The notes beneath the pieces are model-generated. The model was not told the origin of the DNA and did not search any database. It saw only the letters and a program-made list of their open reading frames with translations. This document shows positions 1 through 64,000 of a stretch of DNA of 64,000 bases, one piece after another. The stretch is from Nitrososphaerota archaeon (GTDB lineage Archaea; Thermoproteota; Nitrososphaeria; Conexivisphaerales; DTJL01), in NCBI GenBank assembly GCA_021324115.1, contig JAJPJS010000025.1, positions 386,122 through 450,121 of the forward strand, given 5' to 3'. The first letter of the stretch is position 1. Every line of letters starts with the position of its first letter. The position numbers and the translations under genes are program-made.

Positions 1-912
1 AATGCTTATGGTGGAAGGCACACTCGCCAGCGAACTATTACTGGAAGTGAGGGTTATCGGAATATCCTGTGGAGCGCGCGCTGGATTTCCGGAAAGGTCG
101 GTAAGCGCTACAACAAGTCCAGAAGTTGAATGGGCTACCGCAACTGGAGGGGTCAGCTCTACCTTGAGGGCAAGGGGTGCAACACCAACGACATTTATCG
201 TTGTCAGGCCAGAGAGGAATCCTGTCGCGGACGCAGTTACGGTGGATTGGCCGGTTACAAGAGATGTATTATACGCTGCAAGGGCCATCATCGTACCCTT
301 CGAAATGGTAACCGTGTTATGGGGGAATCCGAGGATAAGCGCATTCGAGGATGAAAGTGTAACTGTGGTGTCACTAACCGCCTTCGCGGGGATGTGATTG
401 CTATCCTCCATCTCCACAATAAGGGCGCCACTGCTGAGCGGCTCGGCAAGCTGAGATACTGGAACTGGAAAGACCGCAAGCTGAGTCGGGAATCCACTTG
501 GCGGAACTGTCTGGATCACCGGTTGCTGGGATGGAGGGGTTATACCTACCGAAGACGCTGTGATTGTGGTCGTTCCGGGAATCGTGGTGGTTGTGAAGTT
601 GACCACAACGTACGGCTGACCCGCGGGGATGGTGATTGATGAGGGTACGGTTCCCACATTTGGCTGCGAGGAAGCAAGGTAAACAGTAGTGCTGTTCTGG
701 AGAATGGCTGGGGAACCTGAACCCGTAATAAGCTCAACAACCAACGCCGGATAGGTTCCACCATCAGAAGGCAGCTTGGTCGGTATTGGGGTGACGGAAA
801 GCTGAACCCCACCTGCAGCTGCATGCCCAACCTCACCGTACGGAACAAAGGAGGCTACAAATCCGAACGTCAGCAGGAAGGCAAATAGAACAAATAGTTT
901 TATGCTACGCAA
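1..912 (-). CDS. Secreted/cell-surface protein with repeated Ig-like (Big-like) segments, C-terminus cut by the window edge
   Basis: Manual minus-strand translation gives an open 304-codon frame from a TTG: LRSIKLFVLFAFLLTFGFVASFVPYGEVGHAAAGGVQLSVTPIPTKLPSDGG...TVTLSSSNALILGFPHNTVTISKG...ITLTSSNSSLASVPSTISI. Signal peptide-like N-terminus, Thr/Ser/Val-rich beta repeats. Not in the ORF track because no stop lies in the window. Confidence 0.75.
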   Translation of the reverse strand, partial: MRSIKLFVLFAFLLTFGFVASFVPYGEVGHAAAGGVQLSVTPIPTKLPSDGGTYPALVVELITGSGSPAILQNSTTVYLASSQPNVGTVPSSITIPAGQPYVVVNFTTTTIPGTTTITASSVGITPPSQQPVIQTVPPSGFPTQLAVFPVPVSQLAEPLSSGALIVEMEDSNHIPAKAVSDTTVTLSSSNALILGFPHNTVTISKGTMMALAAYNTSLVTGQSTVTASATGFLSGLTTINVVGVAPLALKVELTPPVAVAHSTSGLVVALTDLSGNPARAPQDIPITLTSSNSSLASVPSTISI

Positions 913-1112
913 CAAACGAAGCTTATGGCCTAATTATTTAAGGGCTTTGACATGGCGCCGTCTCGTGGTTTAGGTTAAACCTTTCACCAACAATCGTTGA
1001 CAAGCTTTGTAAAAGGCTTCGATCAGCTCAGGCTGACATGAGCTTGAGTGTTCGCATCAGTTCTCCACTATAGCCGCCTTCGGACGGTGCGCCGAGGTTG
1101 AATCTGATACAT

Positions 1113-1541
1113 TCACTTTGGAACAAATCCCATCAGGTCGGCGATAGTTCCCTTTCTCTCCTTCGGAGGGGCGAAGGCGGGAATTACGTTTGAACCGATG
1201 TTCGCTTCTTTGAGCAGCCTGTGGACAAGCCCTCCCTTGATGCGAGGGAAGGTCACATAGCAATAGGTTTGTTTCCCACTGTGGGTCAATCCCGCGATCT
1301 TTCCTTCCTTTGGTACCTCCACGTATTTCTCTATCCTGTGGAAGCACTTTGTGCAGTATGCCTTTGGCGGCAGGAACCTCGTAGAGCAGTTCGTGCACTC
1401 GGAAGCATAAATCAGACCCTTTTTCAGACCTTCCACAAACTTCTGTCCAGATTTGCCAAGAGTGTAGGCATAGGTCAAAGGCAGCTCTTGGTCCCAGTGT
1501 CGCGCTCTTGAAACGTCGGTAAGTCTTTCTCTCAGAGGCAT
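1113..1541 (-). CDS. DUF35 / OB-fold acyl-CoA-associated zinc-ribbon protein
   Basis: Zn-ribbon CTNCSTRFLPPKAYCTKC followed by OB-like segment. Confidence 0.8.
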   Translation of the reverse strand: MPLRERLTDVSRARHWDQELPLTYAYTLGKSGQKFVEGLKKGLIYASECTNCSTRFLPPKAYCTKCFHRIEKYVEVPKEGKIAGLTHSGKQTYCYVTFPRIKGGLVHRLLKEANIGSNVIPAFAPPKERKGTIADLMGFVPK

Positions 1542-1550
1542 GTCGCTCTG

Positions 1551-2063
1551 TCACTCCTTCAGGGGTCGGAAATATTTTATATCCAGTATGCTTCCTGTTC
1601 TTTCCTCCGGCGGCTTCCATACGGCCTTGACGCGCATGCCAATCTTGACCTTTTTGGGGGCAATCTCATCAACGTAATGCAGGATACCCATCAAGGGAGA
1701 TGCGCCATCAAGATCGACCACGGCTATAGTTATCGGTGTGTTCCTCCTGCTTGCGTCGGCATTGACCCAGCAGATAGAATATGTGTTTATCCTCCCCGTG
1801 TCCTTGACTCTCACCCATTCATCATTGGGTCTGAAGCAAAATTCACAGTACATGCGGGGAGGCACCACAACCCTCCCGCACTTCACACACCTTCTTCCCC
1901 AAATTTCTCCCTGCTTTAGTCCTTCTAGGAATCTGGTAATCGCAACACCCGATGTATACGAGTATTTCAGTTTCGCCTGATATTCGTAGAATGAATATCT
2001 GTTCGATTTTAGATCTTCATGGGTGATCTCCGTGCCCGGAAGGGAACGAACCTTGGACGACAT
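1551..2063 (-). CDS. DUF35 / OB-fold acyl-CoA-associated zinc-ribbon protein (second copy)
   Basis: GRRCVKCGRVVVPPRMYCEFCFRPNDEWVRVKDTGRINTYSICWV. Confidence 0.85.
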   Translation of the reverse strand: MSSKVRSLPGTEITHEDLKSNRYSFYEYQAKLKYSYTSGVAITRFLEGLKQGEIWGRRCVKCGRVVVPPRMYCEFCFRPNDEWVRVKDTGRINTYSICWVNADASRRNTPITIAVVDLDGASPLMGILHYVDEIAPKKVKIGMRVKAVWKPPEERTGSILDIKYFRPLKE

Positions 2064-2205
2064 ATCTAGCTGCCCCTTCTTCTGCAGTGTGTAACCAGAC
2101 TATTTAAGCAGAAGGTGAGGTACCGAAAATTTCCCAAGGACGACCCTATCCAAAAATACAATTTATAAGCGGCTTAAGTAAAGCTCATGGGCATTACCGA
2201 GGCGA

Positions 2206-2949
2206 ATGGTGCTGACTGAAGAAGACAAGAAGGATGTTCAGAAAGAAAATAACGAAGGGCAGGATGAATCTCGCCGTAATTTTCTGAAGACCCTATTCGC
2301 GGCGGGCGCCATCGCGACTATAGGAGGACTAGGGAGTGTGGGTAGGTACCTGACACCCCAGGTTACATGGGCAAAGGCCTGGCCGGTGTTGAAACTGGTG
2401 CCGCTGAGCAGCATCAACCAGGTGAACATTGATAAGCCTACCACGTTCAACTACCCTCTCATCAACCAGCCCAATTACCTTCTGAAGCTTGGAATCAAGG
2501 CCAAGCTCGGAATCGGACCGGACGGAGATATCGTTGCGTTCAGCCAGATCTGCCAGCATCTGGGCTGCTATTGGAAGCCGTATCAGGGTGGCAGCCATCC
2601 CATATGCACGGCTGCCGGGAACTACACATATCCCACTCCATTTGGTTTTTGCTGCTGCCATGGTAGTCACTATGACCTCACGAATGGAGGCGCGCTGCTA
2701 GAGAATGATTTTCAGACTCCTGCGCCTCTCCCGCTCCCACAGGTGATTTTGGATGTGGATTCCAGCGGCAACATAATTGTGAAGGGTATGACTCCTCCAA
2801 ACATATACGGGTTCGGACCCACGCCAAGGCTGCCTGCGAGTGCCAACCCGAAGGATATACCGAACGTGACCCAGGCGGAGCTTCTCGAATACGACACATT
2901 CAACGGCACGCTGGTTGACGAAAACACAATAAACGTTCAGCCGGGGTAG
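2206..2949 (+). CDS. Rieske iron-sulfur protein with Tat-like N-terminus
   Basis: SRRNFLKTLFAAGAIATIGG signal; Rieske motifs CQHLGC and CCCHGSHYD. Confidence 0.92.
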   Translation: MVLTEEDKKDVQKENNEGQDESRRNFLKTLFAAGAIATIGGLGSVGRYLTPQVTWAKAWPVLKLVPLSSINQVNIDKPTTFNYPLINQPNYLLKLGIKAKLGIGPDGDIVAFSQICQHLGCYWKPYQGGSHPICTAAGNYTYPTPFGFCCCHGSHYDLTNGGALLENDFQTPAPLPLPQVILDVDSSGNIIVKGMTPPNIYGFGPTPRLPASANPKDIPNVTQAELLEYDTFNGTLVDENTINVQPG

Positions 2950-2955
2950 AGACAA

Positions 2956-4401
2956 GTGGGCGAGAAGAAGAAGGATCCGATTTCCAAGCTTATAGGGTTC
3001 ATAGATAGCCGTGTCGGTTTTACAAACACCTTTCTCAAACCGCTTCCTGTCACGGGCCTGAACCCGTTCGCCTGGCTTGGTGCTCTGGCTGTCCTTGCAT
3101 TCTTTGCGCAGGGTGCAACCGGAGTTCTGATGATGCTTTACTATGTGCCAAACCCCGACAGTGCGTATCAGTCCACTACTCAGGTGATGACAAAGATACC
3201 CATGGGTTCTGTAATAGAAACCTTCCACCTTTACATGGCGTACGCCATGATTCTGATCGTTTTTCTGCATCTCATGAGAAACTACTTCACAAGTGTGGGA
3301 AAGAAGCCAAGGGAGCTGATGTGGGTGGTCGGCTTCGTTATGGGCGTGCTGACCCTTGCACAGGGTTTAACCGGTTACCTCCTACCCTGGTCCGTTCTTT
3401 CAAAAGCTGCCACCGACGTCTTCATAGGAACACTTCAATCCCTGCCCCCCCAGCTTTTCCTTCCAGTCAAGTACCTTCTTGAAGGAACCGGGTCAGATGC
3501 CCAGGAGTTGATGCACTTCTATGTGTTCCACACCGTGGTCATCCCATTTACGCTTCTGCTGCTTATTGTGCTGAAGCTTTACATGTATGAAATCCACGGC
3601 CATGCGGAAACCGGAAGTGTTGATACAGAAGGCAAGGTGAAGAAGGTGCCTTTCTTCTGGGATGAGACCTGGTATGTGCTGATGATCGGCTCTGCATTCG
3701 TCGCAGTGGTTCTTGTCCTGGCTTCGATATTCCCTCTGAAGCTACCACCTCAGTATTCTGCAGCTGCGGCAGCAAATGTAATCGTTCAGCCGGACTGGTA
3801 CTTCCTCTGGATCTACCAGGTGCTGAAGTTCTCTATGTTCGTGGGGGCAAACGAACCGGTCGCACTTGCGGTGGTCACGCTAATCTTCATACTCCTTCTC
3901 CTGGTACCATTCATCGACAGAAACAAGGAAAGAGTGGCGACGCGGAGGCCGATATACACCACGATTGGTGCCATATTCATAGCAGAAGTGATCGTCCTTA
4001 CGATCTGGGGCTATGCAACGCCGGGTGTGAATGCACCCACCAGCCAAGTCGTGGAAATAGTGGGGGGCACCGCGCTACTCGTTGGAGCAATATTCCTTCT
4101 CTACTTCAAAGCAAGACAGGCCCTTACGAGGGAGGTTGTCCAGATGCCAACGGTATCCAGTTCAGTCAGATTTTTGAAGATCCCATTCAAACACAGCCGC
4201 TACACATTGCTTTTCCTGGTGCTTCTTGGAGTAGCCTCAGTTTCGCTCTCGACCGTAGTTTCTACTGCGACTTCACCGGGAATAGATTACGAATGGCTGC
4301 TTGTATCCACCCTTGTTTTCGGAGTTTCGCTTTATTCGATGCTCAAGCTGCTCCGGGCTCTTGTGCTCGGCTACGAAGCAGGGAGGGGTAACGTTCGATG
4401 A
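2956..4401 (+). CDS. Cytochrome b (bc1/SoxC-like), multi-TM
   Basis: Paired His in TM helices (ETFHLYMAYAMILIVFLHLMRNYF; LMHFYVFHTVVIPF), QGLTGYLLPW, PDWYFLWIYQVLK; immediately follows the Rieske gene. Confidence 0.92.
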   Translation: MGEKKKDPISKLIGFIDSRVGFTNTFLKPLPVTGLNPFAWLGALAVLAFFAQGATGVLMMLYYVPNPDSAYQSTTQVMTKIPMGSVIETFHLYMAYAMILIVFLHLMRNYFTSVGKKPRELMWVVGFVMGVLTLAQGLTGYLLPWSVLSKAATDVFIGTLQSLPPQLFLPVKYLLEGTGSDAQELMHFYVFHTVVIPFTLLLLIVLKLYMYEIHGHAETGSVDTEGKVKKVPFFWDETWYVLMIGSAFVAVVLVLASIFPLKLPPQYSAAAAANVIVQPDWYFLWIYQVLKFSMFVGANEPVALAVVTLIFILLLLVPFIDRNKERVATRRPIYTTIGAIFIAEVIVLTIWGYATPGVNAPTSQVVEIVGGTALLVGAIFLLYFKARQALTREVVQMPTVSSSVRFLKIPFKHSRYTLLFLVLLGVASVSLSTVVSTATSPGIDYEWLLVSTLVFGVSLYSMLKLLRALVLGYEAGRGNVR

Positions 4402-4655
4402 TGGAGGAGGGGAACAGAAGGAGGAATGCGATGCTTGTTCTTCTCGTCTTCATGGTTGTGCTAGCTGCCATGAGCTGGTATCTAAATCCGGTTTCGCAGC
4501 AGGGCACAATAGGCGTGCTGCTTTCGGCGGAGCTCGTTGCCTTTTCGATGGTGGCGTACGCCTACACACGGCACACAGACTCGGAGCTCAGGGAATTCTG
4601 GATGCTTGTTGGAGCCGTAACCCTGGCGGTTCTGGTCGGTTTTGCCATGCTATGA
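4398..4655 (+). CDS. Small membrane protein (85 aa) of the Rieske/cytochrome b operon
   Basis: ATGA overlap with cytochrome b stop; two hydrophobic helices. Confidence 0.65.
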   Translation: MMEEGNRRRNAMLVLLVFMVVLAAMSWYLNPVSQQGTIGVLLSAELVAFSMVAYAYTRHTDSELREFWMLVGAVTLAVLVGFAML

Positions 4656-5831
4656 AATGTCGTAGATGGTTTTTAACTGGTCCAAAACCGAGCAAATGCG
4701 ATTCCCCTTCTCCGCTCCTGCTTTGTGAATTAAAGACTCAATCTGACGACGGTCCGCCAACATGACCAAAGAGGTGAGGGATTCCGGTTCCGAAATAAAC
4801 TCTCCTCCCTTTTGACCGACACTTGACTTGATAAGTTCATGGATCTGCCTATCTATGCCGGATATCAGCACCATCCTCGTTGCGCCTTCGCCCGCATGCT
4901 TCCCCACTTCGGCGAGGCTTTTTTTCCAATGGTGGGATTGAATTTCCATAACGGCTGGAATCTTCTTGCGTGTATTGGGTCCGATACGTTCCAAGATCTC
5001 CGGTCTCAGCTTTCTGGCTACCTGGGCTGCCTGCAATGATTCTGACACGTTGTGCGTCCTCACGATGTCTGCCCCTAGGGCCACTGCTACAGATTCTGCT
5101 GCAAGGGAGCCATACAGTCTCTCTTCTGGATTCGCGACAGATGTGATTTTTCCTATGAATGATTTGCGGGAAACAGCCACAAGAATTGGCCGGTCAAGAA
5201 CCCTGAGCGCAAAGAGATTGGACAGAACGTCGACGTCCCAGTCATACCAGTCGATACCTGTATTTCTGAAGAAGCCTATACCTGGGTCAATCACGATATT
5301 TTCACGTCTGAGGCCCGCCTCCACGGCCAGCAGGATGCTCTCTTTGAGAGACCTCAAAACTCTGAACAGCGGCGGGCCACTTCCAGCGGAAGTTTCTCTG
5401 GCAGCAAGTATGGCAGAAACAGAGTAATCATGCGCCACCTTTGCCATTTTACTATCGCCCTTCAGACCCGTAACATCGTTCAGAATCTGTGCCCCGGCAC
5501 GGAAGGAGTTTTCGGCAACCTCAGCCCTGGTGGTATCGACAGATATGACGCATCCCAGCTCTTTCTTCAGCCTTTTAATAACGGGGACCACGCGCAGTAC
5601 TTCCTCCTCTACAGATATTTCGGTCGCCTTGTAGGGGGCTGTGGACATGCCTCCCACATCGATGATTTTTGCACCCTGCTCGATCATCGTGCTGGCTCTC
5701 TTGAGTGCATCATCAGGATTTTTGGCGATAGATCCTCCGTAAAACGACTCGGGGCTCATGTTCACAACCCCCATGATAATGACTGGCCGATTCTGACCCA
5801 CCTTTATGCCCCCAAGCCTTGCGATGGTCAT
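4650..5831 (-). CDS. Dihydropteroate synthase-related protein with C-terminal extension
   Basis: MGVVNMSPESFYGG, IIDVGGMSTAP, VISVDTTRAEVAE, ILNDVTG, IVIDPGIGFFR. Confidence 0.88.
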   Translation of the reverse strand: MTIARLGGIKVGQNRPVIIMGVVNMSPESFYGGSIAKNPDDALKRASTMIEQGAKIIDVGGMSTAPYKATEISVEEEVLRVVPVIKRLKKELGCVISVDTTRAEVAENSFRAGAQILNDVTGLKGDSKMAKVAHDYSVSAILAARETSAGSGPPLFRVLRSLKESILLAVEAGLRRENIVIDPGIGFFRNTGIDWYDWDVDVLSNLFALRVLDRPILVAVSRKSFIGKITSVANPEERLYGSLAAESVAVALGADIVRTHNVSESLQAAQVARKLRPEILERIGPNTRKKIPAVMEIQSHHWKKSLAEVGKHAGEGATRMVLISGIDRQIHELIKSSVGQKGGEFISEPESLTSLVMLADRRQIESLIHKAGAEKGNRICSVLDQLKTIYDIS

Positions 5832-5903
5832 ACACTGCTCACCTTGGTCATATCATAGCCGCTGACCTTCCACGGTACCACCGACACAAGAATCTTTTCC
5901 CTG

Positions 5904-6764
5904 GTGGATGCAGTTCAAGCAGCAGCATGGGTTCCTTGCGTTCCTTCTATATACTTGGATTCCGGATACAATGTTGTGGTTGAAGAAGGCCCGCCAGCGG
6001 GCTGGTGGGACATTTACAGGCAGATAGCAAAGGACCTGAATATCGACATATCCACGGACAGGTCATCGACACAGCTGTTATCGAGTCTTCTCGAAAGCAA
6101 GGGTGCATCAACGCGAAAAGTGATTCTTGCAGCGGAGCAAATGATCAGGGCAAAGCGGGCGTTTGTATTCGGAGCCGGCATATCGCTAAGGGCGGATCTC
6201 ATAAAACTTATCGAATCAAACAGAATTCAGAACTCGTTGGTTGTAGGGTCCGACGGAGCAGTGAGGTATATGCTTGAAATGGGCATCGTGCCAAATATCA
6301 TCGTTTCGGATTTGGATGGCTGTCCTGACTGCATCAGCGAGGTGACAGGCGAAGGCGGGGTCGCGTTCATACATGCACATGGTGATAACATTCCACTGAT
6401 AAGCAAGTGGCTGCCTTTAGTCAGTGGCATGATTGTAGGCACAACTCAGGTCGAACCGCGAAAAAACGTCATCAATGTAGGCGGCTTCACTGATGGCGAC
6501 AGGGCCGTGCACCTGATGGCTGCATTTGGAGCGTCCGAAATTGTTCTTGCAGGAATGGATTTTGGCAATATGGTGTCGAAATATTCGAAGCCCTGGATGA
6601 ATGAGGATGAGATGGCTTCAGACTTCAAACTGAAGAAACTAAAGTGGGGTAAGCTTCTGCTGGAAAGGCTTGCAATGAACCCTGGCCCCTCCTTTTATAA
6701 TGCAACGTCCGAGGGAGAAGACATCAAAGGATATAGAAGAATAAGTTTTACAGAACTGCCATGA
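5904..6764 (+). CDS. mptE: 6-hydroxymethylpterin diphosphokinase MptE-like (DUF115)
   Basis: AFVFGAGISLRADL...VVGSDGAVRYMLEMGIVPNIIVSDLDG...HAHGDNI. Confidence 0.85.
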   Translation: MDAVQAAAWVPCVPSIYLDSGYNVVVEEGPPAGWWDIYRQIAKDLNIDISTDRSSTQLLSSLLESKGASTRKVILAAEQMIRAKRAFVFGAGISLRADLIKLIESNRIQNSLVVGSDGAVRYMLEMGIVPNIIVSDLDGCPDCISEVTGEGGVAFIHAHGDNIPLISKWLPLVSGMIVGTTQVEPRKNVINVGGFTDGDRAVHLMAAFGASEIVLAGMDFGNMVSKYSKPWMNEDEMASDFKLKKLKWGKLLLERLAMNPGPSFYNATSEGEDIKGYRRISFTELP

Positions 6765-7195
6765 AAGATGGTAAAGACCCGGCCCGCCGATACTTTGAAC
6801 CTACGATGACGGATGCGGAAAGGGCCTGTTTCGAAGCGGGGATAGCGATGTCAACACTTTATCATAGACTCATAGGCCTTCCAGTAAGAGATGACAGAAA
6901 GCAACTCGGGAGAATAGAAAGGGCTCTTGCGGAATCAATAAGGAATCAGCCTTTCAGGAAGTCTGTAAGTGTGAAGATCAGGCCCAGGGGGCTCACGGAA
7001 CGCGCGGGGGAATATGGATACGGAGAGGTGACGGGTGAATGGTTAAGCCTAAAAGTGGTGATTGGCTATGGCTCCTCCAAGGCCGTTGCACAAATGTCAT
7101 TTGCCGATGAGCTGAATTATCCCTTGATGTTTGTTTCAGCTATCACACGAGGCGATGGAAATGGCGGTCGGAAAATAAGACGTGCTAAAGAATAA
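6761..7195 (+). CDS. mptD: Dihydroneopterin aldolase MptD-like
   Basis: ERACFEAGIAMSTLYHRLIGLPV motif; overlaps mptE by 4 nt. Confidence 0.8.
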   Translation: MKDGKDPARRYFEPTMTDAERACFEAGIAMSTLYHRLIGLPVRDDRKQLGRIERALAESIRNQPFRKSVSVKIRPRGLTERAGEYGYGEVTGEWLSLKVVIGYGSSKAVAQMSFADELNYPLMFVSAITRGDGNGGRKIRRAKE

Positions 7196-7628
7196 TATCT
7201 ACTTCCTTCTTAAGAACGCCCAAGCGTTTGAGAACTTCTGTCTGATTCACAAACTGCCATCTCTCCCTCACCTTCCCGTCAGTCATTCTTATGTAATCCA
7301 GACCTCGTATAACGAGTCCGTCTTTCGTGGGTTCCATGCCCATAAATGGGGTTCGCAGAGTCCCTGTAAAAGTCCATTTTGCGACCACCCTGTCACCGTC
7401 AGCCAGTAACTCCTCTACGTGGAAGTTCAGGTCAGGAATCGCGGACCTAAGTGTCGTCACCCGCTTGAGTAACCCGTCCAGGCCACCTTCCTGACCCGGC
7501 GCAGGAGAATTGTCGATAAAGTCGTCCCTGACCATTGTTGTGACAAGACTGAAATCGCCATTGTTCAGCACTTCATCATAGAACCTTTTCACCACAGATT
7601 TGTTGTTCTGCTCATGAAACTCGGACAT
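7185..7628 (-). CDS. SnoaL-like ester cyclase / NTF2-fold protein
   Basis: RFYDEVLNNGDFSLVTTMVRDDFIDNSPAPGQEGGLDGLLKRVTTLRSAIPDLNFHVEELLADGDRVVAKWTFTGT; start set at MSEFHEQ because the longer ORF overlaps the next gene. Confidence 0.8.
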   Translation of the reverse strand: MSEFHEQNNKSVVKRFYDEVLNNGDFSLVTTMVRDDFIDNSPAPGQEGGLDGLLKRVTTLRSAIPDLNFHVEELLADGDRVVAKWTFTGTLRTPFMGMEPTKDGLVIRGLDYIRMTDGKVRERWQFVNQTEVLKRLGVLKKEVDIIL

Positions 7629-7758
7629 TGTTTTTTGTCCCTCTACGAAATTATATAAGTCTTCACGGGTTTTATAAAACCGCATTTTGGGACCATAATT
7701 TTGCGTTGGCAGCAGAGTTCTGTGAATCTCTGTCGAAACGTAATCTACGAGGCGACGA

Positions 7759-8433
7759 TCAAACGGGTACCAGGTCGGCGAAAATGAAACCATCCCTTTC
7801 GACAACCTCTCCACGAACGAACCCTACGGGCGATTTGAATATGGGTCCATCGTAGGTGAATGTGTGGAACTCCCCCTTCTCCCCACAAGGGTCAACATTC
7901 TTCGGGAGAGACTCGATCAGCTCCAGGTTGTAGTCTTTGCCCGCATACTCCTTGCCGATCTTCTTGGGGTCCACCGTGCATATTGCCGCCTGAAAGCCGG
8001 ATTCGATTATTTTTCTTGATAATTTTCCTGGATCATATCCCCAGAGTGGGAAGATGCAGGACATGCCTGCCTGAGCCATCTTTTCTTCACGGTACTTGCG
8101 GATATCTTCCAGGTAGATGTCTCCAAATGCAACCTTGGTTACTCCTTGCGATTTTAAAGATTCGATCGCCTCCTTCATCTTTCTTTCATATTCTTCGTTT
8201 CCTGCCTTATACGTGATTTCCACCTGTAAAACGGGTATATCTATCGAACGTGACTGTCTGTTGAGAAGCTCACGTCTGACGCCATGCATGCTGATACGGT
8301 CGAACTCCTTGGTGATTGTGGTTAAAAGGGAGACCACCCTGTATCGTTTGTCTTTCATCAGTGTATAAAGCGCAAAGCTGCTGTCCTTTCCCCCGCTCCA
8401 GGACATGGCGATCGGTTCACGACTTGAAGGCAA
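7759..8433 (-). CDS. Dph6-like diphthine--ammonia ligase / ATP-pyrophosphatase
   Basis: PP-loop SWSGGKDSSFALY; VAFGDIYLEDIRKYREEKM; VDPCGEKGEFHTFTYDGPIF. Confidence 0.88.
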   Translation of the reverse strand: MPSSREPIAMSWSGGKDSSFALYTLMKDKRYRVVSLLTTITKEFDRISMHGVRRELLNRQSRSIDIPVLQVEITYKAGNEEYERKMKEAIESLKSQGVTKVAFGDIYLEDIRKYREEKMAQAGMSCIFPLWGYDPGKLSRKIIESGFQAAICTVDPKKIGKEYAGKDYNLELIESLPKNVDPCGEKGEFHTFTYDGPIFKSPVGFVRGEVVERDGFIFADLVPV

Positions 8434-8595
8434 CTATACAACACCTCTCAGGATGGTATGCCGGTTGATAATTATCAAACGATTCTGCAAGGTAGTAGAA
8501 GCCTCCTTATGATAATGCGAGGAAACCCCAGCAGGTGTACTTGGCCAAAAGGAGTTGATTGGATTGCAGGAGCCTCATCCCATCCAGCAAACCAA

Positions 8596-9102
8596 TCACC
8601 CGTGGGATGGTGCGGCTGACAGGTGCTCGTAAGGTGCGGAGCTTGGACCGTTGCCTGATTTCGCACCGGGTTTTTCCGGCCACGAAGGTTGCCAAATTCT
8701 TCTCCAGAATGCTGCTGCAATGGATAGGAAGGAAGCCAGCCAGATCACGTAAAATGCTGCACCCCATGTAACTGGGGCAGTGAGGTCGTTGTTCAGGTAA
8801 GGGCTCATCGTCAGCATACCTACTCCTATCAGGCCAAGAACACCGCTACCCAAAGGAAAAATACCTACGAGTCCTGCGATCGTGAGGATAATGACAGCTG
8901 CGACCAGCATGAAATCTGTTGTTAAAAGGTCAGTATCCCCACTCGATTCGACCGCACTGAGGTGGGACACAACCCTACCAAATGCTGAATATAGCGTGGA
9001 TGAGGTATCGGAAATGCCGGGAAGAGTGCCAAATGGCAAAAGAAATACGGAAACCAGAATTACGATCCCCATCGCCGCGCCCACTAGCCTGCCGGGATAC
9101 AC
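8596..9102 (-). CDS. Hypothetical membrane protein (about 4 TM)
   Basis: Open frame with regular hydrophobic helices. Confidence 0.55.
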   Translation of the reverse strand: MYPGRLVGAAMGIVILVSVFLLPFGTLPGISDTSSTLYSAFGRVVSHLSAVESSGDTDLLTTDFMLVAAVIILTIAGLVGIFPLGSGVLGLIGVGMLTMSPYLNNDLTAPVTWGAAFYVIWLASFLSIAAAFWRRIWQPSWPEKPGAKSGNGPSSAPYEHLSAAPSHG

Positions 9103-9221
9103 GTTGCATCTTTCCGATGAGGATTATTAAATTCTATCTTTGAACTGTTCCAGAAGCAGGCCTACACGATGCAGGTAAGTTACTGGTGGAGGTGAGTTCG
9201 CGTGTGGCTGAAAATTCTTTA

Positions 9222-11042
9222 TCATTCATGAATTTCCTTCAACTTCGTGGTCAACTCTCTGAGGACTCCAAAACCTCGTCTCCAAAATTCCTTTGATTCT
9301 AGGTCCACTCCCACCTCACTGAGTATTTTATGAGGGCTCGCCGAGCCACCGTACTCCAGGACCCTCATGTACTTTGGAACGAACTCCCGTCCCCTCTCGC
9401 GGTATTCATCATAAAGTGCAAGCGTCAGCAGGTTTCCGAACGCATATGCGTAGCAATAAAATGGGGTGTGGTAAATGTGGGGAATGTATGTCCACTCCCA
9501 CATGAATTCATTCGGGACATCCACAGAATCTCCAAACTGCTCCCGAAGAAGTTCGATGTAGATCCTGTTCAGGTCGTCAACTGTTTTACCGTCCTGAGCC
9601 GCTTTGTGCGCAGAAAGTTCGAACAGGACGAAATAAGCCTGCCTCTGGATCGTCGAATACATCTCGGCGAGCTTCTCCTCAAGTATACCGGACAGTGTTC
9701 CCTTATCGGCGACTCTTTCGGTCATGTAGTCATACAGGATCATTTCTCCGAAAACCGAGGCTGTCTCAGCAAGGACAAGGGGCGGAGAATATGTTAGGAT
9801 GGAATGCCTCGATGCTAGCTGGTCATGGACCGCATGCCCCGACTCGTGAGCTATTGTGTAAACGTCCCGCGTGGTGCCGGAGTAGCTCAGCAGGATATAG
9901 GGGGTTATTTTGGGTGTGACCTGGGAGCAATATGCGCCTGAAACCTTCCCCGGCCTTATCTCAGAATCAACATGTTGACTATCAAACACCTTCTTTGCAA
10001 GTGAAGAGAAACCAGCGTCAAATTTTGAGAAGGCAGAAAGGACGGTTGTCACTGCCTCGCTGTAGCCGGTCCTTGCCTCTTCTTTTTTCACCGGAGCATA
10101 GATGTCATACCTTCTGAGCCTCCTCATTCCAAGCATCTTTGCCTTCAACCTGAAAAAGTCCTGGAAAACCGAAGCATTCTCCCTGCAGGTCGCCAAAAGA
10201 ACTTCGACGGTCAGGTCGCTTATGTCATTCTCCAGATTGCGCGCAGAGATTGGAGTCCTGTAATTCCTAAGCGTGACGTTTTCGTTGTACCAGTCCTTTA
10301 CTATGTTTCTGTATATATCGCCCAGATGCTTGCCTTGTTCGGCATACTTCCTGAACAGGGTTACATAAGCCGCCTTTCTGGTTGCGGGATCCGGGGAGAA
10401 GGCGAGCCTCACAAGTTCGCTGGTTACAAACGTCTTTGGCTTGCCTGATTCATCCTTCAGAAGCTTGCCGTTAACCCTGACCCTGTAGGTGAACTCGGAG
10501 GTGAGCCTTTCGTAGTGTCTGACCCAGGCGTTCGAACCGGTTGTGTTTTTCAGGTTTATTGCCTGCTCCACAGGTTCCTGAAGTGTGTGGGGTGCCCTCT
10601 TCCTGATGGAAGAAAGAAAGTATACAAAGTCAGGATCGCCCGAGGGTACAAGGGTTCTATGCTTCTCTTCCGGAAGAGATATCCACCATAGCCTGAAAAA
10701 CATCGTCCTGTTCTCCACCTCCGCCAGGAAATCCTGAGTGGCGGCGAATTCCGCTGATGCCTTCTCCGATCTTGTGTCCTCTGAGAATTTCATGTATGAG
10801 TATGAGGCCAGCCGGGCTGTTGACTCGCTTATGCGTTCGAGCATTGTCAGTGCATTCATAACTTCGGAGGCAGTTGCCATGCTCAGCTTTGGCCGGAGGG
10901 CTTCGAACCTTTTCATCTCCGTATAGACATCTTTCTTCACTCTGCTGTATGAATTCGGACCTTCGTCGAGCACATCGGAGAGACGCCATCTTCCAGCTTC
11001 GTACACAGTACTATTCAACTGCGAAAAAGCCTTCTGTATCAT
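9222..11042 (-). CDS. pepF: Oligoendopeptidase F family M3 metallopeptidase
   Basis: Zinc motif IAHESGHAVHD; 606 aa. Confidence 0.9.
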   Translation of the reverse strand: MIQKAFSQLNSTVYEAGRWRLSDVLDEGPNSYSRVKKDVYTEMKRFEALRPKLSMATASEVMNALTMLERISESTARLASYSYMKFSEDTRSEKASAEFAATQDFLAEVENRTMFFRLWWISLPEEKHRTLVPSGDPDFVYFLSSIRKRAPHTLQEPVEQAINLKNTTGSNAWVRHYERLTSEFTYRVRVNGKLLKDESGKPKTFVTSELVRLAFSPDPATRKAAYVTLFRKYAEQGKHLGDIYRNIVKDWYNENVTLRNYRTPISARNLENDISDLTVEVLLATCRENASVFQDFFRLKAKMLGMRRLRRYDIYAPVKKEEARTGYSEAVTTVLSAFSKFDAGFSSLAKKVFDSQHVDSEIRPGKVSGAYCSQVTPKITPYILLSYSGTTRDVYTIAHESGHAVHDQLASRHSILTYSPPLVLAETASVFGEMILYDYMTERVADKGTLSGILEEKLAEMYSTIQRQAYFVLFELSAHKAAQDGKTVDDLNRIYIELLREQFGDSVDVPNEFMWEWTYIPHIYHTPFYCYAYAFGNLLTLALYDEYRERGREFVPKYMRVLEYGGSASPHKILSEVGVDLESKEFWRRGFGVLRELTTKLKEIHE

Positions 11043-11112
11043 TTTATAAAGTTTGGTGGCTTCGTAAAGAGGAAGAGGGTGGAATATGATAGATCCGTTT
11101 GATGATAAAAAA

Positions 11113-12645
11113 TCAATCAGGTGGTAATTCTTTGAAGGCCAGGGAGATGTCGATACCTCTGCTTCTGTGGTAGAACTTGGATAGGGTGTAGGCCAGTATC
11201 CCGAATACTACGGTTCCGATGACATAGCCGTACGCCAGTGGATTCGCGCCCCAGATTGAGCCATACTCCAGAAATTGCGAGATCAGATAGGTGAATGAAG
11301 CAGCCTGGAGAATTCCGAACACTCCGAGTACTGCCCTGGAGCTTCCTCTCTCCTTCTTTATCCCGTAGAAGGCAGCGGCGAGTCCCACGATTCCGAAGTA
11401 GGCCATGTTTGCCACGATGATACCGTAGAGCGAAGTGAATGTTCCATAAAGGAAGGAGGCGGCTGCCAGCATTCCAAGTGTTACGCCAAGGTCGATGAGA
11501 TGGGCAGCGACGGGCGAACCAAACCTGTGATTGACCTCTGAAAGCTTCGTCGGCAGGAATCTGTCAAATGACTGTGCAAGAAGGTATCTGGAGAACACGA
11601 TCACCCCATAGGCGAGTATCACCATAGTCCATATTATCCAGCCCAACCCCAGTATCGCCTGGACAATGGCGTTGCCTGACACGCCCATGGCCAGCGTCCA
11701 GAAGTTGAAGGAGTAGTCGTTTACGAGTGCAGAGTTGTAGTAGGCAGAGTTTATGAACGGCTGCCCGGCCACAAGATACATAGTGGCGTAGGCACCCGTA
11801 ATGAGTGAGAACACGAGAACTGCCGATATGGGTGTACTCCAACGTATGCTGTTTCTTCCCTTCAGTTCGGAAGCAACCCCAGGGCTGGCATTGAGCCACG
11901 GGTAAGTGAAGAATGCGAAATATGGTACCAAAAGCAATGTGTTACCCCAGTTAATGCTTGGACCGGAGTATGACGATGCGATAGCGGCATAGGTGAGAGA
12001 GGAATTGCCCAGCGAACTCATGTAGTTCACGACCCCCTGCCTGCCTCCAATCAACAGGACAGATATCGCAAGGAGTGTCGTAATTACACCGATGATCATC
12101 ATGGCCGACACGAGCTTGTAGCCCGCCTTTGGCTTAAATATGTTGACAAGAATCAGAACGGTGAAGATTACTGCGCCCACTCCGAACTGCTCCAGCGGCG
12201 CCGAACCTGGAACCGCCAGGTTCAGAAAACCCTGGTTTCCGAAAATGTATCCGACAGACCCGATGGCACTCACTACGGTTAGAAGAATCAGCGAGAAGTA
12301 TGGCAGGTTGCCGAATGTATATCCGGTTAGGGCGGAGATGTTTCCAACGAATCCGCCAAACGTCCTTGAAACCCAGACGTAATCCCCACCGGTCCTCGGG
12401 AACCTTCTAGTCATCATCGTATAGACGATCACCTGAGGGACAGTAAGTCCAAATGCTATGACTGAGGCCATGACGATGTTTACTCCAGACATGGTTGGAA
12501 GGAACAGTGCAGTGAACCCCAGCACGGCAAGTGCGGCGCCTATTGACATATTACTTACGTTGAGTGCGACAGAATCCAGGAATGAAACGCTTTTCACAAG
12601 GCCTGTGCTTTCCCTGACAAAGACTGCAGATGTTTTCTCTTGCAT
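11113..12645 (-). CDS. APC superfamily amino acid permease
   Basis: About 12 TM; TRRFPRTGGDYVWVSRTFGGFVGN. Confidence 0.85.
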   Translation of the reverse strand: MQEKTSAVFVRESTGLVKSVSFLDSVALNVSNMSIGAALAVLGFTALFLPTMSGVNIVMASVIAFGLTVPQVIVYTMMTRRFPRTGGDYVWVSRTFGGFVGNISALTGYTFGNLPYFSLILLTVVSAIGSVGYIFGNQGFLNLAVPGSAPLEQFGVGAVIFTVLILVNIFKPKAGYKLVSAMMIIGVITTLLAISVLLIGGRQGVVNYMSSLGNSSLTYAAIASSYSGPSINWGNTLLLVPYFAFFTYPWLNASPGVASELKGRNSIRWSTPISAVLVFSLITGAYATMYLVAGQPFINSAYYNSALVNDYSFNFWTLAMGVSGNAIVQAILGLGWIIWTMVILAYGVIVFSRYLLAQSFDRFLPTKLSEVNHRFGSPVAAHLIDLGVTLGMLAAASFLYGTFTSLYGIIVANMAYFGIVGLAAAFYGIKKERGSSRAVLGVFGILQAASFTYLISQFLEYGSIWGANPLAYGYVIGTVVFGILAYTLSKFYHRSRGIDISLAFKELPPD

Positions 12646-12723
12646 TATGCCGCATAAAGAGATAGCATTTATAGCCTTTGCTGATTGAAATCAAAAGGAC
12701 GTCTAAAGTCGAACGAAATAATA

Positions 12724-14184
12724 TCAGTATGATCTTGCTACGTATGCGATCGTCCCTGTCTCCCGGCCACATATAACGCATTTTCCAGGTTCTTCCGGCT
12801 GGTTGAGAGGCATGTTTGTGATCTTCGCTCCAGTTTCTTCCTTTATCTTCTTCTCACACTCAGGGCTTTCACACCAGTGAACCAGGGCAAATCCTTTCAT
12901 TCTGCTTATTACATCCTTTAGTTCTGTCAAATCCTCTGCCGCATGAGTATTGTTTTCCAGAAACGCCTTTGCCTTCGAATATAACGACTGCTGAATATCT
13001 TTCAAGGTTGACAGCACCTCCTCCTCAACCCTGTCGGACTGCACATCCCACTTTTTCATGGAATCTCTTCTGACAAATACAACCCTTTTCGATAATATGT
13101 CCCTTGGTCCGAGCTCAATTCTCAGGGGAATCCCTTTCATCTCCCACTCGTTGAATTTCCAGCCGGGTGTGTAGTAATCCCTGTCATCCAGATGCACCCT
13201 TGCAATTTGAGAAAGCCTTTCCCTGAGTTTTGATGCGGCATCCACAACTTCGATTCTCGATTTCACATCGAATATAGGCACGATGACGACCTGGACTGGG
13301 GCAACCTTCGGTGGGATTACGAGTCCCCTGTCATCGGAGTGCGTGGCCACCATCACACCAATTTCACGGGTGGTTATTGCAAATGTGTTCTGCCACGCGA
13401 ACTGTCTTTTCCCCTCCCTGTCCAGGTATGATATTTCGAAGGCTCTGGCAAAGTTCTGGCCATCTAGGTGAAAATCTGGCCCCTGAATCGCCTTGCCGTC
13501 GGGCATAAGATGCTCGATGCTATAGGACGCAACTGCGCCGGCGAACTTCTCACTCTCCGTCTTTTTTCCTATTACGCCCGGCAGCGCGAGATAGTCCTCC
13601 GTGATTTCCTTGTATATGCCCAGTATCTGGTCTCTTTCTGCCTCGGCCTCCTCCCTTGTGGCAAAAACTGTGTGTCCTTCGTTCCAGAGGAATTCCCTGC
13701 TCCTGAGAAAGGGGGTTGGATGCTTGAACTCCCACCTCAGTACGTTGTTCCACTGATTTAGTCTTAGAGGAAGGTCCCTCCATGACCTGATCCATTTTGA
13801 AAAAGACTCATACATTATCGTTTCCGACGTCGGCCTTATGGCCAGCCTTTCATCCAGCTTTGTTTCCCCAGTCTCGGTCACCCAGGCCACTTCTGGGGCA
13901 AATCCTTCCACATGCTGCTGCTCCTTCCTCAGAAGTCTTTCCGGTATCAGCAACGGAAAGTACACGTTTCTGATTCCTGCAGCCTTGAACATGGAGTCTG
14001 TAGCCTGCTGTATCTGCTCCCATATGGAGTAGGCAAGAGGCCTGAATACCAGACATCCGGAAACCGGGGAATAATCTGCCAGCTCGGATTTCAGAATGAC
14101 CTGAGTGTACCAGTCATCAAAGTCATCCGCTTTCTTTGCATTTATTCCCTTTTCTGACAATTCCCTTGCGCCTCCTTTCCTCAC
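12724..14184 (-). CDS. proS: Prolyl-tRNA synthetase, archaeal/eukaryotic type
   Basis: DFDDWYTQVILKSELADYSPVSGCLVFRP, LAIRPTSETIMYESFSKWIRSWRDLP, C-terminal Zn-binding region ending VARSY. Confidence 0.95.
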   Translation of the reverse strand: MRKGGARELSEKGINAKKADDFDDWYTQVILKSELADYSPVSGCLVFRPLAYSIWEQIQQATDSMFKAAGIRNVYFPLLIPERLLRKEQQHVEGFAPEVAWVTETGETKLDERLAIRPTSETIMYESFSKWIRSWRDLPLRLNQWNNVLRWEFKHPTPFLRSREFLWNEGHTVFATREEAEAERDQILGIYKEITEDYLALPGVIGKKTESEKFAGAVASYSIEHLMPDGKAIQGPDFHLDGQNFARAFEISYLDREGKRQFAWQNTFAITTREIGVMVATHSDDRGLVIPPKVAPVQVVIVPIFDVKSRIEVVDAASKLRERLSQIARVHLDDRDYYTPGWKFNEWEMKGIPLRIELGPRDILSKRVVFVRRDSMKKWDVQSDRVEEEVLSTLKDIQQSLYSKAKAFLENNTHAAEDLTELKDVISRMKGFALVHWCESPECEKKIKEETGAKITNMPLNQPEEPGKCVICGRETGTIAYVARSY

Positions 14185-14279
14185 CTTTGAATCGTTGCCT
14201 TTTCGTTGTATTGTAGCATATCTAACGTTTGCAGGTTAAGCCTTAATGGGGTTATAAATTCCGAACCCAAGAGACTTTA

Positions 14280-14501
14280 TCAGCCATCCATCTTGGTTGA
14301 TGATTGAGCGGATGCAGAACCGGGCCTTACGAAGTAAAGAAATACGAGAAGTACCACAACCACGGTGTCAGAAAGGTACAGTGTATAAAAGAGATGTGTA
14401 TCGACAAGCATCATCACCGTAAGAACGACAGCCAGAAGCACGAATATCATCATAATCTGGCGTACCAACCGTGCAAGATTCATGCCCGATTCGTGTTCCA
14501 T
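14280..14501 (-). CDS. Small membrane protein (73 aa)
   Basis: Two hydrophobic helices; same orientation as neighbours. Confidence 0.45.
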   Translation of the reverse strand: MEHESGMNLARLVRQIMMIFVLLAVVLTVMMLVDTHLFYTLYLSDTVVVVLLVFLYFVRPGSASAQSSTKMDG

Positions 14502-14543
14502 TTTGGGTTGCCGGAAGAAGGGGCCGAATATCAGCGTATATGA

Positions 14544-15257
14544 CTATTGCGCTTGAGAGGGGGTGTCGCCCTCCGCCCCTTTTGACTGTTTGATAGGTCC
14601 TGCCGGTGGCAGGCTCATGTGTGAGTATGTGTACACGACGATTGCGAAGACGAGGAAGAATGGAATCAAAAACAGGTCATCCAAAGAAACAACGGACTCC
14701 AAACCCCAGAACACAGAAAAGGATAGCAAAAGTGCGGAAACGACGATTTTCATGGAAGCCTGCTTAATCTTACGAACCTGGGACTGCAGTACTAGTGTTG
14801 CAACTATCACCACCAGTACTCCCATGGACAGACCGATGACGGTGGAATCGAAGCTCACAGGTATGAGTGCAACCAGCACGATCGCAGCCTCGAACGCCTC
14901 AACCATGCCAACCGAGAAGCCTGCCACCATGAGGCTTCTGTGCGATTCTTCCTCCCCTTGAAAGCCTCCCGTGCGGGTTCTGAGCACTGCACGCCTGGCA
15001 CTCCTCGCAAGTCTCAGCCCAAAGTAGAGGAGAAGCGCCGCCGCTATCAATCTGACATAAAACACCGGCAACAGGGCTATTGCCTTGCCCACTGCGAATG
15101 TAGGTACAAGCACCACCACCGTCCCTGCTATGACAGCCCCAAAGACGGCCATTCTCTTGGAGGTGTGATAGAGTGTGAGCCCGACCGCGGAGGCCTCCAC
15201 AAGCTCGAGCGTAGTGATGCCTAATGCTGCCAGTACAATACCTACTTCTATGCTCAT
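14544..15257 (-). CDS. Predicted multi-TM membrane protein, possible transporter
   Basis: MSIEVGIVLAALGITTLELVEASAVGLTLYH and internally similar GFSVGMVEAFEAAIVLVALIP; start trimmed to MSIEVG. Confidence 0.6.
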   Translation of the reverse strand: MSIEVGIVLAALGITTLELVEASAVGLTLYHTSKRMAVFGAVIAGTVVVLVPTFAVGKAIALLPVFYVRLIAAALLLYFGLRLARSARRAVLRTRTGGFQGEEESHRSLMVAGFSVGMVEAFEAAIVLVALIPVSFDSTVIGLSMGVLVVIVATLVLQSQVRKIKQASMKIVVSALLLSFSVFWGLESVVSLDDLFLIPFFLVFAIVVYTYSHMSLPPAGPIKQSKGAEGDTPSQAQ

Positions 15258-15377
15258 ACTTGGACCCTCATTATTGATGATTATATCTATTATTTCCCGA
15301 TATTGAGTATAATTGGAGGTCGACCGTTGTGTTAAGCTTAAGAATGACCGGACAAGGTAAGGGACTGCAAGAGTGAA

Positions 15378-15806
15378 TTGAAGCAGGTTGTCTGGACATA
15401 CATCGGTGTGCTGGTTCTCCTTAATCTGGCTCACGGATTACTTCTGATATTTGCTGGCATTCTGGTGATTGGTGGGCCTTATCTTGCCCCAAACCTCGAT
15501 ACAGCGGCCATCGGAGGTCAGTATCCGATGATCTATGCTCTTTCGTACGAGGGACTTGGAATCACATCGATACTGCTTGCATACCTTTGCCGACGGGGGT
15601 CACCTCCGGCATTTTTCGTGTCCGCCATATTTGGTTTGGCACTCATTGTCTCGGCAGCGATCGTCTACACATTTGTGAATGTGAGTTTTGACCCTCTCGA
15701 CCTTGTGGAGCTACCGATCGATGCCGCAATTGTCGTAGCGGGATTCGGAGGATACTCCAAGCAAGTTAATAGAACGTATCCATCCGGAAAAGGCACAGTC
15801 AGCTGA
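15378..15806 (+). CDS. Small membrane protein (about 4 TM)
   Basis: TTG start, hydrophobic pattern. Confidence 0.45.
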   Translation: MKQVVWTYIGVLVLLNLAHGLLLIFAGILVIGGPYLAPNLDTAAIGGQYPMIYALSYEGLGITSILLAYLCRRGSPPAFFVSAIFGLALIVSAAIVYTFVNVSFDPLDLVELPIDAAIVVAGFGGYSKQVNRTYPSGKGTVS

Positions 15807-15922
15807 CCTGAATGTTGCTGGCGGATACTCGGTCCTTCGACAACCGATTTAAGAAGATCCGGCTTTTCATTTCCAATCGACTCCAAAGCAACCTTAAAAC
15901 AGTACCGGCTTAGAGTCATCCG

Positions 15923-18373
15923 ATGGCAAGCGTCGTGCCGCCTGATCAAAACGCAGTGCGTACCGGTGCCTCGGGAACCGCTGATGGACCAAATTCGAAG
16001 GAAGCCTTTGGATCCCCGGGCATCGAACCCAGGTGGACAAGGGGAAACAAGGAAGGAATAGGAACTGCTTACTCGGCAGACAGCAAAGTTTGGTTCACGC
16101 TCTGGAGGGGTACACTGACCGAGGCGTACTATCCTACGGTCGACAGACCACAAATGCGAGACATGGAGTTCCTTATAACTGATGGAGTAAGTTTCTTTCA
16201 TGAAGAAAAGAGGCATCTTCATTCGAAGGTTGTCAGGCTGTCTCCTCATGTTCTTGGTTATGAAGTCACGAATTCCGACCCGTTGGGGAGGTATGCTATC
16301 CACAAGGAAATAATATCCGATCCCCATCTTCCCTGTATACTTCAGCATGTCACAATCAGTGGTGAACCTGATTTTCTCTCAAAGATTCAGATTTACGCGC
16401 TTTGCGCACCTCACCTCGGAGGGGGAGGCGCCAATAACAACGCTTATGTTGTCGAATCGGGGGGCAGGAGATTCTTTGGTGCTGAAAACGACGGCATCTG
16501 GATGACCATGTGCGCTACCGTCCCCTTCAAACGGCTGTCATGCGGTTATGTGGGTATGAGCGATGGGTGGACAGATCTTGCAAGAAATATGAAGATGGAC
16601 TGGGAGTTCGAGGAGGCTCTGAACGGTAATGTAGCACTAACGGGTATGATCGACCTTTCCAAATCCCTGGACTTTACACTGGCGATATCCTTCGGGACCT
16701 CATTCAGGAATGCGGTGGCTACACTGTTCCAGTCCTGCGCGATTTCTTTTGAAGAGCAAAGAACAAGGTTCGAGGAACAGTGGGACAGACCCTTTTCGAG
16801 GATACTGCCACTAGAAGCTGCCTCGGGAGACGGAGGGGAATTGTACCACTCCAGCGTCAGTCTGATGCTTGCCCATGAAGATAAGACGTTTCCCGGCGCA
16901 TTCATCGCTTCACTTTCCATACCCTGGGGGGAAAGTAAAGGGGACGAAGACAGGGGCGGATATCACCTGGTCTGGACGAGAGATATGGTGAACGTCGCGA
17001 TGTCACTTTTGGCCGCGGGGGACAAAGAAACACCTCTGAGGGCGCTGATATATCTGGCCGTCACCCAAAGGGAGGACGGCGGTTTTGCTCAGAACTTCTG
17101 GATAGACGGTGAACCCTACTGGGGTGGTATGCAGCTTGATGAGGCTGCGTTCCCAATCATACTCGCTTACCACCTGAAGAAGGAAAATGCCCTGAAAAAC
17201 TTCGATCCGTATCCGATGGTGATGAAGGGTGCGGCCTACCTTGTGAGGAACGGTCCGGCCACACAGCAGGAAAGATGGGAGGAGTTGAGTGGATACTCTC
17301 CTTCCACCCTCGCCTCGAACATTGCTGCCCTTATCTGCGCGTCACATTTCTGCAGGGACCGGGGAGATAACAAAACGGCTCAGTTTCTTGAGGAGTATGC
17401 AGACTTCCTCGAATCGCACATTGAAAGGTGGACCGTCACGACGGAGGGCACGCTTGTACCGGGAGTAACAAAGCACTATATCAGAATAAAGCCGGTGGAC
17501 CTGACCGACCCGTGCCCGGACGAAGACCCAAACACGGGGTATGTTTCCATCTCCAACATAGAACCGGGTCATCAACACATATTTCCAGCAAAGGAAATTG
17601 TCGATCCCGGATTCCTGGAGCTGGTACGGTATGGCATTCGCAGGGCGGATGATCCAGTTATTGTAGATTCCCTGAAGGTGGTGGATAAAGTGCTCCGGGT
17701 GGAAACGCCGATGGGTCCAACGTGGCACAGGTACAATCATGACGGGTATGGTCAGAGAGAGGATGGCGGAGCTTACGAAGGTTGGGGAGTTGGTAGGGCT
17801 TGGCCCCTTTTGACGGGTGAAAGAGGACACTACGAATTGGCAGTGGGTCACGACCCCAAGCCTCTCATAAGAGCGATCGAGAAATTTGCATCCACTGCGG
17901 GACTTGTACCTGAGCAGGTGTGGGACGAACCCGACAGGGATTATTCACATATGAAATTTGGCGGACCAACGGGCTCGGCCACTCCCCTGATGTGGGCTCA
18001 TGCAGAATATGTGAAGCTTCTCAGATCAGCGAGCGATAGAAAGGTCTTCGACATGATTCCTGAGGTGGCTTCAAGGTACATCAAGGACAGGTCAAAATGT
18101 AAGGAGATGGAGGTTTGGAAAAAGAATCGCCAGGTAGAGACGGTAAGGAGGGGAACCACCCTCAGGATTCAGGCGAGCGAGCGCTTTCTTCTGCACTGGT
18201 CTCGTGACGGCTGGAAGACTGTGAAGGACACGGAATCGAACTCAACATCACTCGGCATTAAATATGTTGACATAACTGTTCCGGGGAACAGGAAGAATCA
18301 GCTGGTCTTCACATTCCTCTGGATCGATGAAAACAGGTGGGAAGGGAAGGATTACCAGGTCTCGGTAGTTTAG
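15923..18373 (+). CDS. GH15 glucoamylase / glucodextranase-like
   Basis: GYHLVWTRDMVNVAMSLLAAGD, DGGFAQNFWIDGEPYWGGMQLDE, GWGVGRAWPLLTGERGHYEL. Confidence 0.92.
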   Translation: MASVVPPDQNAVRTGASGTADGPNSKEAFGSPGIEPRWTRGNKEGIGTAYSADSKVWFTLWRGTLTEAYYPTVDRPQMRDMEFLITDGVSFFHEEKRHLHSKVVRLSPHVLGYEVTNSDPLGRYAIHKEIISDPHLPCILQHVTISGEPDFLSKIQIYALCAPHLGGGGANNNAYVVESGGRRFFGAENDGIWMTMCATVPFKRLSCGYVGMSDGWTDLARNMKMDWEFEEALNGNVALTGMIDLSKSLDFTLAISFGTSFRNAVATLFQSCAISFEEQRTRFEEQWDRPFSRILPLEAASGDGGELYHSSVSLMLAHEDKTFPGAFIASLSIPWGESKGDEDRGGYHLVWTRDMVNVAMSLLAAGDKETPLRALIYLAVTQREDGGFAQNFWIDGEPYWGGMQLDEAAFPIILAYHLKKENALKNFDPYPMVMKGAAYLVRNGPATQQERWEELSGYSPSTLASNIAALICASHFCRDRGDNKTAQFLEEYADFLESHIERWTVTTEGTLVPGVTKHYIRIKPVDLTDPCPDEDPNTGYVSISNIEPGHQHIFPAKEIVDPGFLELVRYGIRRADDPVIVDSLKVVDKVLRVETPMGPTWHRYNHDGYGQREDGGAYEGWGVGRAWPLLTGERGHYELAVGHDPKPLIRAIEKFASTAGLVPEQVWDEPDRDYSHMKFGGPTGSATPLMWAHAEYVKLLRSASDRKVFDMIPEVASRYIKDRSKCKEMEVWKKNRQVETVRRGTTLRIQASERFLLHWSRDGWKTVKDTESNSTSLGIKYVDITVPGNRKNQLVFTFLWIDENRWEGKDYQVSVV

Positions 18374-18452
18374 TTCGTTCCGCAGATTCTTCGGCTTTGC
18401 AGATAGTTGGCTACGGAAGCGAGCACGATGTGAATTGAACGCCCGGTTAGTT

Positions 18453-18836
18453 TCACAGGTTGCCGGCTGCCCTTCTTAACTGGTTCACGCGGGAACTTAC
18501 CAGGGCACTGACCCTGCTTCTGAGCTCTTCTGCGGGTAATTCCCTGCCTCTCAAGGACTTCAGTTTGTCACAGAGAGGGTCCTCGCCAAGCATCTTCAGC
18601 CAGTTCTGAAAATCTCCCCTCTCCAAGTGAAACCTTACAGATTCCGGCTCGACCTTCTTCAAGGCTTCCGCAAAGTCCGACAGACTTGAGGACACCACTC
18701 CCAGCGGCTGCCCTATTCCACGATAGAAATAGAAGGCCTTCTCGGCTGGCAACACTCTGAGCGACCTGACGGCTTCGTCCTTCGAAACTTTCCCCTTTAT
18801 CATAAAATCTGTTAAATTAAGGTCGGATTTAAGCAT
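18453..18836 (-). CDS. Stand-alone DUF5752-like protein
   Basis: LPAEKAFYFYRGIGQPLGVVSSSLSDFAEALKKVEPESVRFHLERGDFQNWL; start set at MLKSDLN because the longer ORF overlaps the next gene. Confidence 0.65.
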   Translation of the reverse strand: MLKSDLNLTDFMIKGKVSKDEAVRSLRVLPAEKAFYFYRGIGQPLGVVSSSLSDFAEALKKVEPESVRFHLERGDFQNWLKMLGEDPLCDKLKSLRGRELPAEELRSRVSALVSSRVNQLRRAAGNL

Positions 18837-18873
18837 AGGGGCAAATAAAAGCCGGAAAACAATATTCAGAATA

Positions 18874-20295
18874 TCAAACATGAGGTCCGGTGGAGTGAGA
18901 GACCTTGTGTGCCCAGCGTTTAACCGCATCGACCAGCGCAGACCTCAGCTCTTCGCCGACAAGCGCCCGCCTTCTGATCCCTTCGACGGCATCAGCCAGT
19001 TCGCTCGACCCGATGACCTCCCTGACCCACCTCTCAAAGTCTCTCTTTTTCGCATGGAATTCAAGAGACTGAATGGGAGCCACTTCGAGAGCCTCTATGA
19101 AGCCGTTGACAGAAGTGGCGATTAGACCGGTGTACTGACCTATTCCTGTGTAGAAGTAGAATGCTTTCTCCATGGGTACGGCCATGATTCCAGACACGGT
19201 GTCACCATCAGGAACATGTACGTTGGGCCAGATTCTGGCTCCCTGATTGAGCCTTACCTTCGAGCCTATCACACCACCCGGCCCAATTATCGAACCATGC
19301 ACCACAGATTCATCGTTCACCACTGCAGCCTGGCCTATGACGCTGTCTGAGATTATGCAATTCCTTCCTATGTAAGACCTTTCCATAACCATACAGTCGT
19401 TCAAAGATGAATTCATGCAGATTCTTGCGTCCTTTTTGACCACGCTTTGATTAATGCGCACCCCTTCCTCAATGACAGCCCCCTGTTCCACCAGCCTTTG
19501 TGAAGCCGAGGTTGTCCCCGCTTCGTCGGATTCCTGAAGATGGGCAGAATCGATGTTTCTTCTCTCTTTGGGTGAGAGGTCCCCCTCCGCATTTAACACC
19601 CACTTCATTCCCTTGAGGTATCCATCAAGGTTTCCCACGTCCACCCAGAAGTCATCTGTTGGGTAACCGGAAATCCGCTTCTGCAAGTCGAGAAGATGTG
19701 GGAATAGATTCTTGGCAAAATCCCAATTCTCTGCCAGAATATGATCCAGCACCTCCGGTTCGAGGACGTAGAAGCCGGTGCTGACAAGGTCGCTCTTTGC
19801 TTCCTCCTTCCGTGGTTTTTCCTGAAACTCTATAATTTTCTGATCTTCGTCCAACACAGCAACCCCAAAGTTCCAGGGATCCTGGACCCGTGTCATGACG
19901 ATGGTTGCATAGGAACCACTCTTTGTATGGAATCTCACGGCATCCGCTAGATGCATATTCGTAATTGTGTCCGCTTGGGTGACGAGGAACGTCTCGTCGA
20001 GCAGATGTTCGGCCAGCTTTAGACTGCCGGCGGTGCCATAGTGTGCTTCATTCGATTCGACAGCGTAATTCACCCTCAGCCCCCAGCGTGAACCGTCACC
20101 AACAAAGCTCATTATCTGATTTCTTAGATATCCGACCACCATCACGACATCCGAGAAGCCTTCTGTTGAAAGACGAGTCAGAAGGTAGTGAATCACGGGT
20201 TCTTTTCCAATCGGGACCATCGGTTTAGGGTGGGTGAATGTGAGGGGTCTCAGCCTTGTACCTTCCCCTCCGGCGAGTATGACGGCTTTTGTCAA
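18874..20295 (-). CDS. Sugar-phosphate nucleotidyltransferase with beta-helix and C-terminal DUF5752-like domain
   Basis: AVILAGGEGTRLRPLTFTHPKPMVPIGKEP; hexapeptide-like repeats; MEKAFYFYTGIGQYTGLIATSVNGFIEAL. Confidence 0.9.
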   Translation of the reverse strand: MTKAVILAGGEGTRLRPLTFTHPKPMVPIGKEPVIHYLLTRLSTEGFSDVVMVVGYLRNQIMSFVGDGSRWGLRVNYAVESNEAHYGTAGSLKLAEHLLDETFLVTQADTITNMHLADAVRFHTKSGSYATIVMTRVQDPWNFGVAVLDEDQKIIEFQEKPRKEEAKSDLVSTGFYVLEPEVLDHILAENWDFAKNLFPHLLDLQKRISGYPTDDFWVDVGNLDGYLKGMKWVLNAEGDLSPKERRNIDSAHLQESDEAGTTSASQRLVEQGAVIEEGVRINQSVVKKDARICMNSSLNDCMVMERSYIGRNCIISDSVIGQAAVVNDESVVHGSIIGPGGVIGSKVRLNQGARIWPNVHVPDGDTVSGIMAVPMEKAFYFYTGIGQYTGLIATSVNGFIEALEVAPIQSLEFHAKKRDFERWVREVIGSSELADAVEGIRRRALVGEELRSALVDAVKRWAHKVSHSTGPHV

Positions 20296-20393
20296 GATAT
20301 GTTCTTCTCGATGCTTTGAAGGAGATGCAGAAGTATGATTTAATCCTTCTTGAGTGGCAGTGATGATACAAGTTATATCAGGACTACCTTATA

Positions 20394-22184
20394 TTGGCAA
20401 ATAGGAAACGTGCAACGGCAGGGGGAATCGTGAACTCCGCTCACCCAGTAGGTAGAGAGTACGTCGGCAAGAGTGTATGGATCCTTACGTTCGAGTCTTC
20501 GGACGTTGTGCATGTCGGGGGGTTGGGCCAGGCCGTTGCTACACTTGCCCACGCACTTGCCGACCTGGATATCAGGCCCACCATACTGATGCCGAGTCAT
20601 GGTCAGCAATACGAGGAGAAGATCCGGAAAAAACTGAAGCTTGAGGAAATATCGGAATTCAAAGCGAGCGGAGCAAGAAGGGGCGTAGACGGAAACGAAT
20701 ACCCGTACAGCGTTGGGTTCGAGCGGGGAAAGCTCGGAGGTGTGACGTATCTTTTGGCCAAGGGGTTGGACCCGGCATCATCCCGCTGGTTGGAAGACCA
20801 TCAGGTGTACGACCATGATTTGACATTCGAAAAGATGGCCCTTTTTTCGAGAGCGGTAGCGCACTTCCTGAATTACTCAATCGAAAACGAGCTCGAACTT
20901 CCGGACCTGATCCATATGAATGACTGGCACACCGTGCCGGCCGGCGCGATACTCAAACAGGTGGCAGCTGCACATCACAAAGACCTGCCCCTTGCCTTTA
21001 CGATTCATCTTCTAAGCTTCAAGCGATTGCCTTGGCACTACATCTCGGAAGCATGGTGTGGCCTTGAGGATATGCCATACAATGTGATGATAAATGGGTC
21101 GCTTACATACATGTCACCGAAGAAGCTGTGGGAAGAATGGTGCGAGGGAAGCTTCGAGAAGTTCGGCGCTCTTTGGTCTGACTGGCTGGCGACGGTGAGC
21201 AGGTCATACCTGACCGAGGATGTTATCGGATATGTGGGAAGCTGGGTTAAGGAAAGATGTGGCTTCATCTACAACGGCTGCGATTGGAAGGAGGACGAGA
21301 TATTAAAGGAAGTGTCGAAAACTCATAGGTTACCCGGTAGGAAGATCACGAGAAAGCGGCTAAGAAACTATCTTCTCACAGAGGCGCTTGAAAAGGCCGG
21401 ACCCCCTTCAAATGCAGACCAATCCATAGCACAGCTCCTGATGAATTTCAGAAACACAGATCTTTTTGGAGATTCAGGACAGGTAAGAAACTTTGATTCA
21501 GACGGGGAGCTCGTTTTGATGACCGGGAGATTGAACGAGCAAAAAGGCGTGGACCTGCTTGTTAAGGCGATTCCGGATGTGCTGAAGGTTCTTCCGGAAG
21601 TTCGGTTTATTTTGATTCTGTTGCCGGGTCAGCAGTCCGGGTTTTTAAGCTGGGTTCTCGAAGAATCTTCAAAATTGGCGTCCGGCGTGAGGATAGTTCC
21701 TGGCACACTGCCTTCCATATACAAGCTCGCATACTTGGGAGCGGACGTATTTGCCATGCCTTCGAGATGGGAGCCGTTCGGAATTGCGGCACTTGAAGCG
21801 ATGTCCACCGGTACTCCTGTCGTTGGCTCAAAGGTTGGGGGGCTGAAGGAGACTGTGCTTGACCTTAGGGAGGAGCCAGAGCAGGGGACGGGACTGCTCG
21901 TTAGGCCGGGCGATTCTAAAGATTTGGCGGCTGCTCTCGCAGGAATGATTCTGATGGTCAGAATGGCTGATGAATCGAACAATCACATCCCATCTCAGGT
22001 GGCAGAGTTTGTAACAGATCCAACGATGCTGGACCTGATCTTGGATCGGAAATGTGCATTTTCCAAGATAAGGGAAAACTGCAAAAAGAGGGTGGACACA
22101 TACTTCAGGCCGGCCAATTCCGCCCGCATGGCTCTAAACACTTATGCTGGGGCTCAGCGTGTCTCTGGAATGAGATTCAAGTGA
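20394..22184 (+). CDS. glgA: Glycogen/starch synthase-like glycosyltransferase (GT5)
   Basis: VHVGGLGQAVATLAHAL; LMTGRLNEQKGVDLL; ADVFAMPSRWEPFGIAALEAMSTGTPVVGSKVGGLKETV. Confidence 0.88.
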   Translation: MANRKRATAGGIVNSAHPVGREYVGKSVWILTFESSDVVHVGGLGQAVATLAHALADLDIRPTILMPSHGQQYEEKIRKKLKLEEISEFKASGARRGVDGNEYPYSVGFERGKLGGVTYLLAKGLDPASSRWLEDHQVYDHDLTFEKMALFSRAVAHFLNYSIENELELPDLIHMNDWHTVPAGAILKQVAAAHHKDLPLAFTIHLLSFKRLPWHYISEAWCGLEDMPYNVMINGSLTYMSPKKLWEEWCEGSFEKFGALWSDWLATVSRSYLTEDVIGYVGSWVKERCGFIYNGCDWKEDEILKEVSKTHRLPGRKITRKRLRNYLLTEALEKAGPPSNADQSIAQLLMNFRNTDLFGDSGQVRNFDSDGELVLMTGRLNEQKGVDLLVKAIPDVLKVLPEVRFILILLPGQQSGFLSWVLEESSKLASGVRIVPGTLPSIYKLAYLGADVFAMPSRWEPFGIAALEAMSTGTPVVGSKVGGLKETVLDLREEPEQGTGLLVRPGDSKDLAAALAGMILMVRMADESNNHIPSQVAEFVTDPTMLDLILDRKCAFSKIRENCKKRVDTYFRPANSARMALNTYAGAQRVSGMRFK

Positions 22185-22255
22185 TCTTAGCAACCCCAGA
22201 TGTAACATACCTTTCGACAGCGGACTTACGGTGAAGTAGAATAGGAGAACCTGAA

Positions 22256-24160
22256 TTGAAAAGCGTAGAGCCCAGAAGTCTTTTGACGGATTACGATGTT
22301 TACCTCTTCAAGGAAGGAAAACATTACCACCTGTACAGGAAGCTGGGGGCCCATGTTGTCGATGGGAATGCGGAAAAGGGCACGCAGTTCTCCGTATGGG
22401 CGCCTTCCGCGAAGAGTGTTTCGGTTATAGGCGACTTTAACCTGTGGCGCGGAGACGCTCATCCACTTATTCAAAGAAAGGATGGGTCCGGTATATGGGA
22501 AGGGTTCATTCCCGGCGTGAAAGAAGGTGACTTGTACAAGTACTCGGTCGAAGGATCGGACGGCATCCAGAGAGAGAAGGGAGACCCCTTCGCCTTCCTA
22601 TGGGAGGTCCCGCCCAGAACGGCTTCGGTGGTTTGGAGCCTTAAGCATCAATGGAAGGATAGCCAGTGGCTGAAAACCAGGTCCGGACTGACGCATGAAT
22701 CTCCAATTTCAATCTATGAAGTACACATCGGGTCGTGGAGAAGGATCCCGGAAGAAGGTGATCGCCCCCTGACTTACGTTGAGCTTGTAGATGTGCTGCC
22801 CCGTTATCTAAAGGATATGGGATTTACTCATGTTGAATTCCTGCCGGTGATGGAGCATGCTTTCTACGGCTCATGGGGATACCAGATGACAGGTTACTTT
22901 GCTCCCTCGAGCAGATACGGTACACCCCAGGACTTTATGCGACTGATAGAAGCGCTTCATAGAAACAAAATAGGTTCGATTTTTGACTGGGTTCCGTCTC
23001 ATTTTCCATATGATGACTACTCCATCGCCCAGTTTGACGGAACCCCTCTGTATGAGTACCAGGACCCCAAGAAAAAGTACCAGCGCGACTGGAATACTTA
23101 CGTCTTTGACTATGGTAGGAATGAAGTAAGGTCATTCCTGATCAGCAGCGCGAACTTCTGGGTGGACGTCTACCATGCAGATGGGTTAAGAGTGGATGCC
23201 GTGGCTTCGATGCTGTATCTTGATTACTCGAAACCTCCGGGAGAATGGTCCCCGAATGTTTACGGTGGAAAGGAGAATCTCGAGGCTATCGAATTCCTGC
23301 GACAGATGAACGGCTGGATGAAAGTGTCACACCCTGACGTTCTGGTCATAGCCGAAGAATCCACAGCATGGCCCGGTGTCACAAAACAGGCGGCTGAAGG
23401 GGGCTTGGGTTTTTCTTATAAGTGGAACATGGGCTGGATGCACGATACCCTCGAGTACTTTTCGCTGGACCCGATATACAGGAAGTATCATCATGACAGG
23501 CTGATATTCAGTATCTGGTATGCGTTCACGGAAAGATACATACTTCCTATTTCGCATGACGAAGTGGTGTACGGCAAGGGGTCTCTGCTGGGCAAGATGC
23601 CAGGGGATGAATGGCAGAAGTTCGCCAATCTGAGGGCCCTTTTAGGATACATGTACTGCCACCCTGGGAAGAAGCTTCTCTTCATGGGGAATGAATTCGC
23701 TCAGAACGAAGAGTGGAACCATGACAGAAGTCTGGACTGGCACCTTGCCTGCGACCCTCTCCGCACGGGCATGATACGGCTTGTCCAAGACCTGAACAGA
23801 ATTTACAAGGAAGAAGGTGCGCTTCGCATTGATTCCGAGCCCTCGGGTTTTGAATGGGTGGACAACAGGGACTGGCAGAAGAGTGTTGTTTGTTTTATGA
23901 GGAAGGGAAGTAATGAGCAGGATAAGATTCTCGTTGTGTTAAATCTCACGCCGGTAACAAGGACGGAATACAGGGTGGGCGTTCCCTCCGGTGGATTCTG
24001 GAGCGAGATTCTGAATACAGATTCCCAATATTATGGCGGCAGCAATACAGGGAATTATGGAGGGGTGGAAGCGGACGCGGTTAAATTTCACGGTCGTCAA
24101 TGGTCAATCGTTTTGACCCTTCCACCGCTTTCAACCATCCTTCTTAAACCCCGTGACTGA
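22256..24160 (+). CDS. glgB: 1,4-alpha-glucan branching enzyme (GH13)
   Basis: FSVWAPSAKSVSVIGDFNLWRG, DGLRVDAVASMLYLDYS, VIAEESTAWPGVT, LPISHDEVVYGKGSLLGKMPGDEWQKFANLR. Confidence 0.95.
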   Translation: MKSVEPRSLLTDYDVYLFKEGKHYHLYRKLGAHVVDGNAEKGTQFSVWAPSAKSVSVIGDFNLWRGDAHPLIQRKDGSGIWEGFIPGVKEGDLYKYSVEGSDGIQREKGDPFAFLWEVPPRTASVVWSLKHQWKDSQWLKTRSGLTHESPISIYEVHIGSWRRIPEEGDRPLTYVELVDVLPRYLKDMGFTHVEFLPVMEHAFYGSWGYQMTGYFAPSSRYGTPQDFMRLIEALHRNKIGSIFDWVPSHFPYDDYSIAQFDGTPLYEYQDPKKKYQRDWNTYVFDYGRNEVRSFLISSANFWVDVYHADGLRVDAVASMLYLDYSKPPGEWSPNVYGGKENLEAIEFLRQMNGWMKVSHPDVLVIAEESTAWPGVTKQAAEGGLGFSYKWNMGWMHDTLEYFSLDPIYRKYHHDRLIFSIWYAFTERYILPISHDEVVYGKGSLLGKMPGDEWQKFANLRALLGYMYCHPGKKLLFMGNEFAQNEEWNHDRSLDWHLACDPLRTGMIRLVQDLNRIYKEEGALRIDSEPSGFEWVDNRDWQKSVVCFMRKGSNEQDKILVVLNLTPVTRTEYRVGVPSGGFWSEILNTDSQYYGGSNTGNYGGVEADAVKFHGRQWSIVLTLPPLSTILLKPRD

Positions 24161-24210
24161 AAGGGTGAGAAGTCAAAAACCTGTCTGGATGAGAATGGGT
24201 ATCTGGATGT

Positions 24211-24720
24211 TCACGAAGGGGACCTGGAGATTTCTGCATTCTTTGATTCTGATTTATATTTCAATTTCTTTGCCGCGAGGTCGGACATTTCCTTTTGCAG
24301 TTTTTGGAGCAAAGTGCTGAGAAGGTCTTGCTCCCTTTCTGTAAGCTTATCCAGAGCGTCTTGCACGAATTGACCATACCTCCTTCTCACCTTAGACTCC
24401 AACGCCAATCCCGTCTGAGTTAACTCGAGGAGGGTGCTCCTCCTGTCTCCAGCATGAGATCTCCTTTTTAGGAGACCTCTTGATTCAAGCCTGTCGATTA
24501 TTCCTGTGACATTGGCCGGTGTAACATGCAACTCGTCACTCAGGACCCTCATCTTTACAGGACCCCACCTGGCAACCAGACGGAGCGCGTAGAACTGAGG
24601 CTGAGTCAAACCCTCCTCCGCGAGAAGCTTTGAGATGCTCTTGTGCATGACCTTGTAGGTGGCAACCACCGACTGGTAGGTTCGTTCTCGTGTATCCTTG
24701 ACGATCCGTTCGGTCTGCAT
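24211..24720 (-). CDS. MarR family transcriptional regulator
   Basis: wHTH ...LSDELHVTPANVTGIIDRLESRGLLKRRSHAGDRRSTLLELTQTG. Confidence 0.92.
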   Translation of the reverse strand: MQTERIVKDTRERTYQSVVATYKVMHKSISKLLAEEGLTQPQFYALRLVARWGPVKMRVLSDELHVTPANVTGIIDRLESRGLLKRRSHAGDRRSTLLELTQTGLALESKVRRRYGQFVQDALDKLTEREQDLLSTLLQKLQKEMSDLAAKKLKYKSESKNAEISRSPS

Positions 24721-24746
24721 ATTCGGATGTTATTTAGTCAATGTAT

Positions 24747-24770
24747 AAATAGTTAATCCTTAAACTATTT
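24747..24770. promoter_or_regulatory. Inverted repeat AAATAGTT-N8-AACTATTT, candidate MarR operator
   Basis: Perfect 8-bp arms in the divergent marR / dienelactone hydrolase intergenic region. Confidence 0.55.
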
Positions 24771-24791
24771 GCCTTACGAGATGCGCATGTC

Positions 24792-25613
24792 ATGAATTTC
24801 AGATCTCATATGCTATCATACCCCGGCTCAAAATACGATGTCCAGGCTTATCTGGCGAGGCCGGATACGACCGAGACCCGTCCGGCCATAGTGGTTTATC
24901 ATGAAATCTTCGGACTCGTGGACCACGTGAAAGACGTTGCGAACAGGTTTGCGGCCAAGGGATACGTAGCCCTTGCCCCTGACCTTTTCTCTTCGGATCC
25001 GGAGATGAGAAAGCTACTGAAGCCGGAACACATAATGATGGGAATGGAATTCTTGCGCAAGATTCCCAATGAAAAAAGGGGAGACTCTGAATTTATTCAG
25101 AGTGAGCTGGCAAAGCTGCCAAATAAGAGGAGCTCCATTATTCAAGGGGTTACGGGCAAACTCTTCGATGATACTTTCAGGGCCTCCCTGCTGAAGGAAG
25201 CCGTAAAGGCGGTTGAGTACATTGATCAACAATCATACGTCGAAAAGGGTAAGGTTGGTGTAATCGGCTTCTGCTTCGGCGGTGGTATTTCCTTCAGGGT
25301 TGCATGTGAAACAAGGACAGCAGCCACAGTTGTATTTTATGGTGAGAATCCGTCCCCCCTTGAAAAGGTGCAGAGTATCCAATCACCGGTGCTGGGTATT
25401 TACGGAGGCGAAGATATGAGAATAAACTCAACCCTTGACAAGCTGGTAAGTTCGATGGTAAATTTCAAGAAGGACTTTCAAATGAAACTTTTTCCGGGCG
25501 CACCTCATGCATTTTTCAATGATACTAATCCCGCGACCTACAGAAAGGAAGCAGCCTCTGTCGCTTGGGACATTACATTGAGTTTCTTTGAGAGAACGCT
25601 CAAAGGCGTCTGA
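24792..25613 (+). CDS. Dienelactone hydrolase family protein
   Basis: VGVIGFCFGGGISFRVA nucleophile elbow (Cys), APHAFFND catalytic His. Confidence 0.9.
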   Translation: MNFRSHMLSYPGSKYDVQAYLARPDTTETRPAIVVYHEIFGLVDHVKDVANRFAAKGYVALAPDLFSSDPEMRKLLKPEHIMMGMEFLRKIPNEKRGDSEFIQSELAKLPNKRSSIIQGVTGKLFDDTFRASLLKEAVKAVEYIDQQSYVEKGKVGVIGFCFGGGISFRVACETRTAATVVFYGENPSPLEKVQSIQSPVLGIYGGEDMRINSTLDKLVSSMVNFKKDFQMKLFPGAPHAFFNDTNPATYRKEAASVAWDITLSFFERTLKGV

Positions 25614-25649
25614 TACGTCATTTATCAGGCAACGAGGGATGTCATTGAG

Positions 25650-27341
25650 ATGGTGCAGTACAAGTGGGTGGCTCTTTCCAACACCACACTTGGCGTCCTC
25701 ATGGCCTCGATAAATGCAAACATAGTTCTCATTTCCCTACCGGCGATATTCAGGGGAATCGGCATTCAGCCCCTCACTTCCTTCCAGTATTTGCTATGGA
25801 TCCTATTCGGATACATGGTTGTCACCGCTTCCCTTCTCGTCATGTTCGGGCGCATCTCCGATATGTACGGCAGGGTGAGGCTGTACAACGTGGGGTTCGC
25901 GATATTCACTGTCGGTTCCATCCTGCTGTACCTGACGCCGAACTCCGGCACCACAGGGGCACTCGAATTGATCATATTCAGGATAATTCAGGGGATAGGA
26001 GCGGCATTTCTCTTTGCGAACAGTGCTGCGATTCTTACGGATGCCTTTCCGTACAACGAACGGGGCAAGGCGCTGGGGGTGAACCAGGTAGCCGCCCTAG
26101 CGGGTTCACTGATTGGGCTGGTGTTGGGCGGTGTGCTCGCTGTGTTCAACTGGAGGCATGTGTTCCTTGTTAGCGTGCCAGTGGGAATCCTCGGAACGGC
26201 CTGGTCGTACTGGAAACTGAAGGAGGTGGCCGTGATCAGGAAGAATCAGAAGCTGGACATATGGGGTAACATAACATGGGGAGGAGGCTTGACGATCCTT
26301 CTAATAGGAGTCACCTACGGTCTGCTCCCGTACGGTAGCTCAACAATGGGGTGGGCCAATCCGCTGGTTATCGTTGCGATTGGGGGCGGTGTTGCAATGC
26401 TTGCCGCTTTCATCGTAGTTGAAACCAGAGTAGACGAGCCGATGTTCAGATTAGGGCTGTTCAGAAACAGGATGTTCTCAGCGGCAAACTTTGCAGGACT
26501 GCTGGGGTCGGTCGCAAGGGGTGGAGTGATGATAATGCTGATCATACTTCTGCAGGGAATCTGGCTTCCGCTCCATGGTTACAGCTACGTATCCACACCC
26601 TTCTGGTCTGGCATATACATGACGCCCATGTTGGCTGGGTTTGCGATGATGGGACCGTTGAGTGGTTGGCTTTCTGACAGATATGGCGCAAGGGGGTTTT
26701 CGACCCTTGGTATGGTTATCGTTGCGGCTACATTCTATGCGTTGGCGGAAATGCCGTACAATTTTAATTTCGCAACCTTTGCGTTGGTTCTCTTTGTAAT
26801 GGGACTTGGGAATGGAATGTTCGCGTCACCAAATACGGCATCGATAATGAATTCAGTGCCCATGGAGCACAGGGGGGCTGCATCGGGAATGAGGTCGACT
26901 CTTCAGAACACGGGTACTATGGTGAGTCTCGCATTGTTTTTCTCGATCGTAATCAGCCTGCTTGCCTCAAGTCTGCCGGGGGCCTTTGATACAGCCTTCA
27001 GTCGCGTTGAGATTCCGCAATTGGGAGCAGCATTTGCACAGATACCACCTACCGGCGCACTCTTTGCCGCTTTCTTGGGCTACAACCCGGTTAGCAGCAT
27101 ACTCTCCCAGCTTGCGGACTCCCCTGGTACCGCTTCTATTGTCACTTCTATACCTCAGCAGACGATGTCATACATAACCGGCAACTCCTTTTTCCCGAAT
27201 GCTATCGCGCCAGCATTCATGTCGGCATTACAGCTTGCGTTCTACATCGGCATGGGGCTGAGCCTTGCGGCGGCAATTTCATCGCTGCTGAGGGGAAAGG
27301 TATACATCTACGAAAAGGAAAACGTATCATCTAAGAGTTAG
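25650..27341 (+). CDS. MFS transporter, DHA2/EmrB-like
   Basis: [20 protein letters not shown], 14-TM-like length, [21 protein letters not shown]. Confidence 0.88.
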
Positions 27342-27565
27342 GATTTGTGTAGCGAATGTAAAAAATCCGTCGGTGCGGAGCACATCCGAAAAGCGTCCTT
27401 CCACCGTTCTCTTGCGGTTCGCATAAACGTATGCAAACGCATAGGTCCCGTCCTGGGCTGTTGGAAACAGAAGACACTCAAAGCCCAACATCCTTTCTCT
27501 AAAAGGTTCGGTATTGCTTTGCGAAATGTGTGCCAGGTGGTTGGTCTTGTTCGTGACTTGATAGT

Positions 27566-28327
27566 TCAAGTTTCTGGATCCGATTGTGAGTTGTACAGAA
27601 ACATCTTTCCGATCATTCTTTCCCCACCCTTGATAGCGTGACCTGACGATGCCACGTTGCTTTCGGCGATTTCGTTTATCAGCGTCTTGACCCCCCTCGA
27701 CTTCAAATATATCAGTCTCGCCTGAAGGTTGTCTGTCATAACTCCCATCCTACGGAACTGAGGTTCCACGTAAACACTATGGGACCGGGCCATGTCTCCA
27801 GCGATTGTCAGCCATGCCATACCAACTATCCTGCCGGATATTTTCACCACAAAGCATTTGTCGCCGTTGTTCAATGCTACTCTTATCCACCTTCTGTTGG
27901 TTTCAGGCTGAGTGGACATCATGAAACGTTCTATCTCGTCTGCATCATATTCAATACTCACAACGTATCTGAACCGATGCCCAGACTGCACATTGTTTAT
28001 GTCCAGCTGCCATATGTTCCATACATCCCGCTGATAATCTTCCGCAAGAAATTCGGAGAAGATATAGCTGTGAGGTCTTAGCCGCAAAAAGAGCTCAAAC
28101 GATTCTCTTGACTTTGTGAATATTGTACCCGTTTCTTCATACGGGTCATAGATGAAGAGGCCGTCTTTCTTACCGCTGGAATCCTCCGAGACAAAAACCT
28201 CCCCCCCGGATTCTATACTCTCCTTGGCTTCATGCTTGAGGAATGGCTCAAAGATCGTCAATCCAGCAGGCAATTCCGAAAGCTGCCGGTCTATGCTGCT
28301 GAGTTCAACCGAATCATAATTCTTCAA
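27566..28327 (-). CDS. GNAT family N-acetyltransferase-like protein
   Basis: C-terminal half: KCFVVKISGRIVGMAWLTIAGDMARSHSVYVEPQFRRMGVMTDNLQARLIYLKSRGVKTLINEIAESN. Confidence 0.7.
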   Translation of the reverse strand: MKNYDSVELSSIDRQLSELPAGLTIFEPFLKHEAKESIESGGEVFVSEDSSGKKDGLFIYDPYEETGTIFTKSRESFELFLRLRPHSYIFSEFLAEDYQRDVWNIWQLDINNVQSGHRFRYVVSIEYDADEIERFMMSTQPETNRRWIRVALNNGDKCFVVKISGRIVGMAWLTIAGDMARSHSVYVEPQFRRMGVMTDNLQARLIYLKSRGVKTLINEIAESNVASSGHAIKGGERMIGKMFLYNSQSDPET

Positions 28328-28383
28328 GGAAACTATTTTTCCTCCTTTTTTCTTTCTGCTTGCACATTTAGATACGTCACATC

Positions 28384-29622
28384 CTAATAATCGAGTATCG
28401 TGAATTTCCTTGTTAGGCTTTCCTGCCCTAAGATGTTTCCGATCTCAAGCTCCAAACTATCGGATGTGCGATGCAGCCCAAGAACTTCGTCATGTACGAT
28501 AGCCTCTCTTAATAGAAACTCGAACTGGACTTTGCGGTCATTCATATGACCGAACCTTCTCACCCTCTCCCTGTCAATCTGCTCATAGGCATACATGAAT
28601 TCATACAGGGAACGATATATCTGATGCTCCATGAGCTCTTCGAGATTGAACTCGACATCCCTTCTGTCCGAGCCCCTTACAGTTACCTCCTGAAGGCCCT
28701 CCAGGTCTGCCCAGTATATGGTGCCATCAGGGGCAAGAACAGCATCCTTATCAAGCCAAACATCATAAAAGTCCAGTCCTCGGTACGCCCCATCTTCCAC
28801 CTTCTGCATCGTTCTGACGAATAACGTAAGTATGGCCATGCCGCTCCTGACGAAATTCATCAGAAAGTTCATCGCCTTGTCGTTATCGTCTATCCCAAAG
28901 AAATCGAACAGCTCACCCGTGTCATCTCCTACTGTCCAATCTGAATGGAAGTAAATCCGCACGTTGGATGGAAGCAGCCGGGTCTCCTGAACCATAGTCT
29001 GTTTGAACCTTCGATACCAGAAGACCTGGGTGAATTTCTCCTGCATGAGTTCAGGTATGGTATTTATCTTGACCAGTGGAGCGATTCTGAAACCGTGGAT
29101 GGATGTGGCTCCCGGACCCGCCATTTCAGCGGCCCTCATGGCAATCGTCGCAAACTCCAGCCCCTGGGCTCCGTAGGGGCAACCTCTGGACCACAGCTCG
29201 CCCGTGAGATACCTTGGATAGCTGTCCTTCTGTCTTGAACTCAGTATCCTTTCCCTCAGTCCGCTACTCCTGACCAGGCTGCTCACTTCCTCCTTCCTGA
29301 ACAACTGACGGCTGAATGGACTGGTCGTTGAACCTATTCCCTTTACTGAGAGATAAAAATCTGTGCCATCTATCCTCAAACAGGGTAGCCTATCGATCGC
29401 GCTTCTGTTGTCATCTGCAAGCATCGTTTTCTCGCCCGTGGGTTCTAACCCTGCAAATGGTTCTGCGCTGTGAGGCAGGTATATCTTCTCAAAATCCGGA
29501 ATTTTGAGATCCTTGAAATGCCTGTTTGTTATCGTTCCGGCACCCTCGTAGATGCTCAGTCCGATCGGCACTCCCCTCAATTCGATCCCGCCAACAAGAT
29601 TTTCGGTTTTGTTCATTTTCAA
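28384..29622 (-). CDS. Uncharacterised 412-aa protein, possible divergent kinase-like fold
   Basis: Long open frame; YLSVKGIGSTTSPFSRQ, ELWSRGCPYGAQGLEFATIAMRAAE, GLDFYDVWLDKDAVLAPDGTIYWADLEG. Confidence 0.6.
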   Translation of the reverse strand: MKMNKTENLVGGIELRGVPIGLSIYEGAGTITNRHFKDLKIPDFEKIYLPHSAEPFAGLEPTGEKTMLADDNRSAIDRLPCLRIDGTDFYLSVKGIGSTTSPFSRQLFRKEEVSSLVRSSGLRERILSSRQKDSYPRYLTGELWSRGCPYGAQGLEFATIAMRAAEMAGPGATSIHGFRIAPLVKINTIPELMQEKFTQVFWYRRFKQTMVQETRLLPSNVRIYFHSDWTVGDDTGELFDFFGIDDNDKAMNFLMNFVRSGMAILTLFVRTMQKVEDGAYRGLDFYDVWLDKDAVLAPDGTIYWADLEGLQEVTVRGSDRRDVEFNLEELMEHQIYRSLYEFMYAYEQIDRERVRRFGHMNDRKVQFEFLLREAIVHDEVLGLHRTSDSLELEIGNILGQESLTRKFTILDY

Positions 29623-29643
29623 AATTCATCTCCAGCCATCAGG

Positions 29644-30777
29644 CTAGCCCGTTGGTGCCCCACAGTAGGGACATGTTTCTGCAGTTGTAGGAATCAGCGT
29701 TCCACAGTACTTGCATTTCACTTTGACCACTTCCTTGATCACCACCTGCTCGGGTGGTTGGGAGCCCAAAGATACCCCCGCAGAAGCAGGAGCGCTTTGA
29801 GGATAAGCAGGAGGCGAAATTTCAGACGATGAAACCGGGTTGGTAGGGGGTGGAGGTATGTATGGGGGATGTTCCGGTATCTCCTTTCTCCTGTTTCCTC
29901 TAGATATTGCGAGCGCTCCAACAAACACGGCGATAATTATCACGCCGAACAGAATCAACAGAGACTGTGCGCTGAAGGAGACCGTCTGCACAGGCGGCGG
30001 GATCACTGGTGGATTGTTTGGAGAGGAGACGTACGTCAACGGATAACTGGTAGACAACACAAATAAGTTATCGGTATACTGAAAACTTCCAGCCTGCCCC
30101 TGATACTCGCCAGTGTCATGCTCCACATAGCTGTAACCGACTATGTAACCGGTTGAGGGGTCAAAGTATTCATACCAGGTGTACTGTGCTGAAAACACTC
30201 CGTACGAATCATTACGCTGGTACTGTCCCTGCCCCACCGCCTCGATAGTTCTGACGTAACTGCTTCCCAGAGGCAGGTAGTAGCTATAATTCTTTGACAG
30301 AACGGTGAACCTTGTGTTAAGGACATAGAAGGTTCCGCCAACCGGTGTCGATGCGTTCATCGCAAACCATACATACGTTGGCTTGGAGTAGCCAACCTGG
30401 TTATCGGTGCCGTTAAGGTACGTGTAGTTCGCCGCGGACCACGAGTAGAATCCTGAACTCGAGCCTGATTCTGAATTCCCCTGATTGTTACTGTAGTTGT
30501 AGACATAGTCGTAGTAAGATGAGACAATGGAGCCGTTGACACCCGTCACCCTCTCTTCTCCCTGGATGAATGTATTGTCGGTATAACCAAGATAAGATCC
30601 CTGACCCTGGCTTACTGTGATGATTTCTGAGTAGGTGAAGTGGTCGACAATGGCGGGTGTGTATGCGACAGCCGTGTAAAGTGTTTCGCCAGTGGTGCCC
30701 GCCAACAAAAGGATGAGTAGAAACGTCAAAGAAACATAAAATACCGTAAAAAATGATCCTCGTGGTCTGAATAACAT
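29644..30777 (-). CDS. Membrane-anchored extracytoplasmic protein with cytoplasmic C-terminal zinc ribbon
   Basis: N-terminal TM MLFRPRGSFFTVFYVSLTFLLILLLAG, Tyr/Ser-rich ectodomain, second TM, C-terminal CKYCGTLIPTTAETCPYCG. Confidence 0.75.
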   Translation of the reverse strand: MLFRPRGSFFTVFYVSLTFLLILLLAGTTGETLYTAVAYTPAIVDHFTYSEIITVSQGQGSYLGYTDNTFIQGEERVTGVNGSIVSSYYDYVYNYSNNQGNSESGSSSGFYSWSAANYTYLNGTDNQVGYSKPTYVWFAMNASTPVGGTFYVLNTRFTVLSKNYSYYLPLGSSYVRTIEAVGQGQYQRNDSYGVFSAQYTWYEYFDPSTGYIVGYSYVEHDTGEYQGQAGSFQYTDNLFVLSTSYPLTYVSSPNNPPVIPPPVQTVSFSAQSLLILFGVIIIAVFVGALAISRGNRRKEIPEHPPYIPPPPTNPVSSSEISPPAYPQSAPASAGVSLGSQPPEQVVIKEVVKVKCKYCGTLIPTTAETCPYCGAPTG

Positions 30778-30844
30778 CGGTAAATTCACTCCCCTCCCAC
30801 CCGATCGGCTTTTGAGCTGTTGGTCATCTCGGCACCTCTGATAT

Positions 30845-32398
30845 TCAACCTGCAAACCCTCCGACCCCGTGGCTGTGGGCGGGGTGAAAGCCACCCATAC
30901 CGCCAAAATTCGAGGTGTGATATGAATGCGCCGATATCAAAGGATAGTACCAGATGAAGAAGAATGGGCGCGTGCCGTAACTGAACTGGATCGGAGTCTC
31001 GGATAACGTTGCAGTAGGATCCAGCTCCTTGATGAGCTCGTTTCTAACACCATGGATCATTCTTACTGCTAGGGTGACCAGTTCCGATCGCTCCAGACCC
31101 GCTGCAAATGCTGATAGTAAGGTGACTGCCTTTTCCATCAGGTCGAGCACCTCGTGTGATTCAAAAACAGGAATCGAAGCAAGTATAGCACCTGGGACGA
31201 GTGGATACTCAAGATAATTTTTGAGCTGCTCGATGACATACTTCAGCTTATCCTCAACATCATTTGGCCCGAGCTCACCTATCGAAAGAAAGGCGGAAGA
31301 GATTTCGGTGTCTTCTGAAGTCATGTATCCCCAGGACTTGAACATCGACCTGAAACCATCGAATTTCGATAAAATGTCAGCATCGGGAAGGTTCATGACA
31401 GAAAGGATTGCCGCGGCACGATATGAGGAAGTAGACTGCATAAATCTTGTAAAACGGTCAGCAGGATAAGTACCATCGAACCTTCTTCCCGCAAGGATGG
31501 TAGCAGCTACCCCTGCTGCCTGTTCCTTTGGGACTCCATGGTCTCTCACGAAACTCTCAAGTTGTCCAAGCGAAGCCTGGAGATCACTGATTTCAAAGCT
31601 GCTCATTGCTGTCATTATCTCTGCAGCCATAAGCCTGTCGTCTACCGTGAAGTCAGTATTAAGAGAGCTGAATGCGTTGATATACCTTTGACTTATCTGT
31701 GCTGTGTCCCCCTGAAGTTTTGCGAGCCCGACAGCTGCCCCCCAGAGCTCGGAATCAAACATTCTCGTTAGCAGGTCGTTCTGAGGCACCGGCACAACGG
31801 GTTTGAGATTCGAAACATATGCACTCGACCTCTGTGCGATCAACCTGAGCTCTGAGAAGGTATTCTTCATCTCGACAAGGAAAGTTGAAAAGTCTTCGTC
31901 CGCAATCCTGTAATTCCTGATGTTGAGGTCATTGAGGGTCAGTGTTCCGAGGTCCGTAATCGCAAGATAAGCACTGTCATATGGCATCATTCTGTCGATT
32001 AAGGATTTTTCCTGAATGAGTTCGTTGAGCTGCTTTTCAAGCACTGCGAGCTGCGATTCTTCCTGGGAGACGGCGGCGGATTCATCTTGTATTCTATGTA
32101 GTAAAGCATCCTTTTCGTCCTTTCCTTTGAAGTGAAAGAGAAAAGAATGTTCCTTGGCTTCGTCTCCCTGCAGAACACTCGCCGACTGCTGTTCGTCGGC
32201 TTTTTCAGCGTTGACCTGAGACATGATTTGGGACAGTCTCCCCACCTCGTTTACGCCCTTTTCATAATCTTCTTTCGTGGCTCTTAAAACAAAACCGCTT
32301 GAAATCAGAAAATCAAGGTCGTGTGGGTCTAGCTGGGCTGCCTGTTGAACATGGTCCTTCAGCTGGGAAAGAAACAACCGCGCTTCCGAGCACTTCAT
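30845..32398 (-). CDS. Uncharacterised helical 517-aa protein
   Basis: Continuous ORF with Gly/His-rich C-terminus (SNFGGMGGFHPAHSHGVGGFAG). Confidence 0.6.
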   Translation of the reverse strand: MKCSEARLFLSQLKDHVQQAAQLDPHDLDFLISSGFVLRATKEDYEKGVNEVGRLSQIMSQVNAEKADEQQSASVLQGDEAKEHSFLFHFKGKDEKDALLHRIQDESAAVSQEESQLAVLEKQLNELIQEKSLIDRMMPYDSAYLAITDLGTLTLNDLNIRNYRIADEDFSTFLVEMKNTFSELRLIAQRSSAYVSNLKPVVPVPQNDLLTRMFDSELWGAAVGLAKLQGDTAQISQRYINAFSSLNTDFTVDDRLMAAEIMTAMSSFEISDLQASLGQLESFVRDHGVPKEQAAGVAATILAGRRFDGTYPADRFTRFMQSTSSYRAAAILSVMNLPDADILSKFDGFRSMFKSWGYMTSEDTEISSAFLSIGELGPNDVEDKLKYVIEQLKNYLEYPLVPGAILASIPVFESHEVLDLMEKAVTLLSAFAAGLERSELVTLAVRMIHGVRNELIKELDPTATLSETPIQFSYGTRPFFFIWYYPLISAHSYHTSNFGGMGGFHPAHSHGVGGFAG

Positions 32399-32559
32399 AG
32401 CGCCTTTTGTGGAAAGAACACTATGGTACTTAAGTTATTTGATGTATTGGCGTCCTCTTCCAGTTTCTACCTTTGACATGACATTGATGTTACCGTCACA
32501 AATCATTAAATGTTCGATCCCGTTTCTTATTCGGTTTTAAAGCGTTTGCGAATGTGAAC

Positions 32560-32905
32560 CTATTTCAAAGCCTTCCATAGAATCAGGTTGCAGACAAGCC
32601 GGATCAACCCTGGGATCACTTTCGTGAGCCTCTCGAACCTGAGCACAACCTTCCTGAAGATCTTCGGCCAGCCGAAGAACCTCTCCGCATTTTACCTTAC
32701 CCCGTTACATCTCCCCCTGCTGAAGGGCCGGCGCCTCTCAGGCCTTTTCCCCGTCTTCGTCGGGCGGTCGGGTATCTGCGACCTGACGTGCTTCCGGTCG
32801 ATGTCGAACCTGTCACAGACGGGAGCCAGTCGTCATACCCACTGTCGGATGACCTCGTGAGACCTGTCGATGAGGGGCTCGAGAATCATCGATGGCTTCC
32901 TCAAA
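32560..32905 (-). pseudogene. Decayed DDE transposase C-terminal fragment
   Basis: Minus translation NAERFFGWPKIFRKVVLRFERLTKVIPGLIRLVCNLILWKALK* preceded by in-frame TAA (32692-32694); upstream KPSMILEPLIDRSHEVIRQWV*RLAP..FDIDRKHVRS with further stops. Confidence 0.65.
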
Positions 32906-33188
32906 CTGTTCGAACGCAGATAGACAAACGTCCCGTAAATAACCAGCGGGAGGGATGTCCTTTCGCGTTCCATGAACTTTGGAGAGTCCATGAGGCATGA
33001 GAGGCATCATTCCCTCAAATCATGAGAAAGCAACGAAGCTGGAGAGTTCGCTCATTCGGTTCTTGACTTGACAGCGCCCACTAGGGCGCCATCTTCCACA
33101 AGTAGGCGAGTTTTGGCATCACTTATCGTGCTGAGATTCCCCCCAACTCTCCTGCGATAGATAGCAGGGCTGGACATGGGTAGTGACG

Positions 33189-34505
33189 CTATTCGAAGAA
33201 CCTAACCTTCACAGGTTTTTCATCTCTGTATTCGCGGAGAAAATAGTAAGCGATTATCAGGGAAAGGAGAAGAACAACGCCGAAGACCAGCGCTTCCCGA
33301 GGCATTCCGAACATGAACGCTAGGATTGCGACCATGGCGGCTGCCGGGAGGTACGGATAAAGAGGGACGGAGAACGACCCTTTCATTCCGAGCCTGCGAA
33401 AATGGACCAAGGCAAACGTAGCGATGAGATATGAGAACAGCAAGCCAAAATTGCTGATCGCCGCGATCACGAATATGTTACCTGAGAACAGCATCAGGAC
33501 CCCGATGACACCCGAGATGAAGACTCCATTCTTCGCTACATCTCTCTTCGCGTCGTAGGTCCGCACCGCCTTCGGAAGCAAGCCGTCGAGGCCAATTTGG
33601 TACAGTATTCGTGAAGAGCCCAGCAAGATGGCAAGAGAGGCGGAAGCCGTTGCCACGAGTGCGCCGACATCCACTGCGACGAGCAGGTAGGCAGGGGCGC
33701 CCGCGGTCTGGAGCGCGAAGGAAAGAGGGTCGGCGTTAATCACGAACTTGACCGCCGGCACCAGGATGAGGAGGGAGATAGCTACCAAGACGTAAAGCAC
33801 CATGCTGATCACGACCGAGGAGAGGATTGCCTTTGCTGCGGACCTGGCACCTCCCTTCACTTCCGAGACGAACGTGCTTATCGCCTGGAACCCGGAGTAC
33901 GCAAAGAACACCGCCACGCTGGCGCCAAAGATTCCCTCAATGTTCGCAGCCTGAGCGCCGCCCGATAAGAAGCTGGTCGCAGAACCGCTCCTCAGGAAGT
34001 AGAATGCTGCAAAGCCAACGACAGCAAGGAGGATGCTCAACTTGACGATCACGAGAACGAAATCGGCCTTGGCGGCTTTCCTGATGCCCCGCAGGTTCAG
34101 CAGAGTCAGTGCAGCTATCAGGGCAATCGCGAAGTAGTAACTCGCCGTCGCAATCTTTAGCCCGAGCAGGCTCGCCAGATACGACCCGAAACCAAGCGCC
34201 ACTACGGAGACTGAGCTAGCGTAGCTGACGTAGAGCAGGAGTCCAGTGATGAAACCAAGCTCGCTGCCGAACGCTTCGTAGGCGTACGAATAGCTGGCGC
34301 CGGTCGCTTTGGGAAAGAGGGTGCAGAGCTCCCCTATCTCGAGCGCGACCACCGCTGCGACCAAGCCCACCAGGATGAACGAAAGGAGCGCCCAGGAGCC
34401 GGCGAGAGCTATGGCAGTGCCGCTAAGGGTGAAGATGCCGGCACCGATTATCGCACCCAATCCGACAGCCGTTGCGACTCTGATGCTTATCCCGCCTTCG
34501 CTCAA
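33189..34505 (-). CDS. APC family amino acid permease
   Basis: VGLGAIIGAGIFTLSGTAIALAGSWALLSFILVG; 12 TM pattern. Confidence 0.92.
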   Translation of the reverse strand: MSEGGISIRVATAVGLGAIIGAGIFTLSGTAIALAGSWALLSFILVGLVAAVVALEIGELCTLFPKATGASYSYAYEAFGSELGFITGLLLYVSYASSVSVVALGFGSYLASLLGLKIATASYYFAIALIAALTLLNLRGIRKAAKADFVLVIVKLSILLAVVGFAAFYFLRSGSATSFLSGGAQAANIEGIFGASVAVFFAYSGFQAISTFVSEVKGGARSAAKAILSSVVISMVLYVLVAISLLILVPAVKFVINADPLSFALQTAGAPAYLLVAVDVGALVATASASLAILLGSSRILYQIGLDGLLPKAVRTYDAKRDVAKNGVFISGVIGVLMLFSGNIFVIAAISNFGLLFSYLIATFALVHFRRLGMKGSFSVPLYPYLPAAAMVAILAFMFGMPREALVFGVVLLLSLIIAYYFLREYRDEKPVKVRFFE

Positions 34506-34965
34506 GTGATGTGACTCCGGCTGCTGGTTGAATATGGCTCGGTTTTACGTATTATGCAGAGTAAGCCTTCTCATTCCGCCCTGCCGCAGCTGCGCTAGCG
34601 TGCGCCTTTGGGTTAGAGCTTTCTCCAGTCCCGGACTTTGCGCGGGATTCGTCAAGGCAATCCTAGAAGACCTATAGAATTGGCAGTCTGCAAGCATAAA
34701 AGAGAACCCCCACAAAACTTTACCGGCCCGAAGGAGTCGGTTCGGATGTAAGCATAGAAGACGCGATCCAATTCCCTGCCCCAGAGAATCTTGGAATGAG
34801 TGCGGTGAATCGGACTAAAGCTGAAGTTCATCCTGATTGAGAACGAACACTGACTTCCAACAATACGGGTTGAAATCCCGTCCGGTGGAGGGAGGGAGGT
34901 GCGAGCAGTCATCAGATAATGTATATTGATGTGTATCTACATATCAAAATACTTTCGGGCACAGT

Positions 34966-35225
34966 TACAGCCCGAAAGAAGCAGGGAAGATGCCTGGGGA
35001 TAACGACCCATACGATACAGGTCTGGGACAGGCAGTGAAAGGTCAGGTGCATCAGGCTTCCGACCGGAAGAAGAATACGGGAGTCGGAGATCAAGCGCCT
35101 GATGAACGTCGCTGAACAAGGGAAGGAAGGAAAGAAGCTGTCTACGCAAGGGTGTCTTCGCACGACCAGAAGTCATACTTGGATGCTCAGGTGAATGTCC
35201 TGAAGACCAGGGCACGCGCAGTACC
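34966..35225 (+). pseudogene. Decayed IS607-type serine recombinase (TnpA-like)
   Basis: Across frames: YSPKEAGKM / CLGITTHTIQVWDRQ*KVRCIRLPTGRRIRESEIKRLMN / AVYARVSSHDQKSYLDAQVNVLKTRA: MerR-like HTH then resolvase YARVSS motif, with in-frame TGA (35036-35038) and two apparent frameshifts. Confidence 0.75.
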
Positions 35226-36497
35226 TCAGGTGCCCTCTCACGTAGGCTTCGAGGCAGATGTCGTCGGCTTCACCGGTGAACATGACTTTAGGCTCGAAAT
35301 TTTTCTTCCTGCCGATCTACATGGCCTATTCCCAGAGCAATGCGCAATCACCTAACATAAACTGTTATGGATACCAAGTCGAAGGTAACCAAACCAGTGG
35401 TACATCCTTCTACTATGCTACCGCCTCAGCCTAAGGAGTATAGGACAATTCAATTGGTTACTGTAATGCGGATGGTGGTACTGGTTATTGCAGTTTTCCA
35501 TGTCTATGAGTCGACTCCGTGTCTCCATATTATTACTCCCCACAAGGGAAGGCGACACAGTGGGACCAAATAATAATGACCTACACTCTTTTCCTACCAC
35601 CATTTTCTAGCCAAGAAACAGCGACTGCATACCTCCGATATCAACCATAGTCTCCGTTGGTTCGAGTAAGTTTTTTATCAGACACCCACTTCGAGCTTGA
35701 ATGCTATGTGTTGTATCATTGATCTACTCAAGGGAGCGTCTCGAAAGTTCCTGAGGCGACGATGAGGATAGGCCAATGGCGTTTACGCTTCGGGCTTTGA
35801 TCCTGCTTGTAACGTTGCTCCTAGTCTGTGGATAGCAAAAAGAGAGTCTCAGAGGAGCCAGTCTACAAACGCTGATGAGATGAGGGTTTTGGATGAAAAT
35901 CGGCTCCAGGCATCGATACACAATGGCCGCTTCGTCTTGGAGTAATATTTCTGGCCATAAGAAGGGTATGAATTTCATTTAACTCCCTTTGTGCTTTACT
36001 TTCGCTTCTTTCAGCCCCAAGTAAGTGAGGTCTCAATAGGGTTTACTTAATATCGTTTGAGTCGAATAGGACAAACCGAAAGACAGGCCAGTCAGTAGGC
36101 CCAGATGTGGATCGGACGCATCAAAACCCGAATAAGGCTTCGATCCGAAATGAGCATTGGGAGTTCGCCAAGGTAAATCAAACAGAAGATAGCCGCAACA
36201 TCATAAATGGTTGGTGGTAGAGGGCCGGTTAATGGCGTAATACTTGCTTCTGAAGTGGGCGGTGTATGTATGGGAGGGTAGGAGTCCTGTGAACATACAA
36301 CATTAGATCATCCCAGAAGCAAGAACAAGAATACCCCGACATGATGGGGAATCTTACGAATTCTAGGTATGAGAGGACGTCAAGCCTTGCATAACGGATA
36401 ATCAGTGTAGCCTTCCCCTCTAAACAACCGGTCTTTGTTCACAAACACTTATAGTAATGGTCATATACTTGGAAATCTAATTCTGATATTGTAGGTA

Positions 36498-36941
36498 TTG
36501 GAGATGGCAATAGACAAGAAGTTCATCCTATTGTATGACTCGGATTGCGGAGTCTGCAGCAGGTTCAAGAAGATGGTCCAACTGCTGGATTGGAACAGGA
36601 AAATCGATTATCTGTCCCTCTCTGACCCAAGATCGAACGAAATTCTTAATCAGGTGCCTGAGGAATTAAAACTTTCGTCGTCTCACCTTTTGCTACCAAA
36701 TGGGTCTGTCTTGACTGGGTCGGCCTATCTCTCCGAGTTACTCGGTATCTTACCTTCGACGAAATATACGTTGGGTGTGTTGGCGAGATTCCCGGCCATA
36801 TCGAGCTTCTTCATCTTCTTGTTCGACGTGATGTCGAGATTGCATGGTACCTCATTTTGCAAAGCAGGCATGAGGGCTCAAAATGATGGATTGTCTTTCC
36901 AAGAACACCTAACGAGTCAACTGGAATATATTCAATTGTAA
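36498..36941 (+). CDS. DCC family (DUF393) thiol-disulfide oxidoreductase-like protein
   Basis: ILLYDSDCGVCSRFKKMVQLLD. Confidence 0.85.
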   Translation: MEMAIDKKFILLYDSDCGVCSRFKKMVQLLDWNRKIDYLSLSDPRSNEILNQVPEELKLSSSHLLLPNGSVLTGSAYLSELLGILPSTKYTLGVLARFPAISSFFIFLFDVMSRLHGTSFCKAGMRAQNDGLSFQEHLTSQLEYIQL

Positions 36942-37968
36942 GAGCATCACATCCTGGGCAGAATGACTTTAGGGAGAACCTCAGGTGACCGGGAGGAATC
37001 GGCTGGGCAAAGGAATAATCGTCTTCGATGTACCCGAAATATCAAGCGAATATGGGATATCCCTATGTGAAATTTGTAAGGGAATTCTTCAAGAAATTAG
37101 GCAAAGCGGGTTAGCGTCGACCCATCCGGTCTCGTCCACAGAAAATAACCTGCCGGCGGGAAGGATGATGCGTTCACTACACGATAAGCGATAATAGTAT
37201 CAAGGCAGGCAAAGCTATAAACACAAGCCAACTCGAGAGAGCTATCAAATTAGGAGAAGTGACTGTACCCCTCCCATAATTGAGCCGAACAGACCCACCA
37301 TTTCTGCACCCGCACGGTGAGATTCAATGCATCGATTTGACCCACAGGGACCATTTATCGGAAGAATTGAAGTGTTGGGCCGGTGACCGATGCCTATTGT
37401 CAGATTGACTAGTTGCCTCTCCATCTTCGGCTCGGACTAAATCGAATCTATAATGGACGCCACGATGCTTGCAGCGATATTCGTTCTTCTTAAATCTCAA
37501 ATAGTGATTTAGTCTTGATAGTTGAGATCGGAAGTTGTTCCCCAGAAGTTGAGTGTTGAGAAGTAACCGCTTGATTACAAATACCTCGAATCTGCGTTGT
37601 ACTCTGCCAGACATTACTGAAATGCAAGAAAATTTCCACTGCCAGCGATCACAATGCACTCAAGTCCACGCATTCTGGATCCATGCAAAACAAGAATGAT
37701 AAGAGAAGAGGGAGAATCATGGCCTCAGGCTCGAATTTGGCCGGCACCCCGACCGTTTCCCTGTCAAGACATTTATCTGCGACCGGAAACTCGATCCACG
37801 TCGTCCCCCAGTTGGATACGCCCAAACCATTATCCTATGATCCTAGAAGGGCAGACGGATCCCGAAAATGTTAGGATGTTACAATGCCTAAAATATGCAT
37901 CCTCACGACCACGCGAGGGAGAACAAGTTGGAAGATTTATTATAGTTGGAATAATCAATAGATATTCA

Positions 37969-38226
37969 ATGAGCATCAGCATCAAGGATGTTGATGGAAG
38001 TACATTCAGAAATTCAAAGGCCGAAGCAGCCAGAGCCGGAATGAAGTTGGGTGAAGCAGCATCGGAAGCATTCAGGATGTGGGTAGATTCGAGAAGACTC
38101 CAAAGGTTGCGCGACAAGGAGAAAATGCTTGAAGCTGCGAGACAGATGGATGCTTTAAGGAATGCAAGCAAGGGCAAATGGTCTGGAGTGGCGGAGATCC
38201 GTAAATGGAGAGATCTGAAGAAGTAG
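37969..38226 (+). CDS. VapB-like antitoxin
   Basis: MSISIKDVDGSTFRNSKAEAARAGMKLGEAASEAFRMWVDS...; directly upstream of a decayed vapC and overlapping its start. Confidence 0.65.
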   Translation: MSISIKDVDGSTFRNSKAEAARAGMKLGEAASEAFRMWVDSRRLQRLRDKEKMLEAARQMDALRNASKGKWSGVAEIRKWRDLKK

Positions 38227-38615
38227 TACTGGACGCCTCGGTTGCGGTAAAGTGATTTTCTCAAGGAAACGGAAGTGACAGGCTGTTTCATTGAGAAATG
38301 AGCTTATCGAGGGGAGAAAGACACTGGTTGCACCTGACCTGCTGATTTACGAAGTAGAAAACGCACTGAAGTTCAGACCTGGCCTGGGCTCGAAGGATGC
38401 GAGTAAAGCCATCGAGTATCTTTTTGACCTCCGATCAGAATTAGTGACACCGAGTAGAGAACTCTTGAATGAGTGTGCAATAACCCTTCAGGTATGGCAT
38501 CACGATCTATGATTCGTGTCATGTAGCGCTTGATCTACTGGATATCGAGGCCGTTACGGCCGACACCTAACTTTTCGATAAGATGAAGCAATGCGGTTTC
38601 GTCAGACTTCTTTAG
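38202..38615 (+). pseudogene. VapC/PIN toxin pseudogene
   Basis: MERSEEVVLDASVAVK*F then, in shifted frames, RNELIEGRKTLVAPDLLIYEVENAL... and ITIYDSCHVALDLLDIEAVTADT*LFDKMKQCGFVRLL*. Confidence 0.8.
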
Positions 38616-39070
38616 CCTGCTGTTATAAGCACAAAGGACTCGGGCAAACGAAGCAGGTAGATAGGATTTGGTATCGACTGCCGGAACCATCTATTTGCGA
38701 TTGATTCTAACGCTCGGATGCGAAGTAGACAGATCTAAATGGCTGGTTTCCACCTTTTATTAAGCAATAGTTCCAAGCAAAGTGTTATCGGGTTGAGGTT
38801 GAGTGTAAATAAATGAATCGAGTAGAATTCCGCATCAACCCTCTCTTTCAGTTAACGTAGGCTAATTAAAACTTCGGTTGCCGTCAGCCCTTGGAAGTTC
38901 CATTCAATCGATTATGCCCCACTTCTAGATGTGGCAGGAAGGCCTTCTATAGAGTTAGGCGAGCAGATGTGAGAATAAAAAGTGTACTATGCGCTTCATG
39001 TTGGTGGTAATTAAGATAGCTTAATACGGCTAACCCTAGTTAAAGTGCCTATCGAAAAGGTTGACTCTCC

Positions 39071-39772
39071 TTGCGCAATAGTTATTCCTCGTCTAAAATT
39101 TCTCAGCCCAAAGAGATAGAGCAAACATTTGATCTGTATGCTGAAGATTTCGATCGATGGTTCAGCGAAAACAAGAAGATATACCTTTCAGAACTTTACG
39201 CTTTACAGGCCTGTCGGCCATACGGCAGGATACTTGACGTCGGGGTAGGTACGGGTGTTTTTGCATCGAAGCTGGGGGTAGAAGTGGGGATAGACGTATC
39301 AGCAGTTATGCTTGAGAAAAGCAGAAAACGTGGAATCGATGTCGTGCAGGCAGACGTCAAGGCTCTTCCCCTTCGCTCAAGGAGTTTTAATACCGTGATA
39401 TCCACTTTCACAATCTGTTTTGTGAACCACGTCCAAGGTATGCTGGAAGAAGCCTGCCGAGTTTTAAAACATGGAGGCATGTTTGTACTCGGTGAGATAA
39501 CCCTCGACTCGGCATGGGGTAAAGTATACTCGAAGCGGGGTCGAGCAGGACATCGGTTTTACAGTAAAGCGTCTTTTTTCACATATTCACAGACAGTGAA
39601 AATGCTCTCGAGCTCCACCTTCAGCATAACAAGTGTTTACGGAACTTTGGATTTTGGACCAGAGGACGAACCCTCGGTTGAGACCCCTACTGAATTGAAA
39701 CCAGATGATTATGACTCAGTAAGCAGGTTCGGGTTCATTGCGATTGCATCCACCAGTCCGTTTATGAACTGA
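39071..39772 (+). CDS. Class I SAM-dependent methyltransferase
   Basis: GRILDVGVGTGVFASKLGVEVGIDVSAVMLEKSRKRGIDVVQADVKALPL. Confidence 0.9.
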   Translation: MRNSYSSSKISQPKEIEQTFDLYAEDFDRWFSENKKIYLSELYALQACRPYGRILDVGVGTGVFASKLGVEVGIDVSAVMLEKSRKRGIDVVQADVKALPLRSRSFNTVISTFTICFVNHVQGMLEEACRVLKHGGMFVLGEITLDSAWGKVYSKRGRAGHRFYSKASFFTYSQTVKMLSSSTFSITSVYGTLDFGPEDEPSVETPTELKPDDYDSVSRFGFIAIASTSPFMN

Positions 39773-40105
39773 ACGATACGATGAGAGATGTGCTTTTGCT
39801 GTAACGGGGAAACAAACACATCCCAATCGGACAACGTTCTGAATTGGGTAGGTTTCTCGGAGGGTGGCCGATAGTTAGATACTCTTATGCCCCCACTTTT
39901 GTGGTTCAGAGTGTATAAAGCTCGTGAATCTTAACGGTACAGGCAGGGTAGGACTAGCCTAAAATATTAAGCGAATCCTTACCAGATACTCATGCGTCAA
40001 TTTAATAACTTGAGTTAACCAGAAGTCAAACTTTCTCCTTGTCTGTCAACAAATGTCCTAGGAGGGCATGGCCCGATATCTTGCTAGCCAACTGCGAAAT
40101 AGGGT

Positions 40106-40537
40106 CTAAATTACGATATCTCGAATCGTTCTGGGGTCAACTAACTCTCTGAGGCGAAGGAAGTGCTTGTCGTCTGTGAGAAATACATCCAGCTTTGATG
40201 CTCGCTTAAGATTTCGATACGTGGCCGCATGAACAGAGTCGGAGGCGTAAACGTTGTGCTCCAAGACTATTCTCTCTGCCTCAGCCAGTACTTCGAGGCT
40301 AACCGGTTTGTACTCGACCCTGTGGCTGCGCATCTCCCTGAGATTGAGTTCAATCAATTCCTTCGGCTTACCGTCTTTTTTCAATGCCCTTGCGACTTCA
40401 AGGAAACTCCACCTTGAAGTGCATGCTGACCAAGAACCACCCTTGTCAATTCTCGATATTATTTCAATCATCTTGTCACTATCATCTTCCCTCTTAAAGA
40501 GCTTCACCAGCACGCTCGGTTCCAGATATAGCCTCAT
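40106..40537 (-). CDS. PIN-domain VapC-like toxin
   Basis: MRLYLEPSVLVKLFKRE...SFLEVARAL...YASDSVHAATYRN...VFLTDDKHFL. Confidence 0.85.
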   Translation of the reverse strand: MRLYLEPSVLVKLFKREDDSDKMIEIISRIDKGGSWSACTSRWSFLEVARALKKDGKPKELIELNLREMRSHRVEYKPVSLEVLAEAERIVLEHNVYASDSVHAATYRNLKRASKLDVFLTDDKHFLRLRELVDPRTIRDIVI

Positions 40538-40815
40538 CAGGTGTCTTCCTCGGTGTGCATCTGCTCTACGAGCTCGCTTGAAGTTACCCCGCTTGGAGCT
40601 ATCAGCTCGTTGATAATCTGAAGTACTCTGAGCCTATCCCTAGAGGGAAGACTCAGCAAGTTGATGTACAGTCGTATGGCTGATCGTACGGCTTCGCTCT
40701 TGTTCATAAATCCATATTCTTTCGAAATCTTCTCTATGAGTTCAGCCTCCTTCTTGGTGAGTTTTGTGGCAACCGAGATTGATTTGGTCACAAGTTTACC
40801 TGAGTAAACCAACAA
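40537..40815 (-). CDS. Ribbon-helix-helix antitoxin (VapB-like)
   Basis: SISVATKLTKKEAELIEKISKEYGFMNKSEAVRSAIRLYINLL; stop/start overlap with the PIN gene. Confidence 0.8.
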   Translation of the reverse strand: MLVYSGKLVTKSISVATKLTKKEAELIEKISKEYGFMNKSEAVRSAIRLYINLLSLPSRDRLRVLQIINELIAPSGVTSSELVEQMHTEEDT

Positions 40816-41034
40816 TTAAAACATTACTCTATCTTGATAGAGATACCGTCAAGATAAGCTCACCTCCACCAGAACATGTTCTAGGGTCTGATGCCTCCTA
40901 AGATAATTGCATCGTATCATGAAGGGCTGTGCGAAGTGTTTGGCATTTCTTGGATTGTCTTCTTTCGAAGGGATGTTGTTATAGAAACTTCTTTGTTCTC
41001 TCCTTGAGTGAAAGATAGAGCCTCTCTATACTAT

Positions 41035-41799
41035 TCTTCTTTCCGAATGGGGCCGTTAACCCGAGCCCTTTTTGATAAGTTGGTCTATCTGATTTCGCTC
41101 AATGGGAATCATGGATTAGGCGTGCACGATCCCCCTGCTTCTAAACAAAAGAAAAAGGACATGCCCAGAGGCCGTCCTGTACGGCCTCTACCTGTACTTT
41201 CTGGGCCTGAGTTTAAGGCAAGGCATGTGACAAATGCCTTCGAAAGACCCGTTTGTCAAAAGAAGTCATGTAGCTGTATGGAAGTGGATACAGTTGTTCG
41301 GCAGGGACACAGTATTCCACAGGAGAAGGGTAACCGCATTCCTTGTGGATGATACATATGTCAGGATAGGTACAAACGAGGCGTAGGTGTGGGTTACCAT
41401 AGAGCCGATACGCATGCACGTGCTCGGGGTGTACCTGTCTTACCAGAGAAACATCATGGTCCCAGAGCTGTTTCTGATTAGCTTAGTCAAGACGTACGGA
41501 AGACACGCAGTGTATACAGATGAGGGAGTGCGGTATCCTGATGCAGGTAATTCATTGGGACTCGAGCGCAGGATACACTTTCCCTATGAGAAGAGCTTGA
41601 TAGAAAGGGGGGGCCAATCAATATCTGAAGGACAGGACGGAAAGCTTCGACGATCACTATCCCTGCAGGAAGCAGGGTTGTGTCCTGTCCCACGTCTGGA
41701 GGTGGCTGTGCGCATTCTGTTCGATGTACAACGAGATGAGGGACAGAATCAGGTTCAATGGACTACTGAACGTGATGGAGGTGGTCGCTTTAGTTAACA
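41035..41799 (+). pseudogene. Frameshifted DDE transposase (IS6/IS240-like by eye)
   Basis: SHVAVWKWIQLFGRDTVFHRRRVTAFLVDDTYVRIGTNEA*VWVTIEPIRMHVLGVYLSYQRNIMVPELF...; after a frame change at a G7 run (41607-41613): NQYLKDRTESFDDHYPCRKQGCVLSHVWRWLCAFCSMYNEMRDRIRFNGLLNVMEVVALVN*. Confidence 0.75.
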
Positions 41800-41886
41800 G
41801 CCTCACAGATAGACAAGAAGCCTTGTTAGAGTGTGTCAGAATATTTTATATCATAATGTTCCCAAAAGAGGAACAATGTGATATGA

Positions 41887-42522
41887 ATGACAATTAGCCT
41901 TTTACTTAAGAAGCTAAGGATAGAGAACAAGGAATTCATCACCTCGAGGGAGCTGAAGGAATACTGCAAGTCGCTGAAGGTAAGCTACGTCTCAGCGGTC
42001 AGGTACTTCATCAGGAAGAGGTACGTCGTGCGAATATTTAGGGGAATCTTCTACCTTAAATCGTTGGACGAGCTCCAGCTCGGAAGGAGCAGGTACAACC
42101 ATCTGGAGTTGGTTTCAAAGGGGCTAGAAGTCAAAGGTGTCACGAATTGGTACTTCGGGCTGCACAGCGCCCCGAAATTGAACAATATGACGCATGAGCA
42201 CTTTTCCATCGAGGAAGTCATCAGCGACTCGATCTTCAGGCGGAAGCCGATGAACATCGCTGGTTACAAGTTCAGATTTGTGAAGCTTTCATCCAGGTTG
42301 GTCGGGTTCGGGGTGGTGGAGGTCGGGGGCATAAGGTACTCGGATCCCGAAAAGACGATTCTCGACTTCGTCTATATCTGGAGGTACAATGGCATTCCTT
42401 TGGGAAAAATCATCTCTGATGCCTCCGAGTTGTCCAAAGGGACGTCCAGGACGAGGCTTCTAGAGTACGCGCGGAACTATCCGCGGACGGTTCTCGCTAC
42501 TATAGAGGGGCTAGACAAGTGA
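41887..42522 (+). CDS. AbiEi-like antitoxin / transcriptional regulator
   Basis: N-terminal wHTH (REL KEYCKSLKVSYVSAVRYFIRKRYVVRIFRGIFYL), C-terminal AbiEi-like IRYSDPEKTILDFVYI. Confidence 0.75.
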   Translation: MTISLLLKKLRIENKEFITSRELKEYCKSLKVSYVSAVRYFIRKRYVVRIFRGIFYLKSLDELQLGRSRYNHLELVSKGLEVKGVTNWYFGLHSAPKLNNMTHEHFSIEEVISDSIFRRKPMNIAGYKFRFVKLSSRLVGFGVVEVGGIRYSDPEKTILDFVYIWRYNGIPLGKIISDASELSKGTSRTRLLEYARNYPRTVLATIEGLDK

Positions 42523-42702
42523 AGATCGACTTCATCAGCGAAATCGCGCAGAGGACAACCATCGGAAGAATGGACCTGGTAGAGAAGGACGTGGTCCTTC
42601 ACCAGACCCTGACCGACCTTGCCAAGGATGCTCTCTTCTCCAAGAACTTCCTCTTCAAAGGGGGGACCTGTCTGATAAAGTGTTACTTCGGCTACCTACG
42701 GT
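42519..42702 (+). pseudogene. AbiEii-like nucleotidyltransferase toxin, truncated to its N-terminus
   Basis: MDLVEKDVVLHQTLTDLAKDALFSKNFLFKGGTCLIKCYFGYLRF, then homology stops; 4-nt overlap with AbiEi. Confidence 0.75.
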
Positions 42703-42733
42703 TTTTAACAAAGGATTCGCATGAGATTTTAAG

Positions 42734-42809
42734 CGGGCCCGGTGGGATTTGAACCCACGGTCTTCAGCTCCGGAGGCTGACGCCTTGATCCGTGCTTGGC
42801 CACGGGCCC
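42734..42809 (-). tRNA. tRNA-Arg (anticodon CCG)
   Basis: Folded by hand: acceptor GGGCCCG/CGGGCCC, anticodon stem TCAGC-CTCCGGA-GCTGA, T arm GTGGG-TTCAAAT-CCCAC, discriminator G, CCA not encoded. Confidence 0.95.
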
Positions 42810-42902
42810 GGAGAAGAGGTGGATAACTAGTCCTTATAATGCATGCGAAGCGCCCCAAAAATTGTCCTTGGTTTATATTACAGCCTTTTTTCCGGACTGC
42901 CT

Positions 42903-43532
42903 ATGAGTACAGAAGAAAAACTGAAAGACGAACTCGCACACACCATCAGAAGGCTTTACGAGCGCGGTCTTGTTTCTGGTGTGGGTGGCAATGCGAGCAT
43001 TCTTCTTTCATCGGGTAAAACGATGTTGATCACGCCATCGGGGTACTTTAAGGGAGGTGTTGCAAAGGGCGACCTCGTCACGGTTTCGATCTCTGGACAT
43101 GCACTGTCAAAGGGAAAACCCTCGAGTGAAATGCCCACCCACCTTCTGGCCTACAGGCTCCGCAAGGATATCAGGGCTGTAGTACATGCACATCCACCCG
43201 CCGCCACGGCCATGATATCGGCTGGAATAGATATTCCGCCAATGACACCAGAGCACTCTGTGATGGTTACGAAGCTCAGCGTGGTGGATTTCGCGCCTCC
43301 CGGTGAAGAAGGAGCTCTTGCGGTGAAAGGGTCGTTGAAGGATTGCGACGTGGTTGGAATAAGAAACCATGGTTTCTTTTCCCTAGGACCGGACCTGCAC
43401 GAAGCGGCTTCCAGGCTGGAGGTACTGGAGGAAAGCGCGAAGATATACATGTCGATGCGCCAGCTTGGCAAAATATCTATGCTTCAGGAAGATGTAGTAA
43501 AAAGGATAAGAGCCGTCTACTCCCGTGAATAA
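42903..43532 (+). CDS. Class II aldolase/adducin family protein
   Basis: GVGGNASILL...PSSEMPTHLLAYRLRKDIRAVVHAHPPAATA...GIRNHGFFSLG. Confidence 0.88.
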   Translation: MSTEEKLKDELAHTIRRLYERGLVSGVGGNASILLSSGKTMLITPSGYFKGGVAKGDLVTVSISGHALSKGKPSSEMPTHLLAYRLRKDIRAVVHAHPPAATAMISAGIDIPPMTPEHSVMVTKLSVVDFAPPGEEGALAVKGSLKDCDVVGIRNHGFFSLGPDLHEAASRLEVLEESAKIYMSMRQLGKISMLQEDVVKRIRAVYSRE

Positions 43533-43534
43533 AA

Positions 43535-43894
43535 TCAGCTGAGCTTTACCAGCTGCTGTTGCTGATCGGTGAGCGGGGAAATCTGCACGGCGGTTCCGAA
43601 TGCTATTATTTCATCCATCGTGTTTCCTATCTCAGTGGAATCGAACATTATGCTGATCACCGCATTAGCTCCCATCGACTGGGCATGCTCGCCCATCCTG
43701 TCCAGTGCCTGCTGTCTGGCCTGGTGCGCCATTTCGGTGTATTCGACTATCTCCCCTCCCGCAAGCGTTCTGAGTCCTGCGATGAAATTCCCTCCCAGCC
43801 CCCTGGACCTGACAGTTATTCCGTAGACAAGACCCAGCACCTTGTCTATTTTGTAACCCGGAACGTAGTTTGACGTGAACATCAACACTGCCAT
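43535..43894 (-). CDS. UPF0145/YbjQ family protein
   Basis: YKIDKVLGLVYGITVRSRGLGGNFIAGLRTLAGGEIVEYTEMAHQARQQALDRMGEHAQSMGANAVISIMFDSTEIG. Confidence 0.92.
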   Translation of the reverse strand: MAVLMFTSNYVPGYKIDKVLGLVYGITVRSRGLGGNFIAGLRTLAGGEIVEYTEMAHQARQQALDRMGEHAQSMGANAVISIMFDSTEIGNTMDEIIAFGTAVQISPLTDQQQQLVKLS

Positions 43895-43971
43895 ATCGCC
43901 AAGCGGTTCGAAGGGAATATAAAAAATCTTGTCGATGAAACTTTAAGAGTAAACCGGACTCAAAGCTTCGC

Positions 43972-45654
43972 GTGCCAACCGCGCTCGAAGATGTTGTCGA
44001 ACTTGCACGACGAAGAGGATTCTTCTGGCCAGCCTACGAGCCGTACGGCGGCGCTGCCGGACTTTATGTCCTGGGGAACCTGGGTGTCAGGCTATCCGCA
44101 AAAATAGCCCAGCTGTGGCGTGAATATTTTGTCACACCATTCAACTTTGTGGAGCTGGATACGCCCAACCTTGTTCCGGCTCCCGTGCTCGAGGCTTCAG
44201 GACATGTTTCGAACTTCAGGGATCCCATGGCAGAATGTTCAAGCTGCCACAGAAAATACAGGGCCGACCACTTGCTTGCAGATGCAGGGTCGAAACTGGG
44301 CGAGGGCTCAAGTCTTGAGGAAATGGAAAAGGAGCTTAATTCGTTAAAAGTGAAATGCCCGGAATGTAAAGCTTCACAGTGGACGGTCAGGCCATTCCTG
44401 ACGATGTTCGATACGAAGCTGGGGCCATACGCCGACGTTACAGCATTTCTTAGACCAGAAACTGCTCAGGGTACATTCGTGGAATTCAAGAGGATACTGG
44501 AAGTGGAGCGCGAAAGAATGCCTCTCGGTGTTGCGCAGATAGGCCGAGGGTTCAGGAATGAAATTTCGCCAAGACAGGGGATAATTCGGCTGAGGGAGCT
44601 CAGGATGATGGAGCTCGAGGTCTTTCTTGACCCCGAAAAACCGGAGTGTCAGTACCTTGACAGGGCCGACGAAAAGACGACACTCAGGATACTCACAGAA
44701 AAGGCAAGGGTCGGCGGCGTCACGGAGCCTGAAGAAGTTTCTCTGAAGGAGGCACTCGAAAGTGAAACGATCAAACTGGAATGGCTGGGTTTTCTCATGC
44801 TCCAGTCAAAGAAATTCATGCTGGCGCTGGGCGTACCGCCACCTTCAATCATGTTCCTTGAGAAGTTGAAGGAGGAGAGGGCTCACTACTCAACCCAAAC
44901 CTTCGACCTCGAAGTTAACCTCAACGAGCTCGGTTGGGTCGAAGTGGCAGGTCTGGCGTATCGCACAGACTTCGACCTGAAGTCACACACGATGAAGACT
45001 GGTGTGGACTTCTCGGTTTCGGTTCAGCTTCCAGCACCCATAAAGAGAAAGGTCAGGAGGTGGTTCATAGACATAGAGAAGCTGAAGAAGGCATATCCTG
45101 TTGAGTGGAGGTCTATGATGAAGGAATATGGCTCGATAAAGGAAAGAGAGGGGGAGCCTCCCTCTTCACTGGCTGGGGTTAGCGTCGAACCCTCCCTGTT
45201 TACGATAAAGGAGACAGAAGAATCTGTGAATGTGCGTAAATTCATACCCCATGTTGTGGAGCCAGCCTTTGGTGTGGAACGCCTAATGCTGGCCTCCCTA
45301 CTGTACGCTTACACCACAAAGGAAGACAGGACCGTGCTTCGACTTCCTGTGGAGATCGCCCCACAAGATGTCGCCGTCTTTCCGCTGATCTCGAAGGAAC
45401 CGATGATAAAGACCGCAATTGAAATTGCGGAAGAGCTTCGGAAAGCCGGACTTGCGGTCTTCTACGACGAATCAGGTACGATCGGAAGAAGATATGCCAG
45501 GTCTGACGAGGTCGGGATTCCGTTCGCGGTTACTGTTGATGGCCAGACGGAGCAGGATGGAACAGTAACACTGCGGGACAGGGACAGTTGGACCCAGGTA
45601 AGGGTTTCCAGGATCCAACTTGGCAAGGAGATACTTAATAGAAAAACGGCATGA
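43972..45654 (+). CDS. glyS: Glycyl-tRNA synthetase (class II, archaeal)
   Basis: RRGFFWPAYEPYGGAAGLYVLGNLGVRLSAKI, LRPETAQGTFVEFKRILEVERERMPLGVAQIGRGFRNEISPRQGIIRLREL. Confidence 0.96.
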   Translation: MPTALEDVVELARRRGFFWPAYEPYGGAAGLYVLGNLGVRLSAKIAQLWREYFVTPFNFVELDTPNLVPAPVLEASGHVSNFRDPMAECSSCHRKYRADHLLADAGSKLGEGSSLEEMEKELNSLKVKCPECKASQWTVRPFLTMFDTKLGPYADVTAFLRPETAQGTFVEFKRILEVERERMPLGVAQIGRGFRNEISPRQGIIRLRELRMMELEVFLDPEKPECQYLDRADEKTTLRILTEKARVGGVTEPEEVSLKEALESETIKLEWLGFLMLQSKKFMLALGVPPPSIMFLEKLKEERAHYSTQTFDLEVNLNELGWVEVAGLAYRTDFDLKSHTMKTGVDFSVSVQLPAPIKRKVRRWFIDIEKLKKAYPVEWRSMMKEYGSIKEREGEPPSSLAGVSVEPSLFTIKETEESVNVRKFIPHVVEPAFGVERLMLASLLYAYTTKEDRTVLRLPVEIAPQDVAVFPLISKEPMIKTAIEIAEELRKAGLAVFYDESGTIGRRYARSDEVGIPFAVTVDGQTEQDGTVTLRDRDSWTQVRVSRIQLGKEILNRKTA

Positions 45655-45778
45655 ATAGTCAGGGAAAACAGAAGGAGCTGCTAACGGACTTGGGCTGTAT
45701 GCGATTGCAGAAGTGTCTTGGTCTTTGCTTTCTTCTGTTCTCGATTCTGCTGTAGGGGCATAAGAGATGTCCTTCATC

Positions 45779-47116
45779 CTAAATAAGGCTCAGCAGCAGA
45801 TACGCGTTGAAGGATATTATTATGAGCACGGTCACTACCGTTACCCCAATCGTAATCCTTGAGTTCACAAGTTCTCCCATGAATCTCCTCTTCGATGTGT
45901 AGTATACCAGCGGGATCATCGGGAGGGGTATCATCAGGCTCAGCACAACCTGACTGTACACAAGAAGGTTGAGCAGGGGCAGCCCCAGGAGTATCGCGAT
46001 AGTGGTCGGGAATACATTGATTACTCTCGTGATTATTCTTCTTGCCCAGATGTTCCAGCCTCTGCCCAGAAGTCCCTCCATTATGACCTGCCCCGCGATT
46101 GTCCCGAGCGCGGATGAGGACAACCCGGAGGCCAGAAGCGTTACTACAAATATTATTCCGACTATGGGACCATAAAGCTGGTTTGCATCCGCGACAAAGG
46201 TGTTTACCGTGATGTCTATGTTCGGATAAAACGGTGTCGCGATGATCAGTATTCCCGCGTTTATAACCCCCGCAAGCGAAAGAGTAATTACGGTTTCCCT
46301 CAGATGGAGTCTTCTTATCTGCTGCCTCGCATGTGTCGAATACTTCTCCTCCTTGGGCTGCGGAACGGTGTTTTTTCCGTTACCGGAACCGCTGAGCAGG
46401 TCCATCTTGTTTCTTGACAGCCAGGAGTGGACAAAAAGGGCATGTGGCATCACCGTCGCGCCTATCATTCCCACGGCAACCAGGAGGGCGTCTGTTGATG
46501 GTATCGAAGGTACTATTGAGTGGTACGCCACATCCCCCAGTGGGGGGCCAACCCTGAAGAGGTTGTAAAAGATCCCCATAACCAGTATGCTTATCAGAAG
46601 CGCGAAGTACTGTTCGATAAATCGAAACCTTCTACCCATCATTACAAGAAGAATGATCACGTCCAGTGCCCCAAAGATGGAGGCATACAGCAGCGGGACA
46701 CCGAAGAGAAGGTTGAGGCCTATCACTGTCCCTAGGTATTCGGCCAGGTCCGTCGCCGCTGCTGCCGCTTCAGCCGCGAGCCAGTAAGGAATCACGAATG
46801 CTCTCCTATCATTGAAGGATTCTCTGACCAGTTCAGGGAGGGACCTTCCCGACGCTATCCCCAGTTTGCCGGATAGATACTGAAGCAGCATCGCCATCAA
46901 TGATGCAAGCCAGCCAGCCCAGAGAAGCTCATACCTGTAACCTGCGCCGGCGGCCAGGTCGGTACCGTAATTTCCCGGGTCCATGTAGGCGATCGAAACC
47001 ATCAGCGCGGGTCCCATCCACTTCACAAGCTGCACTACATGGGGAATGCCGGCGCCCGCAGGGCGTTGTTGCTCCGGGGCATTCGAATCCTTGTCTGACT
47101 GGGAAGGCAAATGCAT
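45779..47116 (-). CDS. NRAMP family divalent metal (Mn/Fe) transporter
   Basis: MDPGNYGTDLAAGAGYRYELLW, VIGATVMPHALFVHSWL; start trimmed to MHLPSQ. Confidence 0.93.
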   Translation of the reverse strand: MHLPSQSDKDSNAPEQQRPAGAGIPHVVQLVKWMGPALMVSIAYMDPGNYGTDLAAGAGYRYELLWAGWLASLMAMLLQYLSGKLGIASGRSLPELVRESFNDRRAFVIPYWLAAEAAAAATDLAEYLGTVIGLNLLFGVPLLYASIFGALDVIILLVMMGRRFRFIEQYFALLISILVMGIFYNLFRVGPPLGDVAYHSIVPSIPSTDALLVAVGMIGATVMPHALFVHSWLSRNKMDLLSGSGNGKNTVPQPKEEKYSTHARQQIRRLHLRETVITLSLAGVINAGILIIATPFYPNIDITVNTFVADANQLYGPIVGIIFVVTLLASGLSSSALGTIAGQVIMEGLLGRGWNIWARRIITRVINVFPTTIAILLGLPLLNLLVYSQVVLSLMIPLPMIPLVYYTSKRRFMGELVNSRITIGVTVVTVLIIISFNAYLLLSLI

Positions 47117-47139
47117 AAAACCTGACGGGTTGTGTACGC

Positions 47140-47159
47140 AAGTTATATGGATATAACTT
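47140..47159. promoter_or_regulatory. Perfect palindrome AAGTTATAT-GG-ATATAACTT, candidate MntR operator
   Basis: 9-bp arms with 2-nt spacer between divergent NRAMP and DtxR/MntR-family genes. Confidence 0.65.
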
Positions 47160-47216
47160 TTTTTTACATATCTAACTTTCTTAGGCTTAAATACATCTCC
47201 GCACCACTCTGCTGAC

Positions 47217-47657
47217 ATGGCGCCACGGGGCGACGCCAAAGTAACTTACAGGCCGTCCCGCGGGAAAAGGGGCGCACAGGCGGCTCTCGAAGATTATGTT
47301 GAGATGATTAATCATCTCATCAAGGAGAAGGGCTTCGCATCCCAGGCTGAAATAGCAGAGAGGCTGGGTGTGAGTCCCCCGAGCGTTACGTCGATGCTCA
47401 GGAAGCTGAGGGACAAGGGGTATGTCATACATGAAAGGTACAGAGGGGTATCACTCACGGAGAACGGAAAGAAGCTGGCCGAGAGGATGGAGGTGCGGCA
47501 TATAATGCTGGCCGAGTTCCTCACCGTGATCGGAGTCGATAAAAAGACGGCATATGAGGATGCGGAGAACATCGAACATTACCTTCATCCGGCGACGGTT
47601 GAAAAAATATCCCAGCTCCTGAAGGCACTAAAAAAAGGCGAGATAAAGAGCGGCTGA
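47217..47657 (+). CDS. DtxR/MntR family metal-dependent regulator
   Basis: HTH GFASQAEIAERLGVSPPSVTSMLRKLRDKGYVIHERYRGVSLTENGKKLAERMEVRHIMLAEFL. Confidence 0.9.
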   Translation: MAPRGDAKVTYRPSRGKRGAQAALEDYVEMINHLIKEKGFASQAEIAERLGVSPPSVTSMLRKLRDKGYVIHERYRGVSLTENGKKLAERMEVRHIMLAEFLTVIGVDKKTAYEDAENIEHYLHPATVEKISQLLKALKKGEIKSG

Positions 47658-48440
47658 AATGAGTGGGCCCGATGCTGCGCCCAGTATATTCACTTCGTTG
47701 TTACCAAGCCAATGCAGACCCGAAACCAGGCGTGCCTGCTTTCCACAGTGGATCCTTTTCTCGGTGGAGGTACCACAGACATCGCAGATGAAGTATCCCT
47801 GAACCGTGGCGCCAAGCATGCTGTCCACGTTGGATCCTATGAAACCCCCAACCACAGCAACTGCGACAAGAGGAAGTGATACTATCCCGAGGAAGAACCC
47901 GAAAAACGAGAAAAGCAGGGCACCCGCCAACTCGGCAAAAATCCCAAGAGACGTCACACCCCCGCTTCTCCCAGGCTGGGTCTGCTGTCCTGAGAACAGA
48001 AATCTGGGCGGGGACCTGCTGAGCAGTCCTATTTCCGTACCCAACGTGTCAGCCAGTGCAGACGCCACCGAAGCAACGAACATCAGCCCGAGAATCGAGT
48101 AGGGAAATAAAGAGTAAACGAGGGCTATCAGGGTTGGCACCCCGCCGTTTGCAAGCACGTTCAGCGCTCCCCTCGCTCCTCCCTTCTCCTGCGCCGCCTG
48201 AAGCTTGGATTTGTACTCATATCTGTACCTTGTCGCAAGTGTGCCAGCAGCGAGGAAAACCACGAGGTAGGCGACCCAGCTCCATCCGGCGGACAGCCCT
48301 ATGATTACTCCCATTAGGAAGGCTGCCAGCGACCCCAGTCTGTCTGTGGCCTTGAGCCTGTACGACAGGACGGCAAGGAATGCTAGTCCAGCCACCCCAA
48401 GCAGGTCCACCAGTGCACCTGCCATGGCTGAAAGCCTCAA
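47628..48440 (-). CDS. DUF92 / TMEM19 family membrane protein
   Basis: SALADTLGTEIGLLSRSPPRFLFSGQQTQPGRSGGVTSLG, GSNVDSMLGATVQ. Confidence 0.88.
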   Translation of the reverse strand: MRLSAMAGALVDLLGVAGLAFLAVLSYRLKATDRLGSLAAFLMGVIIGLSAGWSWVAYLVVFLAAGTLATRYRYEYKSKLQAAQEKGGARGALNVLANGGVPTLIALVYSLFPYSILGLMFVASVASALADTLGTEIGLLSRSPPRFLFSGQQTQPGRSGGVTSLGIFAELAGALLFSFFGFFLGIVSLPLVAVAVVGGFIGSNVDSMLGATVQGYFICDVCGTSTEKRIHCGKQARLVSGLHWLGNNEVNILGAASGPLISAALYLAFF

Positions 48441-48546
48441 AGAGGGGTTTATACACGATTCTGAGTTAGCCTTATTGTATATAGCCTGTTACATGGTTAG
48501 AAATGAAGTGAGGATAAAACCACTGCATCCGGTATTTCGAAACGCT

Positions 48547-49254
48547 TCAACTGGAGCCGGTGGAACCAAGGGTCCTCAGCCTTTCTCCTATCTCGGCTTC
48601 TGAAAGGCTGGTTGTGGCTGCCAAAATGATCCTTTCCCTTGACGCCAGCTCAACTGCAAGGGGGTCGAGCTGACTCAACCCATGTATCACCACCATTCTG
48701 GGCTTGAGCTGGGAAACCCTCACTGCGACCATCGGACTTCTTCCCAGTCCCACCTTCGTGAAGACGACCACCCTTTCGGTGCTCGAGCCATATATCGCAT
48801 AGAACTGCGCGCCGGAAAGGGAGTAGATGGTGCGAAGGCTGTCAAGCACTGTGAAACCGAAGAGTGACCTGTCGAGCTGATCCTCACCTGTAAGTATCCT
48901 GCACCGGAGCGCCTCAGAGACACTTCTGGCAGATACCGGGTCCGCATACTCCCCTATGTAGAGTATGGCGCCTTCACGTGTCGGTTCCGGCTTTGACCTG
49001 AGAAGTCTCCCTTCCTTACGATCGATGTTGGTGAGTGACAATACGAACCTCCTAAGGAAACCTGCTCCCGGCGAATGACGCCTGCCGTTTTCGTAGTCAC
49101 TCAGCACCGACGGGGATATCTTCATTTCACGCGCAAGCTCGGCCTGGCCTACACCCGCACGCTCTCTCCACATCTTCATCGTGCGACCGGGTTGCTGGCT
49201 CACGGCAAGTTCCCCAGCAATTGTGATGAGAAGCTGATCGTAGGGGTCAGACAA
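48547..49254 (-). CDS. Archaeal HTH (XRE-like) transcriptional regulator
   Basis: TMKMWRERAGVGQAELAREMKISPSVLSDYENGRRHSPGAGFLRRFV. Confidence 0.85.
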   Translation of the reverse strand: MSDPYDQLLITIAGELAVSQQPGRTMKMWRERAGVGQAELAREMKISPSVLSDYENGRRHSPGAGFLRRFVLSLTNIDRKEGRLLRSKPEPTREGAILYIGEYADPVSARSVSEALRCRILTGEDQLDRSLFGFTVLDSLRTIYSLSGAQFYAIYGSSTERVVVFTKVGLGRSPMVAVRVSQLKPRMVVIHGLSQLDPLAVELASRERIILAATTSLSEAEIGERLRTLGSTGSS

Positions 49255-49354
49255 GATAAGACGACCATGCGTCAGATGACGACATGATATTTAACGTTTG
49301 CCGGCGGCGTGACGTGATTTCCTTTTGATCGTGTATCACCCGGCTGGATTGTCA

Positions 49355-50833
49355 TCACCGGGTCTCGACGGGCGGCGTGCTTTCTATGTGACTGGTGAAG
49401 AAAAGCCTCGTCGAACCAAGGGACTGGAAGTCCGTATCCACGGATTTGACCACCACGGGCAGGTCGCCCACCACTTTGCCGAGAACGAGACAGTGCTTCG
49501 GCTCGAGAGTTCTGACAATGCTCTTGACTGTCTCGAAGTCTGTCATCGAAGCCTGCGCCACCTGCTCTATATCCTTCTCATTCGTAAAGTTGTAAAGGAA
49601 TATGTTGTCCGCCTGCCTGTATATGTCCGGTCCGATCGCATCCGGCTGATTTGTGACGAACGTGCTGAAGACGCCGAAGTGTCTCATTCGGGTGATGAGG
49701 TCCTCCCAGTAGGTGTGCCTCAGATAAAGGTGTGCTTCTTCTGCAAGCAGAAAGACAGGCTCGAGCGTCCTCTGCTCGAGGCAATCTATCAGCTTGGCGA
49801 GCACGGACTCAACAATCATCCGCCTTGCTAGAGGACCCACACCGCTCAGTGTGACGATCAGTGCTCCTCCATCCTTCATAGAGGCGAATTCCTCCTCGAT
49901 TGTGGTAACGTACCTGGAATTGTCCGATATCAGGTCTGACGAGATAAGTGAATAATACCTTGAAAGCAGGGCATCTCTCACGAACTCGTTGCAGTGCCAG
50001 TGGTTGATCGTTTCTTCGAGGTCCTTCAACGTCACCCTCCCGCTCTGCTCAAGGTAATCCCATATCCTCATGAACTCCCTCATCGTGGCTCCAGGGACCT
50101 CCAGGACATTCTGCAGTACATCCACAAGAATCCTCTTTCCCAAATATCTGAGGCTGAACCTGAGGTTGTAGCCTGGCTGGAGCACCTTCACCCTCTTGGC
50201 ATATCTGCTAACACCGCCTTCCCTGCTCAGTGCCAGTCCACCATATTCCCCGTTCAGGTCGAATATCAGGACCTTGGCCCCATGGTCCAGCAAACCAGAC
50301 ACCAGAAGCTTGGCCATGTGCGACTTTCCTGCCTCCTTCCTGCCTGTTATGATGTTCAGCCTGCCGTCAAGGTCCTCCGCATTGATTGAATTCCCTTCGC
50401 CGTTCACAGATTCACCGAGAAGTATACGGCGGGTTCCCCTTGACCCTATTATTTCGTAAAGCTCGGACACACCCATCTTGCTGACGGTGCTCGAGCTCCT
50501 GCTTGGCAGCCAGCCCGATTCCGGGATTCTTTTTCCCGCCCTGATGACGCACCTGATCTTGCACAGCAGCACCCTGGCATCCTTTATCATCACACCCAGA
50601 CTCTCCATTTCGAGCGGGTCGAGCCTGTTCAGCTCCGACCCTGAAAAGAGTTCATCCCTGAGAAGGTCCTCCTGAATGCCGGGCGAATCGAGGTAGGCTG
50701 AATCATACAGCTGGACCACCATCTGAGTATCTGCCCTCTCATCGACTATCTTCATGTATTCCCCCTTCGTGAATTCTTCGCCCGGAAGTGCAAGTATCAT
50801 CATCTCGTCACCCCTTTTGGAAAGGATTCTCAA
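49355..50833 (-). CDS. HerA-like hexameric ATPase
   Basis: Walker A GRKEAGKSH, Walker B EPVFLLAEEAHLYL, sensor-like FVTNQPDAI. Confidence 0.85.
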   Translation of the reverse strand: MRILSKRGDEMMILALPGEEFTKGEYMKIVDERADTQMVVQLYDSAYLDSPGIQEDLLRDELFSGSELNRLDPLEMESLGVMIKDARVLLCKIRCVIRAGKRIPESGWLPSRSSSTVSKMGVSELYEIIGSRGTRRILLGESVNGEGNSINAEDLDGRLNIITGRKEAGKSHMAKLLVSGLLDHGAKVLIFDLNGEYGGLALSREGGVSRYAKRVKVLQPGYNLRFSLRYLGKRILVDVLQNVLEVPGATMREFMRIWDYLEQSGRVTLKDLEETINHWHCNEFVRDALLSRYYSLISSDLISDNSRYVTTIEEEFASMKDGGALIVTLSGVGPLARRMIVESVLAKLIDCLEQRTLEPVFLLAEEAHLYLRHTYWEDLITRMRHFGVFSTFVTNQPDAIGPDIYRQADNIFLYNFTNEKDIEQVAQASMTDFETVKSIVRTLEPKHCLVLGKVVGDLPVVVKSVDTDFQSLGSTRLFFTSHIESTPPVETR

Positions 50834-51840
50834 TTTCCTCCCCTCCCTCCGAGCTGCATCTTCCCGAGAAGTGCGCGCCTCACGTTGAACGACTGTACCA
50901 CATTTGTTCCCTCCGTCCTCACCAGCCTTCCCTTTGCGCTCTCCTCTTCACCGAGTGAGAAGATCGACAGGATATGAGCAGCCTTCAGGGTGTCGGGGTA
51001 TCCATGGCAGAGTATGTCGCTGGCTACAAGCGAGGAAAGCGACCCTTCGAGTCCTTCTTCCGTCAGGATATCTATCCTAAGTGGAACTCCGTCCGAAGAA
51101 AGCCTTGCCAGGACCGAGCGACCCAGCACGGTGGGTGCGATTGAACGAACAACGTCAGAAACTTCCATGAAGGATGGTCTGGTGCTTTTGTAAAGCTTCC
51201 CTTCAAGTCTCTGGAGGGGTCTGAGCTTCGTGTTCTTTGTCACACCCATGAGTACGACCCCGTTTCTTTCGCATGTCTCAGCAATCCTCACGAGTGAACA
51301 TCTTGAAGGTTCGAAATTGGAAACCCTGAGCGAGCCATCAAGTGCAAGAATCCCTCCACTCATGTTGATTGCAACATCGAGGGCTGCAGCCCTTTCCATA
51401 ATCACCCTCACAACCCTTGTCGCTACGGCTGCGTCATGTATTATGAATCGCTCAGGCAGCCTGTTTGAAAGAAGCTCATTAACCTTGGCGACGTTCGACT
51501 CGCCGATATAGAAGATGCTTGGTCCGAACACATACGCATATTTCTTTCCTTCGCGCCTGGAGGAGACCGTCACCTTCCCCGCCATGACAAATCCGTCATC
51601 CACCTCCCCAAGCACGATTACGCTGGAATCGATGGAAGAAACCGGTTTGACGCTGCCCTCGGTTGGGATGGGTACGCAGGATGAACCCCCTGAAGACTCT
51701 GCAGCTGAGACACTTCCCCAGCCCATCAACGGCTGCTGCTCCTCGCCGTTGCGGTACAGAACCATCCTCCTGCCCCTTATCCCCGAAAGACTTGCCAGCG
51801 AAAGTTGTGCTACTTCACTTACGCTGCTCCCAAGTATCAA
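50830..51840 (-). CDS. NurA-like nuclease
   Basis: SSIDSSVIVLGEVDDGFVMAGKV, GGILALDGSL, GVVLMGVTKNTKLRPL; 4-nt overlap with HerA-like gene. Start set at TTG 51838-51840 because the longer ORF runs into the divergent promoter. Confidence 0.7.
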   Translation of the reverse strand: MILGSSVSEVAQLSLASLSGIRGRRMVLYRNGEEQQPLMGWGSVSAAESSGGSSCVPIPTEGSVKPVSSIDSSVIVLGEVDDGFVMAGKVTVSSRREGKKYAYVFGPSIFYIGESNVAKVNELLSNRLPERFIIHDAAVATRVVRVIMERAAALDVAINMSGGILALDGSLRVSNFEPSRCSLVRIAETCERNGVVLMGVTKNTKLRPLQRLEGKLYKSTRPSFMEVSDVVRSIAPTVLGRSVLARLSSDGVPLRIDILTEEGLEGSLSSLVASDILCHGYPDTLKAAHILSIFSLGEEESAKGRLVRTEGTNVVQSFNVRRALLGKMQLGGRGGN

Positions 51841-51882
51841 ACGAAATAACCTCCCACAGACATATTGGTAATGTTTATTTGC

Positions 51883-51952
51883 TTGCGCATCTTGAACAAC
51901 AACAGGAGGGGAACTAAAGTTAATAAATATTGCGCAATAGCATCTTGCGCAA
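51883..51952. promoter_or_regulatory. Three TTGCGCAA/TTGCGCAT motifs in divergent promoter region
   Basis: TTGCGCAT 51883-51890, TTGCGCAA 51930-51937, TTGCGCAA 51945-51952 (last two perfect palindromes, centres 15 bp apart). Confidence 0.6.
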
Positions 51953-51956
51953 CAAT

Positions 51957-52388
51957 ATGGGTGATGCATCGTTGAGCGGCTCGACGATGATCCATATCAA
52001 ACTCAAGCGCGGAAGCTGGGAAATTGACCTTGACTGCCCGGAGGAAAGGGTAACCGAAACAATAAGGAATGTCCTGGCGGGGCTGGACGTACCCCAGGGG
52101 ATTCCCCGAGCACTGGACGAAGACAAATCAGCCGGCGCGGGCAGGGGGGTCACCTGCAAGTGGCTGCTGGAAGGGATGTACCGGGAAGGCTGGTTTTCCC
52201 AGCCTCGCAGTCTATCGGAGGTGGATGAAGAACTTGCCAGGAGGGGGTACCACTACGACAGGACCGCAGTCTCCCACAGCCTCACGGACCTCGTCAGGGA
52301 GCAGTTATTGAGCAGGGATGGTGCGCCGAGGAACTACACGTACGTTCAGAAAAAGCCCCCGGAACCTGCTCCGGCGACTCACCTGTGA
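51957..52388 (+). CDS. Small protein: N-terminal strand/helix domain plus wHTH (copy A)
   Basis: IHIKLKRGSWEIDLDCPEERVTETIRNVL...SQPRSLSEVDEELARRGYHYDRTAVSHSLTDLVREQLLSRDGAPRNYTYV; start at ATG 51957 preferred over TTG 51930. Confidence 0.7.
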   Translation: MGDASLSGSTMIHIKLKRGSWEIDLDCPEERVTETIRNVLAGLDVPQGIPRALDEDKSAGAGRGVTCKWLLEGMYREGWFSQPRSLSEVDEELARRGYHYDRTAVSHSLTDLVREQLLSRDGAPRNYTYVQKKPPEPAPATHL

Positions 52389-52876
52389 CGGGGTAGCTGT
52401 TTGACCAGCCAGTCTATTCCAACTGTGTTTATGAAGTAGAATGTGCCATCGTCCACGACGACCCTGTCCACATAACCTGCCTTTACGAGCTCGCTGAGCC
52501 TGGAGCTTATCGACTTGGGGTTCAGTCCCGTGGTCCTCTCAAGCTCCTGAAGCGTGGTCCTGGCAGAAGACTGCTTCCCTGATTCTGCGTACACCTTCAC
52601 CGCTACAAGCTGCAGTGCGATCAGTATCTTGTCGCTCAATGGCCTATCAGAAACAACGCGGGGACCCTCCGGCGTTATTCTTACGAAGTCTCCGAACCTG
52701 TTCATGAGGTCTGAAAGGCTGAAGCTGAGGAACACCTTCTTCGCAAGGTTGAAGGTGGGTATTGTCTGAGTTGCAAGCCTGTTCACTTCGAGCGCCACAT
52801 CTTCAGGTGAACCTTCGAGTTCGGTTTCAAAACTATCGATTTTGAGATGGACCTTCATCTTGTGTTCTATGCTCAA
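52379..52876 (-). CDS. Small protein: N-terminal strand/helix domain plus wHTH (copy B)
   Basis: MKVHLKIDSFETELEGSPEDVALEVNRL...TTLQELERTTGLNPKSISSRLSELVKAGYVDRVVVDDGTFYFIN. Confidence 0.7.
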   Translation of the reverse strand: MSIEHKMKVHLKIDSFETELEGSPEDVALEVNRLATQTIPTFNLAKKVFLSFSLSDLMNRFGDFVRITPEGPRVVSDRPLSDKILIALQLVAVKVYAESGKQSSARTTLQELERTTGLNPKSISSRLSELVKAGYVDRVVVDDGTFYFINTVGIDWLVKQLPRHR

Positions 52877-53364
52877 GCTGTTTCACCCTTTTGAATCTCC
52901 AGTGTCTCGCCAACCAGTTCGGGGGCTAAAAGACTTGTCGATGCGGTGTAAACATATTCTCCGTCGGGCTGCTTGAATCTTCTCAACTTGCCCTCCTTTG
53001 CAAGCCTAAGGAGGGCAACGGCCACAGACTGTTTGGGATAGACGAAGCCAAAGTTCGCAAGAAGGTCCTTGACCTCAAGAAGTTTTCTGGGCTGTCTACC
53101 CCACTGGCTGTTGAAAAGCTTGATAATAAGGGAAGGAAGGGATTCACCTCTTTCAAACTTTACTTCAGGGAGCTCCTGAGGTTGAGAAGGAGATATGACC
53201 GCAACAGGCTGAGGTGGCGAAGATGTAGAGAGTTTTGAAACGATTGTGGGGATCAGGTCGATCATCTCAAGTATGTCATCCTTCGATGCCTCGATCTCCG
53301 CTTCCACCGTTCCCTGCCTTACCCGCATTCTCACCCTGCTTTCTGACATGCGACATCTTCCCAA
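52873..53364 (-). CDS. Small protein: N-terminal strand/helix domain plus wHTH (copy C)
   Basis: RVRMRVRQGTVEAEIEASKDDILEMIDLI...GRQPRKLLEVKDLLANFGFVYPKQSVAVALLRLAKEGKLRRFKQPDGEYVYT. Confidence 0.7.
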   Translation of the reverse strand: MGRCRMSESRVRMRVRQGTVEAEIEASKDDILEMIDLIPTIVSKLSTSSPPQPVAVISPSQPQELPEVKFERGESLPSLIIKLFNSQWGRQPRKLLEVKDLLANFGFVYPKQSVAVALLRLAKEGKLRRFKQPDGEYVYTASTSLLAPELVGETLEIQKGETA

Positions 53365-53617
53365 TGAAGTGTATTATATGTATTTGGAGAAAGGTACGTT
53401 AAGTTTCCCAGGGGGAGGTAAGATTTGATGCTGGCCTCCCATCAAACTGGTAGTATTCAAAAATAAGATCGGCTCTGAAAGCGTGGCCAAAACAGCAGAT
53501 AGAAAGACCGACTGCAAGGTGATTGTTTTAATACAGAGGTGTATATGGATTTCATCATGTGTTTTCAAGGTCAAGAAGATAAGATGATGTTTGTACTTGG
53601 CGTTCGTGGTTATGTTG

Positions 53618-55558
53618 CTATTTCTTTGCTTCAGACTTTTTCTGGTTTATTACTTTCAGGAGTATGCTTTTGACCTCTGAGCTCACGATCGAGCCGTCGA
53701 TTCTTCCCCTTACACGCGCCATGACGGTCCCCATTATCGGGCTGAAGGCTGCTTCTCCTTTCTTTTCCACGAGCTGCATATTTTCCTTGATAGAATCACC
53801 TATTATGCTCCTCAGCTCCTCCACCGTGATCTTCTGGACACCCAGCCTCGCAAGTGCCGTGGGGACATCGTCTGCGTCCCCCTTCGATATCGACTCAAGG
53901 ACAGGCTGCACCGCTTCCTTCGCAAGCTTCCCTTCAGATAGCTGTTTGAAAAGATCAAAAAGTAACTCCTCCGTAATTCTTTCGACATCCATCCCCTCCT
54001 CTCTCCTCACCGCGGTCAGGGTGTCGGTCAGAATGGAAACCACGACGCTCGGGCTCAACTTCGTACTGCTGCAAACCTTCTCGAAGAGTTCGAAGTAATC
54101 TGAGTCCAAGATGCGTTCTGCCTGCTCCAAGGATATTTTGTAAGTAGAGGAGCACGCTTCCACCTGCTCCTCCCATGGCTTTGGAATCTTCTTTCTGACC
54201 CGGTGGAGAACATCTTCGGTGATTTCGATTGGAAGGATATCAGTTTCAGGATACATCCTCGCCGAGCCCGGTCTTGGCCTGAGGTATCTTGTCTCACCCT
54301 CCGGAGTTGCAGCTCGCGTTTCCGCGGGGGGTCCCCTGAGCGACTGGCGGAGCCTGCTCAGAAGCGCTGCAATGCATTCACGGAGTCTTGTGGATTCGCC
54401 GACTAGGAGGAGAAAGGCGTCATCATCGCCGCAGGAAAGCGCCTTTTTCACACTGCTCACCTCTCCTTCGGTGACGCCAAGACCTGGAAGCTCGTCGGAA
54501 TGAAGGAGACCACCCAGCCCGTAGAACCGTGCGATTCCGGCAAGCTCCCTTCCCAGTCTGAGCCCTTCGCTGGGCTCCAGGGATATCAGTCCTTTCATCC
54601 TGGGTAGCTTTACTCCCAGAGCCACTCCCCCGTTCTTCAGGCCTGCGGCGATCACCCTGCTGCCTGTACCGTTGAAGAGATGAGTGAGTTCTCGGGGTGA
54701 CTGTGTGAGGTCTGTTTCATTTATCCCTCTTTCCCTGACCCTTGAGGCGAGTTCGTGGAGCCAGAGTTGACGCCTCGCCTCGAACTCAACCACCTTGGAG
54801 ATAAGCTCGAGCTGCTGAACCCCTTTTACCTCGATCACCTGGCCATTCATCACGGAGATGTTTACGTCCTGTCTTATCGCCCCGAGACCACGTTCCACCC
54901 TGCCCGTCGCCTTCAGCAATCGACCAAGCGACATTGCGAGGTCCTGAACCTGGGCGGGGCTGGCGGTTACAGGAGAGAGGGAAATTTCTATGAGGGGGAC
55001 ACCCAACCTGTCGAGCGAAAATATCCTTTCGCCCGGTTTTTCGCCAATGTTCCTTGCAGCATCCTCTTCAAGCGTGACGGTCTGAACCCCAACCTCCTTC
55101 TGCGGTCCATTCTTCCATCGAAGAGTCCCTCCCAGGCCAACCACCATCGTGCGCTGGAATCCGCTTGTGTTGGAGCCATCGATAACCATCTTCCTCATAA
55201 CATGAATCTCGTCCACGACCTTTGAATCGAGCTGCAATGCTATCATGAGTGCGGTCTCAATGGAGAAGGGGTCCGGGTCATGGGGTGGCTCTTCGTCCGC
55301 TTCAACTATGCAGCTGAAATTCTGCCCAGCCTGATACTTTATCCAGTCCTCCTTCTGCGCTTCAAAAAGAGCGGCGGGATCAACTTCGCCCAATTCACTC
55401 TGGCTGGGTCTCAGTCGTCTTACAAAACTGACCGAGCCTTCCTCCTTTCCGATCGGGCAGTGGCAGAACAGCTTTCTTTCGGCTTGCAACTGCCTGTGTA
55501 GTTCTATACCAACCTTCAGGCCGATCTTCTCAGGGTCGAGCGCAGGCTGGCTGTTCAA
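53618..55558 (-). CDS. gatE: Glu-tRNA(Gln) amidotransferase subunit E
   Basis: GLKVGIELHRQLQAERKLFCHCPI, LGAIRQDVNISV, GVQQLELISKVVEFEARRQ. Confidence 0.96.
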   Translation of the reverse strand: MNSQPALDPEKIGLKVGIELHRQLQAERKLFCHCPIGKEEGSVSFVRRLRPSQSELGEVDPAALFEAQKEDWIKYQAGQNFSCIVEADEEPPHDPDPFSIETALMIALQLDSKVVDEIHVMRKMVIDGSNTSGFQRTMVVGLGGTLRWKNGPQKEVGVQTVTLEEDAARNIGEKPGERIFSLDRLGVPLIEISLSPVTASPAQVQDLAMSLGRLLKATGRVERGLGAIRQDVNISVMNGQVIEVKGVQQLELISKVVEFEARRQLWLHELASRVRERGINETDLTQSPRELTHLFNGTGSRVIAAGLKNGGVALGVKLPRMKGLISLEPSEGLRLGRELAGIARFYGLGGLLHSDELPGLGVTEGEVSSVKKALSCGDDDAFLLLVGESTRLRECIAALLSRLRQSLRGPPAETRAATPEGETRYLRPRPGSARMYPETDILPIEITEDVLHRVRKKIPKPWEEQVEACSSTYKISLEQAERILDSDYFELFEKVCSSTKLSPSVVVSILTDTLTAVRREEGMDVERITEELLFDLFKQLSEGKLAKEAVQPVLESISKGDADDVPTALARLGVQKITVEELRSIIGDSIKENMQLVEKKGEAAFSPIMGTVMARVRGRIDGSIVSSEVKSILLKVINQKKSEAKK

Positions 55559-55559
55559 A

Positions 55560-56891
55560 TCAAATCAGCCTCCTGTCGGCCAGCTCGCCACGAAGGTTGG
55601 ACCGCATCAATCTTGCTATCTCAGCGGGGTCATTGTGATGCCCGAGTAGCCAGGAAAGTTTCGCGTATGCGACTTCGGAGAGCATGTCACCGAGCGGGAC
55701 AACGCCTAATTTGAGAAGGTCCCTTCCGGTGTCATAGACCGTCATCCTGACGCTTCCGTTTATGCACTGACTCGTCATCGCGACCACGACGCCTCTGGAT
55801 ACCGCTGCCTTGATCGAGTCGAATAGATGCCTGGGTGCATGTCCGAGTCCGGTGCCTTCGAACACTATCCCTCTGCAGCCGGAATCCAGCAAACCTTCAA
55901 TTATTGACGGACTTATTCCAGGATATACCTTCACCAGTGAAACTTTTTCATCGAAGGAGGAGTGAAGGGTGAATCCGTCAAAAGAGTTTCTTCGGGGTGC
56001 AAAACCGGGCCTGAGGCTGATTTCTTCCCCCTTGATGGTTCCTGCCGGTGTTCCATTCACAGTCTGGAAAGCATCCCTTCTGCTTGTGTGAAGTTTTCTC
56101 ACCCTGACGCCTAAATGCACGGTTAACGAAGTATCGCTGAGCCCTGCGTGCATGACGACAAAAACCCCGCTTACCTGCGCATGAGCGGCGAACCTGACGG
56201 CGCCTATCATGTTTATGGCTGAATCAGACGAGGGTCTGTCAGATGACCTCTGGGAACCGACGAGCACCACCGGAACGGGAAGATTTTCCAGTGCAAATGT
56301 CAGCGCGGCCGCGGTGTAGTGCATGGTGTCAGTTCCGTGAGCAACGACCACGCCGTGCGCTCCTTCCATGACTGCAGATGCCACCTCCTCTGCCAGCTTC
56401 GACCAGTGCCTGGGCGTAAGGTTTTCACTGTATACGTTGAATACGGCCTTGGTTGTAATGTCTGCCAAACCAGACAGTTCAGGAACCAGCAGGTAGAGTT
56501 CCTCCGCAGTAAGTGCCGGCTTGACACCACCAGTTCTGTAATCAATACGGCTGGCGATCGTTCCGCCTGTGCCGATTATCGTGACGTTGGGAAGTCCAGA
56601 TGCAGAGGCCGGTTTGGAAGGATGGATAAAACTCGGCTCCCTGCCTTTTTGTTTCAGCGTGATGCTCGAGATCCTGTTGATTGATAAACCAACGTTGTAT
56701 CCGTTGGGAAGTTTCAAGGTCACGATGGTGGGTCTTTCATACGTGGTCTGCGGCAGAAGGACTCCTTCGATCGTATTCCCATCCTTCATCTCCAGGATGA
56801 CATCATCTCCCACTTTTGCCCCCGCCTTCGACAGGAACGATAAAATGGGGTCGCCGTAGCCGCCTGAATTTTCGGTTGTCAATTGAACCAC
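55560..56891 (-). CDS. gatD: Glu-tRNA(Gln) amidotransferase subunit D
   Basis: Asparaginase-like TIIGTGGTIASRIDYRTGGVKPALTAEEL and GVVVAHGTDTMHYTAAAL. Confidence 0.96.
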   Translation of the reverse strand: MVQLTTENSGGYGDPILSFLSKAGAKVGDDVILEMKDGNTIEGVLLPQTTYERPTIVTLKLPNGYNVGLSINRISSITLKQKGREPSFIHPSKPASASGLPNVTIIGTGGTIASRIDYRTGGVKPALTAEELYLLVPELSGLADITTKAVFNVYSENLTPRHWSKLAEEVASAVMEGAHGVVVAHGTDTMHYTAAALTFALENLPVPVVLVGSQRSSDRPSSDSAINMIGAVRFAAHAQVSGVFVVMHAGLSDTSLTVHLGVRVRKLHTSRRDAFQTVNGTPAGTIKGEEISLRPGFAPRRNSFDGFTLHSSFDEKVSLVKVYPGISPSIIEGLLDSGCRGIVFEGTGLGHAPRHLFDSIKAAVSRGVVVAMTSQCINGSVRMTVYDTGRDLLKLGVVPLGDMLSEVAYAKLSWLLGHHNDPAEIARLMRSNLRGELADRRLI

Positions 56892-57087
56892 GGGTAGATT
56901 AACAAAGAATTATCCCCTGGTGGAGCCGCGTGATTAAACGCTGAGTTGTTACAGCAAATGTTGAAGAAGATTGAGGACAAGGTGTGCGCTGAATCCGTTT
57001 TCGGCCTCATATAAATAAGTAAATCGGCTTCTTCAACCATCATGGAGTGATTTATGAACCACCAATTTTCCAACAAGGTGACTCAGC

Positions 57088-58272
57088 ATGATCTTTGATG
57101 GGATCCATTCGGGCCTGGCAGTGCTGACTTGTTTCCGATGTGGTAAGGAACACAATCCTGCCGAGGTCAATAACACCTGCACTAAATGCGGCGGTACCCT
57201 CCTAGCCCGGTATGACATTCAAAAGGTCGCAAACACTTTCACAAAGTCATCCCTCAAGAAAAGAGTGAAGAGTCTGTGGAGATATACCGAGTTGCTTCCG
57301 CTTCAGGATGAACGGAAACTTGTATCACTTGGTGAAGGGTTGACGCCCATACTGAACCTCAAGGAGTTGGGCAGAGAAGTTGGAATTAGTTTGTTGATGA
57401 TCAAGGATGATGGAATTCTGCCCACCGGCACATTCAAAGCAAGGGGTCAGGCGGTGGCTGTCTCTAGAGCAAAGGAGCTAGGACTGAAGGAACTCTGTGT
57501 GCCTTCGGCCGGGAATGCGGGTGCAGCGATGGCGGCCTATGCTGCTCGGGGGCATCTTGCTGCACATGTTTTTCTTCCTGAAGACTCTCCGATGGCCAAC
57601 CAGATCGAATGCTCGAACTATGGAGCCATACTTCACCTCGTCAGAGGAACTATTGCAGATGCTGCATCTGAGATGAGGAAAGAGATGCTCAGCCATGAAT
57701 GGTTTGATATGTCCACACTGCGCGAGCCATACAGGGTTGAAGGAAAGAAGACGATGGGGCTTGAGATGGCGGAGCAGCTCGACTTCAACCTTCCTGATGT
57801 GGTCATTTATCCGGTGGGCGGCGGCACCGGCCTGATTGGTATGTGGAAGGCTTTTGACGAGCTGGAAGAGCTGGGGTTGATCGGAAGTGGCAGGCCGAAG
57901 ATGGTGGCCGTTCAATCAAGCGGCTGCGATCCAATAGTCAAGGCTTTCCAAAATCGGAAGGATGCCGCCGAGGAGTTCAAGAATCCATCAACTGTGGCAA
58001 GCGGACTGCGTGTTCCATCACCCTTTTCCTCTGAGCTCATTCTCGAAGTAATAAGGAGGAGCTCGGGTACAGCAGTGTCGGTATCTGATGATGAAATTAT
58101 TCTTGAAATGAAGAAGCTCATGAAGGAAGGAATTTCCGCATGCCCCGAGGGAGCGGCCACACTTGCTGGTCTCAGAAGGCTTGTTGATAAGAATTGGATT
58201 GAAAAAGAGGAAAGCGTGCTGCTGTACAATACCGGAACAGCACTGAAGTACATGCATCTCCTGGGAAGTTAA
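57088..58272 (+). CDS. thrC: Threonine synthase
   Basis: N-terminal Zn ribbon CFRCGKEHNPAEVNNTCTKCGG; PLP region DGILPTGTFKARGQAVAVSRAKELG; VVIYPVGGGTGLIGMWKAF. Confidence 0.92.
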   Translation: MIFDGIHSGLAVLTCFRCGKEHNPAEVNNTCTKCGGTLLARYDIQKVANTFTKSSLKKRVKSLWRYTELLPLQDERKLVSLGEGLTPILNLKELGREVGISLLMIKDDGILPTGTFKARGQAVAVSRAKELGLKELCVPSAGNAGAAMAAYAARGHLAAHVFLPEDSPMANQIECSNYGAILHLVRGTIADAASEMRKEMLSHEWFDMSTLREPYRVEGKKTMGLEMAEQLDFNLPDVVIYPVGGGTGLIGMWKAFDELEELGLIGSGRPKMVAVQSSGCDPIVKAFQNRKDAAEEFKNPSTVASGLRVPSPFSSELILEVIRRSSGTAVSVSDDEIILEMKKLMKEGISACPEGAATLAGLRRLVDKNWIEKEESVLLYNTGTALKYMHLLGS

Positions 58273-58407
58273 ACTGCAAGTCCGTGCTCGTTTCTGAGTC
58301 ATACACAAAATTGCTAGTGTTAGCGGATATCATCTCTGATTTCTATCAGCCGATGACTACCTCTCTCGCATTCAAGCCTTTATACTGCTTTTTTCCGCGG
58401 GTATAGT

Positions 58408-59262
58408 GTGAGCCCATTTCTACCGCTCGATGTATTCCTCGCCGGCATCATAGCGGGTCTTCTTGGTTCACTTACGGGGCTGGGAGGAGGGGTGGTCCTT
58501 ACACCTGTGCTTGTCCTTTTTCTTAAGGTGCCGATACAGGATGCTCTTGGAACCTCCCTTATTTCCACGATAGCTACATCCAGTGGGGCGGCCTCGGCCT
58601 ACGTAAAGGATGAACTTTCCAATATGAGAATCGGCATATCTCTTGAGATTGGAACCACGTTGGGTGCTGTAACTGGCTCGCTTTTGCTTTATACAATACA
58701 AAGTATGGGACTGATTTACCTGATCTCTATAATTTTCGGGGCGGTGCTGATTTTTTCTACGTTTCCAAACTTTTCCAGAATGAGAAGTGAGCTTCCTAAG
58801 AATGTCAAACCTGACTATTTCACTCAAAAACTCAAGATACACGGGAAGTATCATGATGAAGCCTTGAATCAGGATGTGGAGTACGTGGGAAGAAGGTATC
58901 CCCTTGGTCTTGCCGGAATGTTCGTAGCTGGCCTTATGTCAGGCCTTTTGGGGATAGGTTCCGGCGCTTTTAAGGTCCTGGCAATGGACACTATGATGTC
59001 CCTACCATTCAAGATTACGACGGCTACAAGCAACTTCATGATCGGTGTCACCGCGGCCACCAGCAGCGGCTTATACTGGTTTCTCGGATACATAGACCCC
59101 CTGCTAGTGGCGGCCACGATACCGGGCGTGCTGCTTGGGTCGCTCATAGGAACAAGGTACCTTAACAGGCTGCTGAGCAGGAGATTGAGACTCATTTTCA
59201 CCTTCGTATTGATCGTGCTGGGAGTACAGCTCATACTCAAGGGAGTGGGGGTGGTTCCGTGA
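58408..59262 (+). CDS. TauE/SafE family (sulfite exporter-like) permease
   Basis: AGIIAGLLGSLTGLGGGVVLTPVLVLFLKVPIQDALGTSLISTIATSSGAA and second repeat AGLMSGLLGIGSGAFKV. Confidence 0.92.
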   Translation: MSPFLPLDVFLAGIIAGLLGSLTGLGGGVVLTPVLVLFLKVPIQDALGTSLISTIATSSGAASAYVKDELSNMRIGISLEIGTTLGAVTGSLLLYTIQSMGLIYLISIIFGAVLIFSTFPNFSRMRSELPKNVKPDYFTQKLKIHGKYHDEALNQDVEYVGRRYPLGLAGMFVAGLMSGLLGIGSGAFKVLAMDTMMSLPFKITTATSNFMIGVTAATSSGLYWFLGYIDPLLVAATIPGVLLGSLIGTRYLNRLLSRRLRLIFTFVLIVLGVQLILKGVGVVP

Positions 59263-59600
59263 GTCTCGAACGAGCGATCAGTCTTACACTGAGGACCGGC
59301 GTGGTTGCATCGGCGATACTCGTCCTGATTGGGCTTTCGCTTTACTATGCCGAGGGCACTCCCGTGATGCCCCCGACCAGCTCGTTGAGTGCATTTGCAG
59401 TCTTCTCTGGGCTGCTCGCACTGAAGCCAGAATCTGTAATACTTCTTGGTGTGATCGTCCTGATAGCGACCCCCGTGGTCAGGGTCCTTGAACTCTTCAT
59501 CGATTACCTGTGGAGCAGGGACAGGATCTATGCTGTTCTTTCGGCGCTGGTATTGACGGTCATGCTCGTGGGAATAACGATACTACCTCATTTTCACTGA
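59259..59600 (+). CDS. DUF1634-like membrane protein
   Basis: 4-nt overlap with TauE/SafE gene; 3 TM, LGVIVLIATPVVRVLELFIDY. Confidence 0.8.
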   Translation: MSLERAISLTLRTGVVASAILVLIGLSLYYAEGTPVMPPTSSLSAFAVFSGLLALKPESVILLGVIVLIATPVVRVLELFIDYLWSRDRIYAVLSALVLTVMLVGITILPHFH

Positions 59601-59860
59601 CTGAAAACGAAGATATTCAACCGTAGGAACGGAGGACACATAAGCAGAATGCCCTTGTTTAGCCAGTGAGTATGATTTGCGTGGATTGGCTCATATTCAA
59701 ACAAATGTTCGCATGACATATGCAATCCTTTTTTTCTGTGAGTTAGTTTGTGGCCCTACCTGTTTAAATTGGCAAAGGTTCCTGGCCTCGCTCATGGAAA
59801 CAGGGAAAGGAACCGGTACGCACGAAGGTTTCCCGGAGCAAAACGCTTGGTGAAGGTCGA

Positions 59861-61171
59861 TTGAAAACCAAAACTGAATCAAAAGAAGTGGAATGGTATC
59901 TAGACTTCGTCGACAAGAAGGCCAGACCCGAAAAGGATGATCTCGTAGCACTTTTCAGAATAATCCCGGCGGAGGGATTCACCATTGAGGAGGCTGCTGG
60001 CAGGGTTGCATCTGAAAGCAGTGTGGGAACATGGACGACGCTGACTACTCTGACACCACGTGTCAGAAAACTTATGGCAAAAGCTTACCAATTTTCAGGA
60101 GAGTTCGTGTCGATAACATACCCTCAGGAACTGTTCGAAGAAGCCAACATGCCCCAGGTACTCAGCTCTGTGGCGGGCAACGTTTTCGGCATGAAGGCAG
60201 TCAGGGGGCTGAGACTGATCGACATCAGCTGGCCGGAACCTCTGGTGAGTAAGTTCAGGGGGCCCCAGTTTGGTATGCAGGGTATACGCAGCTTCATGAA
60301 AATCAGGAAGCGTCCGCTCACGGCATCCGTACCAAAACCAAAGCTTGGATTGACTTATGAGGAGCATGCCAAGCATGGCTACGAGGCTTGGAGCGGAGGC
60401 CTCGACCTACTGAAGGATGATGAAAACCTGACAAATCAGGACTTCAACTCCTTCGAAAAGAGAGCCAGATTATGCTACAGGCTCAGGGACAAGGCTGAAA
60501 GGGAAACAGGTGAGAGAAAAAGCTACCTGATCAACATAACTGCAGAAACTAAGGAGATGGAGAGGCGGGCGCGGCTGGTAAAGGAGTTGGGAGGGGAGTA
60601 CGTCATGATCGACATATGCACTACAGGCTGGGCTGCACTACAGACTCTCAGGGAGACATGCCAAGATTTGGGTCTTGCGATACATGCCCATCGGGCGTTT
60701 CACGCGGCATTTACAAGGAATCCTGAGCACGGGATGTCGATGACCGTCCTGGCCGAAACGGCTCGGCTGATAGGCGTGGACCAACTGCACATAGGTACGG
60801 TGATCGGAAAGCTTGAGGCGTCGGAGGAGGAGGTCCTTACGCTGAGGGACAAAGTCGTGGGCAAGAAGTATGAAGGCAGGAGGAACACGCTCCCGCAGAA
60901 CTGGTTCGGTAAGAAAGATGTACTTCCCGTCAGCTCGGGCGGGCTTCACGTGGGGCTTCTGTACCCTCTCCTGAAGATGCTGGGTACGGACATAATCGTT
61001 CAGATGGGCGGAGGGATATGGGGGCATCCGATGGGAGGAAGGGCAGGAGCGAAAGCGTTGAGGGAAGCCATCGATGCGTACATGTCGGGTTCGGATTTGA
61101 ATGATACCACCAAGGCAAGCAAGGAGCTTAAGGCAGCCCTTGAGAAGTGGGGTACCAAGACCTACGAGTGA
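59861..61171 (+). CDS. rbcL: RuBisCO large subunit, form III-like
   Basis: Active-site motifs intact: PKPKLGL, GGLDLLKDDEN, HAHRAFHAAFTR, HIGTVIGKLE, VSSGGLH, GGGIWGHP. Confidence 0.93.
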   Translation: MKTKTESKEVEWYLDFVDKKARPEKDDLVALFRIIPAEGFTIEEAAGRVASESSVGTWTTLTTLTPRVRKLMAKAYQFSGEFVSITYPQELFEEANMPQVLSSVAGNVFGMKAVRGLRLIDISWPEPLVSKFRGPQFGMQGIRSFMKIRKRPLTASVPKPKLGLTYEEHAKHGYEAWSGGLDLLKDDENLTNQDFNSFEKRARLCYRLRDKAERETGERKSYLINITAETKEMERRARLVKELGGEYVMIDICTTGWAALQTLRETCQDLGLAIHAHRAFHAAFTRNPEHGMSMTVLAETARLIGVDQLHIGTVIGKLEASEEEVLTLRDKVVGKKYEGRRNTLPQNWFGKKDVLPVSSGGLHVGLLYPLLKMLGTDIIVQMGGGIWGHPMGGRAGAKALREAIDAYMSGSDLNDTTKASKELKAALEKWGTKTYE

Positions 61172-61254
61172 AAATCGACTACTGACGTATTAAACAAGAA
61201 GAAAAGACGTCCGGTCAAAGGTTTTAACCCAGAGTCAGACCGGGGGGCAGACCC

Positions 61255-62751
61255 GTGGAAGAGCTCAGGAATCTTGCTGAACTTATTTTGTCGCAAAATA
61301 ACGTTTTGGACAACCCCAGACCGTCTCTTCTCCGGGAAGTTTCAGAGAAGTATTCCATAGAAAACGAATACGGATGCCTGCTTTTTCATTCGAAGGTGGC
61401 GGCCAGGAGCCCCGAAGCAACTGTGGATGACGTAAACAGGGCTGATTCTTCGGTCAGGGAAAGCATACTGAGGGACATTGAAGAAGTAAGAAAACACATC
61501 GAAGGCAGAAAGATGATCAGGGTTGACCGGGGGATAGGAACCAGTGAAAGATTTTCACTCAAGGCTACTGCGCTGGTTTCTGACAGATATCCACACTTGG
61601 CTCTCATGTTCCAGATGAATTACTTTCCCACCAAAGAAGACAGGCATTCAGACATAGTCACAATCGACATTCCTGAATGGCCGAAGAAGGCGATATACGT
61701 CGATCCGAAGGAAAATGTAAACCTGATTCTGGGCACGGATTACTATGGGGAGCTCAAGATGAGTGCATTAAGGCTGGCGATGAATTATGCCAGGGAAAGA
61801 GGTGCTGGTCTGGGCGTACATGCAGGAGGAAAGGTGTTCAGGTTCAGGAAAGATGGGAAATGCATGGAAAAGGGCGCGCTCGTTTTTGGATTGAGCGGAA
61901 CAGGTAAAACCACAATTACCGTATCCGACCATGGAATTTCGGCTCCCGATGAGGTCTCCGTAAGACAGGATGACATCATGATTCTGTTTCGAGATGGTTA
62001 TGCGGCGGGGACAGAAATGAATCTGTACCCCAAAACTGACAGCATAAACACATTACCGGAGTTGAAACATGCTGCGACCCATCGTGATTCCATACTTGAG
62101 AATGTTTCTGTTAAGATGGGAAAGGTGGATTTTGATGACACTTCGTTTAACCCGAACGGAAGGGCGATAGCTCTCCGGAGTCAGATAAAAACCGTCGATG
62201 ACAGGGTGGACATAAAGAAGATCGACTTTCTGTTCTTTCTCACAAGACGGAACGACCTGCCTGTGGCTGGAAGACTGAAGAGTAAGGAGCAGGCAGTGGC
62301 CTACTTTATGCTGGGTGAATCTATCATGACCTCCGCGGGGACTACGAATAAAGAGCTTGTCGGAAAGGCCATCCGTGTCCCCGGCTTCGACCCCTTTATT
62401 ATAGAACCAAAGTGGTTATCCGGAATCAGACTGCTCGAAATACTTGAGCAGGCAGGCGACATAACCGCTTACGTTATAAACACCGGTCACGTTGGCCAAA
62501 GGAAGATTCCTCCCTCGGTCACCAAGGCTGTAGTACTCTCAATTGTAAAGGGCAAGTGTTCTTGGGAGTTCAGCGAGGAACTGAAATATGACATGCTGAA
62601 GAGTGCATCGAATGTAGACATCACAGAGTTTGATCCGAAAAATCAATTTGGAGATAATTATAAAGAAATCATGGACACTCTTTGGGAGGAAAGGAGGAGT
62701 TATTTGTCGAAAGCGTTTCCGGAACTTCAATATTTAACGGCTTACCTGTAG
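61255..62751 (+). CDS. pckA: Phosphoenolpyruvate carboxykinase (ATP)
   Basis: Kinase loop ALVFGLSGTGKTTITV; QDDIMILFRDGYAAGTEMNLYPKTD. Confidence 0.93.
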   Translation: MEELRNLAELILSQNNVLDNPRPSLLREVSEKYSIENEYGCLLFHSKVAARSPEATVDDVNRADSSVRESILRDIEEVRKHIEGRKMIRVDRGIGTSERFSLKATALVSDRYPHLALMFQMNYFPTKEDRHSDIVTIDIPEWPKKAIYVDPKENVNLILGTDYYGELKMSALRLAMNYARERGAGLGVHAGGKVFRFRKDGKCMEKGALVFGLSGTGKTTITVSDHGISAPDEVSVRQDDIMILFRDGYAAGTEMNLYPKTDSINTLPELKHAATHRDSILENVSVKMGKVDFDDTSFNPNGRAIALRSQIKTVDDRVDIKKIDFLFFLTRRNDLPVAGRLKSKEQAVAYFMLGESIMTSAGTTNKELVGKAIRVPGFDPFIIEPKWLSGIRLLEILEQAGDITAYVINTGHVGQRKIPPSVTKAVVLSIVKGKCSWEFSEELKYDMLKSASNVDITEFDPKNQFGDNYKEIMDTLWEERRSYLSKAFPELQYLTAYL

Positions 62752-62914
62752 TTTTCCTGATCGATTTGATTCAGACAGCAAATAGAAAACAACCAATATT
62801 AATTCCAGCGAGATATCAAAAATGCCTTAGGATTCGTGCTTGTAAAATTTATTTTTCTGTGAGTTGATTCATGCTTAAATAGCATGGCCCTTTGAGGCGT
62901 TATGGTAGCCCGGT

Positions 62915-63056
62915 AGCCCGGTCGAGGCTTATGCCGCCGAATCTAGCGGCCAAGGATCCCAGGCTCTGGATCTCCTACTGGAATGGGCTAAGACTCACCT
63001 TCCTGGGTGAGAGGGGAACCCTGGGGACGAGGGTTCGAATCCTTCCCGGGCTACCA
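62915..63056 (+). tRNA. tRNA-Gln (anticodon CTG) with two apparent introns, CCA encoded
   Basis: Folded by hand: acceptor AGCCCGG/CCGGGCT + A + CCA; T arm GAGGG-TTCGAAT-CCTTC; D arm ATCT-AGCGGCCAA-GGAT; anticodon stem CCAGG/CCTGG; loop CTCTGG... Requires removal of about 62923-62939 and about 62970-63018. Confidence 0.8.
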
Positions 63057-63887
63057 AGAAAAGTGTTTGAATCCTACTTTTAATATGCAGACTGCAACAG
63101 TTGATTAATGATGAATTCAACGGCTCAGGGGCCAAGTCGAAAAACCGCTCGTGCGACGCTGTTGAAGTATCCTTCATGGCCGCAGACAAGGGGTTATTGA
63201 AGCAACCCCGACGTGATGGTACACATATGCATGAGTGGTAATGCTTCGGTACTGGCAGAGCACGCAAAACAGATCACCGAGCGGTTGCAGGGTGAAGAGT
63301 TCAGCGACGCCAAGTTTACAATAGCACAGAAAAAGCACATGATGCTGAGAAGTTTTACCTTCATAACTCCATAGATCCGCCCAGATCAGAATTACAGATC
63401 ACAACAGCTCGATGCGACCTGAGAGAAGTATTACCACCTCCGAATTTATTGAAATACTCACGACAATGTTTGAGATAGGCAAAGTTGCAAAACGGGAAAG
63501 GGCCATCATGCTAATAATACTTCAAACAAGACGGACTGCTCGAGGTCTAGCCAGTTGAGCAATAACTATGAGGTAAAATAGCTTTATAAGCCGTTAACAT
63601 GCAGGTCGAGTTGAACTACGATGGCTTCGCTACCACAATGAACCTTGCGTGATAAGAAACCGTATGTCGATACTTTCCTTCTTTGGTAACAGTGGGTTGA
63701 ACGTGCCTTGTTACTACCGTCCATCAAAACCGCCTAAGGCTGGTAAAGTGATATTCAAACTGAAGGGTGGTTCCTCCTCATCTGGAGCGATTGTATTTTA
63801 TAGATCTCTTTTTATTGCGATGAGTTTTTAAGTCCACTGACTTGAGTGTAAATCACTTTATTAAACCACGAATGACGATACGGGTTA

Positions 63888-64000
63888 ATGATATCAAACA
63901 GACGTAAAGCAGTGTCACCAGTCATAGCCACAGTCATCCTCATCGCTGTCGCTGTCGCCCTTGGCATCGCCGTAGCATTCTGGGCTTCCGGCCTTACATC
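63888..64000 (+). CDS. Type IV pilin/archaellin-like protein N-terminus (class III signal peptide), cut by window edge
   Basis: MISNRRKAVSPVIATVILIAVAVALGIAVAFWASGLT; absent from ORF track because it runs off the end. Confidence 0.85.
   Translation, partial: MISNRRKAVSPVIATVILIAVAVALGIAVAFWASGLT

Follow-up and report, generated by a model that had tools for sequence, protein, structure and literature searches.

The window analysed here is a stretch of 64,000 nucleotides (64 kb), and it contains a compact group of genes in which a HerA-family ATPase (HerA2) and a NurA-family nuclease (NurA2) overlap by 4 nt (TTGA) and lie next to three small winged-helix proteins (wH1, wH2 and wH3), two of which, wH2 and wH3, overlap each other in the same way (Table 1). 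An earlier note on this DNA, made from the sequence alone, had recognized the overlapping pair, the XRE-like gene that follows HerA on the same strand and the three small proteins. All of these were confirmed, with the correction that wH1 is on the strand opposite to NurA and is transcribed divergently from it.

Table 1. Features of the HerA2-NurA2 locus and its neighbors (positions in the window).
Feature	Position	Strand	Description
XRE-type regulator	48547..49254	-	downstream of HerA2; HTH_31 match; neighbor, not core
HerA2	49355..50833	-	divergent HerA-family ATPase, 492 aa
NurA2	50830..51840	-	divergent nuclease of the NurA family; likely start TTG 51840, giving about 336 aa; ORF open to 51969
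Leader ORF MRKQINITNMSVGGYFV	51837..51890	-	17 codons; sequence reading
Candidate operator box N TTGCGCATCTTGAACAA	51883..51899	.	covers the NurA2 leader start; from TTGNNCAA motif enrichment and position
TATA-like element TTAATAAATA	51920..51929	+	putative wH1 promoter; sequence reading
Candidate operator box W TTGCGCAA-N7-TTGCGCAA	51930..51952	.	between TATA element and wH1 start codon
wH1	51957..52388	+	small beta-hairpin + winged-helix protein, transcribed away from NurA2; putative autoregulator
wH2	52379..52876	-	small beta-hairpin + winged-helix protein, accompanies HerA2
wH3	52873..53364	-	small beta-hairpin + winged-helix protein, wH1 homologue
GatE	53618-55558	-	syntenic neighbor upstream of wH3, named from sequence
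GatD	55560-56891	-	syntenic neighbor upstream of wH3, named from sequence

Two of the gene starts differ from the open reading frames as listed, which are 50830-51969 (minus strand) for NurA and 51930-52388 (plus strand) for wH1. The frames themselves lie where they were listed; however, we reject the large NurA version that begins at 51969 as the real gene, because its upstream part overlaps the operator and the start of wH1. NurA2 likely begins at the TTG behind the leader ORF, and wH1 likely begins at ATG 51957. The leader ORF and the proposed start of NurA2 share the four nucleotides TTGA, and the first residues of the ORF resemble the M..Q(L/I)N(L/I) N-terminus of NurA2 in several other lineages.

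HerA2 matches the Pfam family DUF87 (1.9e-11; 44.9 bits against a cut-off of 23.2), and both its Walker A (GRKEAGKSH) and Walker B (LLAEEAH) motifs are kept; G164, K166, G169, K170, S171 and E365/E366 are invariant across 21 orthologues. Its closest solved relative is HerA 4d2i (E 6.7e-17). The NCBIfam HerA equivalogs, whether of the repair or the antiphage kind, are missed by a wide margin (39.9 vs 800, 30.9 vs 800 and 26.7 vs 970 bits), and by these scores HerA2 is not a canonical HerA equivalog. NurA2 evolves rapidly in sequence and is barely above the PF09376 cut-off in the window (4.2e-5; 23.6 bits against 21). The family is matched by 41 of the 46 NurA2 orthologues, the best at 7.8e-15, and the top solved match is NurA 2ygk (E 0.0024), with which the DGSL and GYP..L..AH motifs align. 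D114, E192, D211, K245 and H332 (numbered from 51969) are invariant in the 46 sequences, and we take the conserved Asp/Glu/Asp/His set to be the known NurA active site.

None of the three small proteins reached the cut-off of a Pfam or NCBIfam family in the searches run, and sequence searches of wH1 and wH2 against solved structures returned only weak, generic winged-helix matches. The proteins are nevertheless predicted to fold as winged helices (pLDDT 79 for the wH1 model and 86.5 for that of wH2), and wH1 and wH3 are homologous over their full length (hhalign E 5.6e-17). The XRE gene has an HTH_31 domain (Pfam, 3.2e-11). It lies downstream of HerA2 at only 28 of 91 loci, and so we do not count it as a core part; it is a lineage-limited neighbor.

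The small winged-helix genes are more than chance neighbors. In a phylum sample of 397 genomes, 97 have both HerA2 and wH1, 23 have HerA2 only, four have wH1 only and 273 have neither (p about 2e-64); the two genes are adjacent in 96 of the 97 genomes with both, at a median gap of 1.15 kb. Among 101 relatives HerA2, wH1 and wH2 co-occur nearly one-to-one and are jointly absent from one whole family and from one further genome (G081). The gene order GatD-GatE-wH3-wH2-<wH1-NurA2-HerA2 is shared by genomes ranging from Nitrososphaeria to Bathyarchaeota; wH1 orthologues adjoin NurA2-HerA2 at 68 of 80 loci, and GatE is within 6.5 kb of the locus in half of them (40/80). Since it is conserved across classes, this arrangement is far beyond chance, and the locus is inherited vertically.

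In 64 of 70 non-redundant relatives, TTGNNCAA palindromes are repeated in the promoter region that wH1 and NurA2 share, an observation that is new here. The motif was seen 136 times in the orthologous regions against 10 expected, and it ranks first of 64 palindromes, by fivefold. Of 67 clusters of TTGNNCAA sites in 2.3 Mb, 57 fall in the wH1/NurA2 region, with almost none elsewhere; in the whole window, the box W sites and the one at 51892 are the only such sites no more than 40 bp apart. With a strict pattern, 27 of 78 regions have a TATA-like element on the 5' side of a TTGNNCA site, and a related inverted repeat precedes wH1 even where its partner belongs to a different NurA/HerA clade. Clustered TTGNNCAA was not found before wH3/wH2, GatD or the third-type operons. 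Thus, between wH1 and the divergent NurA2 there is a conserved candidate operator, as the sequence of an autoregulated divergent operon would be expected to have. Its binder could also be wH2, wH3 or the XRE protein instead of wH1.

In trees, HerA and NurA of the window each form deep clades of their own, apart from the nurA-herA-mre11-rad50 type. No Mre11 or Rad50 is encoded in the window, as the earlier note had stated; both are on contig C9 of the same genome, without a linked nurA-herA. They were located by a search with the Mre11 of a relative, which replaced searches for Rad50 with PF04423 (zinc hook) and TIGR00606 that gave weak matches; two Rad50 candidates were dropped, C4:47054 as NrdJ-like and C26:364k as SMC-like. 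A second, canonical locus, which the earlier note had proposed to look for, is absent from the draft assembly, where no other NurA was found (the assembly is 95% complete, and a canonical operon may hide in a gap). Four relatives, however, have both the HerA2-NurA2 pair and a separate nurA-herA-mre11-rad50 operon (G001, G002, G010 and G029, the first two being close relatives of the source genome). In three genomes, G000 and the single-contig G095 and G033, no NurA other than NurA2 was found, and their Mre11 lies elsewhere. The wH-containing chromosomal copies of HerA2-NurA2 are not in an operon with Mre11-Rad50; G337 has a pair of the HerA2/NurA2 clade next to its Mre11 and Rad50 genes. The earlier note had named three findings that would speak against a specialized pair: no second herA-nurA in the genome, mre11 and rad50 elsewhere, and small winged-helix genes not conserved beside the pair. 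The first two hold in the draft, but the winged-helix genes are conserved next to the pair, and so the decisive one does not.

We consider it fairly probable that this locus specifies an alternative HerA-NurA machine for processing DNA ends, inherited vertically and equipped with a control module of its own, in which wH1 acts as divergent autoregulator. This is close to the divergent paralogue with its own regulators that the earlier note had suggested, and the separate clades, the co-occurring winged-helix genes and the conserved operator support it. Because of their family membership and conserved residues, HerA2 would be, as in characterized HerA-NurA, a hexameric ATP-driven pump that feeds double-stranded DNA into a NurA2 nuclease dimer. 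We infer that wH1 binds the TTGNNCAA palindromes next to its TATA box and across the NurA2 leader, and it would repress both promoters until needed; the operator itself is predicted from conservation. The paralogous wH2 and wH3, which accompany the machine, would bind DNA as its accessory partners. Where a genome yielded no other NurA, e.g., the source draft, HerA2-NurA2 probably supplies the end-processing activity together with the unlinked Mre11-Rad50, a repair role that we infer, since no shared operon joins the chromosomal copies to those genes.

A credible but less probable reading is that the winged-helix proteins are structural subunits, e.g., loaders of DNA or targeting adaptors for the HerA-NurA motor, and that one of them binds the operator as feedback only. 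In most of the cases examined in which wH1 was not found (it is not recognizable in 23 of the 120 HerA2 genomes of the phylum sample), two to three other winged-helix proteins are encoded immediately upstream of NurA2-HerA2 in the same orientation, in one locus (L189) with a 4-nt overlap. Furthermore, wH1 and wH2 persist beside a NurA/HerA pair of a different clade, wH2 and wH3 stay with the HerA2-NurA2 module even when relocated away from it, and the predicted fold of wH2 is similar to that of AspA, a segregation protein that spreads on DNA. However, divergent transcription of wH1 together with repeats of the operator at its promoter is typical of a repressor, and no such operator was found before wH3/wH2. 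With about the same probability, the winged-helix proteins may be a dedicated partner family of archaeal HerA-NurA motors that loads or targets the pump-nuclease, gates its expression and has been passed between unrelated clades, which would make the locus an unrecognized five-protein machine.

The in vivo role of HerA-NurA is disputed between end resection and defence, and HerA-NurA has been argued to be a possible defence actor (PMC12977600). A defence cassette, which the earlier note had also offered, would be an antiviral system like SIR2-HerA, HerA-DUF4297 or the CRISPR-linked nurA-herA; it is unlikely and finds no support for the chromosomal copy. HerA2 matches the PADLOC mad8 (9.8e-15) and HerA models, another protein of its subfamily is encoded in a Cas1/Csa1/Csx1/RAMP locus (L065), and Pyrobaculum has a CRISPR-associated nurA-csm6-herA among its nurA-herA paralogue pairs (PMC3396285). 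However, NurA2 has no PADLOC match, the HerA2 scores are far under the curated cut-offs given above, and the copies without wH genes, the CRISPR-linked one among them, fall into a subclade apart. The locus is single-copy, vertical and fixed beside GatDE across classes, rather than spread patchily in mobile or defence islands, and no defence genes were seen around it: csm6, cas genes or an array are absent from its annotated neighbors, cas linkage occurring only in the related L065, and the partner of HerA2 is NurA, not SIR2, DUF4297 or a MADS gene set. Phage and plasmid collections contain no relative of the locus, and viral contigs gave one short, weak 39% match for HerA2 and none for wH1. 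Least probable is that this is the ordinary HerA-NurA of the organism, drifted away from mre11-rad50 with the winged-helix genes as bystanders, as its being the sole NurA found in three genomes might suggest; the deep clades and the co-conserved winged-helix genes speak against this reading, which the co-occurrence of both pairs in four relatives has already weakened.

Many archaeal relatives of the ammonia oxidizers thus inherit a second, divergent HerA-NurA pair together with small DNA-binding proteins of its own and a conserved candidate switch in the DNA between the genes, which suggests an as yet undescribed DNA-processing system under separate control. A second, separately regulated HerA-NurA, long kept beside the canonical operon or replacing it, would offer a way to separate the roles of HerA-NurA. 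With a conserved candidate operator, control of the pair can be tested directly in DNA-binding assays, which would show the signal that releases the nuclease, and a small winged-helix family without a Pfam or NCBIfam assignment in our searches gains a function-linked context.

Several known systems share features with this locus. Like the bacterial antiphage systems SIR2-HerA, HerA-DUF4297 and MADS (mad8), it pairs a HerA-family ATPase with an effector nuclease, but the effector is NurA, the chromosomal synteny is conserved and the scores are far below the curated cut-offs. The C-terminal winged helix of the wH2 model fits AspA of the archaeal plasmid pNOB8, its best fold match (TM 0.82 by target, rmsd 1.4), although many regulators give such winged-helix matches; beyond this domain wH2 has a hairpin-helix unit at its N-terminus and a middle part, and no ParA/ParB neighbor was seen. 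The Pyrobaculum paralogues (PMC3396285) are likewise extra, vertically inherited pairs beside a repair pair; compared by features with nurA-csm6-herA, the window locus is without csm6, is not CRISPR-linked and has winged-helix partners and the putative TTGNNCAA operator. With the archaeal nurA-herA-mre11-rad50 operon it shares a HerA with intact Walker motifs, tightly coupled to a NurA with the conserved acidic/His set. It differs in that both proteins belong to separate clades, that the wH-containing loci are unlinked to mre11-rad50, and that it is linked to wH1-3 and a dedicated candidate operator; there are relatives that have both it and the canonical operon.

The small beta-hairpin and winged-helix proteins of the locus (wH1, wH2 and wH3) belong with the divergent HerA-family ATPase (HerA2) and NurA-family nuclease (NurA2) encoded on the minus strand. 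Among 397 genomes of the phylum, 97 have HerA2 and wH1, 23 HerA2 only, four wH1 only and 273 neither (p 2e-64, overstated because the genomes are not independent). The close spacing is telling: 96 of the 97 co-occurring pairs lie at most 1.3 kb apart. Across 101 relatives, strong wH1 and wH2 matches coincide almost exactly with HerA2 genomes, and a large family within the class has none of the three. Nitrososphaeria and Bathyarchaeota share the gene order GatD-GatE-wH3-wH2-<wH1-NurA-HerA; in one family wH2 and wH3 were relocated together and are still kept. Homology between wH1 and wH3 spans both proteins from end to end (E 6e-17), and wH2 has the N-terminal strands and the wHTH in common with them. 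In models, wH1 and wH2 combine a beta-hairpin and a helix with a winged helix; AspA of pNOB8 is the closest fold to wH2, a lead only, because many MarR-type regulators come next. A distant wH1/wH3-like gene, with a peptidyl-prolyl isomerase and a sugar kinase nearby, persists in the family that lost HerA2/NurA2.

HerA2 genomes without recognisable wH1, where examined, mostly have two to three wH2-like proteins immediately 5' of NurA2 on the same strand (upstream of NurA2 in L177, L178, L180, L182, L183, L187 and L189). No wH protein was seen at L184, L185 or L186, which form one HerA2/NurA2 subclade with the CRISPR-linked L065; at L190 neither NurA2 nor a wH neighbour was recognised. Four genomes have wH1 and no HerA2; in the three examined (L174, L175, L176), the divergent neighbour of wH1 is a NurA-HerA pair from another clade, and wH2-like genes come next, so the wH association outlasts a change of partner. 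In L174 and L175 (G112, G119) this other HerA has an intein at its P-loop, recognised by Pfam Intein_splicing (5.9e-20) in L174 and by similarity in L175.

The wH1/NurA2 region carries an 8-bp palindrome, TTGNNCAA, seen 136 times versus 10 in shuffles of 70 non-redundant regions, present in 64 of them and in at least two copies in 46. It is top among 64 palindromes of the same shape (runner-up, 25), and 57 of 67 site clusters in 2.3 Mb of loci fall in this region, by a manual count including loci with mis-called wH1. Spacings of 9 and 37-38 bp are frequent. In partner-swapped genomes the corresponding site of the wH1 promoter is occupied by TTGTTGA-N4-TCAACAA or by a palindrome of 22 bp. The divergent arrangement and co-distribution suggest that wH1 binds the operator.

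The ORF positions bear out the earlier note's gene description, including the HerA/NurA and wH2/wH3 overlaps (TTGA in each). The upper end of the NurA frame was rejected as its start; promoter and operator occupy the upstream DNA. The leader ORF is separate in the window's family, and its peptide, M..Q(L/I)N(L/I), is fused to NurA in several other lineages.

Coordinates of features in the window and in other loci
Feature	Locus	Position	Remark
Upper end of open NurA frame	window	51969	rejected as start
NurA2 start, TTG	window	51840	likely; GGGAGG ribosome-binding site ahead
Leader ORF, 17 codons	window	51890-51837	overlaps NurA2 start; translational coupling possible
wH1 start, ATG	window	51957	likely
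Box N	window	51883..51899	over NurA leader
Box W	window	51930..51952	between TATA-like element and wH1 start
TTGNNCAA sites	window	51892, 51930, 51945	the only ones <=40 bp apart
Other-clade HerA with intein	L174	3842-6352
wH1/wH3-like gene	L191	6191-6673
wH1/wH3-like gene	L192	5787-6272
Pair with Mre11- and Rad50-like genes	L184 (G337)	3354-9000
Pair in CRISPR locus	L065 (G035:C6:487001-507000)	8033-10520
Pilus/archaellum-like ATPase cluster	L059 (G000:C26:183000-197000)		window's genome; HerA/VirB4-like ATPase (553 aa)

HerA2 matches DUF87 (Pfam) and, by profile, the solved HerA 4d2i; its Walker A and B residues are invariant across orthologues. NurA2 narrowly clears the Pfam cut-off; D114, E192, D211, K245 and H332 are invariant in 46 sequences, and its best solved match is NurA 2ygk, with the DGSL and GYP..L..AH segments aligned. 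HerA hexamers are established to pass dsDNA into a NurA dimer (PMC12977600, PMC9960219).

By HerA, the closest named relatives are MAGs of Nitrososphaeria. FastTree trees, in which some deep NurA nodes are weakly supported, place both proteins in their own clades, apart from the canonical operon type and two further types. A separate nurA-herA-mre11-rad50 operon is present elsewhere in relatives (G001 L074, G002 L075, G010 L077, G029 L083). No second NurA was found in the window's own assembly (2.14 Mb draft, 27 contigs, 95% complete), where contig C9 has Mre11 and Rad50 together, unaccompanied by NurA or HerA; in the single-contig genomes G095 and G033 the window-type NurA is the only PF09376 NurA, and Mre11 is elsewhere. 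HerA2-NurA2 is therefore an additional system for some lineages and may be the sole one for others, and a canonical pair may fall in a gap of the window's assembly. Further NurA–HerA–Mre11-like–Rad50-like quartets occur in several families, including the HerA2-less one (L085, L087, L088, L089, L092); some include a protein of 201 aa that matches no Pfam family.

From the conserved genes, motifs, linkage and operator of the locus, we infer a role in regulated DNA-end processing. In G337, which belongs to a family otherwise without HerA2, a HerA2/NurA2-clade pair is lined up with Mre11- and Rad50-like genes, which favours repair. Defence, one of the options in the earlier note, is disfavoured for the window's chromosomal copy because phage and plasmid collections gave no match, viral contigs gave a single short weak one, synteny is fixed and the trees are vertical. 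The subfamily can nevertheless be recruited for defence, since the L065 pair, without wH genes, lies amid cas1, csa1, csx1 and a RAMP gene.

The open-licence literature yielded no description of the wHTH link or operator; AOA papers list HerA-NurA and do not mention the system with wH genes (PMC5797428, PMC7554672). Pyrobaculum is known to have several nurA-herA pairs (PMC3396285), and the L065 pair resembles Pyrobaculum nurA-csm6-herA.

Follow-up and report, generated by a model that had tools for sequence, protein, structure and literature searches.

How can a tRNA gene be spliced when one of its introns lies so close to the 5′ end that the splice motif and the acceptor stem draw on the same bases? 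The question is raised by positions 62915–63056 of the window, the 64,000-nucleotide stretch of a Nitrososphaerota archaeon contig that we analysed. Removal of 17 nt and 49 nt from this locus leaves a clean 76-nt tRNA-Gln(CUG) with an encoded CCA. A sequence-only reading of the window had described all arms of a 76-nt tRNA-Gln with CCA, interrupted by two insertions of these sizes; both lengths are borne out, and the cloverleaf is intact once the insertions are removed. The gene is composed as follows:

62915–62924, + strand: exon 1, tRNA-Gln(CUG) positions 1–10, AGCCCGGTCG, the same as the 5′ end of orthologs that lack intron 1
62919–62922, + strand: acceptor nucleotides 5–8 (CGGT), the 5′ side of the central helix of the bulge-helix-bulge (BHB) motif of intron 1, pairing with 62936–62939 (GCCG)
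62925–62941, + strand: intron 1 (10/11), 17 nt, AGGCTTATGCCGCCGAA, assigned from the BHB and from ortholog comparison
62942–62969, + strand: exon 2, D arm to position 37, with anticodon CTG, assigned from ortholog comparison
62970–63018, + strand: intron 2 (canonical 37/38), 49 nt, assigned from the BHB
63019–63056, + strand: exon 3, position 38 to the encoded CCA
63046–63056, + strand: 3′ acceptor strand, base 73 and CCA, the partner of exon 1 and of the leader copy described below

The position of intron 1 was fixed by comparison with orthologs. Those that lack it (L011, L012, L008 and others) read AGCCCGGTCGTCTAGCGGCC, or nearly so, and in other families of the order (e.g. G004, G009 and G010) the first insertion is absent and the sequence is AGCCCGGTCGTCTAGCGG, or nearly so. 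Predicted removal of intron 1 gives a AGCCCGGTCG/TCTAGCGGCC junction that matches the intron-free L011, L012, L008 and others. We conclude from these orthologs that intron 1 is located between positions 10 and 11, and not at 8/9 as first proposed, a register off by two nucleotides. Its BHB has a 4-bp central helix (CGGT/GCCG) between two 3-nt bulges that contain the splice sites (CG^A and AA^T), followed by a 3-bp inner helix (GGC/GCC); there is no outer helix, which makes it a relaxed form. At intron 2, the BHB is formed by nucleotides of the anticodon loop and the 3′ end of the intron, as for a canonical 37/38 intron, with anticodon stem CCAGG/CCTGG, central helix CTCT/GGGG, bulges GG^A and AA^C, and an inner helix, TCTC/GAGA, read directly from the sequence. 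The 49-nt interruption after position 37 is exactly as the sequence-only reading described it, and the BHB motifs that it proposed to look for are present at both junctions.

Neither ARAGORN nor Rfam (gathering threshold) detected the gene at 62915–63056, as expected given that it is doubly interrupted; the only tRNA reported in the window was a tRNA-Arg. A BLAST search of the genome itself (2.14 Mb, 95% complete) revealed no second copy of tRNA-Gln(CTG), the other strong match being only the 3′ part of a separate tRNA-Gln(TTG). An intact second copy elsewhere had been named as the sign that the locus is a pseudogene, and no such copy appeared in this search. Both introns, with the same splice junctions, are kept in four genomes of the family (G000–G003), so the first insertion is no chance fit. 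These data support a doubly interrupted, single-copy tRNA gene with one canonical and one non-canonical intron. A split or permuted tRNA was considered and rejected because all exons are linear within one 142-nt locus: they follow one another in order, with no halves on separate transcripts and no 3′ half preceding a 5′ half. Upstream of the tRNA, 59861–62751 contains two long ORFs that, judged by eye, resemble those for a RuBisCO-family protein and an ATP-type phosphoenolpyruvate carboxykinase.

A doubly interrupted tRNA of this kind had been expected to need a broad-specificity splicing endonuclease. The genome contains two splicing endonuclease genes, one for an Aeropyrum-like catalytic alpha subunit and one for a separate beta-like subunit. 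For the alpha product (180 aa), the match is to the Aeropyrum pernix catalytic subunit (3p1z, E 3e-47); its alignment with 3p1z_B covers the catalytic segments and the loop (gvaKpkg / vEKPRG), and the Tyr/His/Lys residues and the loop lysine are present. The beta-like product (192 aa) is homologous but lacks the catalytic His and Lys at the aligned positions. A lysine in the Crenarchaea-specific loop confers broad specificity (PMC6379350). Judged by sequence, the enzyme has the features of an (alpha-beta)2 endonuclease with a Crenarchaea-specific loop, and we conclude that the genome encodes a predicted two-subunit endonuclease of the broad-specificity Aeropyrum type. The enzyme architecture that the sequence-only reading wished to see identified thus matches its expectation. 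Its description of the genome as Thermoplasmata-like is not supported, since the Thermoplasma acidophilum enzyme is a narrow-specificity alpha′2 (PMC6379350), whereas here two genes encode an enzyme with the Crenarchaea-specific loop.

Formation of the BHB at intron 1 has a cost: with CGGT (62919–62922) in the BHB helix, the full acceptor stem cannot form. For 10/11 introns in general the BHB central helix is made with acceptor nucleotides 5–8, and for 8/9 introns, which occur in the related genes described below, with nucleotides 3–6, the outer helix including nucleotides 1–2. As read from these pairings, the BHB and the acceptor stem are predicted to compete for one strand. The leader of the gene contains a second copy of the acceptor 5′ strand, which the sequence-only reading did not record, downstream of a promoter element:

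62874–62881, + strand: box A (TATA-like) promoter element, CTTAAATA, 41 nt upstream of the true 5′ end
62903–62913, + strand: leader copy of the acceptor 5′ strand (a ‘spare’ or placeholder strand), TGGTAGCCCGG, 11/11 complementary to 63046–63056

The complement of the leader copy comprises the 3′ acceptor strand, base 73 and CCA, and a leader copy precedes the Gln(CUG) gene in all four family genomes. Among the four Gln(CTG) genes of the family, L001, L002 and L004 encode CCA and the G001 gene (L003) does not. In the latter, the leader copy TGATAGCCCGG complements the gene's own CCGGGCTATCG with ten Watson–Crick pairs and one T.G; hence, the extension of the copy follows the trailer.

The promoter distance points to the same part of the leader. 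Box A is 33 nt from the leader copy of tRNA-Gln(CUG) by the script's measure. In ordinary tRNAs of the genome with a clear box A, the box starts 30–36 nt before the mature 5′ end, with one outlier at 73 nt that is probably a false match, and in all 13 copy-bearing genes of the family box A is 40–49 nt from the true 5′ end and 30–37 nt from the copy. The leader copy therefore sits where ordinary tRNAs start, and is predicted to be transcribed.

The association between early introns and leader copies extends well beyond this gene. Introns at 4/5 to 10/11 were found in 19 tRNA genes, 18 of which carry a leader copy; these 18 encode tRNAs for Gln, Thr, Asn, Ser and His, and come from three archaeal families. 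Within the family, all 13 genes with 8/9 or 10/11 introns have the copy (Gln and Thr in four genomes, Asn in three, Ser in two), these being four ortholog groups and not 13 independent events. The genes for Thr(GGT) (G000–G003), Asn(GTT) (G000–G002) and Ser(TGA) (G000 and G001) each combine an 8/9 intron with a copy. The Ser orthologs of G002 and G003 have neither the early intron nor the copy, and both are likewise missing from the orthologs examined in other families of the order. No leader copy was found in the genes examined in the same genomes with D-loop, 25/26 or ordinary 37/38 introns; the tRNA inventory of the genome, compiled from searches and targeted stretches, may be incomplete. 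The tRNA genes of G000 (L046–L064 and L088–L096) are rich in introns (D-loop, 25/26 and 37/38), and several score under the standard tRNA cut-off. The G000 tRNA-Asn(GTT) gene (L064/L120; G000:C27:22970-23107) and those at L121 and L122 apparently have three introns (8/9, ~30/31 and ~37/38) in addition to the leader copy.

Exact 7/7 leader copies occur in 13 of 145 distinct tRNA genes scanned, all 13 with early introns, and in none of the remainder; shuffled leaders give exact copies in 0.14%. Weaker complementarities of 6–8 nt in the leaders of other tRNAs were rejected: they do not exceed chance level, and they are either out of register or rich in G.U pairs.

Six Thr, Asn and Ser sequences were used to build a covariance model (R1) of the layout, with which 251 genomes of the class were searched. 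The top two matches of the model outside the family were Ser(TGA) of G163 and Thr(GGT) of G187, each with an 8/9 intron and a copy, and the next matches examined were ordinary tRNAs or tRNAs with introns elsewhere. Because this search favours copy-bearing genes by design, we also traced partial tRNA hits regardless of their leaders, which revealed three more genes in G187: Gln(TTG) with a 10/11 intron and a 6/7 copy, His(GTG) with a 4/5 intron and a 6/7 copy plus two further pairs, and Gln(CTG) with a 10/11 intron. The His(GTG) intron (L190; G187:C12:39150-39750) is 13 nt long and lies inside the acceptor strand, with central helix TGGC/GTCA; the leader copy is GGCCGTC, including the −1 G. The sole exception found is Ala(GGC) of G187, which has an intron at ~9/10 and no copy, so the rule is not absolute. 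At this Ala locus (L188; G187:C16:12200-12800) the insertion is 12 nt and the central helix fits only three of four pairs. We propose a class of spare-acceptor-strand tRNA genes, defined by a leader copy complementary to the 3′ acceptor strand in combination with an intron no further in than about position 11, to which tRNA-Gln(CUG) belongs. Searches for leader copies could recover further tRNA genes that standard finders miss.

Several features suggest that pairing is the reason why the copy is maintained. The 3′ strand of Gln(CTG) in G187, CGGGGCT, is matched perfectly by the leader copy AGCCCCG, whereas it forms one G.U wobble with the true strand, AGCCCTG; the central helix of the intron is CTGT/GCAG, versus CGGT/GCCG in the family of the window, and so differs in step with the true strand. 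The −1 base of the copy pairs with base 73 in 17 of the 18 genes (T-A, A-T, C-G, G-C or T.G), the exception being Thr of G187 (T and T). Covariation was scored on an alignment of six sequences (A2); in two MAFFT alignments (A1 and A3) the leader copies were out of place, and these were not used. The score was 0.654, compared with 0.232 in shuffles, of which 0/500 scored as high, and sliding the partners destroyed it. In these six sequences, pairing in the leader:3′ helix reaches 97.9%, and four of its eight pairs show two-sided changes; in the BHB central helix pairing reaches 95.8%, and three of the four pairs show changes. The structure was derived from this same small alignment, and we therefore count the covariation as support, not proof, for a copy kept for pairing.

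Constrained folding points in the same direction. With the copy present, the state in which the leader occupies the 3′ strand and the BHB is formed beats the true acceptor stem by 2.7–9.8 kcal/mol in 13/13 family genes; without the copy, the BHB state loses by 5.2–14.9 kcal/mol. The sign agrees for Ser of G163 and for Thr, Gln(TTG) and Gln(CTG) of G187; His of G187 differs, its BHB state being favoured whether or not the copy is included. A single mismatch interrupts the central helix in three of the four Thr genes. By nearest-neighbour energies, pairing with the leader is still preferred over the true acceptor strand after intron removal.

We consider it probable that the leader encodes a placeholder, which would hold the 3′ acceptor strand and tether the short 5′ exon during splicing, and would later be displaced and removed. 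From the sequence and the computed folding, the leader copy would pair with the 3′ acceptor strand, allowing the body of the pre-tRNA to fold, and the genuine acceptor strand would thereby be freed to form the BHB with the intron. The alpha/beta endonuclease would then cut, and the 5′ exon of 8–10 nt would stay tethered to the tRNA for ligation, because it is still joined to the leader copy. Finally, the genuine strand would replace the copy and RNase P would remove the leader. Since leader pairing is computed to be the more stable even after splicing, this exchange would need something beyond the energy model, and may be driven by tertiary folding, processing or protein. Bacterial RNase P is inhibited when the leader pairs across base 73 (PMC9433436). 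This suggests that splicing comes before 5′ processing here, and pairing that reaches base 73 and beyond probably holds back end-processing until splicing is complete. Counting against the placeholder reading, such an order is opposite to that in Methanopyrus, where end-trimming precedes splicing (PMC3695527).

Other explanations of the leader copy start from some of the same observations. The copy could be a functionless, passive scar of intron arrival, for example a short tandem duplication left by insertion or recombination at the 5′ end. Its normal promoter distance is what would be seen if the copy marked the original 5′ end and a second strand and intron had been inserted after it, and a mobile-element model of tRNA intron gain that leaves a 5′ tRNA fragment as a direct repeat has been proposed (PMC3293823). 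However, a 7-nt scar should decay, yet for Gln, Thr and Asn the copy persists in three or four genomes, next to spacers that differ. In addition, the copy in Gln(CTG) of G187 matches the 3′ strand and not the true 5′ strand, and pairing of −1 with base 73 exceeds a simple copy. We therefore regard a mere scar as unlikely; a scar can still be the origin of the copy, and is compatible with a later function. The same promoter distance would also fit a gene in which the first copy is the genuine mature 5′ acceptor strand and the second lies inside a longer intron. That arrangement is very improbable: U8, and in Gln also C9 and G10, follow the second copy only, the spacers after the first copy (T, A, none; AGTT, TCA, TTTT, ATT; etc.) provide no consistent U8, and the BHB bulges come after the second copy. 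Moreover, Gln of G003 and Asn of G000 each have a first copy with a mismatch to the 3′ strand, whereas the second is always fully paired.

The inhibition of bacterial RNase P by leader pairing with the 3′ RCCA (PMC9433436), together with pairing to base 73 in 17/18 genes, would equally suit a copy that acts mainly as a brake on end-processing, occupying the 3′ acceptor strand, base 73 and CCA so that RNase P and RNase Z are kept off until splicing is finished, with no help to the BHB. Genes with introns elsewhere in the same genomes (D loop, 25/26 and 37/38) also need ordered processing but lack the copy, and computed BHB formation depends on the copy; we consider this reading rather improbable. 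We give almost no credence to a decaying pseudogene, to which the failure of standard tRNA finders might point, given a single-copy locus with exons, junctions and introns conserved in four genomes, and with an intact cloverleaf and CCA.

Extending the placeholder reading from this gene to archaea in general, we lean slightly towards a rule in which an intron that breaks or adjoins the acceptor 5′ strand is accompanied by a spare strand in the leader, which would serve as placeholder and tether and be exchanged afterwards, forcing splicing before 5′-end maturation. If true, the leader copy would be a cis-acting element that has so far gone unnoticed in tRNA genes, and a compact natural system for RNA strand exchange during maturation. 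It would also help to explain the rarity of introns near the tRNA 5′ end, because splice motif and acceptor stem compete for the same bases there, and it predicts splicing before RNase P action, the reverse of the Methanopyrus report.

Non-canonical, split and permuted tRNAs are covered by reviews and surveys in the open-access literature (PMC4090602, PMC3218864, PMC8450103, PMC4033280, PMC3978253, PMC4390854 and PMC3293823). We found no mention of a leader copy of the acceptor strand in the portions of these seven sources used here, to which the comparisons with them below also refer; absence there is not proof. The closest relatives by intron type are the archaeal non-canonical introns with relaxed BHBs, such as those of the multi-intron tRNAs of Thermoproteales and the 3/4 intron (PMC4090602, PMC8450103), which share with the present genes BHB-type junctions, short introns, several introns per gene and a two-subunit broad-specificity endonuclease. 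The 8/9 and 10/11 positions of the present genes are absent from the examples in the review. In the split tRNAs of Nanoarchaeum and Caldivirga (PMC4090602, PMC3218864), too, sequence outside the mature tRNA base-pairs to hold exons for splicing. However, their complementary leaders pair with each other, whereas each present gene is predicted to yield one cis transcript whose leader pairs with the mature 3′ acceptor strand. The disrupted tRNA-Thr of Caldiarchaeum (PMC3293823) resembles the present genes in having an extra 5′ tRNA portion upstream of an intron-bearing copy, but that fragment is 1.8 kb away beside a recombinase gene, whereas the present copies are 7–11 nt long, 0–9 nt upstream and inside the predicted transcript. 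Finally, as in the RNase P anti-determinant formed by leader and 3′ RCCA (PMC9433436), the pairing of the leader takes in base 73 and CCA; there, an intact acceptor stem is lengthened by one to three pairs, whereas the present genes duplicate the whole acceptor strand.
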